The notes under the pieces are model-generated. The model was not told where the DNA came from and searched no databases. It saw only the letters and a list, made by a program, of their open reading frames with translations. A DNA stretch of 43,598 bases from a virus. Shown here one piece after another: positions 1 through 43,598 of the stretch (positions within the stretch are counted from its first letter, which is position 1; each line of letters begins with the position of its first letter). A program made the position numbers and the translations under genes. The stretch lies in the IMG/VR virus record IMGVR_UViG_3300048837_000776, positions 1 to 43,598 of that record; one strand, given 5' to 3'.

Positions 1-141
1 TGGGGTCGTTCGACATCGCGTTTTGGCGCGGACTGGCCGCATTTTTCGGAACCTTTGTCGTCTTAAACTCGCCGAGCTTCTTGTCGAGCCGCTGCTCCAA
101 CTTCCACCCCACCCAACTGCCCGTCAGGGTGAGGTTTGGGG
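1..141. repeat. Terminal overlap, left copy (pairs with 43458-43598)
   Basis: Bases 1-141 equal 43458-43598 except for A15 against T43472. This is what a circular molecule, or a circularly permuted phage genome assembled from reads, gives when the contig runs past its own start. The overlap falls inside the primase-helicase coding frame, which stays open across the join. A true 141-bp terminal repeat as physical DNA ends is possible but less likely, because it would cut the gene. Confidence 0.9.
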
Positions 142-190
142 GCAGCACCTCCCGCAAGGCTTGTTCGTAGTTACTCTGATCTGTTGTCAC
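1..190 (-). CDS. N-terminal end of the primase-helicase gene (continues at 43457)
   Basis: This is the 5' end of the large primase-helicase gene whose body lies at the right end of the window. On the minus strand a GTG at 190-188 follows an excellent ribosome site, AAAGGAGGA, 8 nt upstream (about 198-206). Reading from it gives V-T-T-D-Q-S-N-Y and runs in frame into the W-K-L-E-Q-R segment seen at 43569 and below. Joining 190-1 to 43457-41206 gives 814 codons including the stop, exactly divisible by three, which supports the circular join. The GTG at 43569 that would otherwise be chosen has no ribosome site and would remove about 40 residues. The tRNA-like element at 238-286 lies in its leader. 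Base 15 differs from 43472, giving Met here and Lys in the other copy. Confidence 0.85.
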   Translation of the reverse strand, partial: MTTDQSNYEQALREVLPPNLTLTGSWVGWKLEQRLDKKLGEFKTTKVPKNAASPRQNAMSNDP

Positions 191-237
191 GAGGCGTCCT
201 CCTTTTGCCCACTTGGGGCGTTGATGTTTTTAGCACA

Positions 238-286
238 GCCCGCCGCTCGGAGTCGAACCGAGAGGATGGGTTCGTGAGGCCCATCC
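238..286 (-). ncRNA. tRNA-like element 1: T arm plus adjacent helix, upstream of the primase
   Basis: Read on the minus strand, a 7-bp helix GGATGGG/CCCATCC (286-280 with 270-264) closes a 9-nt loop. One T (263) follows, then a perfect T arm: CTCGG, loop TTCGACT, CCGAG (262-246). The next bases CGGCGGG (245-239) stand where an acceptor 3' strand would be. Unlike elements 2 and 3, no clean 5' acceptor strand lies just upstream. The best partner, CCCGCT, is about 80 nt away beyond a terminator hairpin. A canonical cloverleaf does not form: no D stem can be drawn, and the best anticodon loop (CAC) has a C-A mismatch at its base. The element ends 48 nt before the primase GTG, a position like that of the two rightward copies. 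A relic tRNA 3' half, as in an attachment site, is an alternative, but no integrase gene is present. Confidence 0.5.
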
Positions 287-303
287 CGTATCCCTACCGT
301 CAG

Positions 304-324
304 AAAAGCCCGCCCTTGCGGGGC
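304..324 (-). terminator. Rho-independent terminator after the HTH regulator gene
   Basis: On the minus strand GCCC(C)GC, loop AAGG, GCGGGC forms a GC-rich hairpin with one bulged C, followed by TTTT. It lies 40 nt after the stop of the regulator gene and just before tRNA-like element 1. It could end regulator transcripts or attenuate read-through into the primase. Confidence 0.6.
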
Positions 325-363
325 GAGCGGGGTGTGTCAGCACGCGAATAGGTGTCCATCCAC

Positions 364-597
364 CTATTCTGCGGCCTGTTCCGAGGACAACCCTCGTCGC
401 AGCTTTCGCGGGACAGCGGTCATCTCGGCGTATCCGACCGCCCCCTCGGTGATCTCGTGTATTTTGATCGCCTCCTCAAGCCGGGGCGATGTCTCTCTTT
501 TTAGCCAGCCGTCGACCGACCTCGCGCTCACGCGCAAGGTAGCGATCAGATCAGATCGCGAGATCGATCTCGACTCCAGCCACTCTCTCAGCGTCAT
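364..597 (-). CDS. Small helix-turn-helix DNA-binding protein, candidate repressor (Cro/CI-like role)
   Basis: A 77-residue protein starting MTLREWLESRS. The ATG at 597 is chosen because AAAGGAGG lies 9 nt upstream; an in-frame ATG at 642 has no such site. The segment T-L-R-E-W-L, S-I-S-R-S-D-L-I-A-T-L-R-V-S, A-R-S-V-D-G-W-L reads as a helix-turn-helix in which S-A-R-S-V-D-G-W would be the recognition helix, as in Cro/CI-type phage regulators. It is transcribed away from the rightward early genes across a region rich in TTGCAA palindromes, the usual place for a switch regulator. No integrase accompanies it, so it may control an early/late switch or a plasmid-like state rather than integration. 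The fold is inferred from the sequence pattern only. Confidence 0.7.
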   Translation of the reverse strand: MTLREWLESRSISRSDLIATLRVSARSVDGWLKRETSPRLEEAIKIHEITEGAVGYAEMTAVPRKLRRGLSSEQAAE

Positions 598-622
598 ATT
601 CGTGGCCCTCCTTTCGTCTCTA

Positions 623-650
623 TTTATAGCTGAGGCGCGCAACGTTGCAA
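623..650 (-). promoter_or_regulatory. Leftward sigma70-type promoter for the regulator (PL-like)
   Basis: On the minus strand TTGCAA (650-645) is followed by 16 bp and TATAAA (628-623), about 26 bp before the regulator's start codon. The -35 hexamer is part of the palindromic sequence GCAACGTTGC, a possible operator, so the gene may control itself. Confidence 0.6.
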
Positions 651-694
651 TAAGTTTCTTTCGCGCATCGATGTTTCTTCAACAAAAACGAGGC

Positions 695-746
695 GTTGCA
701 ACTTTTTGCAGAAAGTTCTTGCAATCCCAAAAACCTGCTGTATAAC
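695..746 (+). promoter_or_regulatory. Rightward early promoter (PR-like) with TTGCAA operator-like sites
   Basis: TTGCAA (719-724), a 16-bp spacer and TATAAC (741-746) form a sigma70-type promoter for the rightward operon. The layout (TTGCAA-16-TATAAN) is the same as that of the leftward promoter at 650-623. A perfect palindrome GTTGCAAC lies at 695-702. The self-complementary TTGCAA thus occurs at 645, 696 and 719, which fits shared operators for the divergent HTH protein. Confidence 0.6.
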
Positions 747-756
747 TACAAACATG

Positions 757-800
757 GGCGGCGCAATGAAGCCCCGCCGAAAAGAAAAAGGTTGAAAACA
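757..800 (+). promoter_or_regulatory. Leader hairpin and ribosome site of the first early gene
   Basis: GGCGG (757-761) can pair with CCGCC (774-778), followed by AAAAAGGTTGAAAACA and the ATG at 801. It is a looser form of the leader that precedes the genes at 1190, 1906, 2314 and 4043: a short GC hairpin, then AAAGGTTGAA as ribosome site. The use of AAGG rather than GGAGG is shared by all five. Confidence 0.45.
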
Positions 801-1073
801 ATGAGCCAACTCCAAGAAATCGAAGTGTCCATCTACCGCCAAGGAACCCGCGTCGCACTCTGTCCCCTCCAACTTCAACCCGACCCATCGGGGGAGCAGG
901 AACTGTTGGAGTATAACCAAGAGGACGTTTCACAGGCGATCTCCGCCTCGATCACGGCGGAGATCGGAATGATCCAAGAGGTCACCGTCCAAAATCCCTT
1001 TGAGGACGGAGAGGTGTGGGAGGTTCTGTTCACCGACGGCGAGCGCCAAACGTACGTGATCGAGTACGAATAA
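801..1073 (+). CDS. Unrecognised early protein, 90 residues
   Basis: First gene of the rightward operon, beginning MSQLQEIEVSIYRQG. The ATG at 801 is chosen because it follows the AAAGGTTGAA leader; upstream in-frame ATGs lie in the promoter region. The protein is acidic with alternating hydrophobic residues, for example V-S-I-Y-R and Y-V-I-E-Y-E at the C-terminus, suggesting a small beta-rich fold. No Cys cluster, membrane segment or signal peptide is seen, and I recognise no family. Its place directly behind the regulated promoter suggests an early host-takeover or regulatory job, which is inference only. Confidence 0.7.
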   Translation: MSQLQEIEVSIYRQGTRVALCPLQLQPDPSGEQELLEYNQEDVSQAISASITAEIGMIQEVTVQNPFEDGEVWEVLFTDGERQTYVIEYE

Positions 1074-1108
1074 GCCGCATCCTCCTCCCCCACCCCCCCC
1101 CAACCACG

Positions 1109-1130
1109 GCCTTTCGCGGGCCTCTTTTTG
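1109..1130 (+). terminator. Terminator-like hairpin between early genes
   Basis: GGCC (1109-1112), a short loop and GGCC (1120-1123) are followed by TCTTTTT. The stem is short, so it may attenuate rather than stop the operon. A degenerate copy (GGCCTTCGCGGGC plus TTTTTT) lies in the next intergenic gap at 1824-1842. Just upstream, 1088-1103 is a C-rich tract. Confidence 0.4.
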
Positions 1131-1151
1131 GAAGAAGTTTCCGCGACACCC

Positions 1152-1189
1152 GCGCCACAGTAGGCGCAAACATGAAAGGTTGAAAAAAC
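1152..1189 (+). promoter_or_regulatory. Repeated early leader: GCGCC-ACAGTA-GGCGC hairpin plus GAAAGGTTG
   Basis: GCGCC (1152-1156) and GGCGC (1163-1167) form a 5-bp stem with a 6-nt loop, followed by CATGAAAGGTTG and the ATG at 1190. The stem is identical in the copies at 1868 and 2277 while the loop differs, which argues for a selected RNA hairpin beside the ribosome site. Confidence 0.55.
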
Positions 1190-1798
1190 ATGAGCAATAT
1201 CTTGACGATGGATCAGGTCATTGAAAATGCGGAAAATCCGCATTTTGAATCCAAAAAATTCAAATTCTTGCTGAACGCAAAAGCAAGCCAATCCGAGATC
1301 GAAAAATTTTTGGAGGTGATCGGCCTTCATCCGCAAGATCTTGGCTTCCCGAAAGGGAAGGATCTCTGGAGTCGCGAGAAAGAAGATAAGTTTTTTTCGC
1401 GTATTTTGACTTCGATTCTCCCTTACGAGGGAGAGATCGAAGTTGAGTATGGATACCTTCTTTCGGTTTACAAAGACGTGTCTCTTTCGATGAACGAAGA
1501 GGACGAAGAGGACGAAGAGGACGAAGAGGAGATGGATGATCTGGCGATGCTGAAAGACGTTTTGAACGAGGCAGGGTGGCACTCCAAAAGTCACGAACTC
1601 AAAGAGATCCTGAAGGCACTCATTGATGGGGAGCGCATCTGCCGCCTTGATAGCGCGGCAGATGGGGAGGATGACCTCCTGATCGGAGATGCACACGATG
1701 TGGATGTTGACGTGTGCTCTCACTTTGAGATTGAAGAGATCCCCGATGATTGGTCCGTCACGGACGTGACGGACTACATCAAATCGCGCATGTGGTAA
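1190..1798 (+). CDS. Unrecognised acidic early protein, 202 residues
   Basis: Begins MSNILTMDQVIENAENP after a GAAAGGTTGAA leader. Residues about 30-75 have an E-I-E-K-F-L-E-V-I-G-L-H-P pattern of amphipathic helices. Residues 103-114 are a run of Glu/Asp coded by a DNA repeat (1498-1531), and the C-terminal half is strongly acidic (D-V-D-V-D-V, E-I-E-E-I-P-D-D-W). The whole protein is very negatively charged. Such charge is seen in DNA-mimic inhibitors of host proteins, but it is not specific. The coding sequence is A-rich in its first half compared with the GC-rich genes around it. No family recognised. Confidence 0.75.
   Translation: MSNILTMDQVIENAENPHFESKKFKFLLNAKASQSEIEKFLEVIGLHPQDLGFPKGKDLWSREKEDKFFSRILTSILPYEGEIEVEYGYLLSVYKDVSLSMNEEDEEDEEDEEEMDDLAMLKDVLNEAGWHSKSHELKEILKALIDGERICRLDSAADGEDDLLIGDAHDVDVDVCSHFEIEEIPDDWSVTDVTDYIKSRMW
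1498..1531 (+). repeat. Short tandem repeat GAGGACGAA within the acidic gene
   Basis: Three and a half copies of a 9-bp unit GAGGACGAA encode a Glu-Glu-Asp run. Copy number could change by slippage without breaking the frame. Confidence 0.7.
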
Positions 1799-1823
1799 GC
1801 CCTGTCAAATTCCCCAAACCTAC

Positions 1824-1842
1824 GGCCTTCGCGGGCTTTTTT
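1824..1842 (+). terminator. Weak terminator-like hairpin
   Basis: GGCCTTCGCGGGC followed by six T. Only three to four base pairs form, so termination would be inefficient. It resembles the hairpin at 1109 and lies at the same relative position after the stop codon of the preceding gene. Confidence 0.35.
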
Positions 1843-1867
1843 CTGCAAAAGGTTACCGCGAACAACC

Positions 1868-1905
1868 GCGCCGATGTTGGCGCACAACACGAAAGGTTGA
1901 AGAGC
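1868..1905 (+). promoter_or_regulatory. Repeated early leader: GCGCC-GATGTT-GGCGC hairpin plus GAAAGGTTG
   Basis: Stem 1868-1872 with 1879-1883, then ACAACACGAAAGGTTGAAG and the ATG at 1906. Sixteen bases of this copy are repeated exactly inside the coding sequence at 2483-2498. Confidence 0.55.
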
Positions 1906-2115
1906 ATGTATGCAACAAAGAAGATCGATAAGGTTCTGAGCGAAAACAGCCACCTCTTCCAGTCTGACGCGCAAAAAAAGCGCGTTCGCGATGTTCTGAT
2001 CGAGTGCGTTGAAACCAAATACATCTATGCGGTTGACGCCGAAATCAAGGAGGCCATGCGCGAGCAGATCAACCTGATGGTGTGGAACGGAGACTATCAG
2101 CGACTAGCTGCATAG
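1906..2115 (+). CDS. Unrecognised small early protein, 69 residues
   Basis: Begins MYATKKIDKVLSENSHLFQSD. The ATG at 1906 follows the repeated GAAAGGTTG leader; the open frame extends upstream to 1750, but that part overlaps the previous gene and the leader and is not credible coding. The protein is mainly helical by eye (K-K-R-V-R-D-V-L-I-E-C-V-E, A-E-I-K-E-A-M-R-E-Q-I-N-L-M-V-W) and lacks membrane segments. No family is recognised. It is followed by a hairpin and tRNA-like element 2. Confidence 0.7.
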   Translation: MYATKKIDKVLSENSHLFQSDAQKKRVRDVLIECVETKYIYAVDAEIKEAMREQINLMVWNGDYQRLAA

Positions 2116-2134
2116 TTCACCTCCCTCCATGTCT

Positions 2135-2154
2135 GCCCGCCTTGGTCGGCGGGC
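2135..2154 (+). promoter_or_regulatory. Perfect 7-bp hairpin 4 nt before tRNA-like element 2
   Basis: GCCCGCC (2135-2141), loop TTGGTC, GGCGGGC (2148-2154). There is no T-run after it, so it is a poor terminator. A hairpin GCCGC/GCGGC (3880-3895) stands exactly 4 nt before element 3 as well, so the hairpin seems to be part of the module. Confidence 0.6.
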
Positions 2155-2158
2155 TTGC

Positions 2159-2266
2159 GGAAGAGTAAAGGATGAGAGGATCAGGTATTGTCGGTGGGTT
2201 CGTTTTCTGCGTTTTCGCTCCCGCCAACAGTGCTCCCTCTCTGCGGGTTCGACTCCTGCCTCTTCC
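2159..2266 (+). ncRNA. tRNA-like element 2: acceptor stem, T arm, no D arm, long central helix
   Basis: GGAAGAG (2159-2165) pairs perfectly with CTCTTCC (2260-2266) as a 7-bp acceptor stem. The T arm GCGGG-TTCGACT-CCTGC (2243-2259) abuts it as in tRNA. The D arm is replaced by 8 nt (TAAAGGAT, 2166-2173). Then GAGAGG (2174-2179) pairs with CCTCTC (2236-2241), 1 nt before the T arm. A further 11-position helix (2188-2198 with 2220-2230, one mismatch) is capped by a large loop that can form a GCG-TTTT-CGC mini-hairpin. No normal anticodon arm fits and no CCA is encoded. The ends resemble selC tRNA (GGAAGA..., GGTTCGACTCCTG), but the body does not. It ends 47 nt before the ATG at 2314. It may be an RNA processed like tRNA or a leader that mimics tRNA. 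Base pairing is read by eye. Confidence 0.7.
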
Positions 2267-2276
2267 TTTTTTCACC

Positions 2277-2313
2277 GCGCCGACGTTGGCGCACAACATG
2301 AAAGGTTGCAAAT
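2277..2313 (+). promoter_or_regulatory. Repeated early leader: GCGCC-GACGTT-GGCGC hairpin plus GAAAGGTTG
   Basis: Stem 2277-2281 with 2288-2292, then ACAACATGAAAGGTTGCAAAT and the ATG at 2314. It begins 10 nt after tRNA-like element 2, separated by a T-run. Confidence 0.55.
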
Positions 2314-3861
2314 ATGTACGGCAAACTGTTTCTCTACACCCCCCGCAGCGGTTCCAAAATCTTCGCTCAGTCCCAGTGCCCCTCCGAACCCCGATGGGCC
2401 GTCGAAACGCTCACAAACGGCAGCCATGTCATCCACTACACCGCGCCCCTCTACCGCGTCCCCGCTGCGTCCCGCGCCCATCGCGCCGATGTTGGCGCAA
2501 TCCTCCGCCATGTCGCCCGCACCGCAGACCGCTCCTCGAAACCGCGCAGCCTTCTCGCATGGGATGATTGCGGCGAGATATCGTTCGTTGCGGACGAAAA
2601 GAGCATGAACGAGATCTCGCGCATCGTTCGCAAATTCAATCGTGGCGAAGGGCTGCTATACGCCAAGCAGCACCAGTACGAAGAGGAGGTCGTCTTCGGC
2701 GATGGTGGCGGAGTAGATACGCGCCTTTTCGCGCATCCCTCTGGAGCGATCCTTCATGTAACGAATGGATACGTCAGCACACACCCCGCCCACAAAAGCC
2801 GCGCCACCTTTGAAGCCGAACCCGCCACGTTCGGCGATTTGCCCGGCTCCGACGCTCAGTATGTAACCAGCGAAGTTCTTGACACCCTCTGGAATGGGAT
2901 GTCTGCCCCCGTTCCGACCGAGGAAGAAGCCGAGCAGATCGTCGAACGCTTTGCCGCATGGATGAACTGGCTCTCGACCGAGCCACACGCTTCCGATATG
3001 AAAAAAATGCTCCTCGACCCCACGGGGCAGGAATTGCAGGACTGGGCGAACGAGCATTTCGAGAAACACCACCGCATCTCGCTCGGGTTCTATCCCGAGT
3101 GGCCCGCCCACTGGGTCGATGAATCGAAAGAGGACGAGGACGAGATCGCATCCGAACCGACCCCCGAACCCATCGCAGAGATCGCTCCCGAACCCACGGA
3201 AGAAGAGGTCGCAGCGCAAAAAAAAAATGAGGAAGACGCGGCGTTTGCGGAAACTTGGCGCGAACATGTTCGCGGGCAGATCGGCCATTGGATGGCGGCG
3301 AATTTCCGTAATTCTTATCCTCGCTTGGATTCTGGCACGGATGTAGTCGAGGCTCACGCCGAGATTTGCCGTCGCGTTGCGGGCATGTGGGCAGGATGGT
3401 CGAATATGTGGTGGAGATCTCCAGACATTTACTCCCGCGCCATCGATGGAGACGGGTTGTATCCTGCGAACCTTCCGATGCTCCCTCGCCGCGAAGAGGG
3501 CGACAGTCCTAATGACGACGGGTGGACAGAATGGCTTGGAGATCTCAGCCCAAAGCAACTGCTTGCTTTCTTGCTCTACACCTCGGAGGTGGAAGGCAAC
3601 GAGGCAGACTGGGACATCGTTGGGTTCAACACCAACGCCCCCGACGACTGGAAAAAAACAATCAATGCGCTGTCCCATGCCTTCCCTTTCCCGTTCGCCC
3701 ACATGGGGCTTGAACCCCACCCCACCAAAAAGGAGCGATGGGTTCTGAAAAGCTGGCACGATTTTTACCTAAATCGTCGCCGTCTCATCCTTCCGCGATG
3801 GGATCTGTTGCGCCGCCACTTCGCCGCGCTGGTGAAGATGGCAGAACACGCCCCTGAGTGA
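2314..3861 (+). CDS. Unrecognised large early protein, 515 residues, possible fusion
   Basis: Begins MYGKLFLYTPRSGSKIFAQ after the repeated leader. The first 57 residues are followed by H-R-A-D-V-G-A, encoded by an exact copy (2483-2498) of the noncoding leader hairpin at 1868. The N-terminal part may therefore have been joined by recombination at such a leader. Residues about 90-265 are an alpha/beta-looking segment. Residues about 272-305 are a Pro-Glu linker (E-P-T-P-E-P-I-A-E), followed by a Trp-rich C-terminal domain (W-A-G-W-S-N-M-W-W, D-W-D-I-V-G-F-N). No catalytic motif or membrane segment is apparent, and I recognise no family. It is the largest gene of the rightward operon. Confidence 0.75.
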   Translation: MYGKLFLYTPRSGSKIFAQSQCPSEPRWAVETLTNGSHVIHYTAPLYRVPAASRAHRADVGAILRHVARTADRSSKPRSLLAWDDCGEISFVADEKSMNEISRIVRKFNRGEGLLYAKQHQYEEEVVFGDGGGVDTRLFAHPSGAILHVTNGYVSTHPAHKSRATFEAEPATFGDLPGSDAQYVTSEVLDTLWNGMSAPVPTEEEAEQIVERFAAWMNWLSTEPHASDMKKMLLDPTGQELQDWANEHFEKHHRISLGFYPEWPAHWVDESKEDEDEIASEPTPEPIAEIAPEPTEEEVAAQKKNEEDAAFAETWREHVRGQIGHWMAANFRNSYPRLDSGTDVVEAHAEICRRVAGMWAGWSNMWWRSPDIYSRAIDGDGLYPANLPMLPRREEGDSPNDDGWTEWLGDLSPKQLLAFLLYTSEVEGNEADWDIVGFNTNAPDDWKKTINALSHAFPFPFAHMGLEPHPTKKERWVLKSWHDFYLNRRRLILPRWDLLRRHFAALVKMAEHAPE

Positions 3862-3879
3862 TTCTTTCCCCCCGTCCCT

Positions 3880-3895
3880 GCCGCCCTTGTGCGGC
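3880..3895 (+). promoter_or_regulatory. Hairpin 4 nt before tRNA-like element 3
   Basis: GCCGC (3880-3884), loop CCTTGT, GCGGC (3891-3895), then four bases and the acceptor strand of element 3. Same spacing as the hairpin before element 2. Confidence 0.55.
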
Positions 3896-3899
3896 CTTC

Positions 3900-4003
3900 G
3901 ATGCGCCATGTGGCGAGGCCATCAGCCCGAACTATCGAGAAGTTTTCAACCTTTCGGATCGGCGGTTCGGGTGGCCTCTGTGGGTTCGACTCCCTCGCGC
4001 ATC
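3900..4003 (+). ncRNA. tRNA-like element 3: acceptor stem, T arm, no D arm, 14-bp central helix
   Basis: GATGCGC (3900-3906) pairs perfectly with GCGCATC (3997-4003). The T arm GTGGG-TTCGACT-CCCTC (3980-3996, one T-T mismatch) abuts it. The D arm is replaced by 8 nt (CATGTGGC). GAGGCCA (3915-3921) pairs with TGGCCTC (3972-3978). After a 4-nt bulge, CCCGAAC (3926-3932) pairs with GTTCGGG (3965-3971), giving 14 perfect pairs that end 1 nt before the T arm. Inside, GAGAAG and CCTTTC close a 7-nt loop TTTTCAA that looks like an anticodon loop (UUC) but is far from the T arm. The architecture matches element 2 (7-bp stem, 8-nt linker with GG, helix, 1 nt, T arm), while the sequences differ outside the T arm, so pairing is conserved by compensatory change. 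It ends 39 nt before the ATG at 4043. Confidence 0.75.
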
Positions 4004-4005
4004 TT

Positions 4006-4042
4006 GCCCCGATGGTGGGGCTTTTCGAGAAAGGTTCTTACA
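4006..4042 (+). promoter_or_regulatory. Repeated early leader, variant: GCCCC-GATGGT-GGGGC hairpin plus GAAAGGTT
   Basis: GCCCC (4006-4010) pairs with GGGGC (4017-4021), then TTTTCGAGAAAGGTTCTTACA and the ATG at 4043. The stem sequence is changed on both sides compared with the GCGCC copies, while the 6-nt loop GATGGT stays close to GATGTT. Confidence 0.5.
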
Positions 4043-4417
4043 ATGAAACAGGTTGACATCACGTTCCTCGAAACCGTTTCTAGCGCCACCCTCGCGGCTT
4101 GGCTTGACGCCTCGAACCGCGAAACCGTCCGCCTCCAGCGCGAAATCGACGCCACTCGCGCAGCAAAAAGCGCGCTGTTGAACGAGATTAGCCGCCGCAA
4201 CCGCGTGTCTGTGGCGATCCCCCCGAAGCCTGCAAACATCATCGATTCGTCGCAGACCTGCAAAAACTGCGTGCGCTTGGGGCGCATGAACGGGCATTTT
4301 GTGTGCGAAAAAGACGACGCCCTCCACCATCCAAACATGCCTCGATGCGAATCTTTTGACCCGTATCCCTCGATGTTCTTTGGGGCGGAGATCCCCGAAG
4401 CAGATACACGTCGGTAA
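4043..4417 (+). CDS. Small protein with putative zinc-binding Cys cluster, 124 residues
   Basis: Begins MKQVDITFLETVSSATLAAWLD; the ATG at 4043 follows the AAAGGTT leader. Residues about 20-50 are a likely coiled coil (R-E-T-V-R-L-Q-R-E-I-D-A-T-R-A-A-K). Residues about 72-102 carry C-K-N-C, then 10 residues to a Cys and 13 to another Cys, a C-X2-C-X10-C-X13-C pattern that could bind zinc. Such knuckles are frequent in small phage regulators and DNA-binding proteins, but this one cannot be assigned to a family. It lies just before the recT-like gene, separated by a terminator-like hairpin. Confidence 0.7.
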   Translation: MKQVDITFLETVSSATLAAWLDASNRETVRLQREIDATRAAKSALLNEISRRNRVSVAIPPKPANIIDSSQTCKNCVRLGRMNGHFVCEKDDALHHPNMPRCESFDPYPSMFFGAEIPEADTRR

Positions 4418-4440
4418 AAAATCACCCACCCCCAATCCTT

Positions 4441-4472
4441 GCGCGGGTGTCGTTCGATGTCCGCGCTTTTTT
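4441..4472 (+). terminator. Hairpin with T-run directly before the recT-like gene
   Basis: GCGCGG (4441-4446) pairs with CCGCGC (4461-4466), followed by TTTTTT. It then leads within 12 nt into the GGAGG ribosome site of the next gene. As an intrinsic terminator inside an operon it would act as an attenuator for recT-like and the genes behind it, unless an antitermination mechanism or read-through operates. Confidence 0.6.
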
Positions 4473-4488
4473 ACATTTCGGAGGTACA

Positions 4489-5466
4489 ATGTCAAACATC
4501 GTTCGCGCCAACCAAGGCGCACAGATCAACACCATCACCGATCTCGGACGGTTCGCGGACATGGCCGTCAAGTCGGGCATGTTCAAAGACCTCAAGACCG
4601 TGGCTGTCGCTGCGGTCAAGGCTCAGGTTGCGATGGAGCTTGGGATCAGCCCGCTTCTCGGGTTGTCAGCGATCCACGTCGTTGAAGGCCGTCCGACCCT
4701 TTCAGCCGCCATGCTCGCCGCGTTGATGAAACGCAGCGGATATTCGTGGAAGATCATCGCCCACACGGAAGAGGAGTGCAAGTTGGAGATCCGCATGGGC
4801 GGGGAGTCGCTGGGGGAGTGTGGGTTCACGCTCGGCGAGGCAAAGTCGGCGGGTCTCCTCAGTCGTCCGAACTGGTCGAAGCATCGCCGCGACATGCTCT
4901 TTGCCCGTGCGATCTCTCGCGCTGCGCGGTGGTTTGCGCCCGAGGTTGCGCTCGGCGTTTATACGCCCGACGAGATGGGCGAGATCGAAGATGACATCCC
5001 CGAATCGCCCGCACCCGTGGAGCCTGTCGAGGCCGAACCCGTCAGCGAGGTTCAGCAGTTCCGCCGCGAACTTGCAGCGCTCGCCGAAACACCGTCGGGT
5101 CGGGAGGTTATGCGGATCGCCGCCGAAAAGATCGAACCCGAATATGTTCCCGTCCTCGATGACGATGAGGAGATGCCCCTCCCCCCATCCTCGGAGATCC
5201 GCGCTCTCAATCCCCGCGCAACGCAAATCAAGCGCATTCATGCGCGGCTCCGCGAAGTCGGACTTGATCACGATCAACTCAAGGCGATGCTCCCCGAAAG
5301 TTGGTCGTTCAAGACCGCCTCGGAGTCCGACCTCGACTGCCTTGAAACTTTGATCGCGGCCCGCAGCCTCGACGAGCTTCGCCACCGTTGGGGGTTTTTG
5401 GTGAAGAACGGGCTAGAGGGTGGGCTTGAGCAGGTCAAAGATCACATGAAGGGGAGACTCACATGA
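4489..5466 (+). CDS. recT: RecT-family single-strand annealing protein
   Basis: A 325-residue protein starting MSNIVRANQGAQINT. The ATG at 4489 is preceded by GGAGG at 6 nt; the longer frame from 4447 overlaps the attenuator hairpin. The core (residues about 15-165) has the features of phage RecT-like annealing proteins: M-F-K-D-L-K...A-V-K-A-Q-V-A-M-E-L-G-I-S-P-L, then H-V-V-E-G-R-P-T-L-S-A-A-M-L-A-A-L, K-R-S-G, L-G-E-C-G-F-T-L and a final M-L-F-A-R-A-I-S-R-A-A-R-W-F. Such proteins pair complementary single strands during phage recombination and replication. The C-terminal 150 residues are Glu/Pro-rich and then helical, perhaps a partner-binding part. No RecE-type exonuclease lies next to it; nucleases are encoded about 8 kb away around the circle. 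It overlaps the next gene by ATGA. Confidence 0.82.
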   Translation: MSNIVRANQGAQINTITDLGRFADMAVKSGMFKDLKTVAVAAVKAQVAMELGISPLLGLSAIHVVEGRPTLSAAMLAALMKRSGYSWKIIAHTEEECKLEIRMGGESLGECGFTLGEAKSAGLLSRPNWSKHRRDMLFARAISRAARWFAPEVALGVYTPDEMGEIEDDIPESPAPVEPVEAEPVSEVQQFRRELAALAETPSGREVMRIAAEKIEPEYVPVLDDDEEMPLPPSSEIRALNPRATQIKRIHARLREVGLDHDQLKAMLPESWSFKTASESDLDCLETLIAARSLDELRHRWGFLVKNGLEGGLEQVKDHMKGRLT

Positions 5467-5756
5467 TCGGCCTGTACGAAAACGAGCATGGACAATTTCT
5501 CTACGTTTGGCGCTCGCTTGACTGTCGCGGCGCACATCTCGATGGCTTCCATGTCGCCGAATACACCGACCTCGGCCGCACCTACTGGCTCGCTCGTCGA
5601 GTCCCGACCGTCAATTTCGGGGGCCGCGTTCGCGTCGAAAACCCCGACGGGTTCGGCTTCCTTTTTTTCAACGACCGCGCCAGGCCCATCCTTCACCCCC
5701 ATCCCGACAACCACAAACGCCGCCAAAACGAGGCGGAGATGGCACTATTCACATGA
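5463..5756 (+). CDS. Unrecognised small protein, 97 residues
   Basis: Begins MIGLYENEHGQFLYVWRSLDC with the ATG overlapping the recT-like stop (ATGA), so translation is coupled. The protein is aromatic-rich and beta-like (F-L-Y-V-W, F-G-G-R-V-R-V-E-N-P-D-G-F-G-F-L-F-F) with a basic C-terminal end. No membrane segment or catalytic motif is seen. Being coupled to recT it may assist recombination, but this is inference. It again overlaps the following gene by ATGA. Confidence 0.65.
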   Translation: MIGLYENEHGQFLYVWRSLDCRGAHLDGFHVAEYTDLGRTYWLARRVPTVNFGGRVRVENPDGFGFLFFNDRARPILHPHPDNHKRRQNEAEMALFT

Positions 5757-6433
5757 ATGCACTGCAATCCTACATCCTCGCCCGCGTCGCCCGACAAGAA
5801 GCCGAGGCTGTCGAAAAATCCCATCGCGCCGAAGTTTTCGCGGCGCTCGAACAGGCTGGACTCCCACAGGTTGTGGAGGTTTCGGGTCGTTCGTTCCTGT
5901 TTCGCATCGGGGCGGAAGCGGGGAAAAAGTTCATCACGATGCTGGAGGTTGCACCCTCCTCCCCCGCTCCAAATAAACAACCCGACCCTGCTCCAAGCCA
6001 AAGCAGCCCAACCGCCAAACCTACAGCATCCGAGGCTTCAGCACCCAAAGAGGCCGCCGCCAAACAAAGCAAAACGGAGTCCAGCGCCGCCCCAAATCGC
6101 GCCCAAAAAAGCGGCCCCGTTTCCGTGACCGCCGCTTGTTCCGCCGAGTTCGCGAAAGCCTGTTCGAGCGCCGCGCAAGACGAGGGCTGGAACCGCCACC
6201 AGTGGGCGGACTCGGTGATTCCCGAGGCGTATCTGTCGTGGGTGGAAGGCGAGCAGATCGCGGAAGATCCAGGCATTGGGGAGAGCCAGATCGCGCTGCT
6301 GCTGAGCCGCGATGTCGCCGACATGGTAGCGGACTTTGCAAAGTTTCTTGGAGGCCGCGCAACGGGGGCCGCCCTCCGCCGACTTCTCTACTGGACGCTC
6401 CGCAAGGGCGGATACATTGGGGGTCGCGGATGA
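5753..6433 (+). CDS. Two-part protein; C-terminal domain paralogous to the next gene, 226 residues
   Basis: Begins MNALQSYILARVARQEAEAV. Residues 1-65 form a helical then beta segment. Residues about 66-120 are a low-complexity Ala/Pro/Ser/Lys linker. Residues about 122-222 form a second domain. This domain aligns with the whole of the following protein: shared points are W-V-E-G against W-Q-D-G, L-S-R-D-V-A-D-M against I-S-K-D-V-V-E-M, and A-L-R-R-L-L-Y-W-T-L against A-I-R-R-L-L-I-L-G-L. The C-terminal part looks like an arc of helices as in small DNA-binding folds, but no named family is recognised. Starts and stops overlap by 4 nt on both sides. Confidence 0.65.
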   Translation: MNALQSYILARVARQEAEAVEKSHRAEVFAALEQAGLPQVVEVSGRSFLFRIGAEAGKKFITMLEVAPSSPAPNKQPDPAPSQSSPTAKPTASEASAPKEAAAKQSKTESSAAPNRAQKSGPVSVTAACSAEFAKACSSAAQDEGWNRHQWADSVIPEAYLSWVEGEQIAEDPGIGESQIALLLSRDVADMVADFAKFLGGRATGAALRRLLYWTLRKGGYIGGRG

Positions 6434-6789
6434 TCTACGTGACCATCGCGCCTGACCCCACGCGAAAGAAGCAGGTCATGGAATGTAAAAAAGTCGCGTT
6501 TGCCTTGTCCTCTTCGCTACTTCGCGACCTCCGCGCAGCCAGTCCAGACGGGCAAATTCGAAACGGTTTGATCGAAGATGCAATCTCGGAAGGATGGATG
6601 CGCTGGCAAGATGGCGCGCCGCTCCCTAAAAGCTCAAGCCCTGGAAGCGTTCAGGCGATTCAATGCTGGATCAGCAAAGATGTCGTCGAAATGGCGCAAG
6701 AGGCAAAGCGCGCCACCAAGGGGCCACACAGAGCCTCGCTCGCTGTCGCCATCCGTCGACTATTGATCCTTGGGCTGGAGGAACGATGA
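6430..6789 (+). CDS. Unrecognised protein, paralogue of the preceding C-terminal domain, 119 residues
   Basis: Begins MIYVTIAPDPTRKKQVMECKK; ATGA overlap with the preceding gene fixes the start at 6430 (the longer frame from 6136 is a shadow). Residues about 20-118 repeat the second domain of the preceding protein at low identity, with W-Q-D-G, W-I-S-K-D-V-V-E-M and A-V-A-I-R-R-L-L-I-L-G-L as anchors. It lacks the first domain and the low-complexity linker. A tandem duplication followed by divergence is the simplest reading. Function unknown. Confidence 0.65.
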   Translation: MIYVTIAPDPTRKKQVMECKKVAFALSSSLLRDLRAASPDGQIRNGLIEDAISEGWMRWQDGAPLPKSSSPGSVQAIQCWISKDVVEMAQEAKRATKGPHRASLAVAIRRLLILGLEER

Positions 6790-7217
6790 CCAATCCCAAG
6801 CGACTCTATGCAAATTGCCCCCGATCTTGGTCAACAAAGATCACAGAGTTCGCTGCGAGCGAACGAATGTTCCGCGAGAAGTGGGCGGTGAAAGCGATCT
6901 TGGGGCCGCGAAAGAAAGCCGTCGCCCTTCGCATTTTGCTCGCGTTGGCGCTGCAAAATGCACGCAAGCCGAAGCGACCGGCGGAGGATGATCTCGAAAC
7001 TTTTGACGGATGCAGTTGGCGGCTGACGCCAAAGCTCCCGCCAGTCGGGGCGGTTTTGGAGAACGGCGACGCGAAGGTCAAGGTGATCCGCCACACTGGG
7101 GCAGACTCGATCCTCGTCGAGTGGACGGATGCGGAGCGCAAGATCCGCCGCGCCGAGTGGACAACGACACCCCATCCGCGCCAAACGGATCGGGGGACTT
7201 GGGAGGCAAAGCGATGA
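6786..7217 (+). CDS. Unrecognised protein, possible third paralogue, 143 residues
   Basis: Begins MTNPKRLYANCPRSWSTKITEF, with ATGA coupling to the gene before. Residues about 12-58 (S-W-S-T-K-I-T-E-F-A ... A-V-A-L-R-I-L-L-A-L-A-L-Q) resemble the last 45 residues of the two preceding proteins in length and spacing, ending in the same A-V-A-x-R-x-L-L pattern. The similarity is weak. Residues about 75-140 form a separate small beta domain with G-A-V-L-E-N-G-D-A-K-V-K-V-I-R and I-L-V-E-W-T-D, which looks SH3-like or Tudor-like. Function unknown. Confidence 0.6.
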   Translation: MTNPKRLYANCPRSWSTKITEFAASERMFREKWAVKAILGPRKKAVALRILLALALQNARKPKRPAEDDLETFDGCSWRLTPKLPPVGAVLENGDAKVKVIRHTGADSILVEWTDAERKIRRAEWTTTPHPRQTDRGTWEAKR

Positions 7218-7585
7218 AAGGGAAGTTGTCAAAAAAGATCCGTGCCAAAGTAGACGGTCACCCCACGCACTCCGAACTGGTCGCATGGGCCGAAGCTGCC
7301 GAGCGGTTGGAGCGCAAGATCGATCGTCAACGCGAACAGATCGAAGCGTTGACGAAGCGGTTGCAGATCGATTGGATCGAGGAAGGGGAGGAGCGGTCGT
7401 GGCGTTTGAAGATGGCCAGTTTTACGCGACGCGATGGGGTCGAAAAGCACAGCGGGTTGAATCAGAGGACGTGGGGGAATGGCTTGCGTTCCGCATTTTT
7501 TGGGATGGATACGCTGTCATCGAACACTACAGCGAAGAAGGCCGATATCTCGGCAAATCTTTCGGTCATCCACTTGATATCGTAG
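7214..7585 (+). CDS. Coiled-coil protein; 3' half overlaps the next gene
   Basis: Begins MKGKLSKKIRAKVDGHPTHSE with ATGA coupling to the preceding stop. Residues about 22-55 are a clear coiled coil (L-V-A-W-A-E-A-A-E-R-L-E-R-K-I-D-R-Q-R-E). After about residue 62 the reading becomes Ser/Thr-rich and unlike a folded protein. From 7399 the other frame carries a good gene. Either the two genes overlap by 187 nt, or they were one gene and a frameshift separates them. The first 60 residues are well supported, the rest is doubtful. Confidence 0.5.
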   Translation: MKGKLSKKIRAKVDGHPTHSELVAWAEAAERLERKIDRQREQIEALTKRLQIDWIEEGEERSWRLKMASFTRRDGVEKHSGLNQRTWGNGLRSAFFGMDTLSSNTTAKKADISANLSVIHLIS

Positions 7586-7635
7586 GGCCGTGGGATGAGT
7601 CGATCCGACCGCGCCTTTGGGTGGTGAGCGCATGA
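7399..7635 (+). CDS. Unrecognised small protein, 78 residues, GTG start
   Basis: GTG at 7399 is preceded by GGGGAGGA at a good distance, giving M-A-F-E-D-G-Q-F-Y-A-T-R-W-G-R-K. The protein is aromatic and beta-like (F-R-I-F-W-D-G-Y-A-V-I-E-H-Y) and ends at 7635, overlapping the next start by ATGA as elsewhere in this operon. That coupling supports this frame over the 3' part of the gene at 7214. No family recognised. Confidence 0.6.
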   Translation: MAFEDGQFYATRWGRKAQRVESEDVGEWLAFRIFWDGYAVIEHYSEEGRYLGKSFGHPLDIVGPWDESIRPRLWVVSA

Positions 7636-7958
7636 GAATCAAACCATGGAACTTCTACGCCGTGCGGGAGCGGTTCGACGATGGCGACGAGCGTCGGATG
7701 GTGCTCATTTTGAGATGGAGCGACTATGTCGAACTATGGGAGGGGCGCCTCATTTACGAGGATTATCACGCGCTGCCCTGCCCGTCGTGGTGGGGCATGT
7801 TCGGGGGCCGACTACCCAGCGGATTTCCATGCGTGGATGACCTCACCGAACATCTGATCTCGTGCCGCGATCTTTTGCTCCGCAAGCTCAACCCTCCCAT
7901 TGCTCTAGTCGTTCAGATTGAAGCGAAGCGAGCGGAAGAGGCTTTGTTCGCAGCATAA
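7632..7958 (+). CDS. Unrecognised protein, last gene of the rightward operon, 108 residues
   Basis: Begins MRIKPWNFYAVRERFDDGDER; the ATG at 7632 overlaps the previous stop (ATGA). The N-terminal half has a beta pattern (R-M-V-L-I-L-R-W-S-D-Y-V-E-L-W-E-G), a Pro/Trp-rich middle (C-P-S-W-W-G-M-F-G-G) and a helical C-terminus (L-L-R-K-L-N-P-P-I-A-L-V-V-Q-I-E-A-K-R). No signal peptide or known motif. It ends just before the terminator where the two transcription units meet. Confidence 0.6.
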   Translation: MRIKPWNFYAVRERFDDGDERRMVLILRWSDYVELWEGRLIYEDYHALPCPSWWGMFGGRLPSGFPCVDDLTEHLISCRDLLLRKLNPPIALVVQIEAKRAEEALFAA

Positions 7959-7995
7959 AAAAAGCCCCCAAACCTGACGGCTTGAGGGCTAAAGA
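7959..7995 (-). terminator. Strong terminator ending the leftward late operon
   Basis: Read on the minus strand, AGCCCTCAAGCC pairs with GGTTTGGGGGCT over 12 positions (two G-T pairs) around the tetraloop GTCA, followed by seven T. It lies between the last leftward gene (8076) and the last rightward gene (7958). The plus-strand version has no following T-run, so it works mainly for leftward transcripts. The stretch 7996-8075 holds nothing else that I can identify. Confidence 0.8.
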
Positions 7996-8075
7996 GCGGG
8001 GGTCGAGGACGGACAGTGCGGAGCAAAACACGCAAAAACCAGCGAGTTTTGTTCTAGCAGATCAGGGTGGGGCTG

Positions 8076-8402
8076 TCAACGCTTTTTTTCTTCTACCCTG
8101 TCCATGCGCTTCTCGATCCCCTCGACACGAACTTCTAGGCGGTCGATTTTTCGCTCGACTGGCGCGACGAGATCGCGGATTTCTGCGACAAGTGCGCGCT
8201 TTGCGAGCCACGCAAAAAGTCCACCCAGCCCCAAAACGACCGTCACCACCACGGGAATCAGCCATTTCAGAACGGACATATTGTAACGCAGTCCCCTGAC
8301 CACATCGAGATCGCCTGTTGAAAAATCTTTCTCCGCGCTATACGCCCCGTCCTGTGGGCGGTTCCGCATCTTCGCCATCTCCTCAACCTCCATGTTGATC
8401 AT
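8076..8402 (-). CDS. Small membrane protein with C-terminal coiled coil, haemolysin XhlA/holin-like
   Basis: A 108-residue protein starting MINMEVEEMAKMRNRPQDG. One membrane segment lies at residues about 45-68 (W-L-I-P-V-V-V-T-V-V-L-G-L-G-G-L-F-A-W-L-A). It is followed by an amphipathic coiled coil (R-K-I-D-R-L-E-V-R-V-E-G-I-E-K-R-M-D-R-V-E-E) to the end. Small membrane-plus-coiled-coil proteins of this kind (XhlA-like) are common in phage lysis modules. An internal ATG (M-S-V-L-K-W) would give a shorter 67-residue form. The start region is a 32-bp tandem duplicate. It is the last gene of the leftward unit. Confidence 0.55.
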   Translation of the reverse strand: MINMEVEEMAKMRNRPQDGAYSAEKDFSTGDLDVVRGLRYNMSVLKWLIPVVVTVVLGLGGLFAWLAKRALVAEIRDLVAPVERKIDRLEVRVEGIEKRMDRVEEKKR

Positions 8403-8434
8403 CTCGCCATCTCCTCAACCTCCATGTTGATCAT
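8371..8434 (-). repeat. 32-bp tandem duplication covering the start of the XhlA-like gene
   Basis: The sequence coding for M-I-N-M-E-V-E-E-M-A occurs twice with a 32-bp period (ATGs at 8434 and 8402). The first copy starts as ATGA over the preceding stop and encodes an 11-residue peptide that stops at the ATGA of the second copy. A coupled start unit was thus duplicated and created a minicistron. Confidence 0.75.
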
Positions 8435-8829
8435 CTCGCCACCTCGCGCACCGTCAGCGTCACCGCGCAAACCCCCACCAATCCGAGCGCAACGCCCGTC
8501 GAGATTTTCCAGCCGTCGCAGGTTGGGGGCCGACAACTTTTCCGCACCGTCGCGATCTCCAGATCCTTGGCGACCAACTTTGACGCGCAACTGTTTCGCT
8601 CGATCCGAACGAGAGATCGGGCTTCATCGCGCTCGGCCCGTGCAAGATCGCGCTCTTCGCGTCGGGTGACAAGGACACTCATCACCCGCGACCACTCCGA
8701 TCTCGGTAGCGTGATCGTCGGTTCGGGCTTCGTCGCATGAACCCCACAGGATGGGCAGGATAGCGCGAACAACCCGCCAACTGTGAACGCAAGTAGCCAC
8801 CAAAAAACAGCAGCGCGATGAAGCTTCAT
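8431..8829 (-). CDS. Spanin-like protein with N-terminal export signal and C-terminal membrane segment
   Basis: A 132-residue protein starting MKLHRAAVFWWLLAFTVGGLF. The N-terminal hydrophobic stretch ends in A-L-S-C-P-S-C, which could be a signal peptide with a lipid-modified Cys, although the lipobox is imperfect. Residues about 50-95 are a charged coiled coil (R-R-E-E-R-D-L-A-R-A-E-R-D-E-A-R). Residues about 107-127 are a membrane segment (K-I-S-T-G-V-A-L-G-L-V-G-V-C-A-V). Lipoprotein at one end and membrane anchor at the other is the plan of unimolecular spanins, which fuse inner and outer membranes at lysis. It lies directly after another spanin-like gene and overlaps it (ATGA). Confidence 0.5.
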   Translation of the reverse strand: MKLHRAAVFWWLLAFTVGGLFALSCPSCGVHATKPEPTITLPRSEWSRVMSVLVTRREERDLARAERDEARSLVRIERNSCASKLVAKDLEIATVRKSCRPPTCDGWKISTGVALGLVGVCAVTLTVREVAR

Positions 8830-9155
8830 CGGCGCAACTCCTCGTCGAGCATCCGCTTCATCTCTTCGGGTGTTCGGGCTGTTTCAATCTCTTGCCTTCG
8901 CTTCATCGCGTCCTTTGCGACTTCGCGAAGTCGGCGCTGCGTTTCGGCTAGAGCCTCCGACTCTTTCGCCTGTCGGAGTTGTTCGGCTTTCGCCGTGTCT
9001 TCGGCGGTTCGCTCGGAGGGTTCGGGAAAAACTGAGCCTCGCCGAAGGCCCACCCACAAGACCAAAAAGATCACGGGCAGGCAGATCGCGAACAAAACTT
9101 TCTGCCACCATGCGCAAGATGCCCACAGATCGCGGAGCTTCAGCACGATGCTCAT
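8826..9155 (-). CDS. Membrane-anchored coiled-coil protein, Rz/i-spanin-like
   Basis: A 109-residue protein starting MSIVLKLRDLWASCAWWQKV. One membrane segment at residues about 17-37 (Q-K-V-L-F-A-I-C-L-P-V-I-F-L-V-L-W-V) is followed by a long charged helix (R-T-A-E-D-T-A-K-A-E-Q-L-R-Q-A-K and on) that would lie in the periplasm. This is the plan of inner-membrane spanin (Rz) proteins, encoded next to holin and endolysin as here. ATGA overlaps join it to both neighbours. The family assignment rests on topology and position, not on sequence recognition. Confidence 0.5.
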   Translation of the reverse strand: MSIVLKLRDLWASCAWWQKVLFAICLPVIFLVLWVGLRRGSVFPEPSERTAEDTAKAEQLRQAKESEALAETQRRLREVAKDAMKRRQEIETARTPEEMKRMLDEELRR

Positions 9156-9553
9156 CCTTCACCTCCCATGCTTGGCGGTTTCAGTTTTCCCGATGGCTCC
9201 GCAAACGTCGGAGCCGCTTGCACCTTCGCCATCAACATCGCCGCCTTTGCGGTGTTGAGGCTGACTTTCGCCTTGTCGGTGGGTTGGACTGGGGTTGCCT
9301 CAGTCTGTGGCGAAACGACCCCAACGACCGCGCTTTTCACCTGCCCCGCGCCCAAGATCGCCGCGCAGGTTGTCGCCAAAGTGGACAGGACTTTGATCGC
9401 GTCGGCAGCTACGGCCTTTGCGCCGAACAGCGAGGCAAGTAGCCACACAAACAGAACGAACACGACAAGAACAAAGAAACCCAAAGCACCCCACCGAGCG
9501 GAGCTTTGGTATCCCTTCTCGTCACTGAGGGCGTCTTTGAGTAGGTTGTTCAT
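9152..9553 (-). CDS. Putative holin
   Basis: A 133-residue protein starting MNNLLKDALSDEKGYQSSARW. The ATG at 9553 overlaps the upstream stop (ATGA); another ATG two codons earlier is possible. Residues about 20-43 are a strongly hydrophobic membrane segment (G-F-F-V-L-V-V-F-V-L-F-V-W-L-L-A-S-L-F), and a weaker one follows at about 55-75 (A-T-T-C-A-A-I-L-G-A-G-Q). The C-terminal half is Pro/Ala-rich and soluble. Two membrane segments beside the endolysin gene suggest a holin that opens the inner membrane for it. Confidence 0.6.
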   Translation of the reverse strand: MNNLLKDALSDEKGYQSSARWGALGFFVLVVFVLFVWLLASLFGAKAVAADAIKVLSTLATTCAAILGAGQVKSAVVGVVSPQTEATPVQPTDKAKVSLNTAKAAMLMAKVQAAPTFAEPSGKLKPPSMGGEG

Positions 9554-9756
9554 GCACATTCTTTCTGCGGTTCAAGGGCTGCGCGGACAAGGCAATCTTT
9601 GGCCTCCAATAATTTTCGCAAACCCGCCGACTTCTCCGCGCAGTCGGTCAGTTCGGCGTCCATTTTCTCGGCCAGTTCACCGATAGGAGCGGACACCTTT
9701 TGGAGATATTCGGGGAGATGTTTGTAGGCGAAATACTTCATGATTGGACTTGGCAT
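9550..9756 (-). CDS. Small conserved phage protein, 68 residues
   Basis: Begins MPSPIMKYFAYKHLPEYLQKV with an AAGGGA ribosome site. The pattern M-K-Y-F-A-Y-K-H-L-P ... A-E-K-S-A-G-L-R-K-L-L-E-A-K-D-C-L-V-R-A-A-L is one I recognise from small uncharacterised proteins of many tailed phages, where it often sits near lysis genes. Its function is not established. It is cytoplasmic and helical, with no membrane segment. It overlaps the holin start (ATGA). Confidence 0.75.
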   Translation of the reverse strand: MPSPIMKYFAYKHLPEYLQKVSAPIGELAEKMDAELTDCAEKSAGLRKLLEAKDCLVRAALEPQKECA

Positions 9757-9772
9757 GATTGGATCCCTTCTG

Positions 9773-10294
9773 TTACTTGAAAAAGCCTTCTTTGATTCGC
9801 GCCGTGTGATACTCGCTCGGAGCGCCCCAAAAGTGCCGCGTGCCCGTACCGTTCGCGTTGTGTTTGGATGCCGACCATTCGAGTAGTCGGCCCTCTTCGT
9901 ATCCCGCGCAGACGATCAGGTGACCCGTCCCATCTTCGCGCCAGATCTGACAAATGTCCCCGATCTGCGGGGGTTCTTGGGAGTAGTCAGCAAGCCCCAA
10001 CTCGCCCAAAAGAATCGGCAGATCGCCGCGCTTTTCGGGGTCGAGATCTTCCCATGCCGCGAGGCGCAACGCCTCGATCACTGCGGGCGTCATCGACTCT
10101 TCCTCTTCGAGGTCGGTGAACCGTCGGAGCAGTTCAACGAGCGCCCACCACACCGCACCCGAACAGTGAACCGTCCCATCAGCCCGCCAAAGTTCGCGGT
10201 TTCGCCACATGACGGAAGACGGAACGCCCCGACCCTGCGTAGAGTAGGTGGTTTTTGGGGCCGACTTCCAAATCTCTTGCCATCTCGTGATCAT
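9773..10294 (-). CDS. Endolysin, NlpC/P60- or CHAP-like cysteine peptidase/amidase
   Basis: A 173-residue protein starting MITRWQEIWKSAPKTTYSTQG. It has the layout of papain-like cell-wall peptidases: a Cys at the start of a helix (H-C-S-G-A-V-W-W-A-L, residues about 43-52), then G-D-I-C-Q-I-W-R before the second motif, then T-G-H-L-I-V-C-A-G with the His, and a later polar residue for the triad. It would cut peptidoglycan, probably peptide or amide bonds, at the end of infection. There is no signal peptide, so release depends on the neighbouring holin. It overlaps the fibre gene upstream by ATGA. Confidence 0.75.
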   Translation of the reverse strand: MITRWQEIWKSAPKTTYSTQGRGVPSSVMWRNRELWRADGTVHCSGAVWWALVELLRRFTDLEEEESMTPAVIEALRLAAWEDLDPEKRGDLPILLGELGLADYSQEPPQIGDICQIWREDGTGHLIVCAGYEEGRLLEWSASKHNANGTGTRHFWGAPSEYHTARIKEGFFK

Positions 10295-11178
10295 GGTACA
10301 AAAGCTCCGAGGCCACGGGGAGAAAATCGCGCCTCAACGCGAAGGTGCGCTAGGGTGATCGCTGTAATCCCCGCAACGCCCCCGCTTTTCCCGTGCGCGA
10401 AAAACAGCAACCCCTCCGCCGATGCTCCAGCCTGTTTTACCAGTTTTTGCGTCGCTGCCGTCCGGTCTGTCGCGTATTGCACGATCAGAGTGTCGGCAAT
10501 GTCCGCAGACGCGGAAGAGGAATAGGACATTTTCAGATAGTTTTCCAAAAACTCTGCCGCCAAAACATTCGGAGTATAGGCAAGATCGGCATCGTCTTTC
10601 ACGAGCTCGCCGTAAGACAGACTCCCCGAAGTCTCCGTATAGACCTGGCGGGCGTCAGTGTTTCCCGGCGTCCCTCCTTGAAGGATCTGAATTCGCTTGT
10701 TTCCGTCGTGGCTTGACGTTCGCATCCCAAGCGTCAAGTGTTCAAACACCGCGCTGTTGGGCGTCCCCGTGCGCGCCACCTTCCAGAGAAAGCGCATCTC
10801 AACGTCATTTCGCCCCTCAAAATCCGTGCCTGTGAAAAACTGCGCGATGCCCCACTCTAGCGCAGGGCCGTTTAGGGTACTGCCGTAATAGTCTGAGGCT
10901 TCGGACACTGCCCCGAGTCCGAGCTTTATTCCGCCCGCTATCGGCCCCACGTCGAGGCTCGCCATCCGAGAAACATTCCGCGCATACACTGTTTTCCCGT
11001 CCAGCGTGATGTTGCCGTCGCCGCCGGGCAAAATATCGGCGTCTGCAAGTGCGGTAAAATCTCGGTCATAGATCGGTGTCCAGTCTGCGCTCCACGCGGT
11101 TGCGGGTTCGCACGTTCCGCCTCCGCCACCACCCCCGCCTTGCACTTCCCCGCCTATCCGAACTGTTGGTCTGGTCAT
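10291..11178 (-). CDS. Tail fibre or receptor-binding-region protein, 295 residues
   Basis: Begins MTRPTVRIGGEVQ followed by eight Gly (residues 14-21), a flexible linker. The start at 11178 overlaps the preceding stop (ATGA); the longer open frame upstream is a shadow. The rest is beta-rich (D-G-N-I-T-L-D-G-K-T-V-Y-A-R-N, G-P-A-L-E-W-G-I-A-Q-F-F), in the style of lectin-like sandwiches found at fibre tips. A distal fibre domain or attachment protein is likely from its place between the fibre gene and endolysin. No specific family is recognised. Confidence 0.55.
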   Translation of the reverse strand: MTRPTVRIGGEVQGGGGGGGGTCEPATAWSADWTPIYDRDFTALADADILPGGDGNITLDGKTVYARNVSRMASLDVGPIAGGIKLGLGAVSEASDYYGSTLNGPALEWGIAQFFTGTDFEGRNDVEMRFLWKVARTGTPNSAVFEHLTLGMRTSSHDGNKRIQILQGGTPGNTDARQVYTETSGSLSYGELVKDDADLAYTPNVLAAEFLENYLKMSYSSSASADIADTLIVQYATDRTAATQKLVKQAGASAEGLLFFAHGKSGGVAGITAITLAHLRVEARFSPRGLGAFVP

Positions 11179-11492
11179 GTCAATCTCCGTGCCTGCGCCG
11201 AAACGATCTTGTCGCCGCTCGTGGTGTCGATGTCCACCTGCAGCTCGTCGCCCGGATAGAGTCGAATCGCCGTGATCTCGACGGTTGTTCCAGTAGTCGC
11301 ATCGGCGCTGACGATCTGATCTTGAACTGATCCGTCGGCATACTTCTTCTTGACCGTGACGACGGAGCTTGCGGGTTTTGTGATCGCGATATCCACCTCG
11401 CACGGAACGCGAGGCCGAAGCTCCAGATCAATCGCGTCCGCGGACGTCGCAGTCCACTTGTTTGAGCCTACCGACAAAGTTTGCGCTGCCAT
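11175..11492 (-). CDS. Small beta-sandwich tail protein, 105 residues
   Basis: Begins MAAQTLSVGSNKWTATSADAID with AGGA upstream. The protein alternates hydrophobic and polar residues (V-D-I-A-I-T, V-V-T-V-K-K-K-Y, T-V-E-I-T-A-I-R-L-Y-P-G-D-E-L-Q-V-D-I), typical of an Ig-like or fibre-accessory domain. It lies between two fibre-region genes and probably attaches to one of them. Function is inferred from context only. Confidence 0.55.
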   Translation of the reverse strand: MAAQTLSVGSNKWTATSADAIDLELRPRVPCEVDIAITKPASSVVTVKKKYADGSVQDQIVSADATTGTTVEITAIRLYPGDELQVDIDTTSGDKIVSAQARRLT

Positions 11493-11504
11493 CGTGTTGT
11501 CCTA

Positions 11505-13208
11505 TCAATAGAAGGTTGGGGAAGAAGATGACAGCGCGGTGCTGTCCATCGTTCGGTGATCGTCGAGGTAGCCCATGACATAGAGCGTCGCGCTCTCTAC
11601 CGTCCATGCGGAGTTTGAGCGCGTCGCATGGACGTACCGCGTTCCGCTGTCATCCTCTGCGCGCAGATGCCCATTTCCGTAGCCCAACACATTGCCTCCC
11701 CCCGCGATGGGTTCGATGGCAACGGTGTATTGTGGCCATTCTTTTGCCGTGGCGGACTTGTGCGACTTCATGATCGCGTAGCATGTATCCCCCTCGGCTT
11801 CAGGGGTGTAGTCGACAGCAACCCGCGTATCGAGAAGTCGGCCCGTCGGAGGACACCATGCGCTGACGTTGATGTTGTTGGTGCCGTTGTCGATGGTGAT
11901 CGCGTCGGGATCTTCCCAGTACACCCAGTCTCCGTGGGTGTAGAAAGGTTGGATTACCACAGAGGGGGTATAGGCGCTCAAGTAGATCGCGCCCACATAC
12001 AACCCGCTGTTGGTGCCCGATTCCCGCCGTCGCGAGTTGGGCGGCGACTGCGACACGAAAAGCGCAGGCGACGAACCTGGACGCGAATCAACGGCCTGTG
12101 TCAAATAGGCATACCACCATCCCGTTACATCGACGTATCCGGGGTTTGCGTTGTTCGAGGATTGGAGCGTAAGCGTGACTTCCGACGTGCCAAAATGGAC
12201 AGCCTGACCGCCAAGCGTTGCCCATAGCGGCGTTACGGCGATCTCGTCCGTGTCGTTGTATTTCAACCGCCCGCCCGTGATGACCTGATCGAAGCCGCGA
12301 AGTAGCGTTCCGAGTCGGCCCGATCTGGGGGCGTTGATATTGGGTGGGGCCGCGCTGAGAAAGGGGGCGGGATCGACGTTGATGTCGGGATGCAGGAGGA
12401 ACTTTTTGACCGTGTTGTCGATGGTCGTTGGTGCGCCAGTCGAGTAACTTCCGGGCACGGTGATATGCGCCAACACAATATCGCTGTTGGGGTCGGGCGT
12501 GCTCGGTACGGCAGGGCTTGGGTCGGGTGTGCCTACGGCGACGCGAATGTCGGGGATGATCGATTTGCGTGTATACACGCTACCCGAACTCTCCGAACCA
12601 CCCGACTCGTAGGTATACTCTGCGGTGATAGCGACCGCTCCTGGTGCGTCTCCGAAGATGATTTGATCCTTGCCGCTGCCGCCCGTCCCTTGAGAGTAAT
12701 TCCATCCGCCTACGCGATCTGCCCCCAGCTTCACTTTGAGCGTGCGCGGATCGACGCCTGCGTGTCCCAAGTCCCATGCTTTTGTTGAGCTATCGCCCGT
12801 TCCTACCGCGAACGGAGAACCCAGCGGCGTGCGAGAATACGAGGAAAGCGAGACCTTACTTGCCGAGTCGCTGTCAGACTCGGATGTCCCCGCGATATAG
12901 AGCACGTCGATCCGCGAATCGCTCGATGCGTTTTCGCTCAACGTGACTTGCTTGACCGAGGCTTGGGTGTCTTTGACGAGGTTACCCTTCCAGATCGCCG
13001 CGCCACGCGCCAGGTTCAGCACGCGACCCGACCCTGAGTAGGTGACGTTGAACCCGTCGATCACGCCGCCTTCGTTTGAGAACAGCGCAGCGACCAACTC
13101 CGCTGCATAATCCTGCGAAGTGGTCGCGACCGTGTTCAGATCTGCCGCCTCGATGCGCTGAAGACTGTTGTGATTGAATCGCTTTGGTATCGTCGATGTA
13201 TCGGCCAT
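11505..13208 (-). CDS. Tail fibre protein, 567 residues
   Basis: Begins MADTSTIPKRFNHNSLQRIEAADLN. The ATG at 13208 directly follows the stop of the preceding gene; the longer frame upstream overlaps that gene. The N-terminal 120 residues resemble baseplate-attachment parts of fibres (R-I-D-V-L-Y-I-A-G-T-S). Then come long beta-rich, Ser/Thr/Gly-rich stretches, and a C-terminal segment with G-N-G-H-L-R-A-E-D-D-S-G-T-R-Y. In contractile-tail phages the gene after baseplate J and protein I usually codes the fibre that binds the host surface. No chaperone gene of a known type follows. Confidence 0.7.
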   Translation of the reverse strand: MADTSTIPKRFNHNSLQRIEAADLNTVATTSQDYAAELVAALFSNEGGVIDGFNVTYSGSGRVLNLARGAAIWKGNLVKDTQASVKQVTLSENASSDSRIDVLYIAGTSESDSDSASKVSLSSYSRTPLGSPFAVGTGDSSTKAWDLGHAGVDPRTLKVKLGADRVGGWNYSQGTGGSGKDQIIFGDAPGAVAITAEYTYESGGSESSGSVYTRKSIIPDIRVAVGTPDPSPAVPSTPDPNSDIVLAHITVPGSYSTGAPTTIDNTVKKFLLHPDINVDPAPFLSAAPPNINAPRSGRLGTLLRGFDQVITGGRLKYNDTDEIAVTPLWATLGGQAVHFGTSEVTLTLQSSNNANPGYVDVTGWWYAYLTQAVDSRPGSSPALFVSQSPPNSRRRESGTNSGLYVGAIYLSAYTPSVVIQPFYTHGDWVYWEDPDAITIDNGTNNINVSAWCPPTGRLLDTRVAVDYTPEAEGDTCYAIMKSHKSATAKEWPQYTVAIEPIAGGGNVLGYGNGHLRAEDDSGTRYVHATRSNSAWTVESATLYVMGYLDDHRTMDSTALSSSSPTFY

Positions 13209-13209
13209 C

Positions 13210-13824
13210 TTAAAAATCCTTGAAAACCACCCGCGTACTGTTTGGGCGAACGCGGTCAAGTAGAGTTTGAGTCCAGCCATCGATTGCGCCCCATGCGTGA
13301 TCGTTGTATCGACCCCCTGCCAAGCCGACATCGTTCAAGATCGGGCCAGCAACGCCCGACTCTTCAGGGCTTCCGTCCACATGTGTCGTGTAACTTGCGT
13401 ACGCCAATCCATACGGTTGCCCTGTTGAACCCGAAGCCTTTGCCCAGATCTCAAACAACGGGATATTGAGGCCGAGAGATTCGTCGAGATCAAGTTGGCG
13501 ATCTTTTACCGTCCATGTCAGCCCCGTGGCGGCTTCCAATAGAGCCTTGATAATCGCTACTGTTCCACGCCGACCTCCCGCAACCACCGCGATCACCGCT
13601 GCAAACTTTTCGTCTGCCATGCCTGGAGGCCGAGGGATCAGATAGTTTTCTCCTGTCCAGTCCAATCCTTCGCCGTCTGCGGTGTTGACGCCAAGATCGT
13701 CCAAGAAGTCGGTCGTTTGGCTTTCAGCATCATCCACTGCGGACTGGATCGATGCGACTAGATCGCCAAGGTCGTCGCCGTCGTCCAGCGCGTAGGTGTC
13801 GATGGGTAGGTTCTTTTTGATCAT
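13210..13824 (-). CDS. Baseplate/tail protein, tail protein I- or YmfQ-like by position
   Basis: A 204-residue protein starting MIKKNLPIDTYALDDGDDLGD, ATGA-coupled to the J-like gene. Residues about 65-100 contain P-R-P-P-G-M-A-D-E-K-F-A-A-V-I-A-V-V-A-G-G-R-R-G-T-V and a segment A-L-L-E-A-A-T-G-L-T-W-T-V-K-D that recalls the helical part of P2 protein I and YmfQ, which bridge baseplate and fibre. The C-terminal part is rich in Gly, Tyr and Asp. Its position between J-like and fibre genes is the main evidence. Confidence 0.6.
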   Translation of the reverse strand: MIKKNLPIDTYALDDGDDLGDLVASIQSAVDDAESQTTDFLDDLGVNTADGEGLDWTGENYLIPRPPGMADEKFAAVIAVVAGGRRGTVAIIKALLEAATGLTWTVKDRQLDLDESLGLNIPLFEIWAKASGSTGQPYGLAYASYTTHVDGSPEESGVAGPILNDVGLAGGRYNDHAWGAIDGWTQTLLDRVRPNSTRVVFKDF

Positions 13825-15179
13825 GAGATGCCTACGCTCCCACTTGTCGCGCGCGCAACAGCGGTCGAAGACACCGAAACATCCGCACTAAGCGTTCCCG
13901 CAAACGCCACGCTGTTGAGCGTGAGCGAGTTTAGTGTTTTGACGCCTGGTGTCTCTTGGATAGTCGCTGCGACCTTGTAGGCGTGAACTGTTTTTCCTAC
14001 ACCGAGCGCGTTGATCATGCGGATCACGCGGTCTTTTGCTTCGGCGTACACCGCGCTCGATACATACCCATCCGCCACTGTGATCACCGCAGCCACCGTG
14101 ATCGTGGTGAGCGATGCCGCGTGAGTGTAGAGCACTGTGCCTGCGGCTTTGTAGCCCGGATTTCGCTCCGTCCCATCGCCGCGCAATCGACCCTCCACCA
14201 AGTCCACCAGTTCCGAACTGATGCCCGCAGTCGAACCATCATCGAGATAGATATCCACCTGCCCCAACGTCTCCACAATCGATGCGCTTTGTGCGTATTC
14301 TGCGCTCCCTGCGGGGATGTACTCTTTGATCGCCGTCGCGTCAGGCCAGTCGGCAGGACTGGTTCGCGTCAATCCCGTCAGCTTGTGCGGCGTCGAGCTG
14401 GTGTCGATCCCCGCATAGCTCGCTTGCTCTGTCCCGATCCAGATATCGCCGCTGGTCGCGATAGGGATCAGGTTCAGGTCTTCGTCCACCGCAAGCTCAG
14501 TATCTGCCGACGCCAAGGGGCCGTTGAGCGTGAGCGTTTGAATGCGAAAGTCGAGTGCTCCCCTGCGGATACTCGGCACCGTTCCTCGCGAAAGCCCGTC
14601 GAGATGGCGAAGGATTCGCTCTCGAAGCGTCGCGTCGTCCTCTTCGTCGCGCCCAAGTCGCGTCAGGGCCGCGTTGGTGACCGACGTGACGCCTGCAATG
14701 GTTGTCACTTGCTCTGTGATGCTCGCTGCTGCGACGTTTCCAGACCCTCCCGCAACCACCGCTTGCACCGCCAATGTAACCGAACCGCCCCCTGGGATCA
14801 CGCCGCTTTCCGTGGTCTCAAAAAGCACCGCGTCGGCGACCGCTGTTGCGGGCTTGCGAACCTGCGTGCCGAGCGAGATCGACGAAGCGGGCGTTCCCGT
14901 GAAGGTGACAAAGCCGATAGCTTTGCGGGCTACTTCGCGGGTCAGCCCAAAGTCCGATGCGCGATTGTCGAGGTATTCGCCCGTTGCTTCGCGTATATAG
15001 TAGCCCTTTTGCGCGAAGTAGAGTTGGAGGTAGTAGGCTGCGATCTCGACGCCAAAGGCATAGGAAAGCGTGCGGATCACGGAGCCAAGATTTGCGTCGG
15101 TAACGCCTGTTCGCGCAGAGATCTCCGTGAGGATATCCGTTGTGACCTGCCGTGCGCTTTTGTATTGAGCTATCGTCAT
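13821..15179 (-). CDS. Baseplate J-like protein
   Basis: A 452-residue protein starting MTIAQYKSARQVTTDILTEIS. It matches the baseplate J (Mu gp47/P2 gpJ) pattern: an N-terminal helical section with Y-L-D-N-R-A-S-D-F-G-L-T-R, then G-F-V-T-F-T-G-T-P-A-S-S-I-S-L-G-T-Q-V, the repeated V-A-A-G-G-S-G-N-V-A-A-A-S-I and the G-V-T-S-V-T-N-A-A-L-T-R-L-G-R-D-E-E-D-D-A-T-L-R-E-R motif. The J-like protein forms the baseplate wedge ring that triggers sheath contraction. It starts by TAATG overlap with the preceding gene. Length is in the usual range. Confidence 0.88.
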   Translation of the reverse strand: MTIAQYKSARQVTTDILTEISARTGVTDANLGSVIRTLSYAFGVEIAAYYLQLYFAQKGYYIREATGEYLDNRASDFGLTREVARKAIGFVTFTGTPASSISLGTQVRKPATAVADAVLFETTESGVIPGGGSVTLAVQAVVAGGSGNVAAASITEQVTTIAGVTSVTNAALTRLGRDEEDDATLRERILRHLDGLSRGTVPSIRRGALDFRIQTLTLNGPLASADTELAVDEDLNLIPIATSGDIWIGTEQASYAGIDTSSTPHKLTGLTRTSPADWPDATAIKEYIPAGSAEYAQSASIVETLGQVDIYLDDGSTAGISSELVDLVEGRLRGDGTERNPGYKAAGTVLYTHAASLTTITVAAVITVADGYVSSAVYAEAKDRVIRMINALGVGKTVHAYKVAATIQETPGVKTLNSLTLNSVAFAGTLSADVSVSSTAVARATSGSVGIS

Positions 15180-16732
15180 TAGGCCGTTCCTGCGGTCAGG
15201 TTGGCAGCTTGCACCTTCGCAAGCTGCACGTCGAATTCGGCATCCGCCACATTCCCCTCTGCGCGCAAATCGACACGAGCGGATGCAACGCGAGGGTCAC
15301 TTTGCGCGGCCTCTTCAAGCCCCCATCTTGCGAGGGCCATCTGCTCTTGGCTGACGCGCTCACCCACAAGGCGACGAAGTCCCCACGTCGGATTTTCGAG
15401 TAGTTGTCCTTGAAAAATCCGCGTCTTTAAGGTTATCGCCTGTAGGACGTTTTCTCGACCACCCACCAACGCGGGGTCGGCGGAGGAGCCGTCAAGAAGG
15501 AGGTCTAACTTGCCTTTGGCTGTTTCGCGCAGCTTGAGATCAACCCCGTAAAATCTGCGCTCTTGGTCTCGTTCATAGGTCAACTTGTCGCTCGCCAAAG
15601 CTCCGACGTTTGCAGGGGAAAGACTCTCGTCGGTGCTCGGGATCAGTAGCGTTTCTCCCCATGCCGCCTGCCCCGCCAAAACACTCGCAGCATCCGCAAG
15701 GTAGGGCGGTCGCGTGAGTCCGTTCAGTAGAGCGATCTCCGTCCAACGTTCGGGGTCTCCGAGTTCGCGGGCTGCGACCTTGGGCAGCGTGTCGTTTGCG
15801 CGGGTTTGCACCGCGCGCACTCCTCGCGCCTTCGGAGTGAAAGTAGCTTCGTCTTGAATGGTCAGCGCATTCAGCGCAGCCTGAGCATCTTCGACGCTTT
15901 GTTTGAGCAGTTCGGGGCGCGAAAGCAGGCTGAGCATCGGTCGGCGCAAAGAGTCGAGCGCTTGGGCAGTTTCAACCAGTTGACTGGTGAGTAGGTCGGG
16001 GATCAGATCGAGCGCGTCATCGACGGCGTTCAGTAGTCCGCGAAGCTCTCCGACGGCGACCGGCACAAAGTCCAGCCCCTCCGAGATCACCGAAGCGATG
16101 GCGCCACTCAACTTGCGGTAAGGTTGGAGGATATCTCGATTGATTTTGTCCACCACATCGGCGCGAAGAGATGCCAGCGTGGAGGCTGCGCTTTGAAGCT
16201 GTGCCGATGCCGCCTCTAGCGCAGTCACTTGTTTCCGCGCAGCGTCGCGTTTGGGCTGCGGTGTTTCGTTGTAGGTGCGCTTGATTGGCGTGTGTAACTG
16301 GAGATCCATTTCGTAGAGGTAGTGGATCTTGTTGGCGGCGGAACGAGGCTGACGAAAGTTCGTGATCTCGCAGTACTGGTGGACGTTTTCGTCCCAATGG
16401 TGGTACTGGAGTCGTGTTCCTCGTCGCACTGTCTCGTCGGCACTGTTCATCAGCGCCAGATACTTCTCGTAAAGCTGTTTGAGTAGGAAAAACAGCGCCG
16501 TCCCATCGACCGTAATCCCCTCCCACTCGCGCTCAGCAAGGCCAAACGTTCCCATCAGGCGCAGGTCGTCGATGCCCCTTCCGTGGGATTGACGATACAC
16601 ATCGCCTCGCGGTAGCCTGCGAAGCGTAAGAAGATGCGGAATCGTCTGATCAGACTGATGCGGCGCCGTTTCAAAGTTGAAGCGGTCGTCTGGCTGTCCA
16701 GGGGTTTCGAGAATAAGGCTGATGCGATCCAT
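15179..16732 (-). CDS. Baseplate fusion protein: LysM-like plus gp25/W-like domains, 517 residues
   Basis: Begins MDRISLILETPGQPDDRFNF with AAGGAC upstream. Residues about 1-150 form a beta-rich baseplate domain. Residues about 165-300 are helical (A-S-A-Q-L-Q-S-A-A-S-T-L-A). Residues about 303-370 look like LysM/gpX (R-A-N-D-T-L-P-K-V-A-A-R-E-L-G-D-P-E-R-W then L-N-G-L-T-R-P and G-E-T-L-L-I-P). The last 130 residues fit gp25/W baseplate wedge proteins (G-G-R-E-N-V-L-Q-A-I-T-L-K-T-R, L-L-E-N-P-T-W-G-L). In P2- and T4-like phages these parts are separate small proteins, so this is a fusion. It lies between the spike and J-like genes, the right place for both functions. Confidence 0.72.
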   Translation of the reverse strand: MDRISLILETPGQPDDRFNFETAPHQSDQTIPHLLTLRRLPRGDVYRQSHGRGIDDLRLMGTFGLAEREWEGITVDGTALFFLLKQLYEKYLALMNSADETVRRGTRLQYHHWDENVHQYCEITNFRQPRSAANKIHYLYEMDLQLHTPIKRTYNETPQPKRDAARKQVTALEAASAQLQSAASTLASLRADVVDKINRDILQPYRKLSGAIASVISEGLDFVPVAVGELRGLLNAVDDALDLIPDLLTSQLVETAQALDSLRRPMLSLLSRPELLKQSVEDAQAALNALTIQDEATFTPKARGVRAVQTRANDTLPKVAARELGDPERWTEIALLNGLTRPPYLADAASVLAGQAAWGETLLIPSTDESLSPANVGALASDKLTYERDQERRFYGVDLKLRETAKGKLDLLLDGSSADPALVGGRENVLQAITLKTRIFQGQLLENPTWGLRRLVGERVSQEQMALARWGLEEAAQSDPRVASARVDLRAEGNVADAEFDVQLAKVQAANLTAGTA

Positions 16733-16739
16733 GGTGTCC

Positions 16740-16768
16740 TTGTCGGTCGCGAAAGGTCTATCTATAGG
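16740..16768 (+). promoter_or_regulatory. Promoter-like sequence for the inserted rightward gene
   Basis: TTGTCG (16740-16745), 17 bp, TATAGG (16763-16768): each hexamer matches the sigma70 consensus at four of six positions with optimal spacing, on the strand of the lone rightward gene that follows. Confidence 0.45.
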
Positions 16769-16789
16769 CGGTCAAAAACAGTGGAAAGA

Positions 16790-16831
16790 GCGGGTTGGGC
16801 CGCGGGCTTTGCGCCCACCAAAACAACCCGC
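16790..16831 (+). promoter_or_regulatory. Long hairpin in front of the inserted gene's ribosome site
   Basis: GCGGGTTG (16790-16797) pairs perfectly with CAACCCGC (16824-16831), and an inner GGGC/GCCC stem can form. It ends 1 nt before GAAGGAGG. It could control translation of the moron-like gene. On the other strand it is followed by TCTTTCC and could weakly terminate leftward transcripts. Confidence 0.5.
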
Positions 16832-16843
16832 GAAGGAGGCTTT

Positions 16844-17275
16844 GTGTCGAAAGAAACGGACTGGAGGACAAGCTTTTGGGTGCTGCTGTTTTCCGCAGCG
16901 TTGGGCGGCATGTTTCTGTGGGCCAATATGATCCCAGAACCGCGCAAAGGGGGAGATGCGCTCGATCCAACGCTGCGGAAAATACAGGGCCTCGTGCGGG
17001 CCGTCGAACAACTCAACGCGGCAGCGCAGTGTATGGAAAATGCCTCAGCGATGTATCTCGCAGGGTCGTTTCTTGCGCCCAAGACGGACTTGCTGCGCTA
17101 CCCCAAATGGCTCGAAGCAGGGCAGTCCTACGAGGCGTGCTTTCGCTCATGCCCCTACGAGAAAAAGGCTTGTCGTGACGCGGACGTGGCGCTGTACGAA
17201 GCCGATATGTGGCTGCGCCAAAACCCAAAACCTAGCTCCCCGTCACGTCCTCGCAGGCGACGTCGTTCACGGTAA
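16844..17275 (+). CDS. Moron-like membrane protein inserted in the late operon, 143 residues
   Basis: GTG at 16844 follows GAAGGAGG at 5 nt, giving M-S-K-E-T-D-W-R-T-S-F-W-V-L-L-F. It is the only rightward gene within 30 kb of leftward genes, and it fills a gap between two of them (16733-17231) that would otherwise be empty. Residues about 9-27 are a membrane segment. The rest would be outside the cytoplasm, with Cys residues spaced for disulphides (C-F-R-S-C-P-Y-E-K-K-A-C), and ends in a basic tail (R-P-R-R-R-R-R-S-R). Its last 44 nt overlap the 3' end of the spike gene tail to tail. Own promoter, reverse strand and membrane location fit a moron, perhaps acting in superinfection exclusion or host change, but the function is unknown. 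Confidence 0.65.
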   Translation: MSKETDWRTSFWVLLFSAALGGMFLWANMIPEPRKGGDALDPTLRKIQGLVRAVEQLNAAAQCMENASAMYLAGSFLAPKTDLLRYPKWLEAGQSYEACFRSCPYEKKACRDADVALYEADMWLRQNPKPSSPSRPRRRRRSR

Positions 17276-17906
17276 ATGAACCGCCAGCAACGCCCGTTGT
17301 TACCGAGGGCATCGTGGCTAGACCCGAAACAGTAAGCGCGGGAATCGTCCATGATAGCCCGTGGATGGCCGCCACGATGCGCTCATCCACGACTCTTCGC
17401 AGTGTTCCGTCGCCCAACTCAACGCCCCCACCTTCGGATATTTTGACGATCTGATTGCCGTCCTTGTCCTTGATCGTGATCGTCTTGGCTTCGGGCAGTT
17501 GAAGCACAACATCCCCATCCTTCTCGACCGACACCAGCAGACCGTTGATCTTCCAGTCCACTTGTGGGTGTTTGTTGGCCTCGCTTCGTAGCGCGGTACT
17601 TTTGTCGCCCCATCGCTCAAGGATCATGGGTCGGTTGTAGTCGCCTTCTGCAAACTCCAAGGCGACCTTTTGCCCGACAACGAGCGGATCGTTTTTCTCA
17701 ACCGCCCCACCTGCTTGCTGCCCTAAAAACACCACACTGTTGAACTGAAACGAACCCGTAAAGCCCGCTGTTTGGGGCCAGACCTCTACGTCATAGAGCG
17801 TGAGCGGGTTGGCGTCGGTTCCATGTCGAATACCGCGCACCACACCCAATACAGGGCGCGGGTGCTGCGACATCATTTGATCGAAAAGGTGTTCGGGTAA
17901 ACTCAC
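17232..17906 (-). CDS. Baseplate spike / assembly protein V-like
   Basis: A 224-residue protein with GTG start at 17906, overlapping the preceding stop (GTGA) and preceded by AAAGGAG; the longer frame upstream is a shadow of the hub gene. Residues about 15-100 fit the OB-fold of gpV-like baseplate proteins (V-L-G-V-V-R-G-I-R-H-G ... Y-D-V-E-V-W-P), with G-D-Y-N-R-P-M-I-L-E-R-W-G-D. Then comes a short beta-prism repeat (D-G-D-V-V-L-Q-L-P, K-T-I-T-I-K-D-K-D-G-N-Q-I-V-K-I). It would form the membrane-piercing tip under the tail tube. Its stop lies inside the convergent moron-like gene. Confidence 0.75.
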   Translation of the reverse strand: MSLPEHLFDQMMSQHPRPVLGVVRGIRHGTDANPLTLYDVEVWPQTAGFTGSFQFNSVVFLGQQAGGAVEKNDPLVVGQKVALEFAEGDYNRPMILERWGDKSTALRSEANKHPQVDWKINGLLVSVEKDGDVVLQLPEAKTITIKDKDGNQIVKISEGGGVELGDGTLRRVVDERIVAAIHGLSWTIPALTVSGLATMPSVTTGVAGGSFTVNDVACEDVTGS

Positions 17907-19336
17907 AGACCGCGCTCCTTTCGCCATGCTGCGTGCTCGGCAGGGATGTGGCCGCGAGACAGGTTGAGCGTGGTCGTCCACGGCGTCCCTTGCGACCAGC
18001 TTTGCGCGATGCTTTCGATGTAGTACTCGCGTCGATCTTGGGCGTTTCGGAGGATGCCACCGATACGAGCGCCTGTTTTTCTGTTTGCGCCTACGCGCCC
18101 CAAAGTGGTGATCTGCCCACTCCAAAAGTCTGGATATCCGAACCACCGCGCAAGCTGCTCGGTGCGGCGCAGGATCAAGTCGGCCTCGGTGCGCACCGAA
18201 ATCTTTCCTTCTTGCCGCGTCGCGTCGTCAAGGATGTTTTCGCCCGACAGCTGGACATATTCGGTGCCGCACTCCATCTTCCGCAGCCCGAACTTGCGGA
18301 TCGAGTCCTCAAACGCGATGGGTACGCGGCCCCCCGTCTGCTGGCGGATAAGTTGGATCATGTCGAACTGTGAGTAGATCACCTTCGGCGCGGCCCAAAA
18401 ATAGTTGGCGATGGAGTCGGCATCGAGGCCCATCTGCTCGCCGCCGTCCATAGCGTCCGATCCGTCGTAGTCGAAGCCCCATCCGTCTTCAGCGCGAAGG
18501 TTGGCCCATCGATCTGCCTCGAACGGTGTTGGGCGCAGGTAGATCGCTTCTTGTTGCCCGTACGGCCTGAGTGCCCCCGCCAACTCCAATTGTTGGGCTT
18601 GCGTTCGGTCTGCTGGCCGGCCGAGAGCGTTCTCGTGTGGAACATCCACAAAGAACTCGTTCCAGGGTTGGTCTGCGTATCGCTTCAGCGTCCCCCACAG
18701 TGCGCCTTCGGCATTGAGCGCCGACAAACCAACCACATTCAACGACTCCGCGATGTCTTGCAACAGCGGAAGAAAACTTTCCTTGAGCTTCTTCCCATCG
18801 GCGAAACGGAAGGCATAGTCGTCGTTGAGGAAGATCTCTAGCAGCGCCAAAATCACTTGGTTGGGGCGACCGCGCACGATCTTGCCCGCCGAACGCGCCA
18901 AGAAACCGAGACCTGCAAAGTTGTTGCGGTTCTCCAGCCACGGGCTCCAAAAGATCTTGTAGCGTTGAAGGGCCTCGCCAACCGAAAGGAGTGAGAGTGT
19001 AAACTGATCGGTCGGCCCTTGCGCGGGCTTGAGGTGTAGCTGAAGGGGCCGCTGCGTCAGGTAGATTCCATCTTGCCAAGGCCGCCCGTCTCGTGCTGGC
19101 CAAGAGATCCGCACCATGTCGTAAAGGCCGATCGCGTCCGAAAAACGTTTGCCGTCAAACTTGCTTCCCGTCCCGACGATACGGTCATCCATGAACATCA
19201 CGCTGGCTTGCGCAACGGGATTTGAGAGGGCGCGGCTTGTTGTGCAAGAGACCGCATTTTGGAGAACAAACGAGTCCCCCTTGGCGGTCAAGATCTCGAT
19301 GCGTGGTGGTGGATCTGCCTGAAAAACGGTGCTCAT
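17903..19336 (-). CDS. Baseplate hub protein (gpD/gp27-like)
   Basis: A 477-residue protein starting MSTVFQADPPPRIEILTAKGD, ATGA-coupled to the tape measure gene. It has the order of hub proteins: an N-terminal beta domain (S-F-V-L-Q-N-A-V-S-C-T-T-S-R), a second barrel with Y-D-M-V-R-I-S-W-P-A-R-D, a helical middle (P-N-Q-V-I-L-A-L-L-E-I-F-L), and a C-terminal barrel ending Y-Y-I-E-S-I-A-Q-S-W-S-Q-G. Such trimers join the tail tube to the spike. Placement between the tape measure and the spike gene is typical. The family is inferred from context and domain pattern. Confidence 0.7.
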   Translation of the reverse strand: MSTVFQADPPPRIEILTAKGDSFVLQNAVSCTTSRALSNPVAQASVMFMDDRIVGTGSKFDGKRFSDAIGLYDMVRISWPARDGRPWQDGIYLTQRPLQLHLKPAQGPTDQFTLSLLSVGEALQRYKIFWSPWLENRNNFAGLGFLARSAGKIVRGRPNQVILALLEIFLNDDYAFRFADGKKLKESFLPLLQDIAESLNVVGLSALNAEGALWGTLKRYADQPWNEFFVDVPHENALGRPADRTQAQQLELAGALRPYGQQEAIYLRPTPFEADRWANLRAEDGWGFDYDGSDAMDGGEQMGLDADSIANYFWAAPKVIYSQFDMIQLIRQQTGGRVPIAFEDSIRKFGLRKMECGTEYVQLSGENILDDATRQEGKISVRTEADLILRRTEQLARWFGYPDFWSGQITTLGRVGANRKTGARIGGILRNAQDRREYYIESIAQSWSQGTPWTTTLNLSRGHIPAEHAAWRKERGL

Positions 19337-21129
19337 TTTCCACCCACAGGGGCAGGGAGGTTAGGCTTTGCGCCCCGCTCGACGGGCTTACCGCTTCGCA
19401 GAATGTCCCATGCGTCGCCACTGATCAGCGCCGCCCCTCCCGCCGTTCCCGAGGCGGAAAGAGACGTTGCTGCGCGCTGCCGATTTTCCTCCGCTTGCTT
19501 CTTGGAAGTAAAGCCGAGAAGTTCTTGCAGCTTGTCTACGACCTTGCCAAGCAGCCCAACTGCTTGCATTTGCAGATCGTTGTACCGCGCCATCATCGGA
19601 TCCATCGTTGCCGCCAAAGCTGCGCGCTTTTCGCCGAGGTAGAGGTCGCGTTGGACGATGCCCAACCCCTTCATTCCCTCCTTGGTTCGGGCTGCAAGCT
19701 GCTTTTCGGGCGCTCCTGTCTTGAGGCGGTGCGCGACCTCTTCCGAAGAGATGTCCTGCATACCCATCACATCAAAGCCTTCGGTCACGCTTCGTCCCGT
19801 CAATCGGGCAAACGCGAGGGCTTGTTGCTCTGGGTTTGCGTAGCGACGCCGAACCATCTTCAAGATCGCGCTCAGGTTGCGCGGATCCGAAACCCCTCGC
19901 TCCGCTTGGCGAAGCAGTTGGACGTAGCTCAGCTTGGGGTTTGCTGAGCGCAGGGCGTCGAACATAAACGCTTGCTTGGCCTCGTCTCCTTGCCCCGATG
20001 CGAAGCCTTGGAGAGCGTTGTTGACGCCGCCCAACACGCCTGCCACACGACTTGGTGAACGTTCGTATATCCCGCCCAGTCGCTGCGCCATAAGGCTGAC
20101 GAGCGCCGAGATGTTGTTTGCTGAACCTGTCCCACCCGCTCCCGCGATCTGAGCCATTAGCGAACCGCTGGCTTGCGAAAACTCCCGCGCCAACGCACGA
20201 TTGAACGCTCCCGACTCGATGCCTCGCACGAGCGCAAGCTGCACACTTTTTGCGGTCTCAAGGCTCATTTGGCGGGCAGACGAAACCAGGTCGCCTGTCT
20301 CTACGCCGTAGCCGCGCTGCATTCGCAAGGAGGTTTGAAAGCCTTCGACTCCGCCTGCTGCTTGGCTGTAGCCTCCGAGCATTTGGAGCGATTGTGCGCG
20401 AGAAAAGGCCAGTGACAAGCCAAAGTTCCCAGCGCCCCGCAGGTACCCTCCACCCATGCCCGTCAAGGCTCTCGCCATGCTCGCAGATTGGAGGTTTTGC
20501 ATCAAGATGGGCTTGCCCATCGCATACTGTTGCAGCGCCGACGCCCCAACCATTCCGAGGCCAGGGCCGAGAAAGGGGATTGCCGAGAGGGCAGTGACCA
20601 TCGCTGCGGGGTTTCCGAGCGCGAACTGCGCGGCCCCACCCGCCATCCCTGACATCCATCGCGAGCCTTGGTTGAGGTGTCCCATTCCCGTCCATGCGGC
20701 ACCAAGGCCACGTCGAAGCATCCCGAACCGACCCGCGTTGTCAACGGTCGAAACCTTGACATCTTGGATCGTTCCGCCGCCCGAAAGTTGGTCGGTTTTG
20801 CTCCACTTCGAGCGCGACACCTCCGATTCAACGAGGCGTTTTTGGGCCTCAAGGGTGCGAAGTCGTGCACGTTCGGTGTCGGCAATCTGCTTGCCTGCCG
20901 CCGCCTGTGCGTCCATCGAGCGCTTGATCGCCTCGTATTCCCGCGACACTGCGCGGAGTTCCGTCTTGGCTTGTTGGAAACGCGCAAGGCTGAGCGGATC
21001 GTTTTGTTTGGAAGCCCCTTGCGCAAACACGCGGTCAACGCGCTTGCGAGACTCTTCCACTTCGCGCATCGCGCGAACAAACTGCTCAGACTTGACGCTG
21101 AGGGTAAAGCCGATCTCGTTGGTGGTCAT
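19333..21129 (-). CDS. Tape measure protein
   Basis: A 598-residue protein starting MTTNEIGFTLSVKSEQFVRAM. The N-terminal 110 residues are coiled coil (V-E-E-S-R-K-R-V-D-R-V-F). The middle is Gly/Ala-rich with hydrophobic stretches (N-P-A-A-M-V-T-A-L-S-A-I-P-F-L-G-P-G-L-G-M-V-G). The C-terminal part is again helical. This is the composition of tape measure proteins, which set tail length and are ejected with the DNA. At 598 residues it predicts a fairly short tail. It follows the tail-chaperone pair as usual. It starts 3 nt after the preceding stop. Confidence 0.85.
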   Translation of the reverse strand: MTTNEIGFTLSVKSEQFVRAMREVEESRKRVDRVFAQGASKQNDPLSLARFQQAKTELRAVSREYEAIKRSMDAQAAAGKQIADTERARLRTLEAQKRLVESEVSRSKWSKTDQLSGGGTIQDVKVSTVDNAGRFGMLRRGLGAAWTGMGHLNQGSRWMSGMAGGAAQFALGNPAAMVTALSAIPFLGPGLGMVGASALQQYAMGKPILMQNLQSASMARALTGMGGGYLRGAGNFGLSLAFSRAQSLQMLGGYSQAAGGVEGFQTSLRMQRGYGVETGDLVSSARQMSLETAKSVQLALVRGIESGAFNRALAREFSQASGSLMAQIAGAGGTGSANNISALVSLMAQRLGGIYERSPSRVAGVLGGVNNALQGFASGQGDEAKQAFMFDALRSANPKLSYVQLLRQAERGVSDPRNLSAILKMVRRRYANPEQQALAFARLTGRSVTEGFDVMGMQDISSEEVAHRLKTGAPEKQLAARTKEGMKGLGIVQRDLYLGEKRAALAATMDPMMARYNDLQMQAVGLLGKVVDKLQELLGFTSKKQAEENRQRAATSLSASGTAGGAALISGDAWDILRSGKPVERGAKPNLPAPVGGK

Positions 21130-21132
21130 GGA

Positions 21133-21447
21133 CTACTTTCGGCGCGCTCTTGCCGCCAGTTCACGGGCTTGTTCGTCGATCAACGCCAGCTTTTGTGCGT
21201 TGAGGTTTGCAAAGCCGCCAGCTTCTTCGATCATGCGCGCGCGGATCCCTGCGTAGGTTTCGGGGTTTTGGGAACTCTCGTGTCCGAACACATCTTCAAA
21301 CTCCACCTGATCGAACGTCTTTTCGCGGGCAGCGGCAACGCGCTCGGCGGAGTCGAGGATGTACCATTGCTCCATCTCGTAGAGGCTGGCGTTTGCGCGA
21401 GGATCAGTCGGCGGGATCTTCCAATGCCGACACCACCACATCCGCAA
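21133..21447 (-). CDS. Tail assembly chaperone, downstream (T-like) part, probably made by frameshift
   Basis: The frame from a TTG at 21447 gives L-R-M-W-W-C-R-H-W-K-I-P-P-T-D-P and continues to R-A-R-R-K at 21133. The same frame is open upstream to 21555 and there reads S-Q-P-W-K-Q-R-F-R-S-L-Q-E-T-W-R-N-P-T-A-S-P, which looks like real protein but has no start codon or ribosome site. It lies in the +1 (or -2) frame of the preceding gene, before the tape measure gene. This is the layout of the G/GT frameshift of tail chaperones. I therefore read it as the extension of the gene at 21482-21862 rather than a separately started gene. Confidence 0.65.
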   Translation of the reverse strand: MRMWWCRHWKIPPTDPRANASLYEMEQWYILDSAERVAAAREKTFDQVEFEDVFGHESSQNPETYAGIRARMIEEAGGFANLNAQKLALIDEQARELAARARRK

Positions 21448-21481
21448 AAATGCACTCCACCGCTCGGGAGAAGCGGTCGGA

Positions 21482-21862
21482 TTACGCCACGTCTCCTGAA
21501 GCGAACGGAACCGCTGCTTCCACGGCTGGCTCGCGAAAGTAGTCGTGGTGCGACTTTACCTCCAGGTAAAGCGCATGGAGGAGCGCTTCGGAGCGAAGTT
21601 TTCCCACGTTGAAGCCTTCGGGCGCCTTCTCAAAACCCATCGCCACCCAAGCCTGGCGCGTCGCCAAGTCGTCAGCGACGGCAAGATAGCTCCCGCCCAC
21701 CAGTTGAGCGCGCAGCGCCTCGATGTTCGAGAGATCCATCACGGTCAGCATCTTGACCTTGAACGTGCCCACAGCTTCGCGGTGTTCGCAGCGAAACACG
21801 CCTTGCTGTTCTTCGTTGCGCTTGATGAAAGAGTAGGGGTTGGCGGCGATCTCTTTGCTCAT
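21482..21862 (-). CDS. Tail assembly chaperone, upstream (G-like) part, 126 residues
   Basis: Begins MSKEIAANPYSFIKRNEEQQG with GAGG at 5 nt. A compact protein with F-K-V-K-M-L-T-V-M-D-L-S-N-I-E-A-L and a C-terminal A-L-L-H-A-L-Y-L-E-V-K-S-H. Placed between the tube and tape measure genes, it fits the chaperone that coats the tape measure during tail assembly. The last 70 nt overlap the open frame of the downstream part. I could not find a clear slippery heptamer in the overlap 21482-21555. Confidence 0.65.
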   Translation of the reverse strand: MSKEIAANPYSFIKRNEEQQGVFRCEHREAVGTFKVKMLTVMDLSNIEALRAQLVGGSYLAVADDLATRQAWVAMGFEKAPEGFNVGKLRSEALLHALYLEVKSHHDYFREPAVEAAVPFASGDVA

Positions 21863-21918
21863 AAAAACCTCGGAGGATAGGGGTGTTTGGAAGACTCAGC
21901 GCGGAAGGCGTGCGTGGT

Positions 21919-22341
21919 TTAGTTCTCGAACTCATCCACGGCGATCAAAGCACGTCCCGACACGCGCTCCATCGAAAGCTCGCCCTTGCGGTAATTTCGG
22001 TTGTTGTTTTCGATCTTCACGTTGCGAAGGCGTTCCAAGATGATCCCGTCTCGCGGATCGATCACTTCCAGTTGGGTGGCGGGATTCCCGATCAAGTCGT
22101 CGGGAGTGAGCGCGCGCGGGTTGATCCCGACCGATGTTAGGGACTCTTCGCTGAGGCGAAACGCCATCCCTTCCCATCGAACACGTCGACTCAACGTCAC
22201 CAGTTCCTTCGGGTCGTACTGGCCAAGCGGCTCGACATCAGCAACGGGGGTTTCGCGGGTGACGGAAAACTCGGACATCTCGCCCACAATCGCGCCATTG
22301 AAGCGCACATTGACCCGTGCGCCGTGGATATATGCAGACAT
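21919..22341 (-). CDS. Tail tube protein
   Basis: A 140-residue protein starting MSAYIHGARVNVRFNGAIVGE with GAGG upstream. Length, beta-rich pattern (A-R-V-N-V-R-F-N-G-A, F-S-V-T-R-E-T) and its place directly after the sheath gene fit the inner tube of contractile tails (XkdM/P2 FII class). Tube rings stack under the sheath and form the channel for DNA. A 56-nt gap separates it from the chaperone gene. Confidence 0.8.
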   Translation of the reverse strand: MSAYIHGARVNVRFNGAIVGEMSEFSVTRETPVADVEPLGQYDPKELVTLSRRVRWEGMAFRLSEESLTSVGINPRALTPDDLIGNPATQLEVIDPRDGIILERLRNVKIENNNRNYRKGELSMERVSGRALIAVDEFEN

Positions 22342-22380
22342 GCTAACCTCGTATGGGTGAAAAGGTCGGAGAGTCGGAGA

Positions 22381-24348
22381 TTATGCGACGGCTCGCCACT
22401 CGCTGACTTTGGACTTGGAACGGAAGAAGTCGTTGCCCGCGACGGGAGTGTAGGCCATCTCGTAGTCGATCACGTTGCCCGTGCGCTCGACGGTGATGGC
22501 CTTCGGATCGTAGGCGGGAATGGTAACGATTTGACCGGCCACACGCTGGCTTCCTGCGACGATCCAACCGTTCTCGCGGGCCTTGTCGAGCGCATCCATG
22601 ATCGTTGCTTTGATGGCCGCCACATCGCCCTCCGCGCCACGTTCCGAAAAGTGGCGGGTTCGGATGTAGGAGCGAACCAACTTCTCGGTGCAGGCGATGG
22701 CGTGCTGCACGTTGGCTTCGATCAGATAGAAGTCGTCGGTGTTCGTCCACGTCGAGAGACAGCGCACGATCCGCCAGTCGTCTCCGTCGTATTTGGCGAA
22801 CGACGCCCCCATCAGCACGAGATCTTCGCCGTCCGTTTCCAGATCGAGGGCCGCATTTTGGGTCACCTCGATCACGTCGAGCGACTTTGCAGTGAGCGGT
22901 GTCCCTGCGGGCATTCCCGCATGGATTCCTGCAGCGCTGGCCGCCATCGCCCACGGTGCGTATTCGGTGCGCGTGCCTTCGTCGTCGTTTCGGATGACAC
23001 CCTGAAACCAGAGAGAAGTGTGGGGATCTTGGAGAGCGCGGCACTCGGTTTTGATCTGCGCCTTCGTCGAGTCGTCGGCGATACCGATGTGCGCGAGGCC
23101 TTCATTGGCGTTGGCGCCCCATCGGTTCGCCATGTGCGTTTTGTGGTAGCTGCGGATCGCAGAGTCCCAGTCGAGAGGAACCGTGAAAGGCGCAGCATAC
23201 GAACGCACTGCGTTGTAGGCATTTTGCCAATCGGCAGAGGTGGCGGCAGGTTGCGTGGCGCCCGAGAAGTAGGCTGTGGAAGCCGTGTCAGGGTAGCCCG
23301 TGTTCGAGGCGTGACGCACCGCTGTCACACGCTGCGAAGTGTTGTTACACCAGTCAAGCATGGCCTTGGTAGTTTGGGTCATACCGACATAGGTTGAGCC
23401 TGTTTTGGACGAGTGCGCGGCTGCGGCGGTGTCCAAAAAGCCCCGCTCCACCGTGGCTGTTCCCGCGTTGTTGACGTAGAGATATTCATCTTCACAGTCG
23501 ATCACCTCACCTGTGGCGAGTCCCGTGATGGTCCCCGTGAAGGTGGTTGTAGCGTCGGTGGCAAGGGTGATGGTGCCCGACTTCTGCTTGATCGAAAGCG
23601 CAGAAACGTAGTCGAGATCGGCAGGATTGAACTTTGCAGGCTTGTTGGTGACGAGGATCATCTCGTAGCCCGTCTGTGCGTTCACATAGTCCGCGACTTT
23701 TTGGAGTGTGTTGTAGGTGGAGAAAGGAACGGTCAGATCAAGAGAGCCATCGGTTTGTGATCCAGAAAGAGCGGTAGTCAACTGCGAGTTTGCAATGGTC
23801 ATCGTAGCAGTTGCGCTATTGCCAGAGTAAGCGATGATCGCGGCAGGCAAAAAGCCAAGGTTGTCGCCCACTTCATCATCCGCACCAGGCTTTGCGATGG
23901 TCAGTTTTCGGCCATACCCGCCGTCCGTGCCAAAGCCAACGCTTCGCGTGAACCCATTGGCCTTCAGCCCATAGAAGGCCGTGTAGAGCGTGAGCAACGT
24001 TGCGGCAGATGCGTTTGCAAGGTTGGAAGTGCCGCGTGTTGCGGCTTCTACGCGCACAACCAACACAGCGCTGGCGCCCTTGACCTTGCGGCGATCTTCG
24101 CGACTGGGTTCAAACGCAAAGCGCGAACCATCGTAGAGACGACCGCTTTCGAGAAGGTTTTTCAGGTTGCGCGGGCTGCGAAAGAGGATCGGCGTGAGCG
24201 GAGCAATCCCGCCGTCACACGAACCCAACAGAACCACAAGGCCCGTCTCCAAAATGCCGGGGTTGGCTGGCCCTGCGAGTTCCACACCGCTTGAGTACAT
24301 ACCGGGGATCCCGGTGATTTTTCCTTGGACTTCGATCTGTCGAGCCAT
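22381..24348 (-). CDS. Contractile tail sheath protein
   Basis: A 655-residue protein starting MARQIEVQGKITGIPGMYSSG. N-terminal P-G-M-Y-S-S-G and L-V-V-L-L-G-S-C-D-G-G, the central surface-exposed beta insertions rich in Thr/Ala (residues about 160-340), and a conserved C-terminal domain with N-V-Q-H-A-I-A-C-T-E-K-L-V-R-S-Y and A-L-D-K-A-R-E-N-G-W-I identify a sheath protein. It contracts to drive the tube into the host. At 655 residues it is longer than the P2 sheath, due to the central insertion. The ATG directly follows the stop of the preceding gene (TAA-ATG). Confidence 0.85.
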   Translation of the reverse strand: MARQIEVQGKITGIPGMYSSGVELAGPANPGILETGLVVLLGSCDGGIAPLTPILFRSPRNLKNLLESGRLYDGSRFAFEPSREDRRKVKGASAVLVVRVEAATRGTSNLANASAATLLTLYTAFYGLKANGFTRSVGFGTDGGYGRKLTIAKPGADDEVGDNLGFLPAAIIAYSGNSATATMTIANSQLTTALSGSQTDGSLDLTVPFSTYNTLQKVADYVNAQTGYEMILVTNKPAKFNPADLDYVSALSIKQKSGTITLATDATTTFTGTITGLATGEVIDCEDEYLYVNNAGTATVERGFLDTAAAAHSSKTGSTYVGMTQTTKAMLDWCNNTSQRVTAVRHASNTGYPDTASTAYFSGATQPAATSADWQNAYNAVRSYAAPFTVPLDWDSAIRSYHKTHMANRWGANANEGLAHIGIADDSTKAQIKTECRALQDPHTSLWFQGVIRNDDEGTRTEYAPWAMAASAAGIHAGMPAGTPLTAKSLDVIEVTQNAALDLETDGEDLVLMGASFAKYDGDDWRIVRCLSTWTNTDDFYLIEANVQHAIACTEKLVRSYIRTRHFSERGAEGDVAAIKATIMDALDKARENGWIVAGSQRVAGQIVTIPAYDPKAITVERTGNVIDYEMAYTPVAGNDFFRSKSKVSEWRAVA

Positions 24349-25008
24349 TTATCCCTCGCTTGTCCATTCGTTGTAGTCGGAAGTTCCGTTGAGTTCGTTG
24401 GGCCGCTCCAGTTCAAGCGCCCAGGTTGTTCGGGTCTCAGCGACAAGTCTTGCTGTCGCCGTGTGGATCACGTGGGGGGCTTTTGCTGGATTGTCGAGAT
24501 AGCCTTGGCCGTCTCGCCCTCCGCGCCACATCACCATGTCGATCCCTTTGTTGTAGCTTTCCAGAAAAGCCCGTCCCCGTAGGCAGATCATTTTGACCGC
24601 GCCATACAGCGCATCGCGCATGGTGGGATCGGTGTGTGCCCAGATCATGATCTCGATATCCTCGCGCATCCGAACCCCCAACTCATGATCCAACGAGACT
24701 TCGGAAACGTTGTTGTATCCGAACTGATCGCCAAGGTTGGAGCGGTCGCTTTCGACGTCGGAGATGCGATACACAAACACGGCAGGGAGTGACGCGGGAG
24801 TGCGAGCATATTCTCCCAGCACGTCGATGGTTCGACCTGCAAACCACGCCTTGATCTCGGTGCGTTCTGGCGCGCTGTATGCTTCCGAGAAGAGGTCGTC
24901 GATCAGGTCGTCATTTGTGCCGAGGTCAGGGAGGCCATAGAATCCGTTGGCGGCGTAGGTTCCCTTGAGGAGATCGAGGGTGCGCTTCTTGAGGTCAGGG
25001 AGTCCCAT
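24349..25008 (-). CDS. Neck / tail-terminator-region protein, 219 residues
   Basis: Begins MGLPDLKKRTLDLLKGTYAANG by TGATG overlap. The pattern S-L-P-A-V-F-V-Y-R-I-S-D-V-E-S-D, then E-V-S-L-D-H-E-L-G-V-R-M-R-E-D-I-E-I-M-I-W-A-H-T and R-D-A-L-Y-G-A-V-K-M-I-C-L, an alpha/beta fold in which the middle strand binds neighbours, fits tail-completion or terminator proteins. It stands just before the sheath gene, as expected for one. The family is not recognised with certainty. Confidence 0.55.
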   Translation of the reverse strand: MGLPDLKKRTLDLLKGTYAANGFYGLPDLGTNDDLIDDLFSEAYSAPERTEIKAWFAGRTIDVLGEYARTPASLPAVFVYRISDVESDRSNLGDQFGYNNVSEVSLDHELGVRMREDIEIMIWAHTDPTMRDALYGAVKMICLRGRAFLESYNKGIDMVMWRGGRDGQGYLDNPAKAPHVIHTATARLVAETRTTWALELERPNELNGTSDYNEWTSEG

Positions 25009-25559
25009 CAGTCCGCCTTGAACGCTCGATTGAGCGCGTCGGTGAGAAGGGTATCCACACGACTTCGCATCTGTTCGGATGCCGCGTCAAGAAACGGACG
25101 CGGGGGGATATCGTTGAGCGTCGAGGCTTCGTTGACGGTGAACCCCTGTCCTTTGCCCGGCCCCACTGGAACAAAGATGTATTTCTTGCCCTCGGCGGAT
25201 GTTTTTACGCGACCGCTCGAAAGCAATGCAGCTTTGCGCTGCGCTCCTGTTTGCCCGCGCTGGACGGCATCAGCATACGATGCGACGTTGACGATCCGCA
25301 CCGCCAAAGGGTTGCCGTTGTGGGGCCAAATGATCCGCGTAGAGCGGCGCAAATTGCCCGTCTGTACGTTGACGGTAAAGGTACGCCCTCGATGCGTCAC
25401 CGACCGCCCAGAAAGGTTGCGGGCAACTTGTTCAGCAGCCTCAAGGCCCACTTCGCGCACCGCCTCCGCAAACACGCGATCTGCGTTCGTTGCGCGCTCC
25501 AGGGCGCGGTCAAGGGCTTGTTTGGCTTGGTCACTCAAGGAGAAGTCGATATCGATCAT
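25008..25559 (-). CDS. Head-tail joining protein, HK97 gp10-like by pattern, 183 residues
   Basis: Begins MIDIDFSLSDQAKQALDRALE; the ATG at 25559 overlaps the preceding stop (ATGA). Helical N-terminus (A-V-R-E-V-G-L-E-A-A-E-Q-V-A-R-N), T-G-N-L-R-R-S in the middle, Y-A-D-A-V-Q-R-G and a final P-P-R-P-F-L-D-A-A match the gp10-type neck proteins (T-G-x-L-R-x-S and R-P-F-L). These join head completion and tail. Confidence 0.7.
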   Translation of the reverse strand: MIDIDFSLSDQAKQALDRALERATNADRVFAEAVREVGLEAAEQVARNLSGRSVTHRGRTFTVNVQTGNLRRSTRIIWPHNGNPLAVRIVNVASYADAVQRGQTGAQRKAALLSSGRVKTSAEGKKYIFVPVGPGKGQGFTVNEASTLNDIPPRPFLDAASEQMRSRVDTLLTDALNRAFKAD

Positions 25560-26206
25560 GTTCTCGCTCGCTGATCGTCGGCAAGCAGCTTCACGCCGAG
25601 GGGTAGCTGTTTGCTTCCAAACGACCGAGTGCGCGGAGGGTCGGGAACGATCCAGCGCGGTCGCACATTCAACAGCGTGGTGTAGTTCTCCCCTGCGCTT
25701 GGCGCATCGGTGCCTTCCCATCGGATTTCGGAGATGGTTTTGTCTGCGCCGTAGCTGAGTTGAAAGTCGAAGCCCGCCCGAAAAAGCGTGCCGTCTTCCC
25801 CAACAATCGCGACCACTTCCACTGCGCCAAGATGCGAGGTAAGGGCATCGCTTGCGCCCACCCCACGGGCGATTTCAACCGACGTTCGGATAGGTAGATC
25901 GATGAACGTGATGCGATCCTGCTCCCCGATATCCATGGAGGCGGAGCAGGTAAAATAGCAGCTTCCTTGCTGCCATGCTGCGGCCACATCAAACGCGCCT
26001 TCTCGGTTGTCCGACGTGATGATCCCCTGCACCTTTTGGGGCGCAAGGTAGATATAGCCGCGATCTTCGGGTTCCCCTTCAAAGAACTTTCCGCGTCCGT
26101 CGTGGGTTCGCGCTGGGCGCAAGAGCGCCTTTTCCCACAGCACGGTTCTTCCGACGTTTCGACCGCGAAACCAGCGGTCGTCGATAGATCTTCCAACGCG
26201 CGGCAT
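25556..26206 (-). CDS. Unrecognised neck-region protein, 216 residues
   Basis: Begins MPRVGRSIDDRWFRGRNVGRT by TAATG overlap. Beta-rich (G-Y-I-Y-L-A-P-Q-K-V-Q-G-I-I-T, I-T-F-I-D-L-P-I-R-T-S-V-E-I-A). N-terminal Arg-rich start and G-S-C-Y-F-T-C-S-A in the middle. No known motif. From its position among neck genes it is probably part of the connector or tail-completion complex. Confidence 0.55.
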   Translation of the reverse strand: MPRVGRSIDDRWFRGRNVGRTVLWEKALLRPARTHDGRGKFFEGEPEDRGYIYLAPQKVQGIITSDNREGAFDVAAAWQQGSCYFTCSASMDIGEQDRITFIDLPIRTSVEIARGVGASDALTSHLGAVEVVAIVGEDGTLFRAGFDFQLSYGADKTISEIRWEGTDAPSAGENYTTLLNVRPRWIVPDPPRTRSFGSKQLPLGVKLLADDQRART

Positions 26207-26691
26207 TATTCAGGCGAGCAGCGCACTGTGGCGTTTGTTGGAGAGCCGAGGATGTTGGTGACGCGAAGGAATACCTTGCGGCTGCGGACTTTTTCGGCAA
26301 ACCGAAACTCTGCGCTCGCGCTCACCACTTCGGCGTCCACAAAGAAGAAAGCGTCGTTCTGCTCGTCCTTCGCCCACAGTTCGATGTTCACCGAAGGCGC
26401 CGTCCCTCCGCTGAACACCACATAGCCGTGCACTCCGCTGTAGCCTTCGAGATCCCAGGCCTGCGCGGCGTCTGGCGGAGTCACAGTGGGGTCAGCGTCG
26501 GCGGAAGTGACGGTGCGTGCGAAAACATTGTAGGCGGGTTTAGGCCAAGCCTTTTCGACGCGAATGTTTTGCGAGACAGAGAACTTGCCCAGTTCGGCCT
26601 CGTTTCGCCCTACGTCAACGGAACCCGCTTTGGTGAACTCGCGTTGCACCTTGTTGCGTAGGTTGTTTTTGTCGGTCGCTGCGGTGGTCAT
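26206..26691 (-). CDS. Unrecognised structural protein, 161 residues
   Basis: Begins MTTAATDKNNLRNKVQREFTK. The last 110 residues form a clear beta-sandwich pattern (V-H-G-Y-V-V-F-S-G-G-T-A-P-S-V-N-I-E-L-W-A-K-D and R-S-R-K-V-F-L-R-V-T-N-I). Such domains are common in head or tail decoration proteins. No family is recognised. A 49-nt gap precedes it. Confidence 0.5.
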   Translation of the reverse strand: MTTAATDKNNLRNKVQREFTKAGSVDVGRNEAELGKFSVSQNIRVEKAWPKPAYNVFARTVTSADADPTVTPPDAAQAWDLEGYSGVHGYVVFSGGTAPSVNIELWAKDEQNDAFFFVDAEVVSASAEFRFAEKVRSRKVFLRVTNILGSPTNATVRCSPE

Positions 26692-26740
26692 CTTTTTCTC
26701 TCAGGCTTGGGTGACGATGGTGGATGGGGGGTCGTCAGGA

Positions 26741-27280
26741 TTACGCGGTGTGTTTGTACAGCACCATGATCGAGGCGTCGGTGATGGCGTCGTCGGAGTC
26801 GCTCGTCACGAGGAACGTTGCGACTTCGCCCGCCGCAAACACTTTGTCTGCTGCGGTCGCGGTGAGGGTAAGCGCCGCGCTTTGCTTGGCAGTGGCCAAC
26901 CCCGAAAGGTCGTAGTTGGTGGCCGCCAAGAGGTTGACGGCTGTGTCGTCGATGGGCTTTTTGTCTGCGGTGAGGAGCGGGTCGCCCGTGATGGCGCTGC
27001 GCGATGCCACCCGCAGACCGACGATCTCCGCTGCAACGGGGGCGATCCATTGACCTGCACCCGTCGCGGAGTTTCCAACAGGGCCGATGTTGACCATCGC
27101 CACCTTGAGATCGCCCTGGGTCTGCAATGCGTCGGCAAAGTCATTGATCTTGCCGCCAAGCGATTTGAGTTGACCGTCGCGAAGCTCTTGGGTGGACTGC
27201 CCTGCGATGTGGCCACCCTTGAGAAGTGTGCCAACCGCCTTGAGCGCATCGACGGTAGCCTTGAGTGCTGAATCAGCCAT
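26741..27280 (-). CDS. Unrecognised structural protein, 179 residues
   Basis: Begins MADSALKATVDALKAVGTLLK after AAGGAGA, the strongest ribosome site in this part, which suggests high expression. Residues 1-55 are helical; the rest is a beta-rich domain (A-A-E-I-V-G-L-R-V-A-S-R, A-A-L-T-L-T-A-T-A-A-D-K-V-F) resembling small sandwich domains of head fibres or decoration proteins. Position between connector and neck genes is the only further clue. Confidence 0.5.
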   Translation of the reverse strand: MADSALKATVDALKAVGTLLKGGHIAGQSTQELRDGQLKSLGGKINDFADALQTQGDLKVAMVNIGPVGNSATGAGQWIAPVAAEIVGLRVASRSAITGDPLLTADKKPIDDTAVNLLAATNYDLSGLATAKQSAALTLTATAADKVFAAGEVATFLVTSDSDDAITDASIMVLYKHTA

Positions 27281-27299
27281 AGTTCGGTCTCCTTGGCCG

Positions 27300-28271
27300 T
27301 TAGGCCCAGATGGGTTTTCTGTATCGCTTGATCGTTTCCTCTAGCTCTTTGAGGTAGAAGATTCGACGCGCGGAAAAGATTGTCGTTGTTGCGGATGCGG
27401 TGAAGGACTCGCTGTATCCGTCGATAGAGCGACTTGAGATCCCTGCGGTGGTCGCTTCACCAGCGATCTCCATGATGAAGGCGGCGACGGCTTGCGTAAG
27501 GCCCTGAACGAGTCCAGGTGGCCACGTTGTCCAGCCGTGGGTGTAGTCAAAGGTGACATGCACCACGTTTTGATATCGCCCACCAACAAAGCGAGCGCCT
27601 GCGAATGTGGAGGGAAGAGACACAATGCGCGGCCAGATCGAGAGCACTCCACGATTGAACCCCGTCGTGGGGTCGTTGTGGAGAGTGCGGATATCCAAAG
27701 ACTGCATCGTGATCTCGTTGGGGGCTACACCCCCACGGATCACGTACTTGACGGCTTCGACGGAGCGGACGGGAAAGTTTCGCAGTTGGATGCCTTGCCC
27801 CACCTTTGACCCGATGATTCGCTCGAACGCTTCAGGCCCATGTTCTTCGCCTGTGATCACTTTCTCGCTCAAGCTCTGGCGGATCTGGTACTCCATATCC
27901 GCGACCTGCCATCCAATCACGCGCTGCACCGCTGCGGCTTCCACGCGCGCCATGTCAATCCCTTGGATATTGTCGAGCACCATCTGCGGCGTGACGGCAT
28001 AGGGAGCTTCCCCTGCGGTCGGGACAGACACTTCGGTCAGCTCGTCAACGGTCTCTGTAGCGTCAGCAAACTTGAGGTACTGCGCTTGGTAATAGACCGT
28101 TGTGGGGGCCGTCGTGTCGGTGTAATGCGTGACCCAGTTTCCGTAGCCATCCTTGGCGCGGATCAAGGCGATCTGCTCGAACGGCCCAGCGAGGCTTTCC
28201 GAGCGCATCACAGCGATCCGTTCGGTTTCTTCGTCGAACGGGACGGGCCAAAAAGCGAGGCGGGTTGCCAT
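27300..28271 (-). CDS. Head-tail connector protein with N-terminal Fn3-like domain, 323 residues
   Basis: Begins MATRLAFWPVPFDEETERIAV by TGATG overlap. Residues 1-85 look like a fibronectin-III or Ig-like domain (Y-R-S-style R-S-E-S-L-A-G-P-F-E-Q-I, V-Y-Y-Q-A-Q-Y-L-K-F-A). Residues about 120-323 are mainly helical with V-H-V-T-F-D-Y-T-H-G-W, V-A-A-F-I-M-E-I-A-G-E, Y-S-E-S-F-T-A-S and I-F-Y-L-K-E-L-E-E-T-I. These features recall gp6/gp15-type adaptor proteins that bind the portal. Identification is tentative. Confidence 0.5.
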   Translation of the reverse strand: MATRLAFWPVPFDEETERIAVMRSESLAGPFEQIALIRAKDGYGNWVTHYTDTTAPTTVYYQAQYLKFADATETVDELTEVSVPTAGEAPYAVTPQMVLDNIQGIDMARVEAAAVQRVIGWQVADMEYQIRQSLSEKVITGEEHGPEAFERIIGSKVGQGIQLRNFPVRSVEAVKYVIRGGVAPNEITMQSLDIRTLHNDPTTGFNRGVLSIWPRIVSLPSTFAGARFVGGRYQNVVHVTFDYTHGWTTWPPGLVQGLTQAVAAFIMEIAGEATTAGISSRSIDGYSESFTASATTTIFSARRIFYLKELEETIKRYRKPIWA

Positions 28272-28855
28272 CAGTTGGCCAACTGATACCGGCGAGGCTG
28301 GTCAGTGCAGAGGATCTCGGCGACCACCTGCGGAACACGCGCCACCGAGCCAAAAAACACGACCACAAAGGCGTCGTATCCGCTCGATGCGCGGACGTGA
28401 TCGGGGAGCGTGACCTGCACTTCGGAGCGCTCGCTACCACGCAGATGGTGACAAATGATCGTTCGCCGCACTTCGCCGAGGTCGTCGCCTTGGGCTTTTC
28501 GGACTTGGCTTGCGTGGACTTTTTTGCGGCCGTTCTCCTTGACATCCGCACGCGGCGAGGGCTGATCTTCCAGCACGGCAGACGTCAGAGTGGTGGACGG
28601 ACGGGCCGCTTGCGCCTTCGCCATCAAGCGTATGCGCTCGGCTGCTTCGGCGGCTCGCGCCTCCGCTCTGGCCTTGTCTGCCTCTGCCGCAGCGAGGCGC
28701 TTTTCTTGCGCCTCGATACGCGCATACAGTGCGGCCATTTCGGGCGACACTTCGGGCGCCACGTTGTCAGGTGGGGTGGATTCACTCGGATGCGTCGCTG
28801 TCGAGCTTTCGCCAACGACGCTTTCTTCGGAAAGAACTTTGTCTCGCTTGGCCAT
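28271..28855 (-). CDS. Unrecognised coiled-coil protein, 194 residues
   Basis: Begins MAKRDKVLSEESVVGESSTAT. Residues 1-38 are Ser/Thr/Pro-rich, 38-82 a strong coiled coil (A-A-L-Y-A-R-I-E-A-Q-E-K-R-L-A-A-A-E), and 130-194 an alpha/beta domain (R-T-I-I-C-H-H-L-R, V-Q-V-T-L-P-D, A-F-V-V-V-F-F-G). Its 5' 74 nt overlap the end of the preceding gene in another frame. Function unknown; the capsid-gene context suggests a structural or assembly role. Confidence 0.5.
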   Translation of the reverse strand: MAKRDKVLSEESVVGESSTATHPSESTPPDNVAPEVSPEMAALYARIEAQEKRLAAAEADKARAEARAAEAAERIRLMAKAQAARPSTTLTSAVLEDQPSPRADVKENGRKKVHASQVRKAQGDDLGEVRRTIICHHLRGSERSEVQVTLPDHVRASSGYDAFVVVFFGSVARVPQVVAEILCTDQPRRYQLAN

Positions 28856-29195
28856 CGTTTTGTACCTTGTTCTGGGGGAGCAGGTTGTCCAAAAAGCTGC
28901 GCTCTCGCAACTTGGCGAGATGCTTTTTGTTGATCGTGTCGATCTGGTCAGATGCCAACCCTGTCAGTTCGTCGAGTTGGGTGCGGGAGAAATGGCCATA
29001 CCGCCAGTCGTTCCCCCACAGCGGAGCGCGCCTTGAAGCCTCAAGGCAAGCGTTGATGAGCGCGGTCAGTGCGTGGATATCCTCACACCGACGAGTGCGC
29101 TTGACCATCTCTGGGAGGGTCAACTTTGCCAGAAGCTCTGCGACGTTCTCACTGGTGAGAACCCGGTCGGCGATATCGCCATCTCGTTTGTTCAT
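28782..29195 (-). CDS. Unrecognised small protein, 137 residues
   Basis: Begins MNKRDGDIADRVLTSENVAEL with GAGG before a run of seven C and the ATG. Helical (A-E-L-L-A-K-L-T-L-P-E-M-V-K-R, I-H-A-L-T-A-L-I-N-A-C-L-E-A-S-R-R-A). The basic tail (S-F-R-R-K-R-R-W-R-K-L) lies in the part that overlaps the next gene. Possibly a head-assembly or nucleic-acid-binding protein. The overlap of 74 nt is the longest in the late operon. Confidence 0.5.
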   Translation of the reverse strand: MNKRDGDIADRVLTSENVAELLAKLTLPEMVKRTRRCEDIHALTALINACLEASRRAPLWGNDWRYGHFSRTQLDELTGLASDQIDTINKKHLAKLRERSFLDNLLPQNKVQNDGQARQSSFRRKRRWRKLDSDASE

Positions 29196-29237
29196 GGGGG
29201 GGTGCCTCAGTAGGTGAGCCTCAGAGGAGCGCCAGGA

Positions 29238-30734
29238 TCACTCAGGCGTTGCGGCTGTCCCGCCGATGTTGATGAAGCGGTGACAGTGTTCAGGAGCGTA
29301 GTTTTGCACCACGAGTTCGGACTCGATGGCCACGCGGTGGGTGGAGTCGGTGTAGGGGAGATCCCACGCAGACATCGGCTGCAAGAAGCCCAGGGAGGCC
29401 ATCTTTTCATTGATCAGCGCGGCCTCGCGGCTGGACGGGATGATCGAGCCATCGTCGGAGATCACTTGCGTTGCGGAGGCATCGTCAAGTGCGACTTCTT
29501 TGACAAAGCGCATCTTGGTGTAGTCGGTTCCGTTGATGGTGGAGCGGTAGATACGCCAAGACTTGATGTTGGAAAGATCGCCCGGGAGCGTGATGGTGAG
29601 ATCGATGGTGCCGTTTGTGTTATCGGCAGTGTAGCCCGTGGAGAGCAAGCGGATTGGGCCTTCGCCAACATCGGAAACTGCGGCGATGCCGTAGTAGTAA
29701 GTGTCGTTGGGAAGATGACCGCCTGCTGCTGCAGCGCCTGCAAACGAACCCGAAGCGAGTTGGGGAGCGGCGAGGGAGTGAAACTTGCTCGAATCGCTCG
29801 GATTGTTCGGAACATCGGACAGTTTGCCTCGACCGTAGTCGAGGAACAACGACCACACGAGGTCAAGGCTTCGGCGTGCGCCAAAGTCCAAGACGATCTG
29901 GTCAACGATCATTCCCTTGGCGATGGACGATTTCACATCGCGGGTCAGGTAGCGGATGTTGCTGTCTTCGGACACGCCGAGAAGTTCTTTGTCTTTGGAG
30001 GAGATCAGCGCCATTGTGGGGACGCCGCCGCGCTTGAGGGCGTTGCGCGCCTGGGCGCGGATTTGGGCTGCCGTGAGCGAACCGCCAGAGATGTAGGTCG
30101 TGCGCGAATCTGCCGATCCCGTGACTTTGAGGTCGGTTTGGAAGTCGCTGTCGACTCCAGCGTCCACGGCGATCTGTTGGGCGAAGCCTTCCCAGTCAAG
30201 CTCGTTGATGCGCGTGTCGCCCCAATACAGTTGCTTCTCGACGCTGAGAAGAGTGGCGTGAACGCGGTTTGCGATTTCCATTTGCTTAAAGTCGTCAAAC
30301 TTGGCTTCGGCAGCGCGTGCCATCGTGGTTGTGACGGCGGCGACCTGGCCGGCATAACGGACGTTTTTGTTGCGGCGTTGGTAGGTCGCTGCGTCTGCGG
30401 GGCCGAGCTTGCCTTCTTGACGACGGGAGTACTCGGCGAGACCAAGGCTGGTGATGCGATTGGACTGCTCGCTGATCGCTTTGGCTTTGTAGGCTTCGAG
30501 GCGTTGGAGCAGGATGCAATGGTTGTCGGGGTCGAGGGTGATGCGCTTGACGAGTGGATCGAGACTTTCCCCGATCATTGCGCTTGCGTTGGTGCCGACG
30601 GTTCCGTTGGTCGCCAACGCTTTCATCATGTCGTCTTCGGTCAGCCCAAAGATCGAGCGGAGGCCGGACAGGTCAGAAGAGAACGCCGCCCCACCGTACT
30701 GTCGGGAAAAGCTTTCAACTTGTTGATTGAGCAT
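29238..30734 (-). CDS. Major capsid protein with inserted Fn3-like domain, 498 residues
   Basis: Begins MLNQQVESFSRQYGGAAFSSD. It directly follows the protease/scaffold gene and is the longest protein of the head section, as expected. The core has HK97-type features: an N-terminal arm, Y-A-G-Q-V-A-A-V-T-T-T-M-A-R-A, a helix with L-L-S-V-E-K-Q-L-Y-W-G, and A-L-I-S-S-K-D-K-E-L-L-G. Residues about 335-440 read as a fibronectin-III domain (Y-Y-Y-G-I-A-A-V-S-D-V-G-E-G-P, I-D-L-T-I-T-L-P, W-R-I-Y-R-S-T). Such domains on the capsid surface are known in other phages and may bind glycans. The C-terminal Y-A-P-E-H-C-H-R-F is a return to the core. Confidence 0.8.
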   Translation of the reverse strand: MLNQQVESFSRQYGGAAFSSDLSGLRSIFGLTEDDMMKALATNGTVGTNASAMIGESLDPLVKRITLDPDNHCILLQRLEAYKAKAISEQSNRITSLGLAEYSRRQEGKLGPADAATYQRRNKNVRYAGQVAAVTTTMARAAEAKFDDFKQMEIANRVHATLLSVEKQLYWGDTRINELDWEGFAQQIAVDAGVDSDFQTDLKVTGSADSRTTYISGGSLTAAQIRAQARNALKRGGVPTMALISSKDKELLGVSEDSNIRYLTRDVKSSIAKGMIVDQIVLDFGARRSLDLVWSLFLDYGRGKLSDVPNNPSDSSKFHSLAAPQLASGSFAGAAAAGGHLPNDTYYYGIAAVSDVGEGPIRLLSTGYTADNTNGTIDLTITLPGDLSNIKSWRIYRSTINGTDYTKMRFVKEVALDDASATQVISDDGSIIPSSREAALINEKMASLGFLQPMSAWDLPYTDSTHRVAIESELVVQNYAPEHCHRFINIGGTAATPE

Positions 30735-30790
30735 CTCGGTTTTCCTTTTTGGTCGAGAGAGTCAAGGGCCGCCTTGGGGGGGGGCGGTGA

Positions 30791-31300
30791 TTAGACGCGG
30801 ATCTTGCCTTCTTGGTGAAGCTGGCCGATCTGCTGGAGATAAGCTTGCGCGTGGGGGCTGATGTTCAACTGTTCGCGCACAAGGATCTTTCCGCGAGAGT
30901 TCGCGGTGATCATGGTCATCAGGTCGTATTGGTGGGGGATGTCGGACAAATCCAACCCAAGCTTTTCTTGCATGAGCGGGTCGCCAGCGATCTCGATGGC
31001 TTTCGACATGAGGCCGCGTGTGTTGGTGGTATCGGCGGGGCGGACAGGAGCGCCAGGGTTGGCGTCGAGAGTTTGGCGAGCGCGGGGAGGCGCAGGCTGC
31101 CCTTTGAGTGCCGCGATCTGTGCTTCCAACTCCGAGATCTTTGCAGCGTTCGGATCTGCGGGAGCGTTGGGGGCCATGCCCAACGCTTTGTTCAGGATGT
31201 CGTGGTTTTCCAGAAACGCAGAGGGGATGTCTTGGCCAGCTTGGGCCGCTTCCAAAAGGGCCTTGTTTAGGGCTTCTTGGGCTTGGAGGATCTTGGACAT
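30791..31300 (-). CDS. Internal in-frame scaffold protein (nested in the protease gene)
   Basis: From ATG at 31300, 169 residues starting MSKILQAQEALNKALLEAAQA. GGGAG lies about 8 nt upstream, better than expected by chance, and the break falls exactly between protease and helical scaffold domains. The same device is used by lambda C/Nu3 and many others, giving many scaffold copies per protease. The start has not been shown here experimentally. Confidence 0.55.
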   Translation of the reverse strand: MSKILQAQEALNKALLEAAQAGQDIPSAFLENHDILNKALGMAPNAPADPNAAKISELEAQIAALKGQPAPPRARQTLDANPGAPVRPADTTNTRGLMSKAIEIAGDPLMQEKLGLDLSDIPHQYDLMTMITANSRGKILVREQLNISPHAQAYLQQIGQLHQEGKIRV

Positions 31301-31924
31301 GGTATTTTCTCCCAAAGGGGTCGCCTTGCCCAACGGAAGGGCTTTCGCGAGCATGTTGGCGCCGTCGATTTGACAGCCGACGTTGACGGGTAACGGGGTG
31401 ACGGAGATCTCGATGATGGCCGCCACTGCTTGAACTTCGCGCACTTTTCCATAAGGAGTGTCGTGTTCTTTGAAGGGGCCGCGCTTTCGGATGCGGATCG
31501 AAAGACCACGAACGAGACCCATCTTGATTAAGCTCCACGTCTCGTCGGCGACGGTTGCGATAGACGCGTAGTCTACGTTGTCGCCAGTGACCGACGAGCG
31601 AATCTGCGTTCCCTGCAGGATCTCAGCGCGGATATACACGCCCTTTTCTTCGACGCGCATCCGCAACACGCGGCCAATCGGCAGGATGGGGATGTGATGC
31701 CAGATGATCACAGGATTGGAGCGCATGTAGGCTTCTGCCGCAACTTCGAGAAGGTGCGCGGGGATCAGGTCGTTCTGGTGGTCCACAGTGGAGAGGGACG
31801 CCCAACCTTCAAAGATCCGCGCATCCCCAGCGGGGATATGACGAAGCGGAAGTTGTAGGCTGACTTCAGACGCACCTTCCCAATCCGCAGGGGGAGGCGG
31901 CGCGGTCGAGGTTTGGAATTGCAT
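30791..31924 (-). CDS. Prohead protease with fused scaffold, 377 residues
   Basis: Begins MQFQTSTAPPPPADWEGASEV. Residues about 30-185 are an S78-type prohead protease: F-E-G-W-A-S, S-N-P-V-I-I-W-H-H with the catalytic His, P-I-G-R-V, and V-R-G-L-S-I-R-I with the Ser. Residues about 209-377 are helical and Ala/Pro-rich like a scaffold. The two parts are in one frame. An internal ATG at 31300 (M-S-K-I-L-Q-A-Q) has GGGAG upstream and would give the scaffold alone. The protease would cut scaffold and capsid arms when the prohead matures. Confidence 0.82.
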   Translation of the reverse strand: MQFQTSTAPPPPADWEGASEVSLQLPLRHIPAGDARIFEGWASLSTVDHQNDLIPAHLLEVAAEAYMRSNPVIIWHHIPILPIGRVLRMRVEEKGVYIRAEILQGTQIRSSVTGDNVDYASIATVADETWSLIKMGLVRGLSIRIRKRGPFKEHDTPYGKVREVQAVAAIIEISVTPLPVNVGCQIDGANMLAKALPLGKATPLGENTMSKILQAQEALNKALLEAAQAGQDIPSAFLENHDILNKALGMAPNAPADPNAAKISELEAQIAALKGQPAPPRARQTLDANPGAPVRPADTTNTRGLMSKAIEIAGDPLMQEKLGLDLSDIPHQYDLMTMITANSRGKILVREQLNISPHAQAYLQQIGQLHQEGKIRV

Positions 31925-31945
31925 GGGCGTTTACCTTGTGGACAA

Positions 31946-31975
31946 AGAGGTCAGTGAAGAGGTCAGTGAAGATGT
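31946..31975. repeat. 12-bp tandem repeat between protease and upstream gene
   Basis: GAGGTCAGTGAA occurs twice in tandem with a partial third copy, in the 64-nt gap between the genes at 31924 and 31989. On the coding strand it reads TTCACTGACCTC. No function apparent. Confidence 0.6.
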
Positions 31976-31988
31976 CGAGCGAGAAGGG

Positions 31989-33050
31989 TTAGCGGCGACC
32001 CGAAAAGCCCGTCTGTTTCTGCTTGAACGCTTCTTTGAGCGTCGGCGCTTGGCGGTCTTTTTTGTCGGTGAGCAGCTTCTTGTGCTTGTCTTGGAAGGAC
32101 TTCAACTCAGCTTGGGCCTTCTTGACCAGTTCGGGCTTGTTCTTTTCCTTGGCCTTGGAGATCGCTTGTTCGCGCTTTTGGACACCAGCTTTTGCTGCGT
32201 TGGTGAGGGCCTTCTTGTGACCAGCGAGCAAACGATCTCCAAACGCCTTGGCGGAAAGAGTCTGTTTCTTCCCGTCGGTGCCGGTGAACGTAACCATGTT
32301 GCCGTCCACCCTGTCGATCTTGACCGTTGCACCGCCGCCCATGTTGAACTTGTCGCCTTCGGAGATCTTGTCGAGCTTGAAAGATTCGGCGCTGTAGGAG
32401 TCCTCGCCGCCCTTTTGCTTGGCGTACACGTACGCCCACTTGCCGCCGCTGGTGCGGTACTTGCGGAGATATTTGTGATTCCCCGACGCTTTGATCATGT
32501 CGTGAAGGAGCGTCCCGTAGATGACGTGAATCACGGGCTGATCGCCGAAAAGCATCAACGCCTTTTCGAGATCGTCCTCGTCGTCTTCTTCGTCTTCGTC
32601 CATCGCTGCGGGCGCTTCAGGGGCGCCGTCTTCTGCCTTGAGAAGGTCAGCCAGATCTGCGGGAAGGTTGTTTGCATCCTTCTCCACATCGTCCACATCG
32701 CCGAGTTTGCGGATGGCCTCTTTGAGATCGACGGCCTTCTCCAAAACGTCGGAACCTTCTTCGTCATTGCCCATCTCGCGCTCTTCTTCGAGGAGTTCCA
32801 TTTGCTGGATCTCTGCGAGCATGTTGATCGCGGTGTCCAGCTTCGCGTCGTGGGCAGAGAGCGAGGCTTCGAGCGAGTCCACGCGATCCAAAAGTGCGGT
32901 CAGCGCGCCTTCGCTGTCACCGCCATCTTTGCGGGATTGCTCTTCAGGGCGAAGGGCCTTGGAGAGGATGTCGAGGTCGATCTTCACTTTGCCGCCGTTG
33001 GCTTGGGCGGGAGTGTTGAGTTGTTGCAGGATCGAGAGATTTGCTTTCAT
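31989..33050 (-). CDS. Unrecognised head-region protein, 353 residues, acidic and coiled-coil
   Basis: Begins MKANLSILQQLNTPAQANGGK. ATG 33050 is chosen because GAGGAA lies 8 nt upstream; the ATG at 33065 overlapping the previous stop is possible. Residues about 50-100 are coiled coil, 105-165 very acidic (M-D-E-D-E-E-D-D-E-D-D-L-E). Residues about 175-215 contain H-K-Y-L-R-K-Y-R-T-S-G-G-K-W-A-Y-V-Y-A, a motif I have seen in uncharacterised phage head-region proteins. The Lys-rich C-terminal 100 residues start with a beta segment (K-F-N-M-G-G-G-A-T-V-K-I-D-R-V). Function unknown; perhaps packaged with the genome or part of the scaffold system. Confidence 0.6.
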   Translation of the reverse strand: MKANLSILQQLNTPAQANGGKVKIDLDILSKALRPEEQSRKDGGDSEGALTALLDRVDSLEASLSAHDAKLDTAINMLAEIQQMELLEEEREMGNDEEGSDVLEKAVDLKEAIRKLGDVDDVEKDANNLPADLADLLKAEDGAPEAPAAMDEDEEDDEDDLEKALMLFGDQPVIHVIYGTLLHDMIKASGNHKYLRKYRTSGGKWAYVYAKQKGGEDSYSAESFKLDKISEGDKFNMGGGATVKIDRVDGNMVTFTGTDGKKQTLSAKAFGDRLLAGHKKALTNAAKAGVQKREQAISKAKEKNKPELVKKAQAELKSFQDKHKKLLTDKKDRQAPTLKEAFKQKQTGFSGRR

Positions 33051-33061
33051 GGGTGGGTTCC

Positions 33062-33448
33062 TCATGCTCCGCCCACAAAGGCGGTCACTTCGGCGCTTGC
33101 GCCAGAGTTGTTTTCGATGGCTACGGCAGTGAAAGAGCCTTCAAGGTAAAGGGCGCCTCTGCTTGTCGCCGCAGGGCCGCAAATCACGGCCTGCTCAGAG
33201 CCTTCGCTGCTTGTGATCTTCACCACGACTTGACGCGTGGACTTCACAAACAAAACCTTTCCGGCGGTCACGTCGCCCATCGGGATCGACTCTTCGGCGC
33301 TATTTGCGATGGTGCGCGTAGAGGACGCGATCTCGGTCAGGAGCGAGGCGTCGGTGATGCCGTGGTTGTCGTCAAACAGAAACGACGTGAACAGCGCGTC
33401 TTTGCAGACCTTCAGATCGATGCGAGCAGCGAGGTTTTTGGCGGCCAT
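33062..33448 (-). CDS. Unrecognised small structural protein, 128 residues
   Basis: Begins MAAKNLAARIDLKVCKDALFT. Residues about 55-128 are beta-rich (K-V-L-F-V-K-S-T-R-Q-V-V-V-K-I-T-S and T-A-V-A-I-E-N-N-S-G-A-S-A-E-V-T-A-F) as in small capsid-decoration or head-fibre proteins. No clear ribosome site is seen before the start. Overlaps the following gene's alternative ATG by 4 nt. Confidence 0.5.
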   Translation of the reverse strand: MAAKNLAARIDLKVCKDALFTSFLFDDNHGITDASLLTEIASSTRTIANSAEESIPMGDVTAGKVLFVKSTRQVVVKITSSEGSEQAVICGPAATSRGALYLEGSFTAVAIENNSGASAEVTAFVGGA

Positions 33449-33459
33449 AGCGGGCTTTC

Positions 33460-33487
33460 AGTGTGATGAAAGTGTGATGAAAGTGTC
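33460..33487. repeat. Short tandem repeat AGTGTGATGAA
   Basis: Two full copies of an 11-bp unit and a partial third copy lie in the gap between the genes at 33448 and 33486. No further role apparent. Confidence 0.6.
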
Positions 33488-33728
33488 AGCGAAGGGGCGC
33501 GTTGGGCGCGACGTTGCCTTCTTTGGGGAGGTTGCTGATGGGGTTCGGAACGTCTTTGTAGGGCGTGCGATCCACCGTGCCTTGGTGAACACCAGAGCCT
33601 TGCCCCTTTTCGCGGTTGGAGTCGGGGATGTTGAGATTTTCGCTTGGCGTGGCGTTCGGCACTTTCGTGCCGAAGCCGACGGGACGGGGGTTGTAGCCAG
33701 CGTTGTTGTTGTATCCTGCGCCTTGCAT
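33486..33728 (-). CDS. Small disordered protein, 80 residues
   Basis: Begins MQGAGYNNNAGYNPRPVGFGT with GGAG at 7 nt. The whole protein is rich in Asn, Gly and Pro (S-E-N-L-N-I-P-D-S-N-R-E-K-G-Q-G-S-G), so it is likely disordered. Such short proteins occur in head gene clusters of other phages without a known function. The coding frame is well separated from its neighbours and preceded by a good ribosome site. Confidence 0.55.
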   Translation of the reverse strand: MQGAGYNNNAGYNPRPVGFGTKVPNATPSENLNIPDSNREKGQGSGVHQGTVDRTPYKDVPNPISNLPKEGNVAPNAPLR

Positions 33729-33743
33729 GGGGAGACTCCTTTG

Positions 33744-34607
33744 TTATCGGTCTTTGGGTTCGGGGAGGTCTGCAATCGACGCTCCCTCGGAAGGGATCGA
33801 ACCACCCGCAGCCAAGCGGGCACCCTGCACCGTAGAGGCGGATGCGGGGATCGCAACACAAGTGCAGTTCGGATGCAGCGGGATTGCGGGGATCCAGTTG
33901 TTCTGTTTGCGTCCCACGTTCGATGCCGTCGAAAGCGCAGAGAGCGGAAAGACGCGGTTTGCAAGCAGTCGTCGGCAATGTTCGCAGTTTTTGGGCTGGT
34001 CAGGCACGACCACATAGTCGACACCCAACCGCTTCGCCTCTTCGACGCCTCCGAGATGTTGCGCGCGAGCCATCTCAGTGCGCGCAATTCGCTCCCACTG
34101 AGATGGGTCTTCGCCCAGCGCTTCGGCGGTCTTTGCAGCCGCCTTGCGTGGGCTATCCCCTTCGCGCAAAGCGTCCAGAAGGTTCAATTTGAACTGCCCC
34201 ATGACTGCGGCATCTTTGGACTGAACCGCAGCCCCACCGTAAGCAACCGCAAAGCGCATCGCCGAAACATCCTGGAAAGTGGGTGCCGATGTGATGGCTT
34301 GCAGGTCTGCGTTTTTGGGTTGACGAAACGTGCCGCCCCATGGGGTCTTCATCGTCCAAATACCCGATGCGACGGCAAGCCCCAAAGCGTCTTGGAGGAT
34401 GGCTGCGGTTTGCTTGTTTAGCGTTTCGAGAACCGCGTCCATCTGTGCAAACAAATCGTCCGATGGAGGCGCATCGCCAAGGGCTTTCGCCATGTCGCTT
34501 TCGGCGATCTCTGCGGCTTCTTTGAGCACACCGCGCCAGCGCCAGCGAAGCTGTTGGGCAAGTCGAACGGCGCGAAGCTCCAGGATGCGAAAGGGAAGAG
34601 ATGCCAT
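33744..34607 (-). CDS. MuF-like minor head protein
   Basis: A 287-residue protein starting MASLPFRILELRAVRLAQQLR by TGATG overlap with the portal gene; the frame upstream to 34634 is not used. It has the MuF/SPP1 gp7 hallmarks near the C-terminus: R-I-A-R-T-E-M-A-R-A-Q, then a Cys-X2-Cys (N-C-E-H-C-R-R-L-L) and I-P-L-H-P-N-C-T-C. It binds the portal and may be carried into the virion. The 5' helices and the length are usual for the family. Confidence 0.82.
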   Translation of the reverse strand: MASLPFRILELRAVRLAQQLRWRWRGVLKEAAEIAESDMAKALGDAPPSDDLFAQMDAVLETLNKQTAAILQDALGLAVASGIWTMKTPWGGTFRQPKNADLQAITSAPTFQDVSAMRFAVAYGGAAVQSKDAAVMGQFKLNLLDALREGDSPRKAAAKTAEALGEDPSQWERIARTEMARAQHLGGVEEAKRLGVDYVVVPDQPKNCEHCRRLLANRVFPLSALSTASNVGRKQNNWIPAIPLHPNCTCVAIPASASTVQGARLAAGGSIPSEGASIADLPEPKDR

Positions 34608-36382
34608 CAGCGTTTCCCGTAGAGCTTGGGCCACTTCCAGCCAAGCGCCTTTTCGATCTCGTCTTCGTCTTCGGCGCCCTCGGACTGCTCTTCTGGAGCC
34701 GCAAAGCCGCCCAAGTCTTCCTCTTCGCCCGCTATATCATCGGCCTCAGTGTTCATGGCGTTTGCGCCTTCAACGCCTGCGCCCGCGCCCATCTGTTGCC
34801 CTTGCGTTCGGCCGGCTTCTTTTTCGAGCGACTCGAAGTAGAAAATCGAGCGACTTCCCTCGTCAATCGGAGCTTTCCCGCGAGCCAGTCGCATGTCGTT
34901 GACATCGATCAGTCCCAGTTTGGCCTCTTTCTCCATCTTCTCCAACTGGCGCATCTCTTCGCGCTGATGGGAAGGTTTGGAGACATACTTGATGTCTCTG
35001 TGGCCGCCAAAGCTTTCGTCCCACACGATGGACTCTGTGACGTGTTGATCAAAGACACCAAGGAAGTGGTCGAGTCCATCGTCGGTCATCTCGGTCGAGT
35101 TTTCGGACGTTGAGTAGTTGGCTTGGTCGTACACGCCGAGCTTGGTCTTTCCGATCTCGAAGATGGCGCAAATACGGTTAAGATAGAGGTCGCGACGTTG
35201 TTGGGATCTGTTGTCGCGCGAGTTCCCACCTGGAGCCATCGACAAGTACTCGACCTCAGAGAACGCAGTCACGGGGACGCCTCTGTTCCCCTCCCAGTTC
35301 TCCATGATGTGCTGACGCAAAGACTGTGCATCTTCGAGACGGAAGCTCTTGTCCTTGACGTTGATGATCCCGTGATACCACTCGCGCTGGTATTCCTCCA
35401 TGTCTGCCTTGTCGCTCATCGCATCGAGCATACAGGTCAGCACCAACGTCTCGACGCGAGAAAATCCGTAACCGCGCCATGTGATATCGGTCTGGGGGTT
35501 TTCCATGATCCGCAGCAGATCGCAGCGCCGAAACTCCGCGTCGGGAACTTTGTCGTTTTGGATCCACTGCTCATAGGCGAAGCCTGGAGGTTCGAGGATA
35601 TCGCGGGGTCTGCCGTATTCATCGAGACACGGTCGGATCGTTGCGCCATCGACCCACGAGAGGCCGATGATCTTGTTGGTTCCGCTTGGAAGCGTTCGCC
35701 CTGCATAGCGCTGGTCGATGGGGTACTGCACGCGACGCTTTTCGATGCAGCCCGCATCGATGGTCAGCACGTCGGGGACGATGGCTGCGCGGATGGCCGC
35801 CCAAGACCACATCGGGTCAGGGTTTTCGAGGAGACTTTTCACGGGCGCAGCATGCCGCCGTGCGATCTCGCGAAGCTCTTGCATGGCCAACGAAAACCGA
35901 TAACCCGTCTCTGCGGTCGTGATCGAGCGCGGGCGCGTGCTTTGGATCAGGTGCCGCACCATCTCAGGATCGAGATAGATCGGGGTGAAGAGGTCGAGTT
36001 TGTAGTCCATGTCGGAAAACTTATGCGCCCCATGAACCAACTTCTCCAACCACTCCATTTCTTGCTGCTCGTCGTCGAGATGGGGGACGATGTCCCACTC
36101 TGCGCTCGCGACCTCGCGCTTGCGGATGCCCACAACGGCAGACAACCAGGGCGATTGACGCACCCACATACGCAAAAACTCGGTGCTGTAGCCGCGTTGC
36201 TTGCGTGGCCCTCGCCCACCGGGATCGGTGAGGTTGGCGTACAAACTTTCTGTACGCGCTGCTGGAGCGGGCAAGAGCTTTTGTCGGCGCTCCTCTTCGT
36301 GGGCGCTGAGCGCCTTGGAGAGGTCGTCTTTCGTGACAATCTCGCCCGTCCATGCGGCTTTGATCCGCGTCCACAGGCTCAC
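34607..36382 (-). CDS. Portal protein, 591 residues
   Basis: GTG start at 36382 overlapping the terminase stop (GTGA): M-S-L-W-T-R-I-K-A-A-W. Portal features include the N-terminal R-Q-S-P-W-L-S-A-V-V-G-I-R-K-R-E-V-A-S-A-E-W, a wing-stem-clip order with V-D-G-A-T-I-R-P-C-L-D-E-Y-G-R-P, L-L-R-I-M-E-N-P-Q-T-D, G-Y-G-F-S-R-V-E-T-L, and W-Y-H-G-I-I-N-V, and an acidic C-terminal tail (E-D-E-D-E-I-E-K-A-L). It forms the 12-mer ring through which DNA is packaged. The order terminase-portal-MuF-protease-capsid is typical. Confidence 0.85.
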   Translation of the reverse strand: MSLWTRIKAAWTGEIVTKDDLSKALSAHEEERRQKLLPAPAARTESLYANLTDPGGRGPRKQRGYSTEFLRMWVRQSPWLSAVVGIRKREVASAEWDIVPHLDDEQQEMEWLEKLVHGAHKFSDMDYKLDLFTPIYLDPEMVRHLIQSTRPRSITTAETGYRFSLAMQELREIARRHAAPVKSLLENPDPMWSWAAIRAAIVPDVLTIDAGCIEKRRVQYPIDQRYAGRTLPSGTNKIIGLSWVDGATIRPCLDEYGRPRDILEPPGFAYEQWIQNDKVPDAEFRRCDLLRIMENPQTDITWRGYGFSRVETLVLTCMLDAMSDKADMEEYQREWYHGIINVKDKSFRLEDAQSLRQHIMENWEGNRGVPVTAFSEVEYLSMAPGGNSRDNRSQQRRDLYLNRICAIFEIGKTKLGVYDQANYSTSENSTEMTDDGLDHFLGVFDQHVTESIVWDESFGGHRDIKYVSKPSHQREEMRQLEKMEKEAKLGLIDVNDMRLARGKAPIDEGSRSIFYFESLEKEAGRTQGQQMGAGAGVEGANAMNTEADDIAGEEEDLGGFAAPEEQSEGAEDEDEIEKALGWKWPKLYGKR

Positions 36383-38181
36383 TTGAGTTTGTCCACGTTG
36401 GGGGCTGCGTAGAAATGCATGACCTGCGTCACTGCGCCAGCTATGGCGTCAGCAACGTCCTTGCTCCCTTTGATGGGGTGGTCCACTTTCTTTCCGTTCA
36501 CGAGGTTCAACTGTCGAAGCTCCGTTTGTAGGATGGCCCAAGGGTCACCCTTGGCTGCGAGGATCGCGATGTCTTGGGCGCTGCTTGTCTTGGTCTGACC
36601 CCGTGCTGCGGGGAAAAACACGCGGCCTTCGTAGATGGCCTCTTTGAGGGTGGCGTACCCTGTAAGTGTGCGGTCGAGGCTGAAGGTTTCGACGTCAAAT
36701 CCCGCTCGATTGAGGGTCTGCACCGAGTCGATGCTTTGCCACCCGTCGTAGCTCGATTTTCGGAATCGAAAGCCGCGAACGTCCTTGAGCCAGTAGATCA
36801 ACTTCCGCAGGTGCGCGAACTCGATCTCTCCACCCAAAGCCGCGCGGATGGCGATAGCAAAAGGTATCTCGATCAGGATGGCCTTTTCGGGCCGTCGCTG
36901 ATCTTCCACCAGAAGACTTTGATCCGTCCCTGCGTTGTAGGCAAACGCGAACCCGACGGCATCTCCGCTGCCCTTTCCAAGCGCAAGGTCTGCGTGGAAG
37001 TGGTAGGTGTATTCGGGATCTCCGTAGAAATCATCCGAGACCAGGCTGGAGAAGTCCACGCGGGGATCTCCCCAATCCTTCGCGGTTACGCCGTCGAGGA
37101 TCGGGTTGGGCATCTCGAAGTCGGGTCGAATGGCCGAAACGCGACGAATGTAGGGATCAATCGCCTGCCCGGGAATCGAGGCGTGATCGCGAAGCGATCC
37201 TTCGGGGTCGGTCGTAAACACCGGCCAGAATTCTTCAGGCACCCAGATCCGCATCGGATCTTCTGTGGGGGTGCGATGTGTGGCGTCGATAGCGTCGCCC
37301 ACAAACCGCAGGTCTTCGGCGTCGAAGACCTTCCACTTCTGCCGTTCTTCGCGTCGGGTTGGCCAATACGACCAGCTTGTGCGCGTGGGGGGCAAGTAGA
37401 AGATCCGCGCCATCTCAGGGTCGCGCTCGATCTCGATGCGCTTTCGGGCTGTGAAATCCGCCATCGTGTTGCGGCTACTGATCACGCCCACGTATCCGAG
37501 TTTTCCGTAGCGGCTCGTAACCCGACCGAACAACTCTTTAAACATCCGCGCCACGTAGTCCGTGCCGCCCTTGCTGCTGGTGTCCTCGAAGAAATTGGCT
37601 TCGTCGACCACCGCGGCGATCAGGTCAAACCCCAGAACCGAGTCGATCTCCGAGTTGCCAGGAAAGATCAGGTAGTCGCGCCCGAGAAATCGGACTTCGC
37701 TCTTCACGTTCTCGTCGAGCGGCAGGTATTCTCGAAACCACGGGCTTTTTTGAATGGCCACGCGCAGCTTTTCAAAGATGATATCCTTCGCGGTCTTGGC
37801 GCGGATGGCGACGTTCGCGACCGTGATCACCGTGTTGGACGCGAGATCGAGCGGGCCGCGAACGTCTTCACCCAGCACGACTTCGCGGTAGGCGATGCGA
37901 TAGAGCAGGTAGCCGAGAAGGACGAACGAAAAGAACGACTTCCCCCCGCCTTGGCCCGCTTCAAGGATGTAGCCTCGAACACCTGGCGCCGTGGCCTTTT
38001 CCAACTCATCGAGGGTTGAAGGCCAGAAGTCGGGAAAGTTGAAATAGTCAGGGCTTGTTGCAAACTCAGACACCGACACAAAGGGCGTCTTGTCTTTGGC
38101 GCCCAGTTGCTCTTCAAGGGTGGGCGTGGTTGCAAGTAGGCGAACAAGCGAAGCTGCGCGGCTACTTGGACGCTTCGCCAT
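36379..38181 (-). CDS. terL: Terminase large subunit (packaging ATPase and nuclease)
   Basis: A 600-residue protein starting MAKRPSSRAASLVRLLATTPT; the ATG at 38181 lies within the end of the preceding gene. Walker A is G-Q-G-G-G-K-S (residues about 91-97). Walker B is L-I-A-A-V-V-D-E-A. The nuclease part has H-A-D-L-A-L-G-K-G-S-G-D with the first Asp, and a later D-V-A-D-A-I-A-G-A. It pumps DNA into the prohead and cuts it. The terminal redundancy of the assembled contig gives no evidence on headful or cos cutting. The larger than usual N-terminal part includes V-S-V-S-E-F-A-T-S-P-D-Y-F-N-F-P, as in some contractile-tail phages. Confidence 0.88.
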   Translation of the reverse strand: MAKRPSSRAASLVRLLATTPTLEEQLGAKDKTPFVSVSEFATSPDYFNFPDFWPSTLDELEKATAPGVRGYILEAGQGGGKSFFSFVLLGYLLYRIAYREVVLGEDVRGPLDLASNTVITVANVAIRAKTAKDIIFEKLRVAIQKSPWFREYLPLDENVKSEVRFLGRDYLIFPGNSEIDSVLGFDLIAAVVDEANFFEDTSSKGGTDYVARMFKELFGRVTSRYGKLGYVGVISSRNTMADFTARKRIEIERDPEMARIFYLPPTRTSWSYWPTRREERQKWKVFDAEDLRFVGDAIDATHRTPTEDPMRIWVPEEFWPVFTTDPEGSLRDHASIPGQAIDPYIRRVSAIRPDFEMPNPILDGVTAKDWGDPRVDFSSLVSDDFYGDPEYTYHFHADLALGKGSGDAVGFAFAYNAGTDQSLLVEDQRRPEKAILIEIPFAIAIRAALGGEIEFAHLRKLIYWLKDVRGFRFRKSSYDGWQSIDSVQTLNRAGFDVETFSLDRTLTGYATLKEAIYEGRVFFPAARGQTKTSSAQDIAILAAKGDPWAILQTELRQLNLVNGKKVDHPIKGSKDVADAIAGAVTQVMHFYAAPNVDKLK

Positions 38182-38548
38182 GCTTTTCTTTGGAGGCAAT
38201 GGACACCTCCAACTTTGCAAGATTGGCTTCCTCGAACTGCTCGATCACCCATTGCGCAAGTTTGAGGTCGGGCGTCTTGGAGCGGAGGTTTTCGAGGATC
38301 GCCTTCCATGCCTCGGTGTAGGCTTCGGGTGGGTCAGCCTTCAGGTCGGCCAACTGGATGCACAGCGCGTCTTCGGGAGTCCGCAGGCGCTCAGGCTTTT
38401 GTTTGGCCAGGTTTCCAGCGCGCAGCCAGTTGTAGATCGTCGTGTAGTGGACGCCCACCGCCTCGGCCAGTGTAATGACGCCGAAGCTCCCGCACGAGAA
38501 GTGGGAGCGAGCGACGGCGATGACGGTCTCGTTGATCGCTTTAGACAT
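38162..38548 (-). CDS. terS: Terminase small subunit
   Basis: A 128-residue protein starting MSKAINETVIAVARSHFSCGS. Residues about 22-47 form a helix-turn-helix (T-L-A-E-A-V-G-V-H-Y-T-T-I-Y-N-W-L-R-A-G-N). The C-terminal half is helical (A-W-K-A-I-L-E-N-L, F-E-E-A-N-L-A-K-L-E-V-S-I). It lies right before and overlaps the large subunit, as is usual. It would recognise the packaging start site. Ends overlap both neighbours by 8 and 20 nt. Confidence 0.75.
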   Translation of the reverse strand: MSKAINETVIAVARSHFSCGSFGVITLAEAVGVHYTTIYNWLRAGNLAKQKPERLRTPEDALCIQLADLKADPPEAYTEAWKAILENLRSKTPDLKLAQWVIEQFEEANLAKLEVSIASKEKHGEASK

Positions 38549-38960
38549 GGGTGGTTTGTTCTTGGGGTGGTGATGGAGTACTCAGCGACATCGCACCAAG
38601 TTTGCGAATACGCAGGGTTTCGCGCCCCATGCCTGTCTGCTTGGCGGTGATTGCGATCATGTGCAGATCACCGAGAACGAGTGGAGGATTGAGGTCTTCA
38701 AGCTCTACTCGCACAACGATCTCGGTGCGTCCGAACACAAAGGCAAGTGGACGCGGGGTGTTGTGGATAAGGTGGCGCAAGAAGATCTCGGTGCTTCGGA
38801 GGTCGTCGAAGCGCAGTGCGACGGGGTGACCCGCAGCAGCGCGTTCAACCAACCCATGCACGGTGGCTCGTTGCTCGTCGGAGATCGGAGGCGCGGGGAT
38901 CTTTCGATCTGCCAACACTTCCATCCGAACGAGTCCAGGAGGCAAGCGAAGGGGCTTCAT
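38541..38960 (-). CDS. Unrecognised protein, 139 residues
   Basis: Begins MKPLRLPPGLVRMEVLADRKI by ATGA overlap. It has an alternating pattern (P-L-A-F-V-F-G-R-T-E-I-V-V-R-V-E-L-E-D-L-N-P-P-L-V-L) suggesting a beta sheet, and a T-L-R-I-R-K-L-G-A-M-S-L-S-T tail. No known motif. Located between a small membrane protein and the terminase genes. Confidence 0.55.
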   Translation of the reverse strand: MKPLRLPPGLVRMEVLADRKIPAPPISDEQRATVHGLVERAAAGHPVALRFDDLRSTEIFLRHLIHNTPRPLAFVFGRTEIVVRVELEDLNPPLVLGDLHMIAITAKQTGMGRETLRIRKLGAMSLSTPSPPQEQTTHV

Positions 38961-39154
38961 GCTGCGACTTGAACAAGCAAGGGGCCACGGTAAAAGAAGC
39001 GGACAAACTTGGCGGAAGGCAGGCGAAGAGGGGCAGCAACAGCATTGCGGAGGCGCAGCAGGTTCGACACACTCTTGCCCGCATGGTGTCGAAGGATGAA
39101 GCCGAGGGATCCGAGCAAAAACGACAAGAGGACAAGTAGGGCAAAGGCGTGCAT
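38957..39154 (-). CDS. Small membrane protein, 65 residues
   Basis: Begins MHAFALLVLLSFLLGSLGFIL with GAGAGA upstream and ends by ATGA coupling to the next gene, which supports it as real. Residues 2-21 are a membrane segment. The remainder is basic (R-H-H-A-G-K-S, R-L-P-S-A-K-F-V-R-F-F-Y-R). The longer open frame to 39433 lacks coding character. Function unknown. Confidence 0.5.
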   Translation of the reverse strand: MHAFALLVLLSFLLGSLGFILRHHAGKSVSNLLRLRNAVAAPLRLPSAKFVRFFYRGPLLVQVAA

Positions 39155-39179
39155 GGCGATCTCTCTGTTTAGGATGGAC

Positions 39180-39230
39180 AAACGCACGAGGCAGCGAGCA
39201 AAAGTATATGCCTTATAGCAGCAGAAAAAG
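39180..39230 (-). promoter_or_regulatory. Possible leftward promoter before the packaging and head genes
   Basis: In the 134-nt gap 39155-39288 the minus strand has the A/T-rich -10-like words TATAAG and TATACT, the latter at 39208-39203. No good -35 box stands at the right distance, so a phage-specific activator or simple read-through is as likely. Nothing else is seen in this gap. Confidence 0.3.
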
Positions 39231-39288
39231 GATAGAAAGCACGGGAGAAGCTTGAAAGGCAAGGTGAACAAAGCAACCCACGATCCGC

Positions 39289-39771
39289 CTACGGAGTGAC
39301 CCCAAGACGAGCAAGGGCGGCAACGTGCAGGCGTTTGATGCGCCTTTCGAGATCCGCCCACTGCTCGCGTATAATCTTCTCTTTTTGGGCGCGACGGAGA
39401 GTCATCATCGGCCCCATCCCGCGCTGCTTCCAAGAGCGGGCTTCGTGCGCCTTCCAGCGCAAAATAACGGAGGCTGCGCGCTCAAACCGCCATGACGGAG
39501 TGCCGCGAGGAAAGGAGGCTGTGCGAACCAGCAGCGCAAGCAGATCCGCGTCCGCGTCGGCAAAGTGCGAGAGGATGTACAACCCGACCGCCCAAACTTC
39601 GACGATGTGCGCGGAGGCATCGAGCGCCCAGATCAAAAAACGCTCAGGATCGCTGGCATACTGCGTGCGCTTCACGAGGGCATGGAGTCGCGTGAACTCA
39701 GGATCGTTGAGGCACGTGACCAGGATACGCTTGACGTTTGCAAGCGTAAGTCTGTGGCGAACGTAAGACAT
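39289..39771 (-). CDS. Unrecognised helical protein, 160 residues
   Basis: Begins MSYVRHRLTLANVKRILVTCL with AAAGGAGGG at 6 nt, one of the best ribosome sites of the genome. Arg-rich and helical throughout (R-W-K-A-H-E-A-R-S-W-K-Q-R, R-R-A-Q-K-E-K-I-I-R-E-Q-W-A-D-L-E-R-R-I-K-R-L-H). The basic character suggests nucleic-acid binding. No known motif. It is not coupled to neighbours. Confidence 0.6.
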   Translation of the reverse strand: MSYVRHRLTLANVKRILVTCLNDPEFTRLHALVKRTQYASDPERFLIWALDASAHIVEVWAVGLYILSHFADADADLLALLVRTASFPRGTPSWRFERAASVILRWKAHEARSWKQRGMGPMMTLRRAQKEKIIREQWADLERRIKRLHVAALARLGVTP

Positions 39772-39850
39772 TGTAACCCTCCTTTCTAATCAGCAAGGCA
39801 AGTAATCCCCTTTGGTTTCGGGGTCTTATCTTTTTGCGATGGCTTAGAAA

Positions 39851-39952
39851 TTAGAAACCGTCGTCCTCTTCCTCCAACACCAGCCAGATCGCGACGATGC
39901 AAACCACCCACGCGAACACGACGAACCATAAGAGGAAGTCGAGATCGGTCAT
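39851..39952 (-). CDS. Very small membrane protein, 33 residues
   Basis: Reading on the minus strand from ATG 39952: M-T-D-L-D-F-L-L-W-F-V-V-F-A-W-V-V-C-I, then a further hydrophobic part and an acidic tail (E-E-E-D-D-G-F). It is a single membrane segment with a charged end. The start overlaps the stop of the upstream small gene (ATGA) and has AGGAAGAG before it. Both facts support translation despite the length. Function unknown. Confidence 0.55.
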   Translation of the reverse strand: MTDLDFLLWFVVFAWVVCIVAIWLVLEEEDDGF

Positions 39953-40083
39953 GGCTCTTCCTCGGGGATCGTGGCGTCGTGGATGGCTACACCAAGATCA
40001 AACAGCCCGAACCATCCGCAGATCTGCATCAGCGGGTGCGCGATAATGTTGTGAACTGCCCAGTTTTTGTAGAACCGCTTCAT
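39949..40083 (-). CDS. Small conserved phage protein, 44 residues
   Basis: Reading on the minus strand from ATG 40083: M-K-R-F-Y-K-N-W-A-V-H-N-I-I-A-H-P-L-M-Q, then I-C-G-W-F-G-L-F-D-L-G-V-A-I-H-D and a final T-I-P. The pattern F-Y-x-N-W-x-V-H-N-x-x-A-H-P-L with a later H-D-A-T-x-P is one I recognise from small uncharacterised proteins of several phages. ATGA couples it to the nuclease gene before and the membrane protein after. It may be soluble or membrane-associated. Function unknown. Confidence 0.65.
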   Translation of the reverse strand: MKRFYKNWAVHNIIAHPLMQICGWFGLFDLGVAIHDATIPEEEP

Positions 40084-40586
40084 CCTCTAACCTCCAATGC
40101 TCGCTCGATCCATGCGAGCGCTTCGCCCGAACGGATGTGTTTGTCTGTCACTTCCAAAACGATCCACCCCAGCAGAGCGGCCTCGTTCATCTTCTCTCGA
40201 TCCGCTTGGAACCCACCGCCTCGGGTATGTCGGCCCTCTGTCCAGATCCCACCGTGAACCTCGACGCCCACATAGAGGTCAGGCCAAGCGAGATCCAGCC
40301 GCCACTTTCGGGACGGGTGGAACCGAAGTTCCGTTTGTGGTTTCGGGAGCCGAGCGGCCTGTATCTGCGCGCACAGAGCTTCAACGAGAGCGGATCGAGC
40401 AGGTTGGCGAAGCGGTTCAACCTTCGTAGGTTCGGGCTTTTTCAACAGGATGTCAAGCTCCTCTTCCGCTCCCCGTTTGTAGGCTTCCAACTTCAACCGC
40501 GCTGGACTTCCCGCAGGCATCGACTTTACAAGATCACCGAGACCCACGATCTGTGCGCGCAGATAGGCGATGCGGTTTTCTGACAT
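40080..40586 (-). CDS. PD-(D/E)XK-type endonuclease-like protein, 168 residues
   Basis: Begins MSENRIAYLRAQIVGLGDLVK with GAGGAGG. The first 80 residues are helical. Residues about 84-160 fit a restriction-endonuclease-like fold often seen in phages: F-H-P-S-R-K-W-R-L-D-L-A-W-P-D, then V-G-V-E-V-H-G-G-I-W, R-H-T-R-G-G-G-F-Q-A-D and L-G-W-I-V-L-E-V-T. The D of R-L-D-L-A and the E of V-E-V-H are the likely metal ligands. It probably acts in recombination or replication with the adjacent exonuclease and primase. Confidence 0.75.
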   Translation of the reverse strand: MSENRIAYLRAQIVGLGDLVKSMPAGSPARLKLEAYKRGAEEELDILLKKPEPTKVEPLRQPARSALVEALCAQIQAARLPKPQTELRFHPSRKWRLDLAWPDLYVGVEVHGGIWTEGRHTRGGGFQADREKMNEAALLGWIVLEVTDKHIRSGEALAWIERALEVRG

Positions 40587-40595
40587 GATGCCTCC

Positions 40596-40712
40596 TCAAA
40601 AGGTCGCGACAGCCTTGGGATCGGGGCAAGGGCAAGCGATCAACCTGCCGCGATCTTCAACAAGTAGATATCCAACATCCCGAGCGTGGCGAAAGAGAAG
40701 GTACTCAACTCT
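40596..40712 (-). pseudogene. Out-of-frame C-terminal end of the DEDD exonuclease
   Basis: In the frame beside the annotated exonuclease, the minus strand reads V-E-Y-L-L-F-R-H-A-R-D-V-G-Y-L-L-V-E-D-R and ends at a TGA at 40598-40596, directly before GGAGG of the next gene. This resembles the usual C-terminal end of the exonuclease family. The annotated frame instead gives an unrelated tail and leaves a 53-nt gap. A frameshift or small deletion at about 40700-40712 is the likely cause. Confidence 0.55.
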
Positions 40713-41098
40713 TTGAGCGCCCCCTGTCGAAAGAGTTTGGGGGCATCCGCGCCGTTTCCAGTCTTCGCAAGGCCAAGGGTCGCGCCGAGAACTTCATCGA
40801 GCCGTACGCGCCTGTTTAGCGCACTTGCGACGAACCCGCAAAGATCATAGCGGGCAGGGGAGATCGCGCAGCCAGCCAGCTTTTCGATCACGGGGAGATC
40901 GTAGTGGTTGATCGCGTAGCCGACGATCAGATCTGCCTCATTTAGATACGCTGCAAGCTGATCAACCTCATCTGACGCCCACACTTTGAAGAGGTCGCGA
41001 GGATGGTAGGTGACCGCCGAACCCATCCCGGCAAGCCACGGCTGCGACCAATCGTCAACCATATCAGCCGCTTCGATGTCCACAACCACAAAAACCAT
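40640..41098 (-). CDS. DEDD-type 3'-5' exonuclease (RNase H-like), C-terminus frameshifted
   Basis: A 152-residue protein starting MVFVVVDIEAADMVDDWSQPW after GAGAGGG. Motif I is V-V-D-I-E (Asp7, Glu9). Motif II is I-V-G-Y-A-I-N-H-Y-D-L-P-V-I with its Asp. R-L-D-E-V-L-G-A-T-L-G-L-A-K-T-G-N-G-A-D-A-P-K-L precedes the position of motif III. The expected Y-C-x-x-D-V-x-x-T motif III is missing. After K-E-L the reading turns into S-T-F-S-F-A-T-L-G, while the family-like end lies in another frame. If real, the protein lacks the last catalytic Asp and may be inactive or bind only. A sequencing error is an alternative. Confidence 0.65.
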   Translation of the reverse strand: MVFVVVDIEAADMVDDWSQPWLAGMGSAVTYHPRDLFKVWASDEVDQLAAYLNEADLIVGYAINHYDLPVIEKLAGCAISPARYDLCGFVASALNRRVRLDEVLGATLGLAKTGNGADAPKLFRQGALKELSTFSFATLGMLDIYLLKIAAG

Positions 41099-41107
41099 GA
41101 CAACCCT

Positions 41108-41370
41108 CTCTGATCAACCTCTGGAGGTTGGACAAGGTTGATCACAGGTTGAACACCCTTGGGAGAGTAGGTCTGTCCAACCTGATCAACCTCTGTGGTG
41201 AAATCTTAGAAATCAAAATCAGGGTGGACGCTCGGCGCGTCACCCGCTACACGCGCGCACACACGCGCACGCGAGGAAGTAGGTTGATCAGGTTGATCAG
41301 GTTGATCATCTCCGCTTGTGGTGCGGGCGTTCAACCTGTCCAACCTCTGATCAACCTCTGGAGGTTGTAC
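41108..41370. repeat. Iteron-like cluster of AGGTTGATC / GATCAACCT, candidate replication origin
   Basis: The 9-mer AGGTTGATC occurs three times in tandem at 41281-41307 and again near 41135. Its complement occurs in TGATCAACCT at 41111, 41183 and 41348. Related AGGTTGAAC/GTCCAACCT words lie in between (41147, 41175, 41331). A 20-bp unit is repeated exactly at 41111-41130 and 41348-41367 and contains a near-palindrome CAACCTC-TG-GAGGTTG. The cluster covers the gap between the exonuclease and primase genes and the last 55 codons of the primase. Repeats of one word on both strands beside a replication gene fit a protein-binding origin. Confidence 0.6.
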
Positions 41371-43598
41371 AGCGGTCTGCTGTGTTTTTGGGGGAGGTGG
41401 GAGGTAGTATGTAACAACCTGCCCTCGATGTCCAGCACAATTGCGATCTCGTTTTCGCACCCACCCAAGTCGCTGAAAAATGATCCCGATGCGAGTTTGC
41501 GCTCGGCGATCTTGTTTGTCGCTGGTGATCTTGAGGCACTCGGACATGATCTCGCTCGGGGTCACCTGCCCCTTGCCGTCGATCCAATCCACGATCAGAG
41601 TCTCCCAAGGGTCATCGATCTGGCGAGCCGCTTGCTCGGCGCGAAACACTTCGGTTTGCGCCGCTTCGGGCCACCAGCGATCTCCGCGCCGATAGCACGC
41701 CACGGCCTCCGCCCAAAGTTGATCGCGATCCCGGGTCAATGTTTCGAGGTCAAGTTGAACACACTCGACCGGCCAATAGCGGCGACCTCCCGAGGCATCG
41801 CGGATATAGTCGTTGTGGTTGACCGACCCCGCAAAAACGCAACCGCGCGGAACCTCGACCATCGTGCGACCATACGGTGCGCGGTATCGATCTGTTGCGC
41901 TGGTGAAAAATGCCTTGGCGGTGGACGACTCGGCCCGCATCAGACTGTCCAACTCGGCCAGCTCCACAACCCACTTGCCTCGAATGTGGAGGTAGGCGTC
42001 CTTATTTTGGATATCGATCTGCGTATCCGAAAATGCTGCGCCTCCCAAAATCTTGAGGGCCGTGGATTTTCCGATCCCCTCGTTGCCCTCCAGCACGAGA
42101 ACATGATCGGCCTTGCATCCCGCTTTGAAGGCCCGCGCCACCGCTGAGATCAGCCACATCTTGCCCACAGCATCGACATATTCTGGGCCTTGGTGGACGA
42201 GGGAACGGCCCCCGAGGTAGGTGCGGAGCCACGTTTCGATCCGCTCGACCCCATCCCACCGCAAGGATGTGAGGTAGTCTCGGACAGGATGGCCGCGCTG
42301 GAACTGCGCGGCCACCAACACGGCCCCCGCGATGCCTTCTGTGGAAAGGTTGATCCCGTACTCTTCGAGTAGCCAATATCCGACGCGGATATAGTCCTCG
42401 TCGATCAACATTCGAGGAAAGGTTCGGTCGTTCGGGTCTGCGTAATCTGCGTGAAACGGTGGTTGGGTCTGAAAAGTGGGCGAGGTCGCGGACTCGTCGA
42501 AAGCCAAAACCCCCGCCCAGCGGTCGTCGTTTGCGAGGATGCGGCTGACATTGAGCGCACAGCTTTTGTAGCCGATCGCCCGTCCCTCTTTGTCGAACTT
42601 GAGAAGGAGCCGCGCCTTCCATTCTTGCGAAGCCTCCGCGTTTTCTGCCGCAGTGTCGTTTTTTTTCTCTGCCGAGGGTCGTGTTTTCGGAGCGGAGGAT
42701 GGGTCTCGGTACGATGGATCGTAGCCGCCAGTGCAAGAGGATATCGCCGCCTCGATGGTTCCCTCCCCGTATGTCCGTCCGTCCGCATGATGTCGCTTGT
42801 CCCACTTGTCGCGCATTAGACCAGACGAGCGGAATATGCGATCCATCTGCGCGGCATCACGATTTGTCCACCACGCGAGCAGGTTGCACAACGCGAGGTC
42901 AGCCGCACTGTGGTCTGATCCCCCGTCGCCTCCGAACAGCCGCGCAAACTCCGAACCAGCCGCGCTTGATCTGATCTTCTCGATCAACTCCTGATCGGAT
43001 ATCGACGCGGGGAGGCTGGACTTTTTTGGCGCTGCTTTCTTGGGGGCGTCGGGCTTTGCAAAATACCGCTGGTGCATCCAATCGACAAACCCTTGCTCGG
43101 GTTCGATATCGCCCTCGCGTTTGTAGATGCGGTTGCCGGTCACGGTCAAAAACCTCGGCGACGTGTGATCATACGCCTCGATCCAGCTGTGGGTCGTCCC
43201 CTTGCCAGCGCGAGGAAGCACCCCTCGCGTGAAGATGCGATAGCCCTTTCCGCTTGGACTGATTTCCACATAGCACTGGCACCGTCCAGCCTCAAAGAGG
43301 ATCTCCCCCGCGATCCCCTCGCGATCCTTCACGTCCTTTACATCGAGATCGTATCCGATCCAATCCTCGACCAACACCACCCCGACCCCGTCGATGGCGT
43401 AACTGCCGCGTCCGTTTTCCCACGCAGCACAAGCAGCCTCGAACGAGGCCCATGTTTTGGGGTCGTTCGACTTCGCGTTTTGGCGCGGACTGGCCGCATT
43501 TTTCGGAACCTTTGTCGTCTTAAACTCGCCGAGCTTCTTGTCGAGCCGCTGCTCCAACTTCCACCCCACCCAACTGCCCGTCAGGGTGAGGTTTGGGG
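41206..43598 (-). CDS. Primase-helicase: AEP-type primase/polymerase plus VapE/VirE-like SF3 ATPase (main part)
   Basis: With the 190-1 segment the protein has 813 residues. The N-terminal third is like the bifunctional primase-polymerase (AEP): W-A-S-F-E-A-A, G-V-G-V-V-L-V-E-D-W-I-G-Y-D-L-D with the acidic pair, C-Y-V-E-I-S-P-S-G-K-G-Y-R-I-F and H-T-S-P-R-F-L-T-V-T-G. The C-terminal part is a VapE-like ATPase: Y-L-T-S-L-R-W-D-G, Walker A L-E-G-N-E-G-I-G-K-S-T, V-V-E-L-A-E-L-D as Walker B, and A-P-Y-G-R-T, with F-A-G-S-V-N-H-N and G-G-R-R-Y-W-P-V as sensor region. It likely starts and unwinds phage DNA replication. The last 55 residues are repeat-encoded (D-Q-P-D-Q-P-D-Q-P) and probably unstructured. 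Confidence 0.85.
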   Translation of the reverse strand, partial: PNLTLTGSWVGWKLEQRLDKKLGEFKTTKVPKNAASPRQNAKSNDPKTWASFEAACAAWENGRGSYAIDGVGVVLVEDWIGYDLDVKDVKDREGIAGEILFEAGRCQCYVEISPSGKGYRIFTRGVLPRAGKGTTHSWIEAYDHTSPRFLTVTGNRIYKREGDIEPEQGFVDWMHQRYFAKPDAPKKAAPKKSSLPASISDQELIEKIRSSAAGSEFARLFGGDGGSDHSAADLALCNLLAWWTNRDAAQMDRIFRSSGLMRDKWDKRHHADGRTYGEGTIEAAISSCTGGYDPSYRDPSSAPKTRPSAEKKNDTAAENAEASQEWKARLLLKFDKEGRAIGYKSCALNVSRILANDDRWAGVLAFDESATSPTFQTQPPFHADYADPNDRTFPRMLIDEDYIRVGYWLLEEYGINLSTEGIAGAVLVAAQFQRGHPVRDYLTSLRWDGVERIETWLRTYLGGRSLVHQGPEYVDAVGKMWLISAVARAFKAGCKADHVLVLEGNEGIGKSTALKILGGAAFSDTQIDIQNKDAYLHIRGKWVVELAELDSLMRAESSTAKAFFTSATDRYRAPYGRTMVEVPRGCVFAGSVNHNDYIRDASGGRRYWPVECVQLDLETLTRDRDQLWAEAVACYRRGDRWWPEAAQTEVFRAEQAARQIDDPWETLIVDWIDGKGQVTPSEIMSECLKITSDKQDRRAQTRIGIIFQRLGWVRKRDRNCAGHRGQVVTYYLPPPPKTQQTAVQPPEVDQRLDRLNARTTSGDDQPDQPDQPTSSRARVCARVAGDAPSVHPDFDF
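41248..41273. repeat. Alternating purine-pyrimidine tract
   Basis: Twenty-six bases alternate strictly between pyrimidine and purine, mostly CG and CA steps, in the middle of the iteron-like cluster and within the 3' end of the primase gene. Such tracts can adopt Z-DNA under negative supercoiling. Confidence 0.6.
43458..43598. repeat. Terminal overlap, right copy (pairs with 1-141)
   Basis: Identical to 1-141 except T43472 against A15. The primase codon is AAG (Lys) here and ATG (Met) at the other end, so either the phage population is mixed at this site or one copy has an error near a contig end. Confidence 0.9.

Follow-up and report, generated by a model that had tools for sequence, protein, structure and literature searches.

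Paralogous tRNA-like RNAs without a D arm in the early region of a phage genome

The intergenic segment at positions 3900-4003 of a virus record from IMG/VR resembles a tRNA in its acceptor stem and T arm and departs from one in nearly everything between them, which raises the question of what kind of RNA it encodes and how such an RNA might act. The window analyzed here is the whole record of 43,598 bases, which has a 141-bp direct terminal repeat and is therefore probably a complete phage genome. A first-pass annotation, made from the sequence alone, had called it a phage, and this label is borne out by genes for terminase, portal, prohead protease, SU10-type major capsid protein and baseplate J; a RecT-like annealing protein and a VapE/NrS-1-type primase-helicase are also encoded. 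The primase-helicase gene spans the terminal repeat (1-189 and 41206-43598), with a likely GTG start at 189 on the minus strand and AAAGGAGG upstream of it, so the ORF listed at 41206-43569 is incomplete. The replication genes (window 40080-43569) recur with approximately 90-97% protein identity in a 24-kb IMG/VR fragment (L008/L033) that is without the window's structural genes, and this sharing of replication genes only is a recent module exchange. An exact 32-bp tandem duplication is located at 8372-8435, at the junction of the ORFs 8076-8402 and 8399-8590 (minus strand).

The segment, referred to here as E3, is part of the early region, where it is located between the genes 2314-3861 and 4043-4417. 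Like E3, the two further elements described below, E2 and E1, are found between co-directional early genes. E2 and E3 are each located directly 3' of a hairpin that trails the upstream gene and directly 5' of the leader hairpin of the next gene, and folding of the whole gap around E2 keeps the three structures separate. Leader hairpins of the form GCGCC-N6-GGCGC recur before early genes at 1152-1167, 1868-1883 and 2277-2292, and the variant GCCCC-GAUGGU-GGGGC follows E3 at 4006-4021. Since this variant corresponds to the leader hairpins found at other early genes, it was rejected as a terminator of E3. The recurrent leader as a whole (1152-1182, 1868-1899, 2277-2308 and 4006-4036) is composed of a 5-bp hairpin with a 6-nt loop, about 7 nt, GAAAGGTT and the start codon, the stem being GCGCC/GGCGC and once GCCCC/GGGGC. 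It could act as a translational or DNA operator element common to these genes; a search for its pattern in IMG/VR returned no match.

E3 comprises 104 nt on the plus strand. Its minimum-energy fold (-43.6 kcal/mol, z = -2.5), which is also that of the isolated intergenic region, is the one that the first-pass annotation had described and not a rival structure: a 7-bp acceptor stem, eight unpaired nucleotides, helix A, the bulge AUCA, helix B, an inner hairpin, a single U and the T arm. The acceptor stem, GATGCGC/GCGCATC (3900-3906 with 3997-4003), consists of seven Watson-Crick pairs, six of which are changed on both sides relative to E2. As had been proposed, the D arm is replaced by eight nucleotides containing GG, the linker CAUGUGGC (3907-3914); it has the same length in E2, and its GG, which is present in all three elements, could serve as the equivalent of G18-G19. 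The long central arm (3915-3978), with pair probabilities near 1, consists of helix A (3915-3920/3973-3978), the bulge AUCA (3921-3924), helix B (3925-3933/3964-3972) and an apical part (3934-3963), and the AUCA-G at the bulge is identical in E2. A single U (3979) lies between helix A and the T stem. The T arm GUGGG-UUCGACU-CCCUC (3980-3996) is supported by both sequence and fold.

The perfect acceptor pair, the canonical T loop TTCGACT (3985-3991) and, as sequence, the two perfect 7-bp helices GAGGCCA/TGGCCTC and CCCGAAC/GTTCGGG are all present where the earlier reading had placed them. Two of its details required revision. Both 7-bp halves of the 14-bp central helix are perfect as sequence, but the minimum-energy fold resolves them into a helix A of 6 bp, the AUCA bulge and a helix B that, with its closing G-U pairs, has 9 bp. 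Similarly, the T arm exists and has its canonical loop, but the T stem GTGGG/CCCTC contains a U-U mismatch and forms four of five pairs. When 150 nt of flanking sequence were included in the folding of E3, the central helix retained a pair probability of approximately 1.0 while that of the acceptor decreased to approximately 0.15. When the upstream sequence is randomized and the T arm kept constant, the layout of acceptor and helix A arises with P ~0.0015 for E3 and ~0.0009 for E2.

The window contains three copies of the 11-mer GGTTCGACTCC against 0.04 expected (P ~1e-5), and two of the three belong to elements of equal plan and spacings, namely E3 and E2. E2 (2159-2266, plus strand) is 108 nt long, is directly followed by U6 and has the topology and spacing of E3: acceptor GGAAGAG/CTCTTCC, the 8-nt linker UAAAGGAU (2166-2173), helix A, AUCA, helix B, one U and a T arm that is perfect when one G-U is counted. 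Its apical loop, UUCGUUUUCUGCGUUUUCGCU (2199-2219), has GUUUUC..UUUCG in common with E3 in the structural alignment. The E2 fold reaches -44.6 kcal/mol (z = -3.8), and none of 200 shuffles was as good. In both elements, G1 pairs with C72, the T stem adjoins the acceptor without an intervening nucleotide, the T loop follows the consensus and the linker contains GG. A strict descriptor of this plan found only E2 and E3 in the window; simulated genomes averaged 0.33 matches and 19 of 300 had two or more, and by itself this descriptor is not decisive in separating the two elements from chance.

The decisive evidence comes from a covariance model built from E2 alone and run unfiltered over the window, for which E3 was the first non-self match, over all 108 positions, with 44.8 bits (E = 2.2e-10). 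The two elements were aligned structurally through this search; a MAFFT alignment was wrong and was set aside. Between E2 and E3, 96.9% of the cells pair and 18 of the 32 pairs are changed on both sides, compared to only 1-3 double changes in controls in which the partners were slid by 1-3 positions; these pair counts lean towards structure, as the alignment is fitted to it, although the model knew E2 only and the double changes were not made by the model. The change that preserves structure, which had been named beforehand as a test of the element, is thus found between the two copies. Overall identity is 45%, with 36% in paired and 59% in unpaired columns, which indicates that structure and loops are conserved; the conserved unpaired features are AUCA-G at the bulge, the apical GUUUUC..UUUCG, the T loop and the U that precedes the T stem. 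Ordinary tRNAs in the fetched contigs scored 15-25 bits on the family models and the best genome tRNA, a tRNA-Ser, 35 bits, so the link between E2 and E3 exceeds what a shared tRNA top half would give. E2 and E3 are phage RNAs under selection and paralogs of each other; they are built on the acceptor/T-arm half of tRNA, and a long bulged hairpin takes the place of the decoding half.

A possible short third member, E1 (239-304, minus strand), is positioned upstream of the primase gene. It consists of a 7-bp hairpin GGATGGG/CCCATCC, a single U and a perfect T arm CUCGG-UUCGACU-CCGAG, with a weak acceptor (six of seven pairs, with G-U). E1 is the third-best match of the E2 model (14.6 bits, E = 0.07) and the fourth with the model of E2 and E3 (13.4 bits, E = 0.09), and its own fold (z = 0.27) is not better than shuffles. 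Its membership in the family is doubtful.

We compared the elements to known RNA classes. ARAGORN found no tRNA and no tmRNA in the window, and no Rfam family reached its gathering score there. Together with the fold, these scans agree with the plan given by the first-pass annotation, in which there is no tag frame and no usable anticodon arm. Regarding tRNA, a 7-bp acceptor stacked on a 5-bp T stem with a TTCRANY loop is present (with the one mismatch in E3), but the Rfam tRNA model gives only 18.3 bits on E2 against a cut-off of 29, the D arm is absent and the arm is long and bulged. The UUC within UUUUCAA of E3 was rejected as an anticodon, since no corresponding anticodon stem exists in E2 and the arm does not have the form of a 5-bp anticodon arm. 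The tRNA-Sec model (RF01852) scores 21.9 bits on E3 (3899-4004, lax thresholds), below its cut-off of 47, and the alignment contains insertions and broken pairs. For tmRNA, in addition to the lack of an ARAGORN or Rfam match, the third pair of the acceptor is A-U in E2 and U-A in E3, and not G3-U70. The mascRNA/menRNA model (RF01684) aligns end to end with E1 at 16.5 bits against a gathering score of 42.5 and has no match to E2 or E3. C4 RNA, a structure of three stem-loops which to our knowledge lacks a tRNA T arm, has no match in the window at gathering and none over E2 or E3 at a lax E-value. Bacterial Y RNA (YrlA) gave no match, and the ends of the elements form an acceptor stem rather than a Ro-binding stem; in the 30 protein entries scanned with Pfam, there was no Ro (TROVE) domain. 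By the tests applied, E2 and E3 are not tRNA, tRNA-Sec, tmRNA, mascRNA, C4 or Y RNA.

Homologs were sought in several collections. Exact patterns of the family in IMG/VR and GTDB contigs revealed only ordinary tRNAs, other tRNA-like genes and coding matches, while the matches of BLASTN in a phage collection were all either T arms of ordinary tRNAs or short and unannotated. Covariance model R2, run with strict filters over 981 genomes of three phyla, had one match at threshold, a tRNA-Ser. No viral relatives of the proteins encoded at 2314-3861, 4043-4417 and 4489-5466 (RecT-like) were found in IMG/VR, none of the first two were found in INPHARED, and the distant terminase relatives (L002-L007) and the replication-gene fragment (L008) do not cover the early region. 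Given an early region without a sampled relative and the strict filters of the genome search, the absence of homologs is weak evidence. The earlier statement that no phage RNA with such a plan is known to have been described agrees with the searches of phage, viral and genome collections and of Rfam, none of which gave one.

Two kinds of tRNA-like gene missed by ARAGORN were encountered in these contigs. An initiator-like tRNA occurs in two IMG/VR contigs, with two copies in one (L012 1400-1474, minus; L014 937-1011, plus; L059 1501-1566, minus); it has the acceptor CGCAGGG..CCCTGCA-ACCA with a C1-A72 mismatch, CAT in the loop CTCATAC, a normal T arm and a D arm shrunk to GGGA-CGG-TCCC. A 70-nt gene (L023 10194-10263, minus, identical to L060 1501-1570) combines the acceptor GGGGCTG/CAGCTCC, with G3-U70, a D-like arm GCGA-GAGG-TCGC and a T arm, and has no clear anticodon. 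G3-U70 is also present in E. coli tmRNA.

Based on position and strand, E2 and E3 would be transcribed with the flanking early genes. The explanation that we favor, with a confidence that is evenly balanced, is that both are tRNA-top-half RNAs cut from the early transcript by host RNase P and RNase Z, with E3 perhaps acting as an antisense RNA. The two enzymes would recognize the tRNA-like elbow and acceptor, and predicted RNase P cuts at the 5' ends of the acceptor stems (2158/2159 for E2 and 3899/3900 for E3) would separate upstream from downstream mRNA and release a stable RNA. The proposal is based on the precedent of mascRNA/menRNA and on the GG in the linkers of E1, E2 and E3: mascRNA is excised by RNase P and RNase Z from a longer transcript and needs two guanines that contact the T loop (PMC11693755). 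Reported RNase P substrates also include the C4 antisense RNA, phage M3 RNA and pre-tmRNA (PMC11143913). Neither element has CCA or RCC 3' of its acceptor (UUUU in E2 and UUGC in E3), which counts against excision because RNase P efficiency is lower in many bacteria without it, and the poor pairing of the E3 acceptor predicted with long flanks would count against it as well. That excision is the main biochemical event may equally well prove right or wrong.

A second step was considered for E3 only. The apical-loop segment GUUUUCAACCUUUCG (3942-3956) is the reverse complement, in perfect matches of 12-13 nt, of the ribosome-binding-site (RBS) leaders of three early genes: 787-799 (13 nt; gene 801-1073), 1174-1186 (13 nt; gene 1190-1798) and 1890-1901 (12 nt; gene 1906-2115). 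These are the longest antisense matches of E3 on both strands of the window and, among 38 start regions, the strongest duplexes of its loop. In tests made post hoc, no other 104-nt stretch, among 8,611 overlapping ones, had a 13-nt match to five leaders, and the mean duplex energy over the five leaders was reached by none of 3,000 shuffles of the E3 loop; by duplex energy genome-wide, GC-rich coding stretches are equal or stronger partners. The match of E3 to its own downstream gene (4043-4417) is 8 nt only. E2 was rejected as an antisense RNA to RBS leaders, as its loop gives P ~0.6 and its best complement lies mid-gene at 12927-12939. C4 RNA provides the precedent, since its loops base-pair with the mRNAs that it targets and cover ribosome-binding sites (PMC5320573). 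By analogy, freed E3 might pair through its apical loop with the repeated early RBS leaders and lower their translation; from the complementarity we regard this step as tentative. An antisense system on a tRNA chassis, freed by host tRNA-processing enzymes and silencing several early genes together through a loop in the place of the anticodon, is likewise a speculative reading.

Among the alternatives, a free-standing decoy or mimic is the most probable, although unlikely. Here the acceptor/T-arm half would bind a host tRNA-handling factor, such as EF-Tu, a tRNA-modifying or CCA-adding enzyme or a tRNA-cleaving defense nuclease, with excision and antisense pairing being secondary. The half of the tRNA contacted by such factors is intact and its T loop matches the consensus, the two copies have diverged and are without a working anticodon, and the U6 straight after the E2 acceptor resembles the end of a terminated sRNA. 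Nevertheless, CCA is not encoded, and the central arm, the AUCA bulge and the loop motif, which a top-half decoy does not need, are also conserved. Less probable is a cis-acting leader, whose fold would be kept in the mRNA to control the downstream gene (4043-4417 for E3), for example by loop-RBS pairing or 5'-end protection. The placement of each element immediately 5' of a leader hairpin and start codon suits this idea, and pairing over 8 bp is possible between the E3 loop and the RBS that lies downstream of E3; that match is weaker than those to three other genes, and a leader would not require a complete acceptor and T arm. It is very unlikely that E2 and E3 are phage tRNA genes that are decaying or highly derived and have no function at present, as decay would break pairs, while these 45%-identical copies keep 97% of theirs with 18 double changes and have the same non-tRNA arm, which outweighs the tRNA-like T arm and acceptor and the weak Rfam scores for tRNA and tRNA-Sec. 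A chance fold in GC-rich intergenic DNA, to which the roughly 2.7 chance matches per window of a loose acceptor and T-arm descriptor might point, is already refuted by the E2-to-E3 model match (E = 2e-10), the covariation and the E2 z-score.

The searches revealed no published or database phage RNA family that combines a D-armless three-way junction with a long variable arm. As ARAGORN and Rfam miss both E2 and E3, similar elements may be unannotated in other phages. If excision and antisense pairing were both true, the phage would be using RNase P as operon punctuation and as a maturation step for a regulatory RNA.

The top half of tRNA has been borrowed by viral and cellular RNAs, including mascRNA, tmRNA and plant-virus ends. 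The tRNA-like domain of tmRNA has an acceptor, a stemless D loop containing GG, a long helix replacing the anticodon stem and a T arm. The likeness to tmRNA suggested by the first-pass annotation holds for the shape of this tRNA-like end and stops there: E2 and E3 are without tag frame, pseudoknots and the G3-U70 alanine identity pair, and their linker is shorter. D-armless mitochondrial tRNAs, e.g., tRNA-Ser (AGY), have the same order of acceptor, linker, arm and T arm; however, they still decode and have retained an anticodon stem with a 7-nt loop, whereas the arm of E2 and E3 is 14-20 bp long with a bulge and has no usable anticodon loop. The novelty of the plan stands insofar as no phage example was found in the collections searched, but comparators of closer logic are published, namely mascRNA/menRNA and the RNase P-processed C4 antisense RNA of phages. 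In mascRNA/menRNA, acceptor and T arm are intact, the D arm is reduced, the anticodon-equivalent stem is elongated and the RNA is not aminoacylated (PMC11693755). E2 and E3 resemble them in the first three of these features, and E1 in its end-to-end alignment; they differ in that mascRNA/menRNA derive from mammalian lncRNA and have a shorter arm and a four-way junction with a small D arm, in contrast to a three-way junction with a 14-20 bp bulged arm. C4 of phages P1/P7 is itself a phage RNA whose loop acts against an RBS, as the complementarity of the E3 loop to early RBS leaders would suggest for E3, but it consists of three stem-loops, and RNase P processing and pairing are only predicted for E3. 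Compared to these systems, E2 and E3 are placed among the tRNA-like structured RNAs, as RNAs in which a new arm has been added to the top half of a tRNA; the evidence for their structure is good, and their function is putative.
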